NCBI GenBank assembly: GCA_937139365.1
Contig: CAKZPT010000084.1
Coordinates: 1 to 38,961 of the forward strand
Source: an uncultured bacterium
Lineage (GTDB): Bacteria > Verrucomicrobiota > Kiritimatiellia > PWTM01
DNA: 38,961 nt
Reading direction: 5' to 3'
A program made the translations under genes and the position numbers. The notes below the pieces were generated by a model. It saw only the letters and a list, made by a program, of their open reading frames with translations. It was not told the origin of the DNA and did not search any database. Positions 1 to 38,961 of the stretch are shown one piece after another (position 1 is the first letter of the stretch; each line of letters starts with the position of its first letter).

Positions 1-609
1 GGCGTCGCGCGCTCGCGCCAGCGCAAGGTCCGCTGCCGCCGCGGCGCGGCGGCGGCCAAGCGCGAACAGGAGCCCGACGGTCGCCGGGCTGCCGGTGCGC
101 AACGCCGCGATCATCGCGGCATCGGCCGCGGGGTCGGATAGAGACTCCAGCGCGGCGCAGGCGGCGGAGGCCACCGCTGGATCGGCGAGGCAGGCGGCGA
201 TGGCCGGCACGGCGTCGGTCGTACCGCTGATTTGCAGCGCACCAAGGAGAATGCGGTGGATCTCCGGATCGTCTGTGGCGGCGAGGCCACCTGCGACGGC
301 GCGGGCAAACAGGGCGCGCCGTGGCCCGGCGTCCGGGGCCGCCGCCGCGAGCGCGAGGGCGTGCAGCGCCATGCGTGGGGCGGCTTCAGCCGGGTCGCCG
401 GGTGGACGGATCGCGCGAACGACCTCGGAGACCGCCGGCTCGCCGGCGGCGAATGCGCGGTCGACCTCGGCGCGGACCTGCGTCCATCTGCCGGTCGCGA
501 TCCGGTCCATCCATCCCGGCGTCAGGGCGTCTCCGGCCAAGGCGTTCCCGGCGGACACGATGGCTGCGAACGCAGCGGCGACGGGGCCGCGGAATCGGTG
601 AAGGCTCAT
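1..609 (-). CDS. HEAT-repeat-like exported protein, C-terminus cut by window edge
   Basis: An open frame of 203 codons runs leftward from an ATG at 609 to the window edge with no stop. It begins MSLHRFRGPVAAAFA and continues with a hydrophobic stretch ending near NALA, which reads as a signal peptide. The rest is alanine-rich helical sequence with repeating units such as DPEIHRILLGAL, TDAVPAIAACLADPAVA and DPAADAAMIAAL, the look of HEAT or Armadillo-type repeats. Its start codon overlaps the stop of the upstream oxidoreductase gene (ATGA), so the two are translationally coupled and were probably one operon. HEAT-repeat proteins often accompany oxidoreductase and ThuA genes in PVC bacteria, where they are thought to act as scaffolds; that role is inference. 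No catalytic motif is visible. Confidence 0.7.
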   Translation of the reverse strand, partial: MSLHRFRGPVAAAFAAIVSAGNALAGDALTPGWMDRIATGRWTQVRAEVDRAFAAGEPAVSEVVRAIRPPGDPAEAAPRMALHALALAAAAPDAGPRRALFARAVAGGLAATDDPEIHRILLGALQISGTTDAVPAIAACLADPAVASAACAALESLSDPAADAAMIAALRTGSPATVGLLFALGRRRAAAAADLALARARDA

Positions 610-1887
610 GCGAGGCTCCAGGGGGCGCGCATCGGCGGATGGAACAGACGCTCCGCGGCGGTGTCGGCGCCGACCAGCGTTTCCCGGTGGGGGTCCCAGC
701 GGACCGGTCGGCCAAGCCGCCACGCGAGCACCGCGAGGTTGACGAGCGTGCACGACCGATGTCCGTTCCGCTCGTTCAAGCCGAACGCGCGGCGGGATCG
801 GACGCACTCGTAGAAGTTGTTTTCCTGCGGGGACGGATCGGGCAATCCGGCGAGGAGGCGGCGCAGACCGGGGAGGTCCGACTCCAGCCCAGGATAGACA
901 CGACCGCGCGGGCCTTCGAGGATCGGCACGCGCCGGCCGGCGGCGGGGCGGCCGTCGAGGACGATCTTGCAGCCGTCGGCGTAGCGCAGCCGGATTTCGT
1001 CAAACGACCCGGCGGCCTCGGGGTGCTGGAGCGGGGCCTCGGCGGTGACCTCGGCGGGGCCGGTGTCGTCCTTGCCTAGGAGGTATTGGAAGGGGTCGAG
1101 GTCATGCTGGCCCATGTCGCCGAGCCCGCCGCCGTCGTAATCCCAGTAGCCCCGGAAGGTGCTGCGAACCCGGTGGGGATGGTAGGGCTTCCACGGGGCG
1201 GGGCCCAGCCACATGTCGTAGTCCAGTTCGGGAGGAACGGGCTGAGGGGCGGCGGTCCGCCGGCCGGACCAGTCGAATTTCCATGAAAAACCGGTCGCCT
1301 CGCTGACCACGACGCGCAGCGGCCAGCCGAGCAGGCCGGCCGCGACGATTTTTTTAGCTGCGTGGCGTTGGTGCCCGATTTGTAGAACTCGTTGCCGAAC
1401 CGGAACAAGGTGTTGACCCGGAAGATCTGAGCGTGGGCGCGGACGGCCTCGCGTACGGCGATGCCCTCGGCGACGGTCTTGGTCATGGGCTTTTCGCACC
1501 AGACGTCCTTGCCCGCCCGCAGCGCGGCGAGCGCCATGAGGCCGTGCCAGTGCGGCGGGGTCGCGATGTGGACGACGTCCACGTCCGGCCGGGCGACGAC
1601 CTCGCGGAAGTCACGGTAGCCGCGGGCGTCAGGGCACTGTCGCAGGGCCTCCTCGAGCCGTTTGGCGTCCACGTCGCACACGGCGACCGTGCGGGCCCCT
1701 CCATGCGCGGGTGCCCCCGCCCCATGCCGCCGACGCCGATCACGGCACGCAGTATCTCGCTGTTGAGGCTGACAAGGCCGGGGCCGCCGAGGACGCGGCG
1801 CGGCACGATCTGAACGGCCAGGGCCGCCCCTCCCGCACGCAGGAACCGGCGACGGTAAACGGCGGATTTCAGTCGGACAATGCTCAT
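606..1887 (-). pseudogene. Gfo/Idh/MocA family oxidoreductase, broken by two frameshifts
   Basis: Three minus-strand frames together make one NAD(P)-dependent sugar oxidoreductase. The N-terminus (from ATG 1887, about nine bases after an AAGGA site) has a Tat-like leader, YRRRFLRAGGAALAVQIV, then the nucleotide-binding GVGGMGRGH. The frame changes near 1690-1715 and continues with VAVCDVDAKRLEEALRQC, HIATPPHWHGLMALAAL and the diagnostic CEKPMTKTV. It changes again on an A7 run (T7 at 1349-1355 on the plus strand) and finishes with PPELDYDMWLGPAP and YWDYDGGGLGDMGQHDLDP. Both shifts look like loss of one base. The A7 run is read A AAA AAA, so a -1 slip would restore the frame there. No such signal exists at the first shift, so decay or assembly error is the simpler reading. 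An earlier ATG lies at 1896. Confidence 0.8.
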
Positions 1888-1970
1888 GGTTTCCATTCCT
1901 TACTTCAACGATGGGGCGAAGGGAAACGACGCCGTCACGACCGGGACGGCCGCGTGCGGGTGCCGCCGCG

Positions 1971-2567
1971 TCACAGCCAGCGCACCATTGCCTCTAGCGG
2001 ATGGCGGCGCTCGGCCGGCGGGCGGGGCGGCTCGGTCCACGCGGGCCGGCCGACCGCGATCAGGGCGACGGGCCAGACGGAACGCCTCCAGCCGACGAGG
2101 GCGCGCACCTTTGCGGGCTTCAGCCAGCCGATCCAGCACGTGCCCAAGCCCAGCTCCGTCGCCGCCAGCACGAGGTGTTCGCCGGCGATGCCCATGTCGA
2201 TCCACGGGTAATCGATCCGCGACACGGCCGCCCCGAGGATATGCGTGACGACCTCGCGTTCCATACCCAGAGCGATCAGCACCGGCGCCGACTCGGCCCA
2301 TCCGAGCTTCAGACCGGGCAGACAGCCTTCGTGCACCAGCCGGCGGCGAAGGGCGGGGTCGCGGACCACGGCAAACCGCCACGGTTGGCGATTGCACGAG
2401 GAAGGGGCCAGGCGCGCGCACTCGAGAAGGTAAACAAGCGCGTCGTCCGAGATCGGGTCCGGCCGGTAGGCCCGGCAGCTTCGCCGTCGGCCGACCAGCT
2501 CGAGCAGCGGGCCGCCGTCCGTCCCTGACGCGCGCGCGTCCACCGGCGGGGAACCAGTATGGGTCAC
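1971..2567 (-). CDS. Nitroreductase family protein
   Basis: FMN-dependent nitroreductase-family oxidoreductase of 198 residues, probably using NAD(P)H; the substrate cannot be told from sequence. Family signatures are visible: RRRSCRAYRPDPISDDAL near the N-terminus (the arginine-rich FMN phosphate site), APSSCNRQPWRFAVV, the central IDMGIAGEHLVLAATELGLGTCWIG, and a C-terminal VALIAVGRP. The start is taken as GTG at 2567, which overlaps the TGA of the ThuA-like gene (GTGA). The frame stays open further upstream, but there it only shadows that gene. The tight overlap suggests co-transcription with the ThuA-like gene. Confidence 0.88.
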   Translation of the reverse strand: MTHTGSPPVDARASGTDGGPLLELVGRRRSCRAYRPDPISDDALVYLLECARLAPSSCNRQPWRFAVVRDPALRRRLVHEGCLPGLKLGWAESAPVLIALGMEREVVTHILGAAVSRIDYPWIDMGIAGEHLVLAATELGLGTCWIGWLKPAKVRALVGWRRSVWPVALIAVGRPAWTEPPRPPAERRHPLEAMVRWL

Positions 2568-3424
2568 TTCCCCGGTCGGGGCTCGGCCGGACCCTGCAGG
2601 TCGCCGATCGCGAACTGGATGCCGTCGAGGAAGTGCCGCAACACGACGGGGTTCCAGAAGATCTCCTCGCGGTGGCCGAGGGAGCAGTAGAACACCCGGC
2701 CCCGGCCGTACGGGCGGACCCAGGAGACGGCGAAATCGTTGTCCGTGCGCTTGATGCCCTTCTTCGTCATGTCGATCTTCGTGGTGTCGAGGCTGATGAG
2801 CACGCGAAGCCTCGAGCGCGAGTACGGGTTCTTGAACTGATAAATCTCGTCCTTGACGCGGAACTCCGTCCGGCCGCCGAACGCGGCGAGGACGGGATGG
2901 TCGGGCTCCTCGATCCGCATGGCGACCTCCTCGTGCCAGGGATGACCGTCGAAATAGCCGCCCATCATCTCGCCGAACTCGGGCCATTCGTAGAAGCAGT
3001 CGGTCGCGGCGTGGACGCCCACGATTCCCCCGCCGCCGCGGACATAGGACAACAGGCCCTCCTTCCGCTCCGGCTCCTCGAACAGCTGCCCGCTGGTGTT
3101 GTTGAAGATCACGGCGTCGTAGCGGCGCAGCCGGTCGGGGCCGAAGACGGCCGGATCCACGCTCTCCTCGGCCTCGTACGCCCCGGATCTTTTACCCATT
3201 TCCCGCAGTGCGAATGCGCCGCACTCGACTGCGGAGTGGCGGAAGCCTTTCGTCAGCGAAAAGATCAGGACGCGTCGCGCCTTTTTGGGCGGCACCTGGG
3301 GCCGCTCCGGCAACGCCGCGCGGATTTTTGCCATCTCTTCCTCGGTGGGTGGCTTGCCCAAGACGCCGACCGCCCCACCGATGGTCGCCAGCAGACCCAG
3401 GAGCAAATGCCGGATCGAGGTCAT
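2564..3424 (-). CDS. ThuA-like domain protein, exported
   Basis: A 286-residue protein with a leader (MTSIRHLLLGLLATIGGAVGVLG) followed by a ThuA-like fold related to class I glutamine amidotransferases. Recognisable pieces are VLIFSLTKGFRHSAVE, YDAVIFNNTSGQLF, the glycine-rich turn GGGGIVGVHAATDCFYEWPE, GGYFDGHPWHEEV and the closing GRGRVFYCSLGHREEIFWNP. ThuA-type proteins are linked to trehalose or other disaccharide handling and in PVC bacteria commonly sit beside Gfo/Idh/MocA oxidoreductases; the exact reaction is unknown. It appears to be the first gene of the operon, with the nitroreductase overlapping its stop codon. An AAAGGA site lies about 11 bases upstream of the ATG. A competing ATG a few bases upstream is in another frame and gives no recognisable protein. 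Confidence 0.88.
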   Translation of the reverse strand: MTSIRHLLLGLLATIGGAVGVLGKPPTEEEMAKIRAALPERPQVPPKKARRVLIFSLTKGFRHSAVECGAFALREMGKRSGAYEAEESVDPAVFGPDRLRRYDAVIFNNTSGQLFEEPERKEGLLSYVRGGGGIVGVHAATDCFYEWPEFGEMMGGYFDGHPWHEEVAMRIEEPDHPVLAAFGGRTEFRVKDEIYQFKNPYSRSRLRVLISLDTTKIDMTKKGIKRTDNDFAVSWVRPYGRGRVFYCSLGHREEIFWNPVVLRHFLDGIQFAIGDLQGPAEPRPGK

Positions 3425-3449
3425 CGCACATGGTTCCTTTTGTCAGGCT

Positions 3450-3478
3450 AGCATACACGCCGGACGGCTGGGGATGTC
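3450..3478 (-). promoter_or_regulatory. Possible promoter of the ThuA-like gene
   Basis: On the minus strand TATGCT (3450-3455) is a fair -10 box; 17 bases upstream lies GACATC (3473-3478), a poor -35. The predicted start of transcription falls about 20 bases before the ThuA start codon and after the pdxB stop. The weak -35 keeps confidence low. Confidence 0.3.
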
Positions 3479-3492
3479 GAACCCTCCGCTCT

Positions 3493-4647
3493 TCAGGGCA
3501 GCGGCACCCGAAAGCCGAGTCCGGCGGCGCGGCGTAGAAGGCGATCGGACGCGCCGATCACCTCGACGCGGGCGGCCGGGAACTCACGGCGGACCGGGTA
3601 CGTTTTGCGGAGGCGCTCGAAGCGCTCGGGGAGGGACTCCCCCTCGGGCGCGCCAAGGCCGCGCAGGGCGCGGTCGTCCGCCTCGATGTCGTACGTGGAG
3701 CGGACCATGTCCGACAGCACGGCTTCGTCAGGCCGGCCGGCAGCATGGACGACCGCCGCGGGGGGCCGCGCGCGCGGCTCGACGGAGGCGGGATCCCACC
3801 GCGGCTCGACCTCGAAAAAACCGCACAATGCGCGGTAGATCTGCGCCGTGCCCGCGAGCTTGCCGTCCCACGAGTAGCCGGCGATGTGCGGCGTGGCGAT
3901 CAGGGCACGGTCGAGCAGCCGGGCATCGATGTCCGGCTCGCGGTCCCAGACATCGAGGACGATGTCCGAGACCTGGCCGCCATCAAGGGCCAGGTGCAGG
4001 GCCGACTCGTCCACCACTTCGCCGCGCGAGGCGTTGATGAAGAGCGCGCCCGGCTTCAGTCGAGCGAGAAACCGGCAATCCACCATGCGGCGGGTCGCAA
4101 AAGGCCCTTCGTCCGTGAGCGGAACGTGCAGCGTAACGACGTCGGCCTGCGGCAGGATCTCGTCCAGGTTGCGGAAGACGGGATCGCGCTCGGCCAGTGC
4201 GCGCGGAGGGTCGTTGAGCAGCGGCCGCAGGCCGAGGGCCTCGGCTCGACGGACGACGCGGCTGCCGACCTGGCCGACTCCGATGACAGCGATGCACAGG
4301 CCGCCCAGCGGCCGGCCACGCCGGAGGGACCAGACCAGCAGGGCCGCGGTGGCGTAGTCGGCCACGCTCTCCGCGTTGCAGCCGGGAGCGGCGGTCCACG
4401 CAACGTCGTGTTCGGCGCAGGCCAGGGTGTCGATGTGGTCGAAGCCGGCGGTCGCCGTGCCGACGAACGCCAGGCGTGTGCCGTCGAGGAGGTCGTGCGT
4501 CACGCGGGTCTTCGAGCGGATCACCAGCGCATCGGCGTCGAGGACGTCGTCGCGTCCGATCCGGCGGTCCGGCAGGACCACGGTCTGGCCGACCGTCGAA
4601 AACGCCTCCCGTGCGGCGAGGACGCTCTGGGCGCAGACGATCTTCAT
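3493..4647 (-). CDS. pdxB: Erythronate-4-phosphate dehydrogenase (vitamin B6 synthesis)
   Basis: A 384-residue NAD-dependent D-2-hydroxyacid dehydrogenase that oxidises 4-phosphoerythronate in the DXP-dependent pyridoxal phosphate pathway. It starts MKIVCAQSVLAAREAF and has the PdxB-specific FVGTATAGFDHID and GCNAESVADYATAALL, the Rossmann motif GVGQVGS (123-129), and catalytic residues that by counting fall on Arg208 (INASRGE), Glu237 (DREPD) and His254 (TPHIAGYSWDGK), the same numbers as in the E. coli enzyme. The C-terminal dimerisation tail (LSDMVRSTYDIEADD) typical of PdxB rather than of other dehydrogenases is present. Length matches the family. The frame is open further upstream, but ATG 4647 is the natural start. 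It is divergent from eno. Confidence 0.95.
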   Translation of the reverse strand: MKIVCAQSVLAAREAFSTVGQTVVLPDRRIGRDDVLDADALVIRSKTRVTHDLLDGTRLAFVGTATAGFDHIDTLACAEHDVAWTAAPGCNAESVADYATAALLVWSLRRGRPLGGLCIAVIGVGQVGSRVVRRAEALGLRPLLNDPPRALAERDPVFRNLDEILPQADVVTLHVPLTDEGPFATRRMVDCRFLARLKPGALFINASRGEVVDESALHLALDGGQVSDIVLDVWDREPDIDARLLDRALIATPHIAGYSWDGKLAGTAQIYRALCGFFEVEPRWDPASVEPRARPPAAVVHAAGRPDEAVLSDMVRSTYDIEADDRALRGLGAPEGESLPERFERLRKTYPVRREFPAARVEVIGASDRLLRRAAGLGFRVPLP

Positions 4648-4654
4648 CGGCCTG

Positions 4655-4683
4655 ATATTGTCCACGGGAAGCGGATGGGACAA
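4655..4683 (-). promoter_or_regulatory. Possible leaderless promoter for pdxB
   Basis: Minus-strand TTGTCC (4678-4683) and CAATAT (4655-4660) are separated by exactly 17 bases. Transcription would begin almost at the pdxB ATG (4647), giving a leaderless message. No ribosome-binding site lies before that ATG, which fits, but the -10 box is only a partial match. Confidence 0.3.
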
Positions 4684-4890
4684 GCGCGTTTGACGCCGGG
4701 TCGGATGCCCTCGGCGGCCGGGTCGCATCGCGGCCCAGCGTGCCGGGGCGTGCAGGGCGGGGGCAGCTCAGTCCGGCGGCCGGTCCTGCCCCAGCAGGTG
4801 AGCATCCCCGGGGGCTCCTTTGGCAGGCCCGCCGGTGTCTGTTCCGCGCACCAGCCCTGCATCAGCCCCCGCGGCCGCCGCGCGCCGTGA

Positions 4891-6426
<1,536 letters not shown>

Positions 6427-6442
6427 GGCGGCGCGGCGGCGG

Positions 6443-6471
6443 TTGACGGCCGGGTCGATCGTAGGTAACCT
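6443..6471 (+). promoter_or_regulatory. Likely internal promoter for rpoZ
   Basis: TTGACG (6443-6448), a 17-base spacer and TAACCT (6466-6471) lie in the 79-base gap between eno and rpoZ. Five of six -35 bases match, and the -10 box keeps the key TA....T positions. The message would have a leader of roughly 28 bases containing GGAGA at 6492-6496. Confidence 0.5.
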
Positions 6472-6505
6472 GGCTGATTCGCAAGCATTTCGGAGACGGC
6501 GTCGC

Positions 6506-6763
6506 ATGAACGTGCAGTACCTCGAGCAGGCGCGGACGCGGGTGCCCAGCGTGCCCGTGCTGATCAACATGGTGTCCCGTCGGGTGCGCCAACTGATCAG
6601 CGGCCAGCGGCCCCTGGTCAAGCCGGACAACCTGAACATGGAGAAGATGGACATCGCGCTGAAAGAGGTTGCGATGGGCAAGCTGACCGTGGAGATGCTG
6701 GTGACGGCGGAGGACCTCCGCCACCGCGAGCGTTCGCGGTGGGAGGGGACGCTGGGGCTGTAG
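6506..6763 (+). CDS. rpoZ: RNA polymerase omega subunit-like protein
   Basis: An 85-residue protein with the omega-subunit pattern. VPVLINMVSRRVRQLISGQRP corresponds to the helix that clamps the beta-prime C-terminus, PLVKPDNLNMEKMDIALKE to the conserved PLV region before the ALREI-like helix, and a short helical tail follows. Omega assists RNA polymerase assembly and (p)ppGpp response in many bacteria. The start ATG at 6506 follows GGAGA at 6492-6496 with suitable spacing; the frame is open upstream into eno but without conserved sequence. It lies between eno and the terminator at 6785-6818. The assignment rests on a short motif, so divergence from textbook omega is worth noting. Confidence 0.8.
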   Translation: MNVQYLEQARTRVPSVPVLINMVSRRVRQLISGQRPLVKPDNLNMEKMDIALKEVAMGKLTVEMLVTAEDLRHRERSRWEGTLGL

Positions 6764-6784
6764 GTCGCGGCGGTTCTCTCGCTG

Positions 6785-6818
6785 CGCGCCCCGGCCCCGC
6801 CGGGGCGCGGCCGTTTTT
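6785..6818 (+). terminator. Rho-independent terminator after eno-rpoZ
   Basis: A perfect ten-pair GC stem (arms 6785-6794 and 6800-6809, five-base loop) is followed after four bases by five T residues (6814-6818). It sits 22 bases after the rpoZ stop and separates that unit from smpB. Confidence 0.78.
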
Positions 6819-6851
6819 CCGGGGGCTTGCAATCGGCCGCCCGGCCGGGCG

Positions 6852-7340
6852 ATGCTGGAGGCGGTGAAACGCGGCGATACGTCGGGCATCCGCGTTGTGG
6901 CGGAGAACCGCAAGGCCCGCCACGACTACCAGATCACGGACACCCTCGAGGCCGGTCTCGAACTGCGCGGCACGGAGGTCAAGTCCCTGCGCGAGGGCCA
7001 GGCCTCCCTGGCCGGCAGCTATGCCGAGATCGAGGGGGGCCAGGCGTGGCTGGTGGACTGCCACATCGCCCCCTACGCCTGCGGCAACGTCCACAACCAC
7101 GAACCGCGCCGGCCTCGGCGCCTCCTCCTCCACCGACGTGAAATCGACCGCCTCGCCGGCCGCGTCCAGCAGCGAGGATTCACGCTAATTCCCCTGAAAA
7201 TCTATTTTCGGGGCGGGCGGGCCAAGGTGGAACTGGCCGTCGCCCGTGGCCGGGCCCACGAGGACCGCCGGGAAACTTTGAAACGGCGCGAGGCGGATCG
7301 CGAGGCCGCCCGCGCCCTCGCCGACGGGCGGCGGCGCTAG
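6852..7340 (+). CDS. smpB: SsrA-binding protein SmpB (trans-translation)
   Basis: A 162-residue SmpB, the partner of tmRNA in ribosome rescue. Signatures are VVAENRKARHDYQITDTLEAGLELRGTEVKSLREG at the N-terminus (the OB-fold that binds the tRNA-like domain), SYAEIEGGQAWLVDCHI, NVHNHEPRRPRRLLLH, LIPLKIYFRGGRAKVELAVARGR and the basic C-terminal helix HEDRRETLKRREADREAAR that enters the mRNA channel. The ATG at 6852 adds a short leader before the conserved core; a GTG at 6897 would start closer to it. It ends in TAG. No tmRNA gene was recognised nearby. It follows the terminator, so it needs its own promoter, which I could not place confidently (a TTGCAA lies at 6827-6832). Confidence 0.95.
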   Translation: MLEAVKRGDTSGIRVVAENRKARHDYQITDTLEAGLELRGTEVKSLREGQASLAGSYAEIEGGQAWLVDCHIAPYACGNVHNHEPRRPRRLLLHRREIDRLAGRVQQRGFTLIPLKIYFRGGRAKVELAVARGRAHEDRRETLKRREADREAARALADGRRR

Positions 7341-7367
7341 GCCTCCGAGGATGGACAGGCGGAAACC

Positions 7368-9952
7368 GTGACGGGGATCCTTCTCCTCACCGCCCTGGCC
7401 GTGGCGGGGACGGCCGCCTCTGACCTTGCGCCGGAGGCCCGCCCTTGGGCCTACCACTGGTGGCCCGGCAGCGCCGTGGACGAGACCAACCTCGCCCGGC
7501 GCCTCCGGGAATTCCGCGACGGCGGCTTCGGCGGCGTTCACGTCGTCCCCATCTACGGCGTGCGCGGCGCCGAGGCGCGCGATGTGCCGTACCTTTCGCC
7601 GCGGTGGCTCGAGCTGTTCGCGTTCACAGTTCGCCAGGCCCGCGCCCTCGGCCTCGGCGTGGACCTGACCGTCGGAACCGGCTGGTGTTTCGGCGGTCCG
7701 CCGGTGACCGAGGACCTCGGCGGCCAGGCATGGGAGGTGAGGGATGGTCGCCTCCACACGCGGCCGACCCGGTTGCGGGTGAAACGCGCCGCTCCTGGCG
7801 GAGAAGGGTACATGACCAATCCATATTCGCCGCGCTCGATGCGCGTGTGGCTGGACTGGTGGTTCGAGCGGTTCCAGCCTCCCGCCGACGCGCGGCCGCG
7901 GGCGGTCTACCACGACTCCTACGAGTACTTCGGTTGCACTTGGTCGCCCGAATTGCGCGGGTTCTGGATCAAGCGGCACGGCAACGACCCCCTCGAGGAA
8001 CTGGACGCGCTTGCGGGACGCGGGCCCGTGGACCGGCGCGCCCCCGTCGCCGCGGATTAGCGCTCGGCGTTGTCCGACATTGCGATCGAATGCGTTGTAG
8101 AGCTCCAAATCGCTGACAGCCGTCGGTGCGGCTTCCTCACCCGGCTGCAGGCCCATGGCGCGGCGGCCAACCTGCTTGACCTCTACGCGCTGGCGGACAT
8201 TGCGGAGACCGAGATGTTTGGCCGCGGCGACCGCGATCCGCTGGCCTCGGGATTCGACGAACGGTTTGGCGAGGGCGACCGCGACCCGATCGTATCGAAG
8301 TTTGCCTCGTCGGCTGCCCACCTCGCCGGCCGCCCCCTGATCGCCGCCAAGACGGGCACGTGGATGGCCGAGCACTTCTGCGAGACGTTGGAAGAACTGA
8401 AGTGCCTCGCCGACCTCCTGTTCGCCGCGGGCGTCGACTACGTCATCTACCATGGTTCCGTGTACTCGCCGGACGACGCCGCATGGCCGGGCTGGCTGTT
8501 CTACGCCTCCTCACAACTCCATCCGCGCAATCCGCTCTGGCGGGAGATCCGGACGCTCAACGACTCGATCGCGTGCGTGCAGTCGGCGCTCCGCGCCGGC
8601 CGGCCGGACCACGATCTCCTGGTCTACTGGCCGATGCACGACCTTTGGATGACGCCGCCGCCGGCAGGCAAACCGGCCGCGCCGATCGCCTGCGCCGTCC
8701 ACCATCCCGCCTGGCTGCGCGGGCAGCCGGTGGGCCGCTCCGCCGCTGGACTTTGGCGGCGCGGAGTGGCCTTCGATTTTGTGTCCGATCGCCTCCTCGA
8801 GCGCCTCGAGGTCGGAGCGGACGGGTCGCTTCGCACGCCCGAGGGCGTCGGGTGGCGCGCGGTCTGGGTGCCGCCCTGCGCGACGATGCCCGAAACGACC
8901 CTGGCCCGGCTGGCCGACCTCGGCGAGCGCGGGGCGGCGATCCTCTGGGAGGACCGGCTGCCGGAGGACGTGCCGGGCTGGGGTCGTCTCGACGAACGCC
9001 GCGCCCGCCTGCGCGAGGCCCGTGGCCGCGCCGAGGCCCGGTTGCGCGCGTCCGGTTCCCGTTGCGCCGTCGGCGGTGCCGACGGGCTGCTGGCCCTCGC
9101 CGGCTGCGCCCGCCGTCGCACGGCCCCGGCGACGGCCTGTTGGTCGTCCGCCGACGCTTGGACCACGGACGACTCGTCTGGCTTGCATGGCAGGGGGCCC
9201 GGACGTTCGACGCCGACTACGAGTTCGAGGGAACGGAACGCACCGCGGAACTGATCGATCCGCTCACCGGCGAAACCGGCCGGGTCCCGCTGGCCGCGCC
9301 CTCCGACCGGCGGCGCGCGTTACGGCTGGTGCTCGAGCCGGGCCAATCCGTTCTCATGCGACTGGTCGACGACCTCGATGGCCTGCCCGAGTGGCGTTGG
9401 CGGCGTCTGGGGGAGATCGCTCAACGGCTCGACAGCGAATGGCGGGTCGAGTTTCTTGAGGGCGGTCCTGCGCGCCCTGCGTCGTTCCACACCCGCCGTC
9501 TCGAATCCTGGGCGCACCGCGGCGACGTCGCGGCTGAGGCGTTTTCCGGCACGGCTTGCTACCGGATCGAGTTCGACGTTCAACCCTTGGAAACACAGAG
9601 CCGAACGGTTTCCAATCCTTGGACGGAACGCGAATGGCTGTTGGACCTTGGCGACGTGCGGCACGTCGCGCGCGCCCGCCTGAACGGCCGGGATCTGGGC
9701 GCCCGCGTCCAGCGGCCATACCGGTGGACGATCCCCGCGGGCCTGTTGCGGGCGGCCGGCAACCGGCTGGAGGTCGAGGTGACGAACCTGGCCGCCAACC
9801 GCATCCGCGACCTCGACCGGCGCGGCGTGCAATGGCGGATTTTCCACGACATCAATTTCGTGAACATCCGTTACCGGCCGTTCGACGCCTCCGGCTGGCC
9901 GACGATGCCGTCGGGCCTGCTGGGCCCGGCCGCGATCGTCGGGACAAGATAG
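7368..9952 (+). pseudogene. GH106-type alpha-L-rhamnosidase-like glycosidase with in-frame TAG and frameshift
   Basis: About 860 codons of an exported glycosidase. From GTG 7368 it has a signal peptide (MTGILLLTALAVAGTAA) and the GH106-like start ARPWAYHWWPGSAVDETNL, then GLGVDLTVGTGWCFGGPP and YHDSYEYFGCTWSPE. The frame stops at TAG 8058-8060 but continues in the same frame with RSALSD, then LTRLQAHGAAANLLDLYALAD and HGSVYSPDDAAWPGW. Related enzymes read DYR where this has D-stop-R, so TAC to TAG is the likely change. Near 9095-9125 the frame shifts by one lost base; the rest encodes LIDPLTGETG and a galactose-binding-like beta-sandwich (WLLDLGDVRHVARARLNGRDLG). A palindromic element is read in frame at 9583-9623. 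The gene is probably inactive unless the TAG is read through and the shift is an error. The family call is by motif memory. Confidence 0.8.
9583..9623. repeat. Palindromic TTGGAAAC/GTTTCCAA mini-element inside a coding frame
   Basis: TTGGAAAC (9587-9594) and GTTTCCAA (9608-9615) form a perfect eight-pair inverted repeat, flanked by CCTTGG and TCCTTGG. The 14 bases at 9610-9623 are identical to 27394-27407 in the intergenic element at 27361-27409. It is translated as QPLETQSRTVSNPW between the strands of the C-terminal beta-sandwich of the glycosidase, where no such loop is expected. Confidence 0.65.
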
Positions 9953-9983
9953 GAATAACGGGCGGCCCGGACCGCGCTCAGGC

Positions 9984-11174
9984 TCAATCCATCTCTGCGA
10001 TGTCCACCGGTTCGACGCCGTGGGCCGGCTCGTAGCGAGTCGGCCCGGTGAACGTGCCCAGGATGAGCCGGTGGATGTCCGTGTTGTCGAGAACACCCGC
10101 CACTCGTTCCGCGCCGGGGCCGACCGCGAAGATCGGGACTCGGTCGGCCGTGTGGCCCTTCGAGGTCCAAGACACCTTCGGCATTCGACCGGCGGGCTGG
10201 CCTTCGACGATGGCCAGCCCGCCGGTTTCATGGTCGGCGGTGACGATCACGAGGGTATCGCCTCGCTGCTGTGCCCACCTCACGACCGCCTGGACGGCGC
10301 GGTCGAACTCCAGCGTCTCGCCCACCACCTGCTCGAGATGGTTTTTGTGGGCGGCCTTGTCGATGCACGCCCCCTCGATCATCGCGAAAAACCCTTGGGA
10401 GGTCGCGGCGAGGATGTCGAGGGCGGCCGTCGCCATTTCCGAGAGGTGCGGCCGCCATTCATAGTCGCGCGTCCGGCCCTCGGCGGCATCCCACTCGTAC
10501 GCCATCGGCCCGCCGTCGCTGAACAAGCCCAGCAGCCGGGGTGGCGGGCTGGCGACCGCGGCCGCCAGCTCGGCGCGGCTGGTCACCACGAGGTATCCCG
10601 TCGTCCTGGCCGCCTCCGGTCGGAGGAGGGCCTTGGGGTGTTTCTCGGCGCCGCCCAGCAGCACGTCGGGCATCGTCTCGGTCAGTATTTGCCGGGCGAT
10701 CTCGACGACCTCGCCGCGGTTCGTCATGTGCGCGGCAAAGGCGGCGGGGGTGGCGTCCGTGAGGTGGGCGGTGCTGACGAGCGCGCTTTTCCGGCCGCCC
10801 TTCCGGAACGTCTCCACGACGGTCTCCAGTCGGGACCCGTCGCCGGGAAGGGCCAGCGACAACACGCCGTTGAAGACCTTGCGACCGGTGGCCATCGCGG
10901 TGCCGGCGGCGGCCGAGTCGGTGACGCGCGGTTTGACCGCCGCTGGATCGGCGCCGGGCGGCACCAGGTAGGCCGAATGGGTCACGACCTCGCCGCGGTG
11001 AGGCAGCGACTCCATGAAGAGGGCGCCAGGGCGTCCGTGCGCGTACCACGAGGCGGCGGCGATGTGGCCGGTGCCCATCCCATCGCCGATCATCAGGACC
11101 ACGTTGGTGACCGCGGCGCGAACGACCGCCGGCACGACCGCGACGCCGCCCAAGATCCGGATTCGGAGGTTCAT
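9984..11174 (-). CDS. Alkaline phosphatase (PhoA family), exported
   Basis: A 396-residue phosphomonoesterase of the alkaline phosphatase superfamily. After a short leader (MNLRIRILGGVAVVPAVVRA) it reads NVVLMIGDGMGTGHI (metal-binding Asp31), VTDSAAAGTAMATGRK (nucleophile Ser87), FSDGGPMAYEW, FAMIEGACIDKAAHKN (metal ligands), IVTADHETGGLAI and SKGHTADRVPIFAVGPGA (metal-binding His). The full metal and nucleophile set is present, so it should be active in the periplasm releasing phosphate. ATG 11174 was chosen because AAGGGG lies about eight bases upstream; ATG 11183 overlaps that site. It lies downstream of the glycosyltransferase gene but has its own likely promoter within the end of that gene. 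It converges on the glycosidase remnant with a 31-base gap. Confidence 0.93.
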   Translation of the reverse strand: MNLRIRILGGVAVVPAVVRAAVTNVVLMIGDGMGTGHIAAASWYAHGRPGALFMESLPHRGEVVTHSAYLVPPGADPAAVKPRVTDSAAAGTAMATGRKVFNGVLSLALPGDGSRLETVVETFRKGGRKSALVSTAHLTDATPAAFAAHMTNRGEVVEIARQILTETMPDVLLGGAEKHPKALLRPEAARTTGYLVVTSRAELAAAVASPPPRLLGLFSDGGPMAYEWDAAEGRTRDYEWRPHLSEMATAALDILAATSQGFFAMIEGACIDKAAHKNHLEQVVGETLEFDRAVQAVVRWAQQRGDTLVIVTADHETGGLAIVEGQPAGRMPKVSWTSKGHTADRVPIFAVGPGAERVAGVLDNTDIHRLILGTFTGPTRYEPAHGVEPVDIAEMD

Positions 11175-11206
11175 GCGGCGCATCCCCTTTTGCATCCGAA
11201 AACGGG

Positions 11207-12730
11207 TCAAGGTACACCGGCATCTTCCGAGGGGCAAATGCCCGCCCAACTGCCGCGCGACGAGCCGACCAAGGAGGGGGCGGCGGACGCCTCGACGGCC
11301 TCGGCGACGAGCAACAGCGAGATGCCCGGTAGCCGCAGCCACCGCTCCAGCCGCTGGAACGCCGGCACGGCCAGGTCGAAGAGCTTCATCTGCAGTCGCC
11401 CGATCCGGCGGCGGCGCAGCAACCGGCTGTTGACCCACCATCCGACGATCGCGAAGAAGTTGAACGACTGCAGGCTGTGCACGACGAAGCCCGCCTCCTC
11501 CGCCAACGCGCGCAGGCGCCCGCGTGTGTAGCGGCGGCGGTGGCCCAGGCTGCGATCGTACTCGCCGTACAGCGCCGGATACTGGGGGGCGAGCAGCACG
11601 AGGCGCCCGCCCGGAACGAGCAGCCGTCGCAGGCGCCGCAACGCCGCCGCGTCATCGTCGATGTGCTCGATCACGTTCAGGCAGACGACGGTGTCGAAGG
11701 CGTAGCGGGCGAGGGCCTCCGCGTCGGCGTCGGAGTCGAGGTCGAAGCGCTCGACGCACACCTGCGCGTGGCCGCGCCAGGCATCCGCGAGCAGGCGGAG
11801 GTACTCGTCGTCCACGTCGCTGAGCACGAGCAGATCGCGCCGCGGGAGACGATGGCTCAGGTTCCCGATGCCGGAGCCGACCTCGAGGACGCGGCGGCCG
11901 AGGACGGGCAGGATCGTACGGGCGATCCAGTCGAGGAACCGCCGCGCGCGGGCCATGTCGGCCAGGATTTCGTGCCCGTAGCGCTCCTCGAAGCAGTCGT
12001 CCACTAGCCAGTACCACAGGATCGTGCCGATCGCGGCCACGCCGTCGCGCCATCCGATCTTCTTGCCCTCGGCGTAGCTGCGGCCGTGGTAGCTGATCGG
12101 CACTTCGTAGACGACGCAGCGGCGTTTGGCGATCTTCGCGGTGAGCTCCGGCTCGATGCCGAACCGCCGGGAGCGGATCGGGATCGTCTTGATGACGTCG
12201 GCGCGGAAGGCCTTGTAGCCGGTCTCCATGTCGGTCAGGTTCAGGCCCGTGCAGAGGTTGGAGAGGAAGGTCAGGAAGCGGTTGCCGAGCTCGTGATGAT
12301 AATTGAGCACGCGCCGCATTTGACGGGGAACGAAACGGGAGCCGTAGACGACGTCGGCCAGGCCGCTGACGAGCGGCTCGAGCAGCACGGGGTAGTCGGC
12401 GGGGTCGTATTCGAGATCGGCGTCCTGGAGCAGGACGAACTGGCCGGTGGCCTCGCGTACGCCCCGGGCGACGGCCGCGCCCTTGCCGAAGTTGGTCTCT
12501 TGGAACACGGCGCGGACGACCGGGGCGTGGCGCTCGGCGAGGCGGCGGGCGATCGCGGCGGAGCCGTCGGTGGAGCCGTCGTCGACGACGATCACCTCCC
12601 GCCCGAGGCCGGCGGGCAGGGGCGCCGCGAGCACGCGTTCCACGCAGCGCTCGAGCCAGGCGCGCTCGTTGTACGACGGGATGACGATGGAGACCCGGCC
12701 GCCGTCCGGCGGGGCGGCGGGGGCGGTCAT
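11207..12730 (-). CDS. Fused glycosyltransferase family 2 and SAM methyltransferase
   Basis: A 507-residue two-domain protein. Residues 1-240 are a GT2 enzyme of the polyprenyl-phosphate glycosyltransferase type: VSIVIPSYNERAWL, VDDGSTDG (49-56), NFGKGAAVARGVREATGQF, QDADLEYDP with the metal-binding DAD at 103-105, and GYKAFRADVIKTI. Residues about 255-480 are a class I methyltransferase: VLEVGSGIGNLS (SAM loop, 282-292), a DVDDEYL acidic strand end, VCLNVIEHIDDD and LLVPGGRLVLLAPQYPALYGEYDRSLGHRRRYT. The pairing is a known architecture, possibly coupling sugar-lipid formation to methylation of a glycan precursor; substrates are unknown. The gene begins 19 bases after fkp, in the same direction, and follows tviB, so it belongs to a surface-polysaccharide unit. 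Confidence 0.9.
   Translation of the reverse strand: MTAPAAPPDGGRVSIVIPSYNERAWLERCVERVLAAPLPAGLGREVIVVDDGSTDGSAAIARRLAERHAPVVRAVFQETNFGKGAAVARGVREATGQFVLLQDADLEYDPADYPVLLEPLVSGLADVVYGSRFVPRQMRRVLNYHHELGNRFLTFLSNLCTGLNLTDMETGYKAFRADVIKTIPIRSRRFGIEPELTAKIAKRRCVVYEVPISYHGRSYAEGKKIGWRDGVAAIGTILWYWLVDDCFEERYGHEILADMARARRFLDWIARTILPVLGRRVLEVGSGIGNLSHRLPRRDLLVLSDVDDEYLRLLADAWRGHAQVCVERFDLDSDADAEALARYAFDTVVCLNVIEHIDDDAAALRRLRRLLVPGGRLVLLAPQYPALYGEYDRSLGHRRRYTRGRLRALAEEAGFVVHSLQSFNFFAIVGWWVNSRLLRRRRIGRLQMKLFDLAVPAFQRLERWLRLPGISLLLVAEAVEASAAPSLVGSSRGSWAGICPSEDAGVP
11209..11237 (-). promoter_or_regulatory. Likely promoter of the alkaline phosphatase gene
   Basis: Minus-strand TTGCCC (11232-11237), a 17-base spacer and TACCTT (11209-11214). 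The boxes overlap the last codons of the upstream glycosyltransferase gene. The predicted start leaves a leader of about 28 bases containing the AAGGGG ribosome-binding site. Confidence 0.45.
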
Positions 12731-12749
12731 CGGGCCCCCCGGCGGCGCG

Positions 12750-15710
12750 TCACTCGACGTCCAGGCTCCATTCGTAGACCTTCAAGGCGGGGTCGCGCTC
12801 GGCGAGGCGGCGGCGGACGATCGCCGCGGCGGCCTCGTCGCGTGCGAGGATGCCGAGGAATCCGCCGCCGCCGGCGCCGGCGAGCTTTCCGCCGACCGAC
12901 CAGGGCTCGACGTCGCGCAGCAGGGCGTCGATCCACGGGTTGCTGCACTCGGGGGTGAGCTGCTGTAGCGCCGCCCACGCGTTGCGAAGGACGGCGCCCA
13001 GGTCGTCGAGCCGGCCCATCGCTAGCGCCGCGCGCCCCTCGTCGGCCAGCTCGACCAGCGTCCGGATCGCGGCCAGCGTGCGGGCGTCGCGGCGCAGGTA
13101 GCGTTCCACGACGAGCTGCAGGATGTTCCGCGCCAGCCGCTGCTGGCCGGTGAACACCAGCACGAACCGGCGTTGGAACTCCTCGAGGACGGACGGGCGC
13201 AGCGGCACGGCCTCGATCTCGAGCCGCAGCGGACGCCGGGGTACGGTGCGGACGCACTTCACGCCGCCGACGAGCCCGCCGACCTGGTCCTGCCATCCGC
13301 CGCCGGTGCGCATCTGCTGCTCGAGGACGAGGACCAGATCGCTGACGGTGCGCGTGTCCGCCGGTCGGCCGCCCAGCTCTTGCAGCGCGCGGATGACGGC
13401 GGCGCCGAGGATACTGCTGGTGCCCAAGCCGCTGCCCTTCGGCACGTCGGCGCGGGTGCGGAGACGGACGCCCTGCGTGATGCCGGCCGCATTGCCGTAG
13501 CCGGTGATGCGCAGCGCGGTCTTGAGCAGGTGGAAGGGGTCGGCCACCCCGTCGTGGCGCAGCGCATCCACCGGCGTGTCGAAGACACGGCGCGCGTCCA
13601 GATCCTCCACCTGTAACTCCCAGCGGGGGGCGTCGAGCGTCTCGGCGGCGATGCGCACGGGCCGAGCCCCGTTCAACCGTAGCGCGAAGTTGAGGACCAT
13701 CGCCGGCCGTTCGAGACAGTACGGGGGCGTGTCGCTCCACCCGCCGGAGATGTCGAACCGGACGGGCAACTCCACCTCGACCCGCCCCCGCGGGCGGTCG
13801 CGGACGGGGGCGGGTTCGACGTAGCGGACGGCGGCGGCGACCTCGTCCTGCACGGCGGCGAACGCCTCGGCGGCGGCCCGATCGGCCTCCTCGAGGCAGC
13901 CGCCGGCCCGCAGCAGGTCGGCCCGCATCTGCCGGCGGCGGCTGCGCGGACAGGCCCGCTCGCCGCCGTCGCCGGCCAGCCGCCGGTCGGCGAGCGTGAC
14001 GGCGCGCGAACGCAGGCCGTCGGTATGTAGCCGGCGGGCCAGCTCGTACACGTTGCGGTCGAGGCTCCGCTCCACCGCCCGACCGAGCGTCTGCAACAGC
14101 AGCTCCGACTCGCGTGCGGCCATCCCACGCATCCAGCCCGGAAAGTCGGCCCGGCCATGAATTTCGGCCATCGAGAGTCGCTCGGCGGCCCGCCAGTCGC
14201 GACGCGCCCGTTCGGCCGCCGTCCCGTGGCCGTCTCCGGACAGCCACATCGCGAACCGCAGGCTCGCCGGCTCCTCCTGGACCGGAAAGAGCCGGGCGAA
14301 CCACACCGCCCGCGGCTCGCCCTCGCGCCAGAGGTCGGCCGGTCCGACGCCGTGCTCGGCCATCCAGAGGTCGAGGTCGCGATTGCAGAACGTTGGCGAC
14401 GCTGTCGAACCCGGATGGTCGTCCACGCCGCAGCAAACCCACACCGTTTGCGCGCGGCCGTCGGAGCGCAGAGGGAGCTGCCAGAGGCAGGTGTGGTCCG
14501 GCAGCGCGAGGGCCTCGCCGCCGTCGTCGCCGCCGACGACGACGCAGCGCCGGCCGATGGCGGCGTGGGGTCCTAGGCGGCATCCGTAGACGAAACTGCC
14601 TCCGCCGATCTGCGCGGCGGGGTCGAGGGCGCTCAGGTAGACACGCGCCTCGCCCGAGACGGCCGGCCCGCCGTCGGCGAGGATGCGCGAGGGCAGTTCC
14701 CCGGCCCACGGTCGCTGGAGATGATCGAGGATCTCGGCGCTTGTTCCGAAGTGAAGGAACACCAGGTCGTCCGCCCGCCGGTGATCGAGGTCGATGCCGC
14801 CCAGCCGCTCCACCAGCGGCGCGGTCCACGGACGGCCGCGAAGTTCGTCGCGGGAGGCGGCGATCATCGCGCCGGCGAGCTCCTCGTAGAGGCTGCAGGC
14901 GGCGCCGGCGTCGAGCAGCCGATCATAGGCGCCCGGCCGCTCGACGGCGGCGGCGATCAGCGCCGCGAACGCGGTCCCGGCAAAGCCCCAGACGCCCGTA
15001 TCGAGCAGCGCGGCCCCGCCCTCGATCAACCCGCCGGCGGCCTCGAGGGCCTCCGGGGCCGGTTTTTGCAGAAGGCGCCGCACCCGGCCCGAGGGGTCGG
15101 CGACGACGACGCCGTGCCGCGAGGCCAGGTCGAGCGGGACGGGGCACGTGATCACCGCGGCGCCGTCGGCCGGCCATTCGATCGCGGCTGGATCGAACAG
15201 CAGGAGCATGTCGCCCGACAGCGCGACCAGCCCGCCGCGCGGCAGCCGGAACGCGAAGGCGGAACTGACGGCGACGAGATGGTCGAAGATCGTCGGCGGC
15301 GCGTGGTCGGGGTCGGCCAGCAGCGGCAGCGGGATGAAGGCCTTGCCGAAGGTGTTGGCCCACGGCACGCGGCGGCTGTCGCCGCCGGAGTGGATCAACA
15401 GCACCCGCCGGCGGGCGAGGTCGGGGTCGAGGGCGGCGGCGGCGCGCAGGGCGTTGAGGGTCGCTCCGCCGCTGCCGATGCGGCGTCCGCCGGGGTCGGG
15501 AACGACGAGCGTGCGGGTGGCCCGCGCCAGCACGCCGCGGGCGCGGGCGGCCTCGATCGCCAGCGAGTACCATTCGGCCTGCGACTCGCTGGCGGCCGTC
15601 AGCAGCACCCAGTCCCACGAGGGAAACCGGTCCGGCGCGGCGATGGCCAACCGATGGCGGGCCCAGCAGGCCGCCAGATGTTGCATCTGCCGCTCGCCCG
15701 GCCGATGCAC
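12750..15710 (-). CDS. fkp: Bifunctional fucokinase / L-fucose-1-phosphate guanylyltransferase
   Basis: About 986 residues with two enzyme halves that turn free L-fucose into GDP-L-fucose through fucose-1-phosphate. The N-terminal nucleotidyltransferase half shows GGRRIGSGGATLNALR (about 77-90), HSGGDSRRVPWANTFGKAF (about 108-126) and LVALSGDMLLLFDP. The C-terminal GHMP kinase half shows FDISGGWSDTPPYCLE (about 650-666), the ATP loop KGSGLGTSSILGAAVIRAL (about 756) and GAGGGGFLGILARDE (about 942). Size and order match Bacteroides Fkp. GTG 15710 is preferred because GAGGG lies six bases upstream; ATG 15686 and TTG 15716 are alternatives. It sits between tviB and the glycosyltransferase gene, suggesting that salvaged fucose (or a related heptose) is put into a surface glycan. 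Confidence 0.88.
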   Translation of the reverse strand: MHRPGERQMQHLAACWARHRLAIAAPDRFPSWDWVLLTAASESQAEWYSLAIEAARARGVLARATRTLVVPDPGGRRIGSGGATLNALRAAAALDPDLARRRVLLIHSGGDSRRVPWANTFGKAFIPLPLLADPDHAPPTIFDHLVAVSSAFAFRLPRGGLVALSGDMLLLFDPAAIEWPADGAAVITCPVPLDLASRHGVVVADPSGRVRRLLQKPAPEALEAAGGLIEGGAALLDTGVWGFAGTAFAALIAAAVERPGAYDRLLDAGAACSLYEELAGAMIAASRDELRGRPWTAPLVERLGGIDLDHRRADDLVFLHFGTSAEILDHLQRPWAGELPSRILADGGPAVSGEARVYLSALDPAAQIGGGSFVYGCRLGPHAAIGRRCVVVGGDDGGEALALPDHTCLWQLPLRSDGRAQTVWVCCGVDDHPGSTASPTFCNRDLDLWMAEHGVGPADLWREGEPRAVWFARLFPVQEEPASLRFAMWLSGDGHGTAAERARRDWRAAERLSMAEIHGRADFPGWMRGMAARESELLLQTLGRAVERSLDRNVYELARRLHTDGLRSRAVTLADRRLAGDGGERACPRSRRRQMRADLLRAGGCLEEADRAAAEAFAAVQDEVAAAVRYVEPAPVRDRPRGRVEVELPVRFDISGGWSDTPPYCLERPAMVLNFALRLNGARPVRIAAETLDAPRWELQVEDLDARRVFDTPVDALRHDGVADPFHLLKTALRITGYGNAAGITQGVRLRTRADVPKGSGLGTSSILGAAVIRALQELGGRPADTRTVSDLVLVLEQQMRTGGGWQDQVGGLVGGVKCVRTVPRRPLRLEIEAVPLRPSVLEEFQRRFVLVFTGQQRLARNILQLVVERYLRRDARTLAAIRTLVELADEGRAALAMGRLDDLGAVLRNAWAALQQLTPECSNPWIDALLRDVEPWSVGGKLAGAGGGGFLGILARDEAAAAIVRRRLAERDPALKVYEWSLDVE

Positions 15711-15719
15711 GGCCAACCC

Positions 15720-17003
15720 TCAGAGCCGGCCGTCCGCCTGGCCGGCGGGCAGCACGTACTTGACGTCGAAGATCACGTGGCGCGGTTTCCCGAGGGCCCG
15801 GATGCCGCGCGGGCCCATCTCGCGGAACTGCCGATGGCCGACTGCGATCACGATCGCGTCGTAGGCGCCTGGGCGCAGCCGCCGCACGAGGCGCAGACCG
15901 TATTCGCGGATGGCGTCCGACGGATCGGCCTCGGGGTCGTGCACGTCCACCTTCATGCCGTATGCCTTCAGCTCGCGGACGATGTCCACGACGCGGGTGT
16001 TCCGAATGTCGGGGCAGTCCTCCTTGAACGTCAGCCCCAACACCAGCGCCCGGGCGCCGCGCAGCGGGATGCTCCGGGAGGCCATCAGCTTGACGACGCG
16101 GCCCACCACGTAGAGGCCCATGTTGTCGTTCGTGCGGCGACCGGCGAGGATCATCTCGGGATGGAAGCCAACCTGCTGGGCCTTGTGCGTGAGGTAGTAG
16201 GGGTCCACGCCGATGCAGTGTCCGCCGACGAGGCCCGGGCGGAAGGGCAGGAAATTCCACTTGGTGCCGGCCGCCGCCAGCACCTCCTCCGTGTCGATGC
16301 CGAGCCGCTCAAACAGCATCGCCAGCTCGTTGACCAGCGCGATGTTCACGTCGCGTTGCGTGTTTTCGATCACCTTGGCCGCCTCGGCGACGCGGATGCT
16401 GCTGGCGCGAAACGTGCCGGCCTGGATGATTGCGCGGTAGACGGCGTCCACGACCTCGGCCACCTCGGGGGTGGAGCCGGAGGTGATCTTTCGGATGTTG
16501 ACGAGCCGGTGCTCGCGGTCGCCGGGGTTGATCCGCTCGGGGCTGTAGCCGACGAAGAAATCGCGATTGAACCGCAGACCCGAGCGCCGCTCGAGGATGG
16601 GCACGCAGACCTCCTCCGTTGCGCCGGGATACACCGTGGACTCGTAGACGACGATGTCGCCACGCTTGAGGACGGAGCCGACGGTCTCACTGGCCGACTT
16701 CAGCGGCGAGAGGTCGGGCCGCTTGAACTCGTCCACCGGCGTCGGGACCGTGACGACGAAAAAGTTGCAGGTTCGCAGCCGACGGGGATCGCCGGTGACC
16801 GACAGGTGCCGGGCGGCGCGCAGGTCGGAGGGATCCGTCTCGCGGGTTGAGTCGCGTCCGGCACGCAACTCGCGAACGCGGATGGGGTTGATGTCGAACC
16901 CGGAGGTCGGGAACCGGCGTCCGAACTCGACGGCCAGCGGTAGCCCGACATAGCCGAGGCCGATCACTCCGATCTTCAAGTTGGCTGGCAACGCATCGCC
17001 CAT
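15720..17003 (-). CDS. tviB: Nucleotide sugar dehydrogenase, TviB/WbpO type
   Basis: A 427-residue UDP-HexNAc C6 dehydrogenase that oxidises a UDP-N-acetylhexosamine to its uronic acid using two NAD. Motifs: GVIGLGYVGLPLAVEF (Rossmann, 12-27), VTVPTPVDEFKRPDLSPL, YESTVYPGATEE, GYSPERINPGD, VAEAAKVIENTQRDVNIAL, AAGTKWNFLPFRPGLVGGHC with catalytic Cys263, GVDPYYLTHKAQ, and LTFKEDCPDIRNTRVVDI. These match the Vi-antigen TviB / Pseudomonas WbpO group better than UDP-glucose dehydrogenase. ATG 17003 is preceded by GGAG at good spacing. It is the first gene of the minus-strand tviB-fkp-glycosyltransferase unit and is divergent from ruvB; the product would feed capsule or O-antigen synthesis. Confidence 0.92.
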   Translation of the reverse strand: MGDALPANLKIGVIGLGYVGLPLAVEFGRRFPTSGFDINPIRVRELRAGRDSTRETDPSDLRAARHLSVTGDPRRLRTCNFFVVTVPTPVDEFKRPDLSPLKSASETVGSVLKRGDIVVYESTVYPGATEEVCVPILERRSGLRFNRDFFVGYSPERINPGDREHRLVNIRKITSGSTPEVAEVVDAVYRAIIQAGTFRASSIRVAEAAKVIENTQRDVNIALVNELAMLFERLGIDTEEVLAAAGTKWNFLPFRPGLVGGHCIGVDPYYLTHKAQQVGFHPEMILAGRRTNDNMGLYVVGRVVKLMASRSIPLRGARALVLGLTFKEDCPDIRNTRVVDIVRELKAYGMKVDVHDPEADPSDAIREYGLRLVRRLRPGAYDAIVIAVGHRQFREMGPRGIRALGKPRHVIFDVKYVLPAGQADGRL

Positions 17004-17050
17004 GACGGTACTCCTCGCGCGGGCACCGCGCGGCGGGCATCATGCCGAAT

Positions 17051-17109
17051 TTCCGCAGCGCGGAAAAGGCGGACCGCCGCTTGCGCGGTCCCTGGCCGTC
17101 CGCTAGGCT
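17051..17109 (+). promoter_or_regulatory. ruvB promoter with two stacked palindromes
   Basis: TTGCGC (17081-17086), a 17-base spacer and TAGGCT (17104-17109) end nine bases before the ruvB ATG, so the message would be close to leaderless. Two perfect palindromes lie just upstream: TTCCGC-AGC-GCGGAA (17051-17065) and GGACCGC/GCGGTCC (arms 17071-17077 and 17085-17091), the second enclosing the -35 box. They could be operators for a repressor serving both ruvB and the divergent tviB; that is inference. Confidence 0.5.
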
Positions 17110-17118
17110 CCCCGCCCG

Positions 17119-18144
17119 ATGGCGGAGCCGTCCAGGCCGCCCGTGGCGCGGGCGCTGAACCGGCCCGATCGCGAGTTCGACCTCCAACTGCGTCCCGGGC
17201 GCTTCTCCGATTTCGTCGGCCAGAGCCGGGTCCGCGAGCGGCTGGAGCTGATGGTCGAGGCCGCGCGGGGCCGGGGGGACGTGCTCGACCACATCCTCCT
17301 GTGCGGTCCGCCCGGCCTCGGCAAGACCACGCTGGCCTACATCCTCGGCGAGGCGATGGGCGTCAACGTCCGCGCCAGCTCCGGCCCCGTGATCGACAAG
17401 CCCGGCGACCTGGCCGGGCTGCTGACCAATCTCGAGCGGGGCGACATCCTCTTCATCGACGAGATCCATCGGATGCAGAAGACGGTCGAGGAGTACCTCT
17501 ACTCGGCGATGGAGGATTTCGTGATCGACATCATGCTCGATCAGGGGCCGCACGCTCGGTCGGTGCGGCTGAACCTGCAGCGGTTCACGCTGGTGGGGGC
17601 GACGACCCGCAGCGGGCTGCTCACCGCGCCCCTGCGGACGCGCTTCGGCATGACGGCCCGGCTGGACTACTACGGCGAAGACGAGCTGGCCGAGATCCTC
17701 GCCCGGTCGGCGCGCATCCTGAACGTGGACCTTGAGCCGGGCGGCGCCAGCGAGATCGCCCGGCGCGCGCGCGGCACACCGCGGATCGCCAACAACCTGC
17801 TGCGCTGGGTGCGCGATTACGCGCAGGTGCGGGCCGGCAACCGAATCACCGGCGAGGTCGCCGACGCGGCGCTCGCGATGCTGAACGTGGACCGCCGCGG
17901 CCTGGACGAGATGGACAAGCGGCTGCTCGAGACGCTGGTCCGCAGGTTCGGCGGCGGGCCGGTCGGCCTGAACAGCCTTGCGGTCGCTGTCGGTGAGGAA
18001 CCGGGCACGATTGAGGAGGTGTACGAGCCGTACCTGATCCAGGAGGGATACCTCCAGCGAACGCCGCAGGGCCGGATGGCCACCGCGCTGGGATACGAGG
18101 CGCTGGGGTTGCCATCGCCGCCTCGGCAGGGGACGCTCCTATGA
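17119..18144 (+). CDS. ruvB: Holliday junction branch migration ATPase RuvB
   Basis: A 341-residue AAA+ motor that drives branch migration with RuvA. It has [19 protein letters not shown], Walker [11 protein letters not shown] (62-71), the RuvB-specific [20 protein letters not shown], Walker [11 protein letters not shown] (110-119), sensor 1 [20 protein letters not shown] with the arginine finger, [14 protein letters not shown], and the winged-helix end [20 protein letters not shown]. Length and order are normal. The ATG follows a -10 box by nine bases and has no ribosome-binding site, so a leaderless message is likely. Neither ruvA nor ruvC is adjacent. The MFS gene follows after 31 bases in the same direction. 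Confidence 0.98.
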
Positions 18145-18175
18145 TCCGCCCACATCTCCGCGCGCCGGTCGCCTG

Positions 18176-19591
18176 ATGGACGCGGCGGGATCCACGCCCG
18201 CCCCGCCGGCGGGCGAGCCATGGCGCAGCCTCCGCATCTCGATCCTTGAGGGCTGTTCGTCGGCCGTGTTCGGCGCGCTGACGGGCGAAGCGATCGCCAC
18301 GGCCTTGCTGCTGGCCCTCGGCGGCGGTGACGTCCACGTCGGCGCGATGTCCGCCCTCGGAACGCTGGCGACCGTGGGCGGACTTTTGGGGGCGCGCGCG
18401 GCGGGCGTGGTGGGACGCTGGAAACCGCTCGTGGTGGGGCCCTCGTTGGCCAGCCGGCTTTCGTGGGCGGTGGCCGCGGCCCTTCCGTTTCTGCCGCTGA
18501 CGCGTGAGGCGCGCCTGTGGGGGTTCCTTGCGTTGGCGTTTGCGTCGAGTTTTCTCGTCAATTTCGCGGCAAACCCGTGGATTTCGTGGATGGCCGCGAT
18601 GGTGCCGGAAGCCCGCCGCGGCCGGTATTTCGCGTTGCGCAACACCGTGGTCAACGCCGTCGGCATGTCGGCGACCTACGCGGTCGGCCATCTCGTCACG
18701 CGGGCCCGGGCGGCGGCCGGCGGAGGGCCGGAGGTCCTCGCGCCGTTTTTGGCGGCGTCGCTGCCGTTCACGCTGCTGACGACCTGGCTCTACACTCGGC
18801 AGTGGGAGCCGCCGGGGCCCCGAGAGCCTCCGACGCCGCTGCACGGCATGTTCAGAGCGGCGTGGCGCGATCCCGGCTTCCGCCGCATGATGACGTTTTC
18901 GATGTTGTGGGCGGCGGTCTGCGGAGTCGCGGGCCCCTTTTTCATGCCCCACATGCTCCGCCACCTCGGCATGACGATGCGGCAGGTCGCGACGTACTCG
19001 ATTCTCGCCGGGCTCGTCGGTCTGGCGGCCCAGCCGCTGTGGGGCCGGATCGCCGACCGGGCCGGCCATCGGCCGACGCTGGTGTTCAACGTCTGCGCTG
19101 TGGGGGTGTTGCCGCTGCTATGGCTGGCGGCGCGGCCGGGGCGCCTCTGGCCGATCTGGCTGGACGCGCTGGCGACGGGCCTGTTCTGGCCGGGCCTAAA
19201 CCTCGCGCTGTTCAACCTCGCCCTTGGCACGGCGCCGCCGGGGTACCGAACGGCGTGTCTGGCGGTGCGCAGCCTCTCGGTCGGGATGGTCCAGGCCGCC
19301 GCGGCCCTGCTCGGCGGCGCGATCGCGCATGCGCTGGAGGGCCGCGGAGCGGCGGGGGTTAATCACCACGTGCTGTTCGTCGCGTCGAGCCTGGGCCGGT
19401 TCGCGCTGGTCGGGTTGGCGGCGCGGTTGAGCGAGGAACGCGCGCAATCCGTCGCCGGAATGGTGCGGATGGCGGGCGGGGCGGCGGGCCGCCTGTTCGC
19501 CGACCGGCTCGAGGCGGGATGGACGTGGGTGCGCGGTCGGCGCCTCCCGGCCGCGGCGGAGGACGCTACCGAAACTCGATCCGGAAGCTGA
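18176..19591 (+). CDS. MFS transporter
   Basis: A 471-residue membrane protein with about twelve hydrophobic segments in two halves separated by a hydrophilic loop (YTRQWEPPGPREPPTPLHGMF, about 200-225). The first half has AVFGALTGEAIATALLLAL and a short basic loop after TM2 (LLGARAAGVVGRW); the second half has GLAAQPLWGRIADRAGHRPTLVFNV, the classic MFS loop 8-9 signature. Substrate unknown. The C-terminal 26 bases overlap the 3' end of the convergent CoA-transferase gene. No ribosome-binding site is evident at the ATG, which lies 31 bases after ruvB. The length and absence of other transport partners fit a stand-alone transporter. Confidence 0.85.
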   Translation: MDAAGSTPAPPAGEPWRSLRISILEGCSSAVFGALTGEAIATALLLALGGGDVHVGAMSALGTLATVGGLLGARAAGVVGRWKPLVVGPSLASRLSWAVAAALPFLPLTREARLWGFLALAFASSFLVNFAANPWISWMAAMVPEARRGRYFALRNTVVNAVGMSATYAVGHLVTRARAAAGGGPEVLAPFLAASLPFTLLTTWLYTRQWEPPGPREPPTPLHGMFRAAWRDPGFRRMMTFSMLWAAVCGVAGPFFMPHMLRHLGMTMRQVATYSILAGLVGLAAQPLWGRIADRAGHRPTLVFNVCAVGVLPLLWLAARPGRLWPIWLDALATGLFWPGLNLALFNLALGTAPPGYRTACLAVRSLSVGMVQAAAALLGGAIAHALEGRGAAGVNHHVLFVASSLGRFALVGLAARLSEERAQSVAGMVRMAGGAAGRLFADRLEAGWTWVRGRRLPAAAEDATETRSGS

Positions 19592-21449
19592 TCACATCCT
19601 CCGCCGGCGTCGCGGTGACGCGGTGGTGGCTCTTCGCGAAGACCCGCTGCATTGCGCGGTTGTCCTTCAGCACCTCTGCGGTGAAGCCCGCGATGCCGTT
19701 CCGCTTGGCGATCGTCTCCAGGTGCTGGAGCAGGAAAGTGCCGATGCCGCGGTTCTGCCAGTCGTCGCGGACCACGAACGCGACCTCCGCGAAGTTGGTC
19801 GTCTCGTCAAGGTAGTAGCGGCCGATCGCGATGATCTCCTCGCCGTAGGCGGCCGGCAGCGTCGCGACGATCGCCACGTCGCTGCGGTGGTTGATGAAGA
19901 CGTAGTCCTGGAACTCCCGGCGCGGGATGTGGTGGGTCCGCGTCATGAACCGGTAGTAGATCGTCTCCTGCGACAGCGCGTAGAACAGCTCGCGCATCCG
20001 CGGCTCGTCCGTCGGATGGATCGGCCGGAACGTCACTTGCGTGCCGTCCTCCAACACCATCGAGGTGCGGAACTGCGGCGGGCCGATGACGATGCGCCCC
20101 TCGAAGTCTTTCATCTCCGGCCGCAGGTACTTGGCCTCCACCGCCTCGCGCAGCAGTTGCGCGCGGAAGTCGGGGTGCGCGATCGAGATCAGCGCGATCG
20201 CCCGCTCCTGGATGCTCTTGCCATGGAGGTAGGCCACGCCGTGCTCGGTGACGACGTAGTGCACGTCGCCGCGCGTGGTGACGACGCCCGCTCCGGGGCT
20301 CAGCCGCGTGACGATGCGCGAGACGCGCCCGGCGGGGGTCTCCGCGGTCGAGCGCAACGCGATGATCGCCCGACCGCCGTCGCTGCGCGCCGCCCCGCGG
20401 TTGAAGTCGAGTTGCCCGCCGATGCCCGAGTAGAACCGGCTGCCGAGCGAGTCGGCGCACACCTGCCCGGTGAGGTCGACCTCCAGCGCCACGTTGACCG
20501 CCACCTGCTTGTACTGCCGCCCGATCACCTCGATGTCGTTGACGTACTCCGTGGGGTGGAACGCGAACTTCGGGTTGTCGTGCAGGTACTCGTACAACCG
20601 TCGGGTCCCGAGGCAGAAGCTGGCGACGACCCGACCGCGGTCCTGTGTCTTGTAGGCGCCGGTGACGGCGCCGGATTCGACCAGGTCGATGATGCTGTCC
20701 GTGAACATCTCGGTGTGGATGCCGAGGTCCCTCTTGGTCTTCAGGAACCCGGCGAGGGCCTGCGGGATCCCGCCGATGCCCAGTTCGACGGTGGAGCGGT
20801 CCTCGATCAACGCGGCGACGAACTCGCCGATGCGCCGGGTCACGTCGTCCGGGGCCGGCGGCGAATACTCGACCAGCGGCTCGTCCACCGGAACGAGCAT
20901 GTCGAGGTCGTCCACGTGGAGGAAGCTGTTGCCGAGCGTCCGCGGCATGCACGGGTTCACCTGTGCGATGACCAGGCGCGCGTTCTCGGCGGCGCTCTTC
21001 ACGATGTCCACCGAGATGCCGAGGCTGCAGCGGCCGTGCGCGTCGGGCGGCGTGACCTGGATCAGCGCCGCGTCCAGCGGCAACCGCCCCTCGGAAAAGA
21101 GCCGGGGAATGTCGGAGAGCGAGATCGGCGTGTAGTCGCCCAGCCCCTCCTGGATGATGCCCCGGACGTTCGCGGCGATGAAGAAGCTGTTGACGCGAAA
21201 TTTCTCGGCCAGCTCGCGGTTCGCGTAGGGCGCGTCGCCGAGCGTGAGCAGGTGGACGACCTCCGTGTCCACCAGGTCGGGGCGCGCCGCCATCGCGCGC
21301 ACCAGCGCCAGCGGCTGGGCGCAGCCGGTGCCGACGAAGACGCGCTGGCCTGGCCGGAGCCGCGCAATGGCCTGCTCGGCGGTCGCGATGCGGTCCGCGT
21401 AGCGGGCGGCCCAGTGGGCGTCGTGGGACATCGCGCAGGACGTCGTCAT
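19566..21449 (-). CDS. Acetyl-CoA hydrolase/CoA-transferase fused to a GNAT acetyltransferase
   Basis: A 627-residue fusion. Residues about 20-440 are an acetyl-CoA hydrolase/transferase (4-hydroxybutyrate CoA-transferase-like): GQRVFVGTGCAQPLALVRAM, GIGGIPQALAGFL, IHTEMFTDSIIDLVESG, DLTGQVCADSLGSRFYSGIGGQLDF, VVTTRGDVHYVVTEHGVAYLHGKS and RAIALISIAHPDFRAQLL. Residues about 470-620 are a GNAT domain: VTFRPIHPTDEPRMRELFYAL, then the acetyl-CoA loop VRDDWQNRGIGTFLLQHL. The CoA half moves CoA between acyl groups; the GNAT half could acetylate a protein lysine or a small amine. The ATG at 21449 is supported by GAGGTGAGG, which overlaps the stop of the upstream acyl-CoA synthetase; the gap is nine bases, so the two are co-translated and likely act on the same acyl-CoA pool. 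Confidence 0.9.
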   Translation of the reverse strand: MTTSCAMSHDAHWAARYADRIATAEQAIARLRPGQRVFVGTGCAQPLALVRAMAARPDLVDTEVVHLLTLGDAPYANRELAEKFRVNSFFIAANVRGIIQEGLGDYTPISLSDIPRLFSEGRLPLDAALIQVTPPDAHGRCSLGISVDIVKSAAENARLVIAQVNPCMPRTLGNSFLHVDDLDMLVPVDEPLVEYSPPAPDDVTRRIGEFVAALIEDRSTVELGIGGIPQALAGFLKTKRDLGIHTEMFTDSIIDLVESGAVTGAYKTQDRGRVVASFCLGTRRLYEYLHDNPKFAFHPTEYVNDIEVIGRQYKQVAVNVALEVDLTGQVCADSLGSRFYSGIGGQLDFNRGAARSDGGRAIIALRSTAETPAGRVSRIVTRLSPGAGVVTTRGDVHYVVTEHGVAYLHGKSIQERAIALISIAHPDFRAQLLREAVEAKYLRPEMKDFEGRIVIGPPQFRTSMVLEDGTQVTFRPIHPTDEPRMRELFYALSQETIYYRFMTRTHHIPRREFQDYVFINHRSDVAIVATLPAAYGEEIIAIGRYYLDETTNFAEVAFVVRDDWQNRGIGTFLLQHLETIAKRNGIAGFTAEVLKDNRAMQRVFAKSHHRVTATPAEDVISFRIEFR

Positions 21450-21458
21450 GATCGTGCC

Positions 21459-23555
21459 TCACCTCGCCGAACGAAGGGTGAACCGGGCGTCGGCGGCCAG
21501 CGACACGCCGCCCACCGGCCCCACGATGAAGGGGTTGATGTCCATCTCGAGGATATGCGGAAAATCGGTGACGAGTTGGCTGATGCGCTGAAGGCTGACG
21601 GCGATCGCATCGATATCCACCCGCGCCTGTCCGCGCACCCCTCGCAGCAACGCGTAGGAGCGTGTGCTCTCCAGCATCTGTCGCGCCTCCTCCTGCGTGA
21701 TCGGGGCGATGTGGAAGGTGACATCCTTCATCACCTCCACGAAGATGCCTCCGAGGCCGAACATCAGCATCGGGCCGAACTGGGGGTCGCGCGTCATGCC
21801 GAGGATGACCTCGCGCCCGCGGGGGCACATCTTCTCGACGTAGACGCCCTCCAGCCGCGCCTCGGGCAGCCGCTGGCCAATCCGGAGCATCATCAGGTCG
21901 AACGTGTCGCGCACCGCCTCCGGCGAGTCGAGGTTCAGCCGCACCCCGCCGATGTCCGATTTGTGGATGATGTCCGGCGAGACGATCTTCATCGCCACCG
22001 GGAATCCGATCCGCTCGGCCGCCTCGACCGCCTCCTCCCGCGTCAGCGCATGAAAACCCGGGGGGACGTTGAAGTCGTACGCGCGCAGGATATCCTTGGC
22101 CGCGACCTCGCCGACTTGGTGCTGCTGCAGGCGCAACTGGCGCGCGATGATGCGCTCGACGCGGCGGCGGTTGACCGGGAACCGCGCCACGATCCGCGGC
22201 GGGCGCCGCAGCCACCGGGCGTACTCGCACATCGCGTTTAGCGCGCGCACCGCCCGCTCGGGCGAGGGGTAGTTCGGAAGGCCCCGCTCCATGAACAGCT
22301 TGATCGCCGGCGCCACGTCGCGCCCGCCCATGAACGACGCCAGCACCGGCTTCGAGCCGTCGGCCGCGTCCGCAATGGCCGCGGCGGTCTGGGGCACACG
22401 GGTGACCGCCTGCGGGGTCAGGAGCACGATCACCGCATCCACCTGCGGATCGGCGATCGCCGCGTGGACGGCGGCGGCGTAGCGGCCGGCGTCGGCATCC
22501 CCGAGGACGTCGATTGGGTTGGCCGAGCTGGCGGCCTCGGGGAGCACGCCGCGCAGCGAGTCGCGCGTCGCCTCGGACAGCGGGCTCATCGTCAGCCCGA
22601 TCTGCTCGATCGCGTCCGCGGCCATGATCCCCGGGCCGCCGGCGTTGGTGACCACCGCCACCCGCTCGCCCTTCGGCAGCGGCTGCATCGTGAAGGCGAG
22701 CGCATAGTCGATCATCTGCTCGAACGTCTCGGCGCGGATCACGCCCGAGCGCCGGAACGCGGCGCCGTAGGCGATGTCCGCCCCGGCCAGGCTGCCGGTG
22801 TGGGACGAGGCCGCCCGCACCCCCGCCTGCGTCACGCCCGACTTGAAGATCACGATCGGCTTGCGCGCCGCGGCGTTCTCCGCGGTGCGGATGAACTTGT
22901 CGCCGTCCATGATGCTCTCGAGGTAGCCGACGATGACGTTGGTGTCGGGGTCCGCGGCCAGCGCCGCGATCAGGTCGTTCTCGTCCACGTCCCCCTTGTT
23001 GCCCAGGCTGATCATCTTCGAGATGCCCAACCGGTGCAGCGCCGCGTGGTCGAGGATCGCCGACATCAGGGCGCCCGACTGGGACATGAAGGAGATGTGG
23101 CCCCGCGCCGGCCAGACCTTCGCAAAAGAGGCGTTGAGGTTGCGCTCGGTGTTCAGCAGGCCGAGGCAGTTGGGGCCGACCAGCCGCACCTGGCGCGCGC
23201 GGCAGAGCCGCACCAGCTCACGCTCCAGGTCCGCTCCCTCGGGTCCAGTCTCCTTGAAACCGGCCGTGATCACGATCAGCGCCTTCGCCCCCGCCCCGAT
23301 GCAGTCCTCCACCGCCGCCATCACCGCGGGGCGCGGCACCACCACCACGCCCAGGTCCACCGAACGCCCGTACTCCCTCAGGCTCGGATAACAGCGCAGC
23401 CCGAGGATCTCCGAGGCCGTCGGATTGACCGGCACGATCTGGCCGGTGAACCCGCACTCGATCAGGTTGGCGAGAATCCGGTTGCCGACCTTGTCCGGCG
23501 ACCGGGAGGCCCCTACGACGGCCACCGACCCCGGCGAAAACAACGCGTCCAGCAT
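21459..23555 (-). CDS. Acetate/acyl-CoA ligase (ADP-forming), fused alpha and beta subunits
   Basis: A 698-residue NDP-forming acyl-CoA synthetase that makes ATP from acyl-CoA plus ADP and phosphate, or runs in reverse. The alpha part has the CoA-binding start FSPGSVAVVGASRSPDKVGN, LVGPNCLGLLNT, FMSQSGALMSAILDHAA and the phosphohistidine loop SSHTGSLAG (near residue 252). The beta part (about 480-698) is an ATP-grasp domain with GFPVAMKIVSPDIIHKSDIGG, MLMFGLGGIFVEVMKDVTFHIAP and LEMDINPFIV. ATG 23555 is used because an AGGAAGG site lies six bases upstream. No GNAT domain is attached here, unlike the Pat-type relatives; instead a GNAT domain is fused to the next gene in the operon. Fits an anaerobic or fermentative acetate economy. 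Confidence 0.93.
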   Translation of the reverse strand: MLDALFSPGSVAVVGASRSPDKVGNRILANLIECGFTGQIVPVNPTASEILGLRCYPSLREYGRSVDLGVVVVPRPAVMAAVEDCIGAGAKALIVITAGFKETGPEGADLERELVRLCRARQVRLVGPNCLGLLNTERNLNASFAKVWPARGHISFMSQSGALMSAILDHAALHRLGISKMISLGNKGDVDENDLIAALAADPDTNVIVGYLESIMDGDKFIRTAENAAARKPIVIFKSGVTQAGVRAASSHTGSLAGADIAYGAAFRRSGVIRAETFEQMIDYALAFTMQPLPKGERVAVVTNAGGPGIMAADAIEQIGLTMSPLSEATRDSLRGVLPEAASSANPIDVLGDADAGRYAAAVHAAIADPQVDAVIVLLTPQAVTRVPQTAAAIADAADGSKPVLASFMGGRDVAPAIKLFMERGLPNYPSPERAVRALNAMCEYARWLRRPPRIVARFPVNRRRVERIIARQLRLQQHQVGEVAAKDILRAYDFNVPPGFHALTREEAVEAAERIGFPVAMKIVSPDIIHKSDIGGVRLNLDSPEAVRDTFDLMMLRIGQRLPEARLEGVYVEKMCPRGREVILGMTRDPQFGPMLMFGLGGIFVEVMKDVTFHIAPITQEEARQMLESTRSYALLRGVRGQARVDIDAIAVSLQRISQLVTDFPHILEMDINPFIVGPVGGVSLAADARFTLRSAR

Positions 23556-23772
23556 GGCGTCCTTCCTGTCTCCGGCGCGCGGCCCCGCGCCCATCGATCG
23601 AAAACATCAAACGTCCCGGCGGGAACGACGGTTTGAACACATGCCGGGGAGACCGGGCCTCGTACTTTACGGCCGCAAGGAAAGCCGTTCAAGCCGCCGC
23701 CCTTGGCCGGCCCCCGGTGAGGATGCGCCGGCTTCCTTGTCGCCGTCCGGCCGTCCCAGTACAAGGGACCGC

Positions 23773-26700
23773 ATGAGTGCCTGCCTGTGGGCCGTCGCCT
23801 TTGCCGTCGCGCCATGGCCCGCCGACCTCTGCCGTCGCCGATCCCGTCGGGCTTCCGGCCGGCCCCCTCGCCGGCGCGGATGCCGTCGGACTCCGAGTGG
23901 CTGACGCCGCGGGGCTCGAACTGCTGTACGACCTTCGGACCTTTGATGGCCGCCCCTGCCGGTCGGGCCGGGTCGAATCCGGCGACCGCCTGTTTGTGCC
24001 GGCGAGCGTGGGTCCAGGGGAGGCCACCAGGCTGTGGGTCTATCTCGACAATCCGCGGCCGGCGTCTGTGACGGACTTTCTCTGCGTCCCTTTCCGCAAC
24101 GGCGGTGTCGAGGGGGGAGGTACGCGACCGAAGCGTGGACGGCCGCGGAGACGGACGCCCTCCACCGGGCGTCGTGGGTGACGGGGACGGGACGTGGCGG
24201 CGGAAAGGCGTTGCAGGTCGGGGTCGCCCCCGGCGCTCCGCACCGCTGGGCGCAATGGCGGCCGGAGGGCATCCCCGTTGCGGTCGGCCAAACCTACGAG
24301 CTAGCCGGGTGGGTCCGCACGGAGGGCCTGCATGGCAGCGCCGGCTGGTTCATCCACCTCCATGACGAGGCCGGCGCGATGGTTCTAAACCGGCATGTGA
24401 CGATGGACGACGCCGATCGCGACTGGACCCGTCTGGCGCTGTCCTTCACTGCACCTACGGGCGCTGTGAGGGCGACCGTGGGAACGTTCCTGCGAGGTGA
24501 GGGAAAAGTCCGGTATGACGACGCCGAATGGCGCATCATCTCTGGCCTCCCCGAAGTGCGGGTGGCCTACGGAGGGGAGGAGGGGCGCGAGATTCCGCCC
24601 TTCGCGCCACCTCGAAGCGACCTGCGGCCCGGGGGGAAGGTGACCGCCCGTGTGCGCATGGTGCGGACCGCTCCCGCAGAGCGGTCCACGCTGGCGGTAG
24701 CCGACCTGCGGCCCGCCGGCGGCCGGTGGTTGGGTGGCAACCCGGCCGGACGGGCAAAGGTGTTCGACGCGGCCGGCCGGTCGAGGGGATTTTCCAGCTC
24801 CACGACATGGTGGCGATCCCCGCTCCGCCATCGGCCGGCTGGGTGAGCGAGTGGGACGTGGCACTGGAGGACGGCCCCGCGGAGACGGGCGGGACCCTAG
24901 GAATGCCCGGCGGCGTGAACCTCGCCCCGCCGTTGCTGACTGTAGGAGGCGGCTGGCGGTTCGTCGGTGACGCGGCGGCCTGCGGGGCTCGCGAGATTCG
25001 AGATGGGCGGGAAATGCATCTCGAATTCACGATTCCAGGCAGCATGTCCAACAGATGGATCGGATGGGTTTCCCAGCCGTTGCCCATCCAAGCTGGACGG
25101 CGGTATCTCTTTGGGGGGCGCATCCGCGCCGCAGGCGAAGCGGATGGGGCCGCAATTCATGCCCACCTCCACGGCCGGACATGGCCGCCGCTCCAGTACC
25201 TTGCCACCCGCCCGGCTGGCACGGGCGGGTGGACCGTCACCGCGACCACGTTCCTTGCGCCCTCTGGGGCCGTCTCGATGACGGTGCACCTGACCGCCAA
25301 CCGCCCGGGCCGGTTCGCGCACGCCGACGTCCTGGTTGCCGAAGTCGAGGCGGCGGTGGTCACGACGCTCGCCGTCCCGGACTGCCGTCCCGTGCGCGGC
25401 CTTCGCGTATGGACCGCGAATCCGCTCGTCAAGGTGTTTCGCGACGATCCGCCCCCGGCGGCCGCCGCCGGGGCGTTGACGGCGCGCTGTGTACGAGGGG
25501 AGGCAGAGAGCCTGCAGATCGTCGCTTCCGTCGGCGGGCGGCCGCGAAAAGTGCGCGTAAGCGCCGAGCCGTTAAGCGGACCGTCCGGCGGTCCCGCGCC
25601 GGTGGTCGAGGTGCGCTGTGTCGGGTACGTGCCGGTGGATCATCCGACCGCCTACTACCGGGCCGAGCCGCTGCCCGGTGCCCGGCCGGTGCCGACGGGC
25701 GCCGGCGTCACCGACGGTTGGGCTGGCGACTGGCCGGATCCCCTGATTCCCTCCGCCGAGGCGGACGTCGCGGATGGGGAGAACCAGCCTTTTTGGCTGA
25801 CCGTGCGTGCCGGGCCGGACACCTTACCGGGATGGTACAGCGGCGGGATCGTCGTGGAGGCCGATGGGCAGCCGCCTGTGCGGCGGTTGCCGATGGCGGT
25901 CCGTGTCGAGGCGCTCCGACTGCCGCCGACTCCTTCCCTCAAGGTGCTGCTCGATCTGCGGACGGGGCCCGGCGGCGATTTCGGCTACGGCATCGGGGCG
26001 GCGGGAACGGAGGCGCGCCGCGCATGGCTGCGGTTTCTGGCCGAGCACCGAGTTGGCATTGACCGGATCCTGCCCGATCCGGTCTTCCAGCTTCAGGACG
26101 GGGCCGTTGCGATCGACGCCGCCGCGTACGAGGAGGAGGCGGCGTACTGTTTTGACCGGCTCTGCATGTCGGCTGCCTATACGCCGTCTGTTTTTTACAT
26201 GTTCGGCTGGGCCCACCGGCCGGCGGCCCGCTTCGGGTTGGAGCCGCTCACGCCGGACTACGAGGCCGCCATGAAGGGAGCCCTCCGGGCGTCTGCGGAT
26301 CGAATGCAGGTGCGGGGCTGGCACAACCGGTTTCTTCACTACATCTCCGACGAGCCGCATTTCGATCACGGGTTCGTCGTCCAGCAAATGATCCGGCTTT
26401 GCCGGATGTTTCACGATTCCGGCGCCGGCCTGCCGATCTATTCGAGCACATGGCGGCATTGTCCGGCGTGGGACGATGCCTTGGACGTGTGGGGCGTGGG
26501 GCAGTACGGTTGTTTTCAGGTGGAGGAAATGGAGCGTCTGTGCGCCCTCGGCCGTTAGGTCATGTTCACCTGCGATGGTCAGATGGCGATCGACACGCCC
26601 TACCTCGCCACAGAGCGACTGTTGCCGTATTACTGTTTCCGCTACGGTGCCATCGGATGGGAATTCGGGGGCGTGCCGTGGTGGACCTTCGATCCGTGGC

Positions 26701-27083
26701 GTTTCGGGTGGCACCCCTTCATCCGGCAAAGCGACGACGGGTCGCGCTACTACTGGATTCGCTATCCCAACGGCGACGGCTACCTAGCTTATCCGGGCAC
26801 GCCCTTTGGGATCGAGGGACCGATCGGCTCGATCCGCATGGAACAGGTACGAGAAGGTCTGGAAGACTACGAGTTATTGAAGATGGCCGGTCGACGGGCC
26901 GACGCCGCCGATGAATCCACGCCGTGTGGCCGGGCGTTGGCGGCGGCTCGAGCGTTGGTCTCCATTCCCAACAAAGGCGGGCTTCGGTCTCTTTCGATTC
27001 TTCCCGATCCATCGGAGGTGCAGCGAGTCCGAGAGTCCATTCTTGACATCCACGTTTCTGAAGACTCCATCGCTACGCAATGA
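23773..27083 (+). pseudogene. DUF4091-type exported glycosidase with three frameshifts and an in-frame TAG
   Basis: About 1,100 codons of one large exported protein spread over all three plus frames. It starts MSACLWAVAFAVAPWPADL (signal peptide, ATG 23773). It shifts near 23815-23835, runs to CVPFRNGGVEGG, and shifts again on a G6 run at 24112-24117. The next part is a carbohydrate-binding-like beta-sandwich (YELAGWVRTEGLHGSAGWF). It shifts a third time near 24770-24785 (GGCCGGCCGG). A second similar module (RRYLFGGRIRAAGEADG) and the catalytic half follow: YISDEPHFDHGF, DVWGVGQYGCFQVEEMERL. TAG at 26556-26558 interrupts the same frame, which continues VMFTCDGQMAIDTPY, then WWTFDPWRFGWHPF, YPGTPFGIEGPIGSIRMEQ and REGLEDYELLK, typical of the DUF4091 C-terminus. 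Four lesions make it inactive as it stands. Confidence 0.8.
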
Positions 27084-27108
27084 CATGTCGCCTCATACGC
27101 CGCCGCAT

Positions 27109-27121
27109 TTGGGGACAGGCA
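27109..27121 (+). repeat. GGGGACAGGCA dispersed motif, copy 1
   Basis: TTGGGGACAGGCA, continuing ACCTTTTCG. The same core recurs at 38503-38515 and, with one change, at 27173-27185, each time next to AT-rich sequence. It resembles half of the GGGGACAGGCAC...GTGCCTGTCCCC palindromes seen near REP-associated (Y1-type) transposases; no transposase is present here. Confidence 0.5.
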
Positions 27122-27172
27122 CCTTTTCGCGAAGCATAAGTTATTATTATACAATGGCTTGTGTTCATAAAA

Positions 27173-27185
27173 TTGAGGACAGGCA
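27173..27185 (+). repeat. GAGGACAGGCA dispersed motif, copy 2
   Basis: TTGAGGACAGGCA, differing from copy 1 by one base (G to A) and in the same orientation 64 bases downstream, followed by TGTTTTTGAG. Confidence 0.4.
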
Positions 27186-27360
27186 TGTTTTTGAGATGGC
27201 CGAAGGGAGGCCAGTCAAGACACTTGTCAAGGCATGTTGCTCCGTTGACATGATTGTATCTTGTCAAGGCTGTTATTTTGTGAAGATGCGGGCGAGGCAG
27301 GCGGATCGCCCCTGCCGAGCTATTGACAGAACGACCATATTCTCGGTCGCGAAGGTCTTG

Positions 27361-27409
27361 TTTCCAAGGATTGGAAGGTAGCAGTTCCGTAGGTTCCAAT
27401 CCTTGGAAA
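27361..27409. repeat. Perfect 16-bp inverted repeat (TTCCAA/TTGGAA element)
   Basis: Left arm TTTCCAAGGATTGGAA (27361-27376) and right arm TTCCAATCCTTGGAAA (27394-27409) are exact reverse complements with a 17-base loop; each arm is itself nearly palindromic. One reading frame through it gives FQGLEGSSSVGSNPW, the same length and pattern as QPLETQSRTVSNPW encoded by the element at 9583-9623. No T-run follows on either strand, so it is not a simple terminator. Confidence 0.75.
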
Positions 27410-27466
27410 GCACCGCGTTGCGGGGGAGAGGGCGGCAGGGAGAAGCTCGGCGGCCGTCGTACGGCT

Positions 27467-28942
27467 TCAACTGCGTCTGGCGGCAGTAACGGAGACGACT
27501 CTGACCACACCGCGAAAACGACCGACGAGACGGACACGGACCTGTCTACCCCCGGCAGGGATTTCGGCCGTCTCCCGCGCGGCGATGCCCTCGCGACGGC
27601 GCACCGCCGGCTGCTTGTAGACGAAGGCCTCCCGCCATTCGTCTCGGCTGGCGCCGGAGATCAGCAGTGCGACCCCCAGCGCCAGATCGCCCTCGAAACC
27701 CGGCTCCCGGTCAAACACCGCTTCGAACTGAATCCGCTGGCCGGGCACCACATCGATCGGCGAGGAGATTAGCTCGACCGGGTCGGAGGCTGTGCGCGAC
27801 TCGATCCGGAACGCCGGAGACGGCCGCCCTCCGTCCTGCGCGGAGGGGGGCAGGGCCTTGACCGACTGCGAGTGACGGTCGCCATAACGCACCGTCCAGC
27901 CGTCGAACGGCGGCGGGCCGGGAGAGGGGACGGTCAACAGGTTGGCGTCGGACGGCGCGGCGCGTGCGGAGGCCCAGGGCTCCGAGGCGGCGCGCACCGT
28001 TTGGGCCCGCGCGCCATACCTCCACGCCCACCATCCGCCCGCGGCGGCCGCAGCCGCCAGCGCCGCGCCGAGCGCGGCCGCGACCGTCCGCCACCGGCGC
28101 GCGCGGCTGCGCAGATGCTCCACGTCCTCGATCTCCACCGCCCCCCATGCGCCCGCCTGCGGCGAGGACGGTGGCTGGAAGGAGACGACCTCGCGCAGCG
28201 GCCGCCGGCCGAGCAGCGGATCGGCCTGCAGAAACCCATAAGCGACTTCGGGCAGTCCGGCCGCCGCCACGGCCGCTCGGCAGGCATCCAGATCGAAGGA
28301 GACCCGGCGAAACACCACCGCCCCTGCGGCCTCGTCGTAGATCACGTAGGAGGCCCGCGGGTCGCCGTCCCGGGGGCACCCCACGGAGCCGACGTTCACG
28401 ATGTATCGCTTGCCCTCCTCCGTCGCAAAGTCCTGAGGGGGCACCTCCCGCGGCACCCCGCTGGACCCGAGAACATACAAAGCCGGTCGGTGCGTGTGCC
28501 CGACGAAGAGCAACGGCTCCGGCGCGGCCGTCCAGGCGGCCATCGCCGCCTCGGGCGAATCGAGGTAGGGAAACCGCGCCGGCTCCTCGGTGCTGGCGTG
28601 GGCGCAGCGGAACGTCCGGCCCGCCAACTGCAGCGGCCAGGTCGCCATCAGGCGCAGCGCGGCGCGCGACAGCCGTTTGCGAGTCCATTCGAGGATGGTC
28701 TGCGCATCCTGGTGGAAGCCCGAGGCGTCCATCCTGCCACAGAGCGCCGCGTCGTGGTTACCGAGGGCGACGCGCCAGACTTCGGCGTAGACCGATTCGA
28801 GCACCTCGGCAGGGTGGGGGCCGTAGCCGATGACGTCGCCGAGGCAGAGGATCCGGTCCGCCCCGCTGGCGGTCAGGTCGCGCAGGACCGCCCGCCAGGC
28901 GGGCAGGTTGGCGTGGAGGTCGGAAACGATCGCGTAGCGCAT
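27467..28942 (-). CDS. Metallophosphoesterase with membrane anchor and C-terminal beta domain
   Basis: A 491-residue protein. Residues 1-230 are a calcineurin-like phosphoesterase of the YfcE/MJ0936-like type: VSDLHANLPAW (Asp8, His10), GDVIGYG (Asp36), GNHDAAL (62-64) and VGHTHRP (148-153) supply the two-metal site, and VNVGSVGCPRDGDPRASYV is the usual family ending. A hydrophobic alanine-rich helix at about 285-307 (WRTVAAALGAALAAAAAAGGWWAW) follows, then a 180-residue tail with alternating beta strands (RIQFEAVFDREPGFEGDLALGVAL, GGRQVRVRLVGRFRGVVRVV). The enzyme half would face the cytoplasm and the tail the periplasm. Substrate unknown. GGAGG lies six bases before the ATG. It follows the polyamine genes by 45 bases and is probably the last gene of that unit. 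Confidence 0.87.
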   Translation of the reverse strand: MRYAIVSDLHANLPAWRAVLRDLTASGADRILCLGDVIGYGPHPAEVLESVYAEVWRVALGNHDAALCGRMDASGFHQDAQTILEWTRKRLSRAALRLMATWPLQLAGRTFRCAHASTEEPARFPYLDSPEAAMAAWTAAPEPLLFVGHTHRPALYVLGSSGVPREVPPQDFATEEGKRYIVNVGSVGCPRDGDPRASYVIYDEAAGAVVFRRVSFDLDACRAAVAAAGLPEVAYGFLQADPLLGRRPLREVVSFQPPSSPQAGAWGAVEIEDVEHLRSRARRWRTVAAALGAALAAAAAAGGWWAWRYGARAQTVRAASEPWASARAAPSDANLLTVPSPGPPPFDGWTVRYGDRHSQSVKALPPSAQDGGRPSPAFRIESRTASDPVELISSPIDVVPGQRIQFEAVFDREPGFEGDLALGVALLISGASRDEWREAFVYKQPAVRRREGIAARETAEIPAGGRQVRVRLVGRFRGVVRVVSVTAARRS

Positions 28943-28987
28943 TTCGTCCTCCCCCCACGCGGCCGCGGCGAACGATCAGCGGCGAGG

Positions 28988-30454
28988 CTACCGCCGCCGT
29001 CCTGCCCGTTTCCGCGCCGTCCCCGCCGCCCGCTTGCGCGCGGATCCGACAGCCTTGCGTGCCCGCGCCGACGCGGCCGCCGTTTTCCTCGTTCGCGCCG
29101 CCTTCGGTTTCGTCGCGGGGGGCGGCGGCGCGACCGCGATCATCGGGTTCGCCGCCGAGACCGTCACCGTGACGGTCGAACGAGCCATCTCCTCCTCGAG
29201 CGGTCCGACCGTGCCGTCGAACGAGCGGCGGCTGCCCGGCCGCACGTCCTCAACCTCCGTCGGCAGCCCCATCCGGTTGAGGAGGTCGATGAAGGGATCG
29301 GGATCGAGTTCCTCGACGTTGACCATGGTCCGCCGGTCCCACGGACCCTGCGCCACGAGCATCGCGGCGGCCACGGGGGGCACGCCCGCGGTGTAGCTGA
29401 TCGCCTGCGACTCGACCTCCTCATAGCACTTCCGGTGGTCCGACACCTGGTAGATCAGCACCTCGCGTCGCCGCCCGTTCTTCCTGCCCCGGACGAAGTT
29501 GCCGATCCAGGTCTTCCCGACGTAGTTCGGCGCCAGCGACTTCGGGTCCGGCAGCAGGGCCTTCACGACCTTGAGGGGCACGACCTGCTGTCCCGTGCTC
29601 AGCGTGACGGGCAGGTGAGACAAAAACCCGAGCGTTCGCAGCACGGTGAAGACGTTGATGTAGTGGTCGCCGAACCCCATCCAGAACCGGATGCTGTTGG
29701 CGTCGATGTTCTGCGAGAGCGAATGCAGCTCGTCGTGGCCGTTGAGGTAGATCGGCCGCGGCCCGACGACGGGGAAGTCGTAGACGCGCTTCACGGTGTG
29801 GGTCGGGTACTGCCGCCACTGGCGGTCGATCCACGTCCAGACCTTAATGAACTCCCGGAAGTTGATCTCCGGATCGAAGTTCGTCGCGAAATACTTCCCG
29901 TGGCTGCCCGCGTTGACGTCCATGATGTCGATCGTGTCGATCGTGTCGAAGTGATGCTTCGCCGCCAGCGCGCAGTAGGCGTTGACGACGCCGGGGTCGA
30001 AGCCCGCGCCGAGGATGGCGGTGACGCCCCGCTCGCGGCAGCGGTCGCGCCGCTTCCATTCGTAGTTGGCGTACCACGGCGGGTTTTCGCAGACCTTGTC
30101 CGGCTCCTCGTGGATCGCGGTGTCGATGTAGGCCGCGCCGGTCTCCAGGCACGCCTCGAGCACCGACATGTTCACGAACGCGTTGGCGAGGTTGATGACG
30201 ATCTGGGAGTCGGTCTCCCGGATCAGGCGGACCGTGGCGGGGATGTCGAGGGCGTCAAGGGCGCGGACGTCCAACTTTTTCGACGGGTCCTTCACGTGGC
30301 CCTTGCGCCGGACGCTCTCGAGGATCTCCTCGCATTTCGAGACGGTGCGGGACGCCAAGCAGATGTCCCCGAGCACGTCGTTGTGCATCGCCGCCTTGTG
30401 CGCGGCGACGTGCGCCACGCCACCCGCCCCGATGATCAGCACGTTTCGTTTCAT
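28988..30454 (-). CDS. Carboxynorspermidine/carboxyspermidine synthase with histone-H1-like tail
   Basis: A 488-residue saccharopine-dehydrogenase-like enzyme that condenses aspartate semialdehyde with diaminopropane or putrescine using NADPH. The core, about 400 residues, has NVLIIGAGGVAHVAAHKAA (Rossmann), ICLASRTVSKCEEIL, INLANAFVNMSVLEACLETGAAYIDTA, GAGFDPGVVNAYCALA and IDIMDVNAGSHGKYFATNFDPEINFREF, all diagnostic of this family. The usual enzyme ends near GLPTEVED; here about 70 residues follow, finishing in an Ala/Lys/Arg-rich tail (ATKPKAARTRKTAAASARAR, then KRAAGTARKRAGRRR) that resembles histone H1-like proteins. The ATG overlaps the nspC stop (ATGA), so the two are translationally coupled and form one pathway. 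It ends in TAG. Confidence 0.92.
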   Translation of the reverse strand: MKRNVLIIGAGGVAHVAAHKAAMHNDVLGDICLASRTVSKCEEILESVRRKGHVKDPSKKLDVRALDALDIPATVRLIRETDSQIVINLANAFVNMSVLEACLETGAAYIDTAIHEEPDKVCENPPWYANYEWKRRDRCRERGVTAILGAGFDPGVVNAYCALAAKHHFDTIDTIDIMDVNAGSHGKYFATNFDPEINFREFIKVWTWIDRQWRQYPTHTVKRVYDFPVVGPRPIYLNGHDELHSLSQNIDANSIRFWMGFGDHYINVFTVLRTLGFLSHLPVTLSTGQQVVPLKVVKALLPDPKSLAPNYVGKTWIGNFVRGRKNGRRREVLIYQVSDHRKCYEEVESQAISYTAGVPPVAAAMLVAQGPWDRRTMVNVEELDPDPFIDLLNRMGLPTEVEDVRPGSRRSFDGTVGPLEEEMARSTVTVTVSAANPMIAVAPPPPATKPKAARTRKTAAASARARKAVGSARKRAAGTARKRAGRRR

Positions 30455-31668
30455 GCGTCGCCCTTCCTCCGGTCGCCGCGCGGCGGTCTTCGGTGCGCCG
30501 TGCCGCGGCGCTCGACTATGGCGGATTTTCCTCTCGCTGGCAACGGACCGCGGAGCGGCGCCCGACCGAGGCTGCCGACGTAGTCCTCGTAGCCGAAGGC
30601 GCGCACGGTCTCCACGCGACCGTCGAGCCGCCGGATGCGGATCGCCGGCATCGCCAGGCCGTTGAACCAGTTCTTCTTCACCATCGTGTAGCCCGCCGCG
30701 TCGGCGAAGCGCACGACGTCGCCGACCCGCAAGGGTCGGGCCACCCGGTAGCGGCCGAAGACGTCGCCGGCCAGGCACGACCGGCCCGCGATCATCACCT
30801 CGTGCGCCCCCGGGCGTGGCGCGGCCAGTCGGGGGCTGGTGCGGTAGACGAGGTGGTCGAGCATGTGCGCCTCGACCGACGCGTCCACGATCGCGACGTC
30901 GAGCTCGTTGCGGACCACGTCCACCACCGTCGTCACCAGTTCGCCGCACTCGGTGATCGCGGCCTCGCCCGGCTCGAGGTAGACCTCCAGTCCGAATGCC
31001 CGCCGGAAGCCGGCCAGCGCACGGATGAAACGGTCGACCGGGTACCCGTGCCGCGTGAAGTACAACCCCCCGCCGAGGCTAACCCACCGCAGGCCGCGGA
31101 GCAGGTCCCCGAACTCGCGGGCCAGCCGGGCGAGGTCCGCCTCGAACGCCTCGATGTCGTCGTTCTCGCAGTTGAAGTGAAACATCACGCCGTCGAACCG
31201 GCCCGCCGCCGCTCGCAGCGCGTCGCGGTCGGTCACGCCCAGCCGCGAATACCGCCGCGCTGGGTCGGCCAGGTCGTAGTGTGATCGGCTGAAGCCCGGG
31301 TTCACCCGCACGCCGACCGGCCGGCCCGCGGCGAGCCGCCCGTACGCCTCCATCTGCGACAGCGAGTTGAAGATGACCTTGTCGGCGTACCGCAGCGCCT
31401 CCCGGAACTCGTCCGCGCGCCAGCCTACGCAGTAGGCGTGGACCTCGCCGCCGAATTTCTCGCGGCCCAGCCGCGCCTCGTGGACGCTGCTGCTGGTGGT
31501 GCCGTCCATGTGCCGGCGCATTAGGTCGAACACGCCCCAAGTGGAAAAGCACTTCAACGCGAGGACCGCGCGCACGCCGGCCTCGCGGCGCACCCGTCCG
31601 ATGATCCGCAGGTTGCGCAGCAGCCGGCGTTCATCGATCAGGTAGTGGGGCGTGTCGAACTGCACCAT
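30451..31668 (-). CDS. nspC: Carboxynorspermidine/carboxyspermidine decarboxylase
   Basis: A 405-residue PLP enzyme of the alanine-racemase-like fold that decarboxylates carboxynorspermidine or carboxyspermidine to the final polyamine. It starts MVQFDTPHYLIDERRLLRNL with the PLP lysine at AVLALKCFSTWG (Lys39), then TSSSVHEARLGREKFGGEVHAY, RVNPGFSRSHYDLADP, FHFNCENDD, LGGGLYFTRHGYP, LEPGEA and the catalytic SCLAGDVFGRY; FADAAGYTMVKKNWFNGLAMP closes the core. The C-terminal 25 residues are proline/arginine-rich and not part of the family. ATG 31668 has GGAGA about eight bases upstream. The downstream dehydrogenase overlaps its stop codon. Which polyamine is made (norspermidine or spermidine) cannot be read from sequence alone. 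Confidence 0.93.
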   Translation of the reverse strand: MVQFDTPHYLIDERRLLRNLRIIGRVRREAGVRAVLALKCFSTWGVFDLMRRHMDGTTSSSVHEARLGREKFGGEVHAYCVGWRADEFREALRYADKVIFNSLSQMEAYGRLAAGRPVGVRVNPGFSRSHYDLADPARRYSRLGVTDRDALRAAAGRFDGVMFHFNCENDDIEAFEADLARLAREFGDLLRGLRWVSLGGGLYFTRHGYPVDRFIRALAGFRRAFGLEVYLEPGEAAITECGELVTTVVDVVRNELDVAIVDASVEAHMLDHLVYRTSPRLAAPRPGAHEVMIAGRSCLAGDVFGRYRVARPLRVGDVVRFADAAGYTMVKKNWFNGLAMPAIRIRRLDGRVETVRAFGYEDYVGSLGRAPLRGPLPARGKSAIVERRGTAHRRPPRGDRRKGDA

Positions 31669-31724
31669 CGTCGCCGGTCTCCGCGGCCCGGGCGGCGGGG
31701 GCCGCCACGCACGGCCGGGCGCGC

Positions 31725-31752
31725 AGTGTACGCCGGCGCTGGCGATTCGCAA
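31725..31752 (-). promoter_or_regulatory. Likely promoter for the nspC operon
   Basis: Minus-strand TTGCGA (31747-31752), a 16-base spacer and TACACT (31725-31730), giving a leader of about 50 bases before nspC. It lies in the 102-base gap after the headless remnant. Confidence 0.5.
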
Positions 31753-31770
31753 GGCGGGCGCCGGCCACCC

Positions 31771-32121
31771 TCAGCCGACAACGAATTCGACGATCTCGCA
31801 GATCCGAACCCGCGGCACCACGACCTCGGTGTCCTCCCCCGCGGTGCGCACCTGCAAGCGCTCGTTGGCGGCCACCGCCCGGGCCGGGCGCACACGCAGC
31901 GGCAGGTTCAACCGCGCGCGCACGTCGTGCAGTGGCGCGCGCTTGGCCACCCACGCCAGGCCGATGGCGTTGTCGTCGATCTTCGCCGACGGCCAGATCG
32001 CGCGGACCCGCTCGCGCATCTGCCGCTTCCAGTCGAAGAACAGTCGGGGTTGGTGCGACCGCTGCGCGTCGTGGTCGCTCGGATCGCCGCCGGCCACCTC
32101 GAGAAACTCTCGCCGGTTTAT
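31771..32121 (-). pseudogene. Headless gene remnant whose start codon reads ATA
   Basis: A 116-residue frame that begins ATA AAC CGG CGA GAG TTT, i.e. (M)NRREFLEVAGG, the classic opening of a Tat-exported PVC enzyme, but with ATA in place of ATG. The ATA overlaps the TAA of the upstream maturase (ATAA), exactly where the ATGA overlap of a coupled pair would be; one G to A change would remove the start while keeping a stop for the upstream gene. After VAGGDPSDHD it continues QPRLFFDWKRQMRERVRAIWPSAKIDDNAIGLAWVA and ends EVVVPRVRICEIVEFVVG, which looks like the C-terminal beta domain of a glycosidase. An internal deletion may have joined the leader to this tail. Product unknown. Confidence 0.5.
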
Positions 32122-33452
32122 CGCGCCAATTCCGCCTCGTGGCCATGGGCGCCGCCGGCCGCTCCCGTCACGCGGCCGCAGCACGCCTTGAACTTTCGTC
32201 CGCTGCCGCACGGGCAGGCGTCGTTGCGACCGGGGTGGCGGCGTTCCATGGCGTCTTTGCCGTCGGCCAAGATGTCCGCCGCCAGTCGGCCGGAGCGGAC
32301 CAATCCGGCCATCCGCTCCACCGACGGCCGGATGTGGCGGAAAAACCGCCGATAGGCGGGGCACAATACGCTCCGCGCGGCGCCGGTGCCGCCGTCGTCC
32401 AAGGGAGCCCATCGGTGCTTCGGACAGTTCCCATGGCAGAACTCCACCACGTCGCACTCCCGGCAGGCCGCCGGCAGCTGGTCCAGTTTGTCGCGGCCGA
32501 ATCGGACTTGCCCGGGACTGTCCAGAACGGCCTCCAAGGGCTGGTCCTGCAGGTTACCGCGGAGGTAGTCCGGGTAGACGTAGTGGTCGCAGGCGTACAC
32601 GTCGCCGTTGCGCTCCACGATCAGCGCCCGCTCACACTCCGGCGCGAACTGACACACGGCCGCCCCGAGCCCCAGCCGGACGGCGACCGCCGACTCGACG
32701 ATCTGGACCGTGACACGGCCGACATCGCGGCGGACTTATTCGTCGAACACGCGCACCAGAAATTCGCCGTACGCCTCCGGGGGCACGCTCCACGGCGTAC
32801 GTCTCCGGCCGGCCGACTCCGGTGCGCCGAGGCGAAGCCCGAGGGCCTGTTCCGGCCCGCTGGCCTCGCGCTCGACGACGGGGATGAACTGGAGGTGCCG
32901 CGCGCCTAGGCCGCGCAGATGGTGGTATACCTCCAGCGGGTAGGCGGTGTTCTCCGCGTGGACGGCGACCAGGACGTTAACCTCCACCCCGTGCTGTTGC
33001 ATCGGCCGCAGCGCCCCGACCACTACCTTGTGGCTCCCACGGCCCTGTCGGTCCCGCCGGTAGGCGTCGTGGAGACGCGCGGGGCCGTCGAGGCTCCACC
33101 CGACTAGAAATCTCTCCTCCGCCAAAAACCGACACCACTCGTCGTCGAGGAGAAGGCCGTTGGTTTGCAGGCTCCAGCGGACGGTTTGGCCGGGGGCGAG
33201 CCGGCGGGCCAGTCGCGTGGCGAGGCGGAAAAACTCCAGCCCCGCCAACGTCGGCTCCCCGCCTTGGAATGCGAGGGAGATATCCCCCCCGACGCGCGTG
33301 CGGCCCCGGCGATGCACGCCTCAAGCACTTCCGGAGGCATCACCGCCGGGGAGGATGGAAGAATGGCCGTCTTTTCGGCGTAGAAACAACCGGCACTCGA
33401 GGTTGCACCTCGGTCCGGCCGGCTTGAGCATCAAGTGAAACGGACCGCTCAT
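32118..33452 (-). pseudogene. Anaerobic sulfatase maturase (radical SAM, SPASM, SEC-C), broken
   Basis: About 445 codons of an anSME, which converts the sulfatase active-site Cys or Ser to formylglycine. It starts MSGPFHLMLKPAGPRCNLEC (ATG 33452). Within the CX3CX2C cluster motif the frame breaks near 33388-33393; restoring it gives CRYCFYAEK. It continues to MPPEVLEACIAGAARA, breaks again on a G7 run (33284-33290), then reads DISLAFQGGEPTLAGLEFF, WSLQTNGLLLDDEW, GWSLDGPARLHDAYR and EFLVRVFDE. There a TAA (32736-32738) stands where relatives have Trp (DEWVR). The same frame goes on VRRDVGRVTVQIVE, CQFAPECERALIVERNGDVYACDHYVYPDYLRGN, the SPASM cysteines CRECDVVEFCHGNCP, and a SEC-C zinc motif NDACPCGSGRKFKACC. 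Three lesions leave it inactive as written. Confidence 0.85.
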
Positions 33453-33460
33453 CCGCCGGC

Positions 33461-33489
33461 CCACTACGCCGCCGCGCGGCGGATGTCAA
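33461..33489 (-). promoter_or_regulatory. Possible leaderless promoter of the sulfatase maturase with palindromic spacer
   Basis: Minus-strand TTGACA (33484-33489, perfect -35), a 17-base spacer and TAGTGG (33461-33466). The spacer contains a perfect 14-base palindrome CCGCCGC/GCGGCGG (33469-33482). The -10 box ends eight bases before the ATG, so the message would be leaderless. The -10 match is weak. Confidence 0.35.
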
Positions 33490-33568
33490 CGCAGGACCGC
33501 CGGCCGCGGGCACGGGGCAGCGGCCGGCCCGGCGGCCCCGCGCCGGCCGGCCGCCCTTCGCTGTCCGC

Positions 33569-34936
33569 TCAGACGCTACGAAACTCCCAGCCGGAGCGGT
33601 ATTTTTTGTCCACGAACTGCTGCAGTTCGGGCAGGCCGGTGACCTTCAGGTCCTTCGAATTCCAGCCGAAGGTCTTCCCCTTACCTGCGCGCAGCGCGAG
33701 GTTGCCGAGCAGCACTAGTTCGGTGAAGCGCGCCGCGTAGCCGAAGTTCGAGCGGGCGTAGTCGCGGGGCTTCTCGCCCCGGCAAGCCATGAAGAACTCT
33801 TTGAAGTGGCCCGGCGACCGCTCGATCGTCGGCGTCGGCTTGCCGACGGCCTTCATGTGCTCCTCCGGGATGAGTCGCGGACTGTCGCCGTAGTCGCCGG
33901 CGGACAGCAGGCCGCCCTTCTCGCCGATGAAAAGCGCGCCGGTCTTCGGCATGTCGCGGTCGGCCTCGAGGATCGCGGGTTTGTCGGGCGTCAGACCGCC
34001 GTCGTACCAGTAGAAGTCGAACGCCGGCTGGCTGCCCTTGGCCGGGAATCGGAAGCGCAGCTTGGAGAACTTCGGGAAGTTGCCCTCCGGCATCTCGCCG
34101 CACTCGATGACCTCGACCTCGACGGGCGGCAGGGGATCCATCGCCCAGAACACGCAGTCCATCGTGTGGCAGGCCATGTCCGCCAGCGCGCCGCCGCCGA
34201 AGTCCCACCAGCCGCGCCAGGAGAACGGGTGATAGACGTCCTTTCCATCGGGGGTTTTGGCCTTGTACCTGCGCGTCGGCGCCGGACCGATCCAGCAGTC
34301 CCAGTCCAGCTCCGGCGGCACGGGATCCTCACCCTCCGGTGTGCGGACCGGCTGGGGCCAGATCGGCCGGTTGGTCCAGCAGTGCGCCTCCTTCACCGTG
34401 CCGATGGCGCCCTGCGTGATCCACTCGACCATCAGGCGGTTGCCCTCGTTCGCGTGGCCTTGGTTGCCCATCTGCGTGACGAGGTTGGGATATTTCTGGT
34501 GCGCCAGGTACAGTTGGCGCGCCTCCCAGATCGTGTGGGTCAGCGGCTTTTCCACGTAGACGTGCTTGCCCATCTGCATCGCGAGGATCGTGGCGGGGTA
34601 ATGCTGGTGATCTGGCGTGGCGACCATGACCACGTCGATGTGGCGGGCTTCCTTCTCCAGCATCTTCCGCACGTCCTGGTAGGCCTTGGCGTCCGGCCAT
34701 CGCTTGGCGGCCTCGCCGTACCGCCGGGTGTCCACGTCGCAGTAACAGGGGCAGACGCAGCCGTTCTGCTCGGCTTCCTTCACGTGCGCCGCGCCGCGAC
34801 CGCCGACTCCGACGAAGGCTACGCGGAGCTTCTGTTCGTTGAGCTGCCCCTTCAGGATGGACGGCGCGCCCCACGCCAGCGCCCCCGCCGCCCCCGCCCT
34901 TCTCAGGAATGACCGCCGCGACACTCGATGGCTCAT
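33569..34936 (-). CDS. Gfo/Idh/MocA family oxidoreductase, Tat-exported
   Basis: An intact 455-residue NAD(P)-dependent oxidoreductase. The twin-arginine leader SRRSFLRRAGAAGALAWGAPS is followed by the nucleotide-binding VAFVGVGGRGAAHVKEA, CDVDTRRYGEAAKRWPDA, MVATPDHQHYPATILAMQMGKH, the diagnostic VEKPLTHTIWEARQL, TQMGNQGHANEG, PPELDWDCWIGPAP, WRGWWDFGGGALADMACHTMD and NFGYAARFTELVLLGNLALR. The WWDFGGGALADMACH segment marks the large PVC-type subfamily that works in the periplasm with tightly bound NAD(P), probably on sugar rings or sugar acids. AAAGGAG precedes the ATG. It lies just upstream, in the same direction, of the broken maturase (116-base gap). Compare the broken paralogue at 606-1887. 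Confidence 0.92.
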   Translation of the reverse strand: MSHRVSRRSFLRRAGAAGALAWGAPSILKGQLNEQKLRVAFVGVGGRGAAHVKEAEQNGCVCPCYCDVDTRRYGEAAKRWPDAKAYQDVRKMLEKEARHIDVVMVATPDHQHYPATILAMQMGKHVYVEKPLTHTIWEARQLYLAHQKYPNLVTQMGNQGHANEGNRLMVEWITQGAIGTVKEAHCWTNRPIWPQPVRTPEGEDPVPPELDWDCWIGPAPTRRYKAKTPDGKDVYHPFSWRGWWDFGGGALADMACHTMDCVFWAMDPLPPVEVEVIECGEMPEGNFPKFSKLRFRFPAKGSQPAFDFYWYDGGLTPDKPAILEADRDMPKTGALFIGEKGGLLSAGDYGDSPRLIPEEHMKAVGKPTPTIERSPGHFKEFFMACRGEKPRDYARSNFGYAARFTELVLLGNLALRAGKGKTFGWNSKDLKVTGLPELQQFVDKKYRSGWEFRSV

Positions 34937-35068
34937 CTCCGCTCTCCTTTGTGCCCGAGCCTGCCCGCGTCCGTCCCCAGCGAGCGGCGACAGGCTCACG
35001 AGATCCGCATTCTGGCCCAGCCGGGGCTCGAACGCAATCGCGGAGCTGGCGTTCGGCTGCCGCCCGGA

Positions 35069-35097
35069 TTGCGCGCCACCCCGGGCTCCGGCATAAC
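35069..35097 (+). promoter_or_regulatory. Possible promoter for the exonuclease-comB-photolyase unit
   Basis: TTGCGC (35069-35074), a 17-base spacer and CATAAC (35092-35097), ending 19 bases before the exonuclease ATG. It lies in the gap between this unit and the divergent Gfo/Idh/MocA gene. Confidence 0.4.
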
Positions 35098-35116
35098 ACC
35101 GTTCGCGAGGTACGCG

Positions 35117-35980
35117 ATGCTGCCTCAGATCCGCGAGACCGTCTGGGCCTTCGACTGCGAATGGGTGCCCGACCCGGCCGCGGGCCGCCTGCTGTACGGC
35201 CTGCCCGACGACCTGCCCGACGCAGCCGTCATGGCCGAGATGTGGAAGCGGCACGGCGCGACGGAGGAGAACCCGTTTCCGTACCTGCGGACGATCCTCT
35301 GCCGCGTCGTCAGCATCGCGGCCGTGCAGCGGCGCATGGCGGACGGGAAAACGGACGTGCAGCTCCTGTGGCTGCCGCGCCGGCCAGACGATCCGGCCCA
35401 GGCCTCCGAGCGCGAAATGCTGCGGAAATTTCTGGAGGCCGTCGGACAGCACCGTCCCCAGTTGGTCGGGTACAACTCGCAGGGCGCCGACCTCCGCATT
35501 CTTCTACAGCGAGCCGTCGTGCACGGCCTCTCGTTGCCGCAGTTTCTGCGGCGCCCCGTCAAGCCGTGGGAGCCGCAGCCCGACTACCTTGCACGCGGCA
35601 ACCAGAACGAGTGGAACGTGGACCTGATGGAGATCCTCAGCCAGCGCGGCGGCACCGGCGCGGCGTCGCTGCACGAGGTCGCGGTCCTCAGCGGCATCCC
35701 CGGCAAGTTCGAGGCCGAGGGACGCCAGGTGGCGCACCTGTGGCTGGCGGGGCAATGGCCCGCGATCGTCCGTTACAACCGCTGCGACGCGATCAGCACG
35801 TACCTGCTCTGGCTGCGGATGGCCTACGTCGGCGGCTTGTTCAACGCCGACCAGTACGAGGAGGAGCAGGAGAACGTCCGTCAGATGCTGATGGAGCTGG
35901 CCGAGCGCGAGGACGGTCAGTGGGCGGCCGACTACTTTGAGGAATGGACGAGGCTGCAGACCGCAACCGGCCAGATGTGA
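35117..35980 (+). CDS. Predicted 3'-5' exonuclease, PolB-like (DEDDy)
   Basis: A 287-residue protein resembling the stand-alone exonuclease domain related to family B DNA polymerases. Exo I is AFDCEWVPD (Asp13, Glu15), Exo II is LVGYNSQGADLRILLQRA with its aspartate, and Exo III is IVRYNRCDAISTYLLWLRM with Tyr and Asp, the DEDDy set. Between them LMEILSQRGGTGAASLHEVAVLSGIPGKF matches the conserved middle of this family. No polymerase domain is attached. ATG 35117 is chosen because the family begins close to Exo I; the frame is open upstream without conservation. comB follows after 11 bases and photolyase overlaps comB, so this may be a DNA-maintenance unit, although comB does not obviously fit that role. 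Confidence 0.85.
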   Translation: MLPQIRETVWAFDCEWVPDPAAGRLLYGLPDDLPDAAVMAEMWKRHGATEENPFPYLRTILCRVVSIAAVQRRMADGKTDVQLLWLPRRPDDPAQASEREMLRKFLEAVGQHRPQLVGYNSQGADLRILLQRAVVHGLSLPQFLRRPVKPWEPQPDYLARGNQNEWNVDLMEILSQRGGTGAASLHEVAVLSGIPGKFEAEGRQVAHLWLAGQWPAIVRYNRCDAISTYLLWLRMAYVGGLFNADQYEEEQENVRQMLMELAEREDGQWAADYFEEWTRLQTATGQM

Positions 35981-35991
35981 CGCCGCCCCCT

Positions 35992-36702
35992 ATGCGGATT
36001 CACCGCGCCCGCCTCCTCGACGGGGCCCGCGCGGCCCGCGACGTCGCGGTAATCGTCGACGTCTACCGAGCGATGACCACCGCCGCCGTGCTGCTCGATT
36101 GCGGCGTCGCCGAGCTGCGGCTGGTGGAGGATCCGGACGAAGCGCTCGCCCTCCGGCGCGTCGGGCGTGTCGACCTTTGCGCGGGCGAGGTGGATGGCCG
36201 TCGCCCCCCGGGCTTCGACCACGGCAATTCGCCGTCCGAACTCATCGGCGCGCCGGTGCGCGGGCGCCGGGTGGCGCTGTCCACCCGCGCCGGCGTCGCG
36301 GGTCTGGCCGCCGCCCGCCACGCTCGGGTCCGGTTTGGGGCCGCGCTCGTCACCCTTACGGCCACGGCCACCGTCGTCCGCGAATCGCAACCCGCCGACG
36401 TCTGGCTGGTGGCCATGGGATGGGCCGGCCGGACGCCCACGCCGGAGGATGAGGCCTGCGCCGACCTCCTCGAGGCGGCGCTGACCGGACAGGCCGTGAA
36501 TCGGGGGGCGGTCGTCCGCCGGATCGCCGCGACGGAGGAATCGAGCAAGTTCGGCGACCCCGCCCGTCCGTGGTTTCCCGCCGCCGACCGCGACCTCGCC
36601 CTGCGGCTCGACGCCCATCCCTTCGCCATCGAAGTTCTCGAGGACGCCGACGGCCTGTACGCCGTCGCGCGACGGCCGCGGACGGCGGAGGGGCCCCCAT
36701 GA
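35992..36702 (+). CDS. comB: 2-phosphosulfolactate phosphatase (ComB) family protein
   Basis: A 236-residue protein with ComB-family features: DVAVIVDVYRAMTTAAVLLDCG (the Mg-binding DVxRA motif), VEDPDEALALRR, CAGEVDGRRPPGFDHGNSPSELI, GRRVALSTRAGVAGLAAAR and the acidic EDEACADLLEAALTG. In methanogens ComB dephosphorylates phosphosulfolactate on the way to coenzyme M; in bacteria without that pathway its role is uncertain. No other sulfolactate or CoM gene is in the window. ATG 35992 is used, eleven bases after the exonuclease stop; an earlier ATG at 35944 overlaps the exonuclease and adds unconserved sequence. The photolyase start overlaps its stop (ATGA), implying coupling. Confidence 0.85.
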   Translation: MRIHRARLLDGARAARDVAVIVDVYRAMTTAAVLLDCGVAELRLVEDPDEALALRRVGRVDLCAGEVDGRRPPGFDHGNSPSELIGAPVRGRRVALSTRAGVAGLAAARHARVRFGAALVTLTATATVVRESQPADVWLVAMGWAGRTPTPEDEACADLLEAALTGQAVNRGAVVRRIAATEESSKFGDPARPWFPAADRDLALRLDAHPFAIEVLEDADGLYAVARRPRTAEGPP

Positions 36703-38057
36703 TCGAACCGGAGCGCATTCGGACCCTCAACTCCCGTTCCGAGCGCAGGACCGGCGAGTACGTCCTCTATTGGATGCAGCAATCCCAGCGGGCCGAGGGG
36801 AACCCCGCGCTCGAACGCGCTGTCGAACTGGCCGGCGAACTCGCCCGGCCGGTCCTCGTCGCCTTCGCGCTGACCGACGACGAGCCGATGGCGACCGAGC
36901 GGCAGTACCTGTTCATGCTCGAAGGGCTGGCCGAGACTCGCGAGGCCCTGCGCCGCCGCGGCATTTCGATGGTGGTCCGCCGCGGGGATCCTCCCGACGT
37001 CATCGCCGGGCTGGCGCGGGATGCCGCCGTGGTCGTCAGCGACCGAGGGTACATGCCCATCCAAGTCGAGTGGCGCCGGCGGCTGTCCGACGCTTGCCCC
37101 GTCCGGCTCGAACAGGTCGAGGGCGACGTGGTCGTGCCTGTCGAGGTTGCCTCGGACCACGAGGAGTTCGCGGCACGCACGCTCCGTCCCAAATTGTTGC
37201 GCCACCTCGGCCGGTATCTTCGCCCGCCCGATCCGCCGACGGCCTACCGGCCGGCGGCGTTTCAACCGCCGGCGGGCGAGGAATGGGAGAGCCCGGCCGA
37301 GCTGTTGAAGCGGTTGCGCGTGGACCGCTCGGTCGGCCCGTCGCCGGCGATCCGCGGCGGTCTTTCCGAAGCCCGCCGGCGGCTGCGGCGCTTCCTCGAC
37401 GGGCGCCTGGCCGAGTATCCCGAACGCCGCAACGACCCGACGGTGGACATCCAGTCGGGGCTGAGTCCCTATCTTCATTTCGGGCAGATTTCGGTGGTAG
37501 AAGTGGCGTGGGCGGCGCACACCTGCGAGGCGCCCAGGGCGGCGCGGGATGCCTTTCTGGAGGAGCTCGTCGTCCGCCGCGAGCTCTCGATGAACTTCGC
37601 CCGGTATAACCCGCGGTGCGCTGCATGGGAGGGCCTGCCAGCATGGGCGCGGGCGACGCTCGAGGCCCATGCCGGCGACCCCCGGCCCTTTCTGTACTCC
37701 GCCGGCGAGCTGGAGGCCGCCGCCACGCACGACCCGGCCTGGAACGCCGCCCAACGGGAGATGACGGTCGGCGGCAAGATGCACAACTACATGCGGATGT
37801 ACTGGGGCAAGAAGATCCTCGAGTGGACCGCCGATCCCCAGGAGGCGTTTGCGACCGCGCTGCGGCTCAACGACCGTTACGAGCTCGACGGCCGCGATCC
37901 GAACGGTTGCGCGGGCGTCGCCTGGTGTTTCGGGAAGCACGATCGTCCCTGGGCGGAACGCCCCATCTTCGGGACCGTTCGGTACATGAGCTTCGAGGGG
38001 TTGCGCCGAAAGTTCGACATCGACGAGTACATCCGCCGATGGGCGCCCTCCCGGTAA
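36699..38057 (+). CDS. Deoxyribodipyrimidine photolyase, class II
   Basis: A 452-residue FAD enzyme that splits UV-induced cyclobutane pyrimidine dimers using light. The N-terminal antenna domain has RTGEYVLYWMQQSQRAEGNPALERAVELA, FALTDDEPMATERQYLFMLEGL and DRGYMPIQVEWRR. The C-terminal catalytic domain shows LSPYLHFGQIS, FLEELVVRRELSMNFARYNP, THDPAWNAAQREMTVGGKMH, NYMRMYWGKKILEWTADPQE, LNDRYELDGRDPNGCAGVAW and GTVRYMSFEGLRRKFDIDEY, which are class II rather than class I signatures. The ATG overlaps the comB stop. Complete and of normal length. Presence of photolyase means the ancestor met daylight, or keeps the enzyme for surface waters or mats. Confidence 0.95.
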   Translation: MIEPERIRTLNSRSERRTGEYVLYWMQQSQRAEGNPALERAVELAGELARPVLVAFALTDDEPMATERQYLFMLEGLAETREALRRRGISMVVRRGDPPDVIAGLARDAAVVVSDRGYMPIQVEWRRRLSDACPVRLEQVEGDVVVPVEVASDHEEFAARTLRPKLLRHLGRYLRPPDPPTAYRPAAFQPPAGEEWESPAELLKRLRVDRSVGPSPAIRGGLSEARRRLRRFLDGRLAEYPERRNDPTVDIQSGLSPYLHFGQISVVEVAWAAHTCEAPRAARDAFLEELVVRRELSMNFARYNPRCAAWEGLPAWARATLEAHAGDPRPFLYSAGELEAAATHDPAWNAAQREMTVGGKMHNYMRMYWGKKILEWTADPQEAFATALRLNDRYELDGRDPNGCAGVAWCFGKHDRPWAERPIFGTVRYMSFEGLRRKFDIDEYIRRWAPSR

Positions 38058-38070
38058 GGCCAGAGAAAGC

Positions 38071-38400
38071 TCAGGCGGCGCCGCCGCGGTGGGCACCGTT
38101 CATCCACTGCTCGAAACGCTTCCAGTCCTCGTCCGCTCCCGAACCCCGTCGCAGGGGCGGGAACGGGTAGCCGCCGTGTTTCAGCATCGCCTGCCGGCTT
38201 CTCAGGCGTCGCCAAGCCACCGCCCACTGAAACGGGGCGCGCAGCCTGGGTGGATCGGGAACGATTCCGTCCGCATCCGGTCCGGACGGATCCAATCCCA
38301 TGTTCACCATTCGTTTCTCAAACGTCGCGGCGTCCGCGCTCCACGCTTCCCGGGTTGTATCCATCATGGCGCGACTCTTTTCCGGCAGCATCGATCCCAT
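38071..38400 (-). CDS. Small hypothetical protein
   Basis: A 109-residue frame I do not recognise. Its sequence looks coding: KSRAMMDTTREAWSADAATF, EKRMVNMGLDPSGPDADG, FQWAVAWRRLRSRQAMLKHG and DEDWKRFEQWMNG, charged helical stretches with scattered Trp and Met and no signal peptide. Starts at ATG 38400, 38391 or 38367 are all possible and none has a strong ribosome-binding site. It converges on the photolyase gene with a 13-base gap. It could be a small cytoplasmic or DNA-associated protein; there is no motif to say. Confidence 0.5.
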   Translation of the reverse strand: MGSMLPEKSRAMMDTTREAWSADAATFEKRMVNMGLDPSGPDADGIVPDPPRLRAPFQWAVAWRRLRSRQAMLKHGGYPFPPLRRGSGADEDWKRFEQWMNGAHRGGAA

Positions 38401-38796
38401 TCGCCGCCATTCTCAGGAAGGCGCGCGTGCTCTTTTTTTCCGCCAGCAACGCATCGGCAACGACCGGTATTTACAGATGTATCTCGTGATTAAAGTACTG
38501 AAATGGGGACAGGCAAGATTAGAGGGCTGTTCTCCAGCTTGGGCGATTGCCCGAGTCACCCGGATTTGAGCACGGACGCCGAGAAGCCCGCTGTCGATCT
38601 GATCGACTTCGAGTCCGCCTCCGACCTCGACGATTGCTGGCACACGCCGTACGACGCGAGGGACAAACTTTCGGCCGATAGCCTGGACATATCCCTTCGG
38701 CTGGCCCTTCGGGCAGCGGCGATCGCGGCGGGTGGCGGCCGGTGACAGCCGGGGCCCGGAGCGGCGACTTGACTTTGGGCGTCCCGGCCGGAGGGT
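38401..38796. other. Intergenic region with AT-rich patch and possible gene fragment
   Basis: About 400 bases without a firm gene. A T7 run lies near 38430 and an AT-rich patch at 38468-38503 ends in the GGGGACAGGCA motif. Beyond it a frame from ATG 38503 to a TGA ending at 38745 gives HPDLSTDAEKPAVDLIDFES, ASDLDDCWHTPYDARDKL and SADSLDISLRLALRAAAI; this reads like coding sequence and may be a fragment of an exported protein interrupted at both ends, possibly of the M60-like gene that follows. Confidence 0.45.
38503..38515 (+). repeat. GGGGACAGGCA dispersed motif, copy 3
   Basis: ATGGGGACAGGCA, matching copy 1 at 27109-27121 over the 12 bases of TGGGGACAGGCA except for the first base, same orientation, directly after an AT-rich stretch (GATTAAAGTACTGAAA) unlike the surrounding sequence. 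Confidence 0.5.
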
Positions 38797-38961
38797 ATGG
38801 CCCTGATGCCGCCGATCCTACCCGTCCGCCGTTTTCCCACCCGGATTTGTTCTGAGGCCCCCCGGATCGCGCGGGAGGTAGCGATCGACCCGTCCGTCCC
38901 CGGCTGGACGTCCACCGGGCTGTATGCCGCGCCCGGCGAGGCCATCGAGGCGACCGCGCCA
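38797..38961 (+). CDS. Start of an M60-like (enhancin-type) peptidase gene, cut by window edge
   Basis: An open frame of 55 codons from ATG 38797 to the window end. It reads MALMPPILPVRRFPTRICSE, then APRIAREVAIDPSVPGWTST and GLYAAPGEAIEATAP. The segment VPGWTSTGLYAAPGE is the characteristic opening of the peptidase M60-like domain (mucin or glycoprotein-directed metalloproteases), whose zinc HExxH would lie beyond the edge. M60 proteins normally have a signal peptide and more sequence before this motif; only about 30 residues precede it here and they do not form a good leader. The gene may therefore be truncated at its 5' end, with the frame at 38503-38745 as a possible lost part, or start further upstream through a frameshift. 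Confidence 0.55.
   Translation, partial: MALMPPILPVRRFPTRICSEAPRIAREVAIDPSVPGWTSTGLYAAPGEAIEATAP

Follow-up and report, generated by a model that had tools for sequence, protein, structure and literature searches.

Paired palindromes at a fixed 32-bp spacing in Kiritimatiellia, putative chromosomal sites for a sequence-specific DNA-binding protein

The window, that is, the whole stretch of 38,961 nucleotides that was analysed, contains a gene for a GH106 alpha-L-rhamnosidase at positions 7380–9952 of the forward strand. Both upstream pieces of the gene match Pfam PF17132, and its segments map to the orthologue of G002. The gene is disrupted by an in-frame TAG at 8058–8060 and by a frameshift between about 9035 and 9112, and this disruption could be that of a true pseudogene or result from an error in the assembly; the orthologues of G001 and G002 are open, with 978 and 1037 codons, respectively. 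The initial annotation placed an inverted repeat at 9583–9623 within this gene and reported 14 bases identical to those of an intergenic element. Direct comparison has confirmed that 9610–9623 (TTCCAATCCTTGGA) is identical to 27394–27407, that the copy in the GH106 gene yields V-QPLETQSRTVSNPW-T in the reading frame of the gene, and that the intergenic copy translates in one frame to FQGLEGSSSVGSNPW. The inverted repeat is real, but its description was incomplete, because it consists of two 15-bp palindromes whose starts are 32 bp apart. The full unit is a pair of 15-bp palindromes of the pattern TTCCAANNNTTGGAA with a start-to-start distance of exactly 32 bp and a total length of 47 bp, and the window carries two such pairs, 9578+9610 with three mismatches in all and 27362+27394 with no mismatch. 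When up to 2 mismatches are allowed, the window gives 4 matches to the pattern compared with 0.33 expected, and none of 100 shuffles reaches 4.

In the GH106 copy, the first palindrome at 9578–9592 (GTTCAACCCTTGGAA) has 2 mismatches to TTCCAANNNTTGGAA and codes for V-Q-P-L-E, and GTCCAACCATGGGAA and CTCCAAGGCTTGGAA occupy these codons in the congeners. The second palindrome at 9610–9624 (TTCCAATCCTTGGAC) has 1 mismatch and codes for V-S-N-P-W-T. Since 32 is not divisible by 3, this second palindrome is read in a shifted frame. The 17-nt spacer at 9593–9609 is unconserved between species, its identity being 6/19 and 8/19 compared with 18/20 and 19/20 for the arms. The motif occupies the same codons in G001 and G002, the two congeners having the orthologue, indicating that the copy is not recent. 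The surrounding loop is 12 residues shorter in the homologue of G048 and 6 residues shorter in that of G013, both of which lack the motif, and 9 residues shorter in solved GH106 structures. As judged from these alignments, the copy may go back to an insertion, albeit an old one. Since the GH106 gene is broken in this genome, it does not demonstrate a tolerated peptide here. The GH106 orthologue of G013 (L114) has a different short repeat, AACATCGAACACCGAACATCCAACATCGAACATCGAA, in the same surface loop, where it replaces the paired palindrome.

The intergenic pair is formed by two perfect palindromes, TTCCAAGGATTGGAA at 27362–27376 and TTCCAATCCTTGGAA at 27394–27408, separated by a 17-nt spacer at 27377–27393. 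Its left neighbour, a GH123_cat match at 26562–27083 on the plus strand, and its right neighbour, a calcineurin-like phosphoesterase gene at 27467–28942 on the minus strand, both have their 3' ends facing the pair, an arrangement that places it between convergent genes. The reading frames at 24528–26558 and 26562–27083, the second being the GH123_cat match, are in the same frame with a single stop between them, and perhaps represent one interrupted gene.

Further copies, which the initial annotation proposed to look for in the genome and its relatives, were found in both. The genome (2.82 Mb, 117 contigs) contains 58 perfect single palindromes compared with 0 in the reversed-pattern control, and, when up to 3 mismatches are allowed, 73 pairs with the 32-bp spacing compared with 2 in the same control. 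All 50 of the perfect palindromes listed, out of the 58 in the genome, sit in a 32-bp pair, and one triplet also has a 31-bp step. Exact core pairs are present in 37 of 97 genomes, comprising this one and its relatives, at 1 to 1310 pairs each in what are apparently all draft or metagenome assemblies, and the control gives 0 matches. In a sample of the phylum, 33 of 388 genomes match, every one of them in the same class, and a stricter pattern gives 27 matches among 84,980 genomes, the matching records being titled Kiritimatiellae/Kiritimatiellia, 'Lentisphaerae', 'Verrucomicrobia' or uncultured bacterium. Thus, across the 97 genomes, the 388-genome phylum sample and the strict search of 84,980 genomes, no match outside the class Kiritimatiellia is known. 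Copy number varies from 0 to 91 pairs within one genus, in which G043 has 81 pairs, G080 has 91 and G062 has none; this genus offers a good contrast for finding a binding protein. No earlier description of the repeat was found in the literature searched, and the Pontiella genome paper mentions neither palindromes nor repeats.

Class-wide, the distance between neighbouring palindromes is 32 bp (59 times) or 31 bp (18 times) and rarely 22, 63, 105 or 116 bp, and these spacings come near to whole numbers of helical turns of 10.5 bp. The core TCCAANNNTTGGA is common to all lineages, and the extended consensus and the preferred centre triplets are lineage-specific. In this genome, the spacer and flanks are unconserved between copies. 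The first and last bases of the palindrome (positions 1 and 15) vary independently of each other, with 65 complementary combinations compared with 64.6 expected, and in this genome RR/YY centre triplets are as frequent as RY/YR. The absence of covariation between the arm ends indicates that conservation does not act on base pairing and that there is no conserved hairpin. Longer arrays also occur. L037 of G086 has six palindromes at 1158–1308 with spacings of 22, 31, 32, 30 and 22 bp, which include two-turn steps, and a four-unit array at 7698–7805 of L270 (G029) overlaps the start of a predicted hypE-like gene, whose protein would begin with MTFPTIGK from the array.

The surroundings were read for about 50 sites of the 73 pairs in the genome. 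According to approximate gene calls from a rough home-made caller, 13 of 50 sites (about 26%) lie in or overlap genes compared with a coding density of about 86%. Intergenic sites occur in tandem, divergent and convergent gaps alike, the convergent and divergent gaps used being 6 and 7 in this genome, 13 and 7 in G080, and 7 and 7 in G089. The sites are therefore indifferent to gene orientation and have no promoter preference, and placement at promoters only was rejected because sites are about as frequent in convergent as in divergent gaps and some lie deep in genes. A common pathway among the neighbouring genes was looked for, and none was found. The coding copies in L042, L043, L048, L053, L080 and at position 9578 of the window are mostly in the frame giving [FV]QxL[ED]...S[NK]xW[KT], and other frames are rarer in genes.

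The arms are conserved and the centre and spacer drift, both in coding and in non-coding DNA. When orthologues were collected by protein homology alone from site-bearing genomes, 18–20 of the 20 arm bases were kept, and the identity was 32–84% in the spacer and 65–75% in the flank. In hemW, the Leu codon of the motif is always TTG, which makes up 11% of the Leu codons here, and 5 of 6 genomes have CAA as the Gln codon, CAA making up 19% of the Gln codons here. In non-coding DNA, the arms are kept and the spacer is lost in the footprint before queF between G043 and G080 and in the footprint before pyrE between this genome and G002, these and similar neighbour names being our reading of the sequences. 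Seven sites of G002, read as those in hemW, GH106, GH127, L043, L053, L076 and L249, are at orthologous positions here compared with about 0.01 expected by chance; arm identity is biased for sites found by the pattern, and position is not. L064, L066 and L075 share neighbours with G002 sites at different positions, and were rejected as orthologous sites. Many intergenic sites are not common to the congeners.

The initial annotation regarded the coding copy as an inserted peptide that is tolerated by its host protein, in parallel with the Rickettsia palindromic elements (RPEs), and suggested a comparison of orthologues with and without the insert. Orthologues were fetched by protein homology and then aligned by codon, and the outcome differed between genes. 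The hemW motif is present in G000, G001, G002, G003, G005 and G006 and absent in G004, G007 and other members of the class, most of which have the same protein length; hemW was judged from class orthologues, since solved structures cover this site poorly. For the L074 gene, G000–G002 have the motif and G003 lacks it, at equal protein length. The GH127 copy aligns to solved structures with a difference of at most one residue. The unchanged length in hemW and L074 and the difference of at most one residue in GH127 indicate that these sites arose by substitution on native codons, and so the inserted-peptide view does not hold for them. Only the GH106 and L042 copies look insertion-like. L042 is about 19 residues longer than its homologues at the site, and this length difference suggests that its copy may be an insertion of about 19 residues.

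The initial annotation also proposed a mobile family with TTCCAA/TTGGAA arms. The copies are indeed dispersed in and between genes, with the coding copies in frame, but in this genome different copies have unrelated spacers. Unit copying was seen elsewhere in the class. The numbers of near-identical spacer pairs are 29 in G080 and 14 in G089 compared with 8.9 and 1.2 by column shuffling, respectively, and none of 200 shuffles reaches either value. Since G080 and G089 have identical spacers next to unrelated flanks, copying of the unit occurs there. In the same shuffle test, the spacers of this genome and of G002 are no more alike than expected, suggesting that unit copying happened in another family of the class and left no trace here. 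The G080 copies share a 57-bp symmetric consensus and end in AAAA/TTTT, and the whole unit is nearly palindromic there. L305, L308 and L311 of G080 have flanks that are alike on both sides, a longer repeat carrying the unit in these cases.

These observations lead to the hypothesis that the pairs are probably chromosomal sites, maintained by selection, for a putative sequence-specific DNA-binding protein of the class Kiritimatiellia. Each TTCCAANNNTTGGAA palindrome would be the size of one dimer footprint, and 32 bp would correspond to about three turns of B-DNA. Since the palindrome starts are about three helical turns apart, two dimers would be placed on the same face of the helix and could bind together. 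We infer the protein, the cooperative docking of the two dimers and the biological role from the layout and conservation of the sites. A chromosome-wide role, such as organisation, segregation or a global DNA-bound factor, is more likely than that of an ordinary promoter operator. In some lineages, as represented by G080 and G089, copying has also spread the whole 47–57 bp unit, and a pure binding-site model has no need of such a process. The range of 0 to 1310 copies within the class and of 0 to 91 within one genus, which is unusual for an essential architectural site, also argues against a binding-site model, as do the many intergenic sites that are not common to the congeners. No recurrent gene or regulator was found beside the long arrays, and the cognate protein was not found.

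A different view would be that the pairs are a mobile palindromic mini-element of the MITE or REPIN type, 47–57 bp long and tolerated as an in-frame peptide, in which the arms are the ends needed by a transposition enzyme. The dispersal, the scarcity within genes relative to coding density, the near-identical spacers that G080 and G089 have beside unrelated flanks, the 57-bp G080 consensus, and the extra length of the GH106 and L042 proteins at the site are all consistent with such an element, but the hemW, L074 and GH127 sites are not insertions, this genome and G002 lack an excess of related spacers, and the arms outlast the decaying interior at fixed orthologous positions, which transposition alone would not maintain. 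Furthermore, Y1_Tnp gives 0 matches in G000–G003 and G005, genomes with 28–89 sites, and the presence of RAYT (Y1_Tnp) does not follow the site copy number over 97 genomes (Spearman rho 0.04). A RAYT/REPIN origin was rejected because of the absence of Y1_Tnp from this genus and the lack of this correlation, and the mini-element view as a whole appears rather unlikely. The pairing of palindromes on one helical face also recalls the operators by which a classical transcription regulator would control a large regulon. ArgR binds paired ARG boxes, which are two palindromes held at a fixed helical spacing and bound together. Some sites are located just upstream of genes read as pyrE, carA, serA, hisB, guaB or nadE, in agreement with operators. 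ArgR boxes are two turns apart and the palindromes here are three. However, sites are about equally frequent in convergent and divergent gaps and are found deep inside genes, and the neighbours are not restricted to one pathway, making large-regulon operators improbable. The AAAA/TTTT ends and near-palindromic unit of the G080 copies would suit palindromes that encode RNA hairpins or bidirectional terminators, but the arm ends do not covary, the spacer is non-palindromic in this genome, the stem would be only 5–6 bp, and copies lie inside intact genes such as hemW, so that this explanation is very improbable. A DNA uptake sequence was put aside, because this genome has few sites and they are always paired.

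By number and spread, nucleoid-occlusion sites are the nearest analogue of the putative binding sites. There are about 70 Noc sites in B. subtilis and 24–52 SlmA sites in E. coli per chromosome (PMC4726725), i.e., tens of short palindromes scattered over the chromosome, compared with 73 pairs here, and SlmA binds as a dimer of dimers, to which the paired palindromes here bear a likeness. Unlike Noc and SlmA sites, the sites here are strictly doubled at 32 bp. Their spread in G080 is near-random, with a coefficient of variation of gaps (CV) of 0.89. Depletion near the terminus, a feature of Noc and SlmA sites, was not seen on G080 contig 1, where site density is about the mean at the skew flip near 600–665 kb, the terminus being placed from the skew at sampled loci. 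G000–G003, G005, G080 and G089 each have one ParB_N match and lack the second ParB that would be expected for Noc, and so a Noc-like ParB paralogue was rejected. REPINs and REP doublets also consist of two palindromes as a unit and occur in many copies mostly between genes (PMC3116915), and copying in G080 and G089 adds to this likeness. However, RAYT is absent from this genus and from G005 and uncorrelated with copy number, the copy interiors are unrelated here, and intragenic copies are conserved over species; moreover, the compensatory pairing of a single hairpin is not seen at the arm ends, and the copies are not essentially extragenic, given that 13 of 50 sites lie within genes or overlap them and that the hemW site is conserved in 6 genomes. 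RPEs are insertions of about 150 bp encoding a conserved peptide (PMC10969869). The pairs resemble them as palindromic repeats in frame within unrelated genes, but are 47 bp long here (with a 57-bp shared block in G080), have unrelated spacer residues, and add no peptide in hemW, L074 and GH127. Among the features of MITEs, unit copies at unrelated flanks are seen in G080 and G089, and neither target duplication nor an empty site was established.

It is conceivable, and we put this forward tentatively, that Kiritimatiellia have an as yet undescribed chromosome-wide DNA-binding system whose double sites are under selection strong enough for codons of conserved genes to be reshaped in place, and number more than 1000 in some lineages. 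If the binding-site hypothesis is right, the pairs would lead to a major chromosome-binding protein of a class that has been little studied, for which the 47-bp unit would serve as bait and give an exact handle. They would also be a clear case of a DNA-level signal that dictates amino acids and rare codons in conserved genes without insertion. Since such a signal would set the residues, FQxLE...SxxWK in Kiritimatiellia proteins need not be a domain or a mobile insert.
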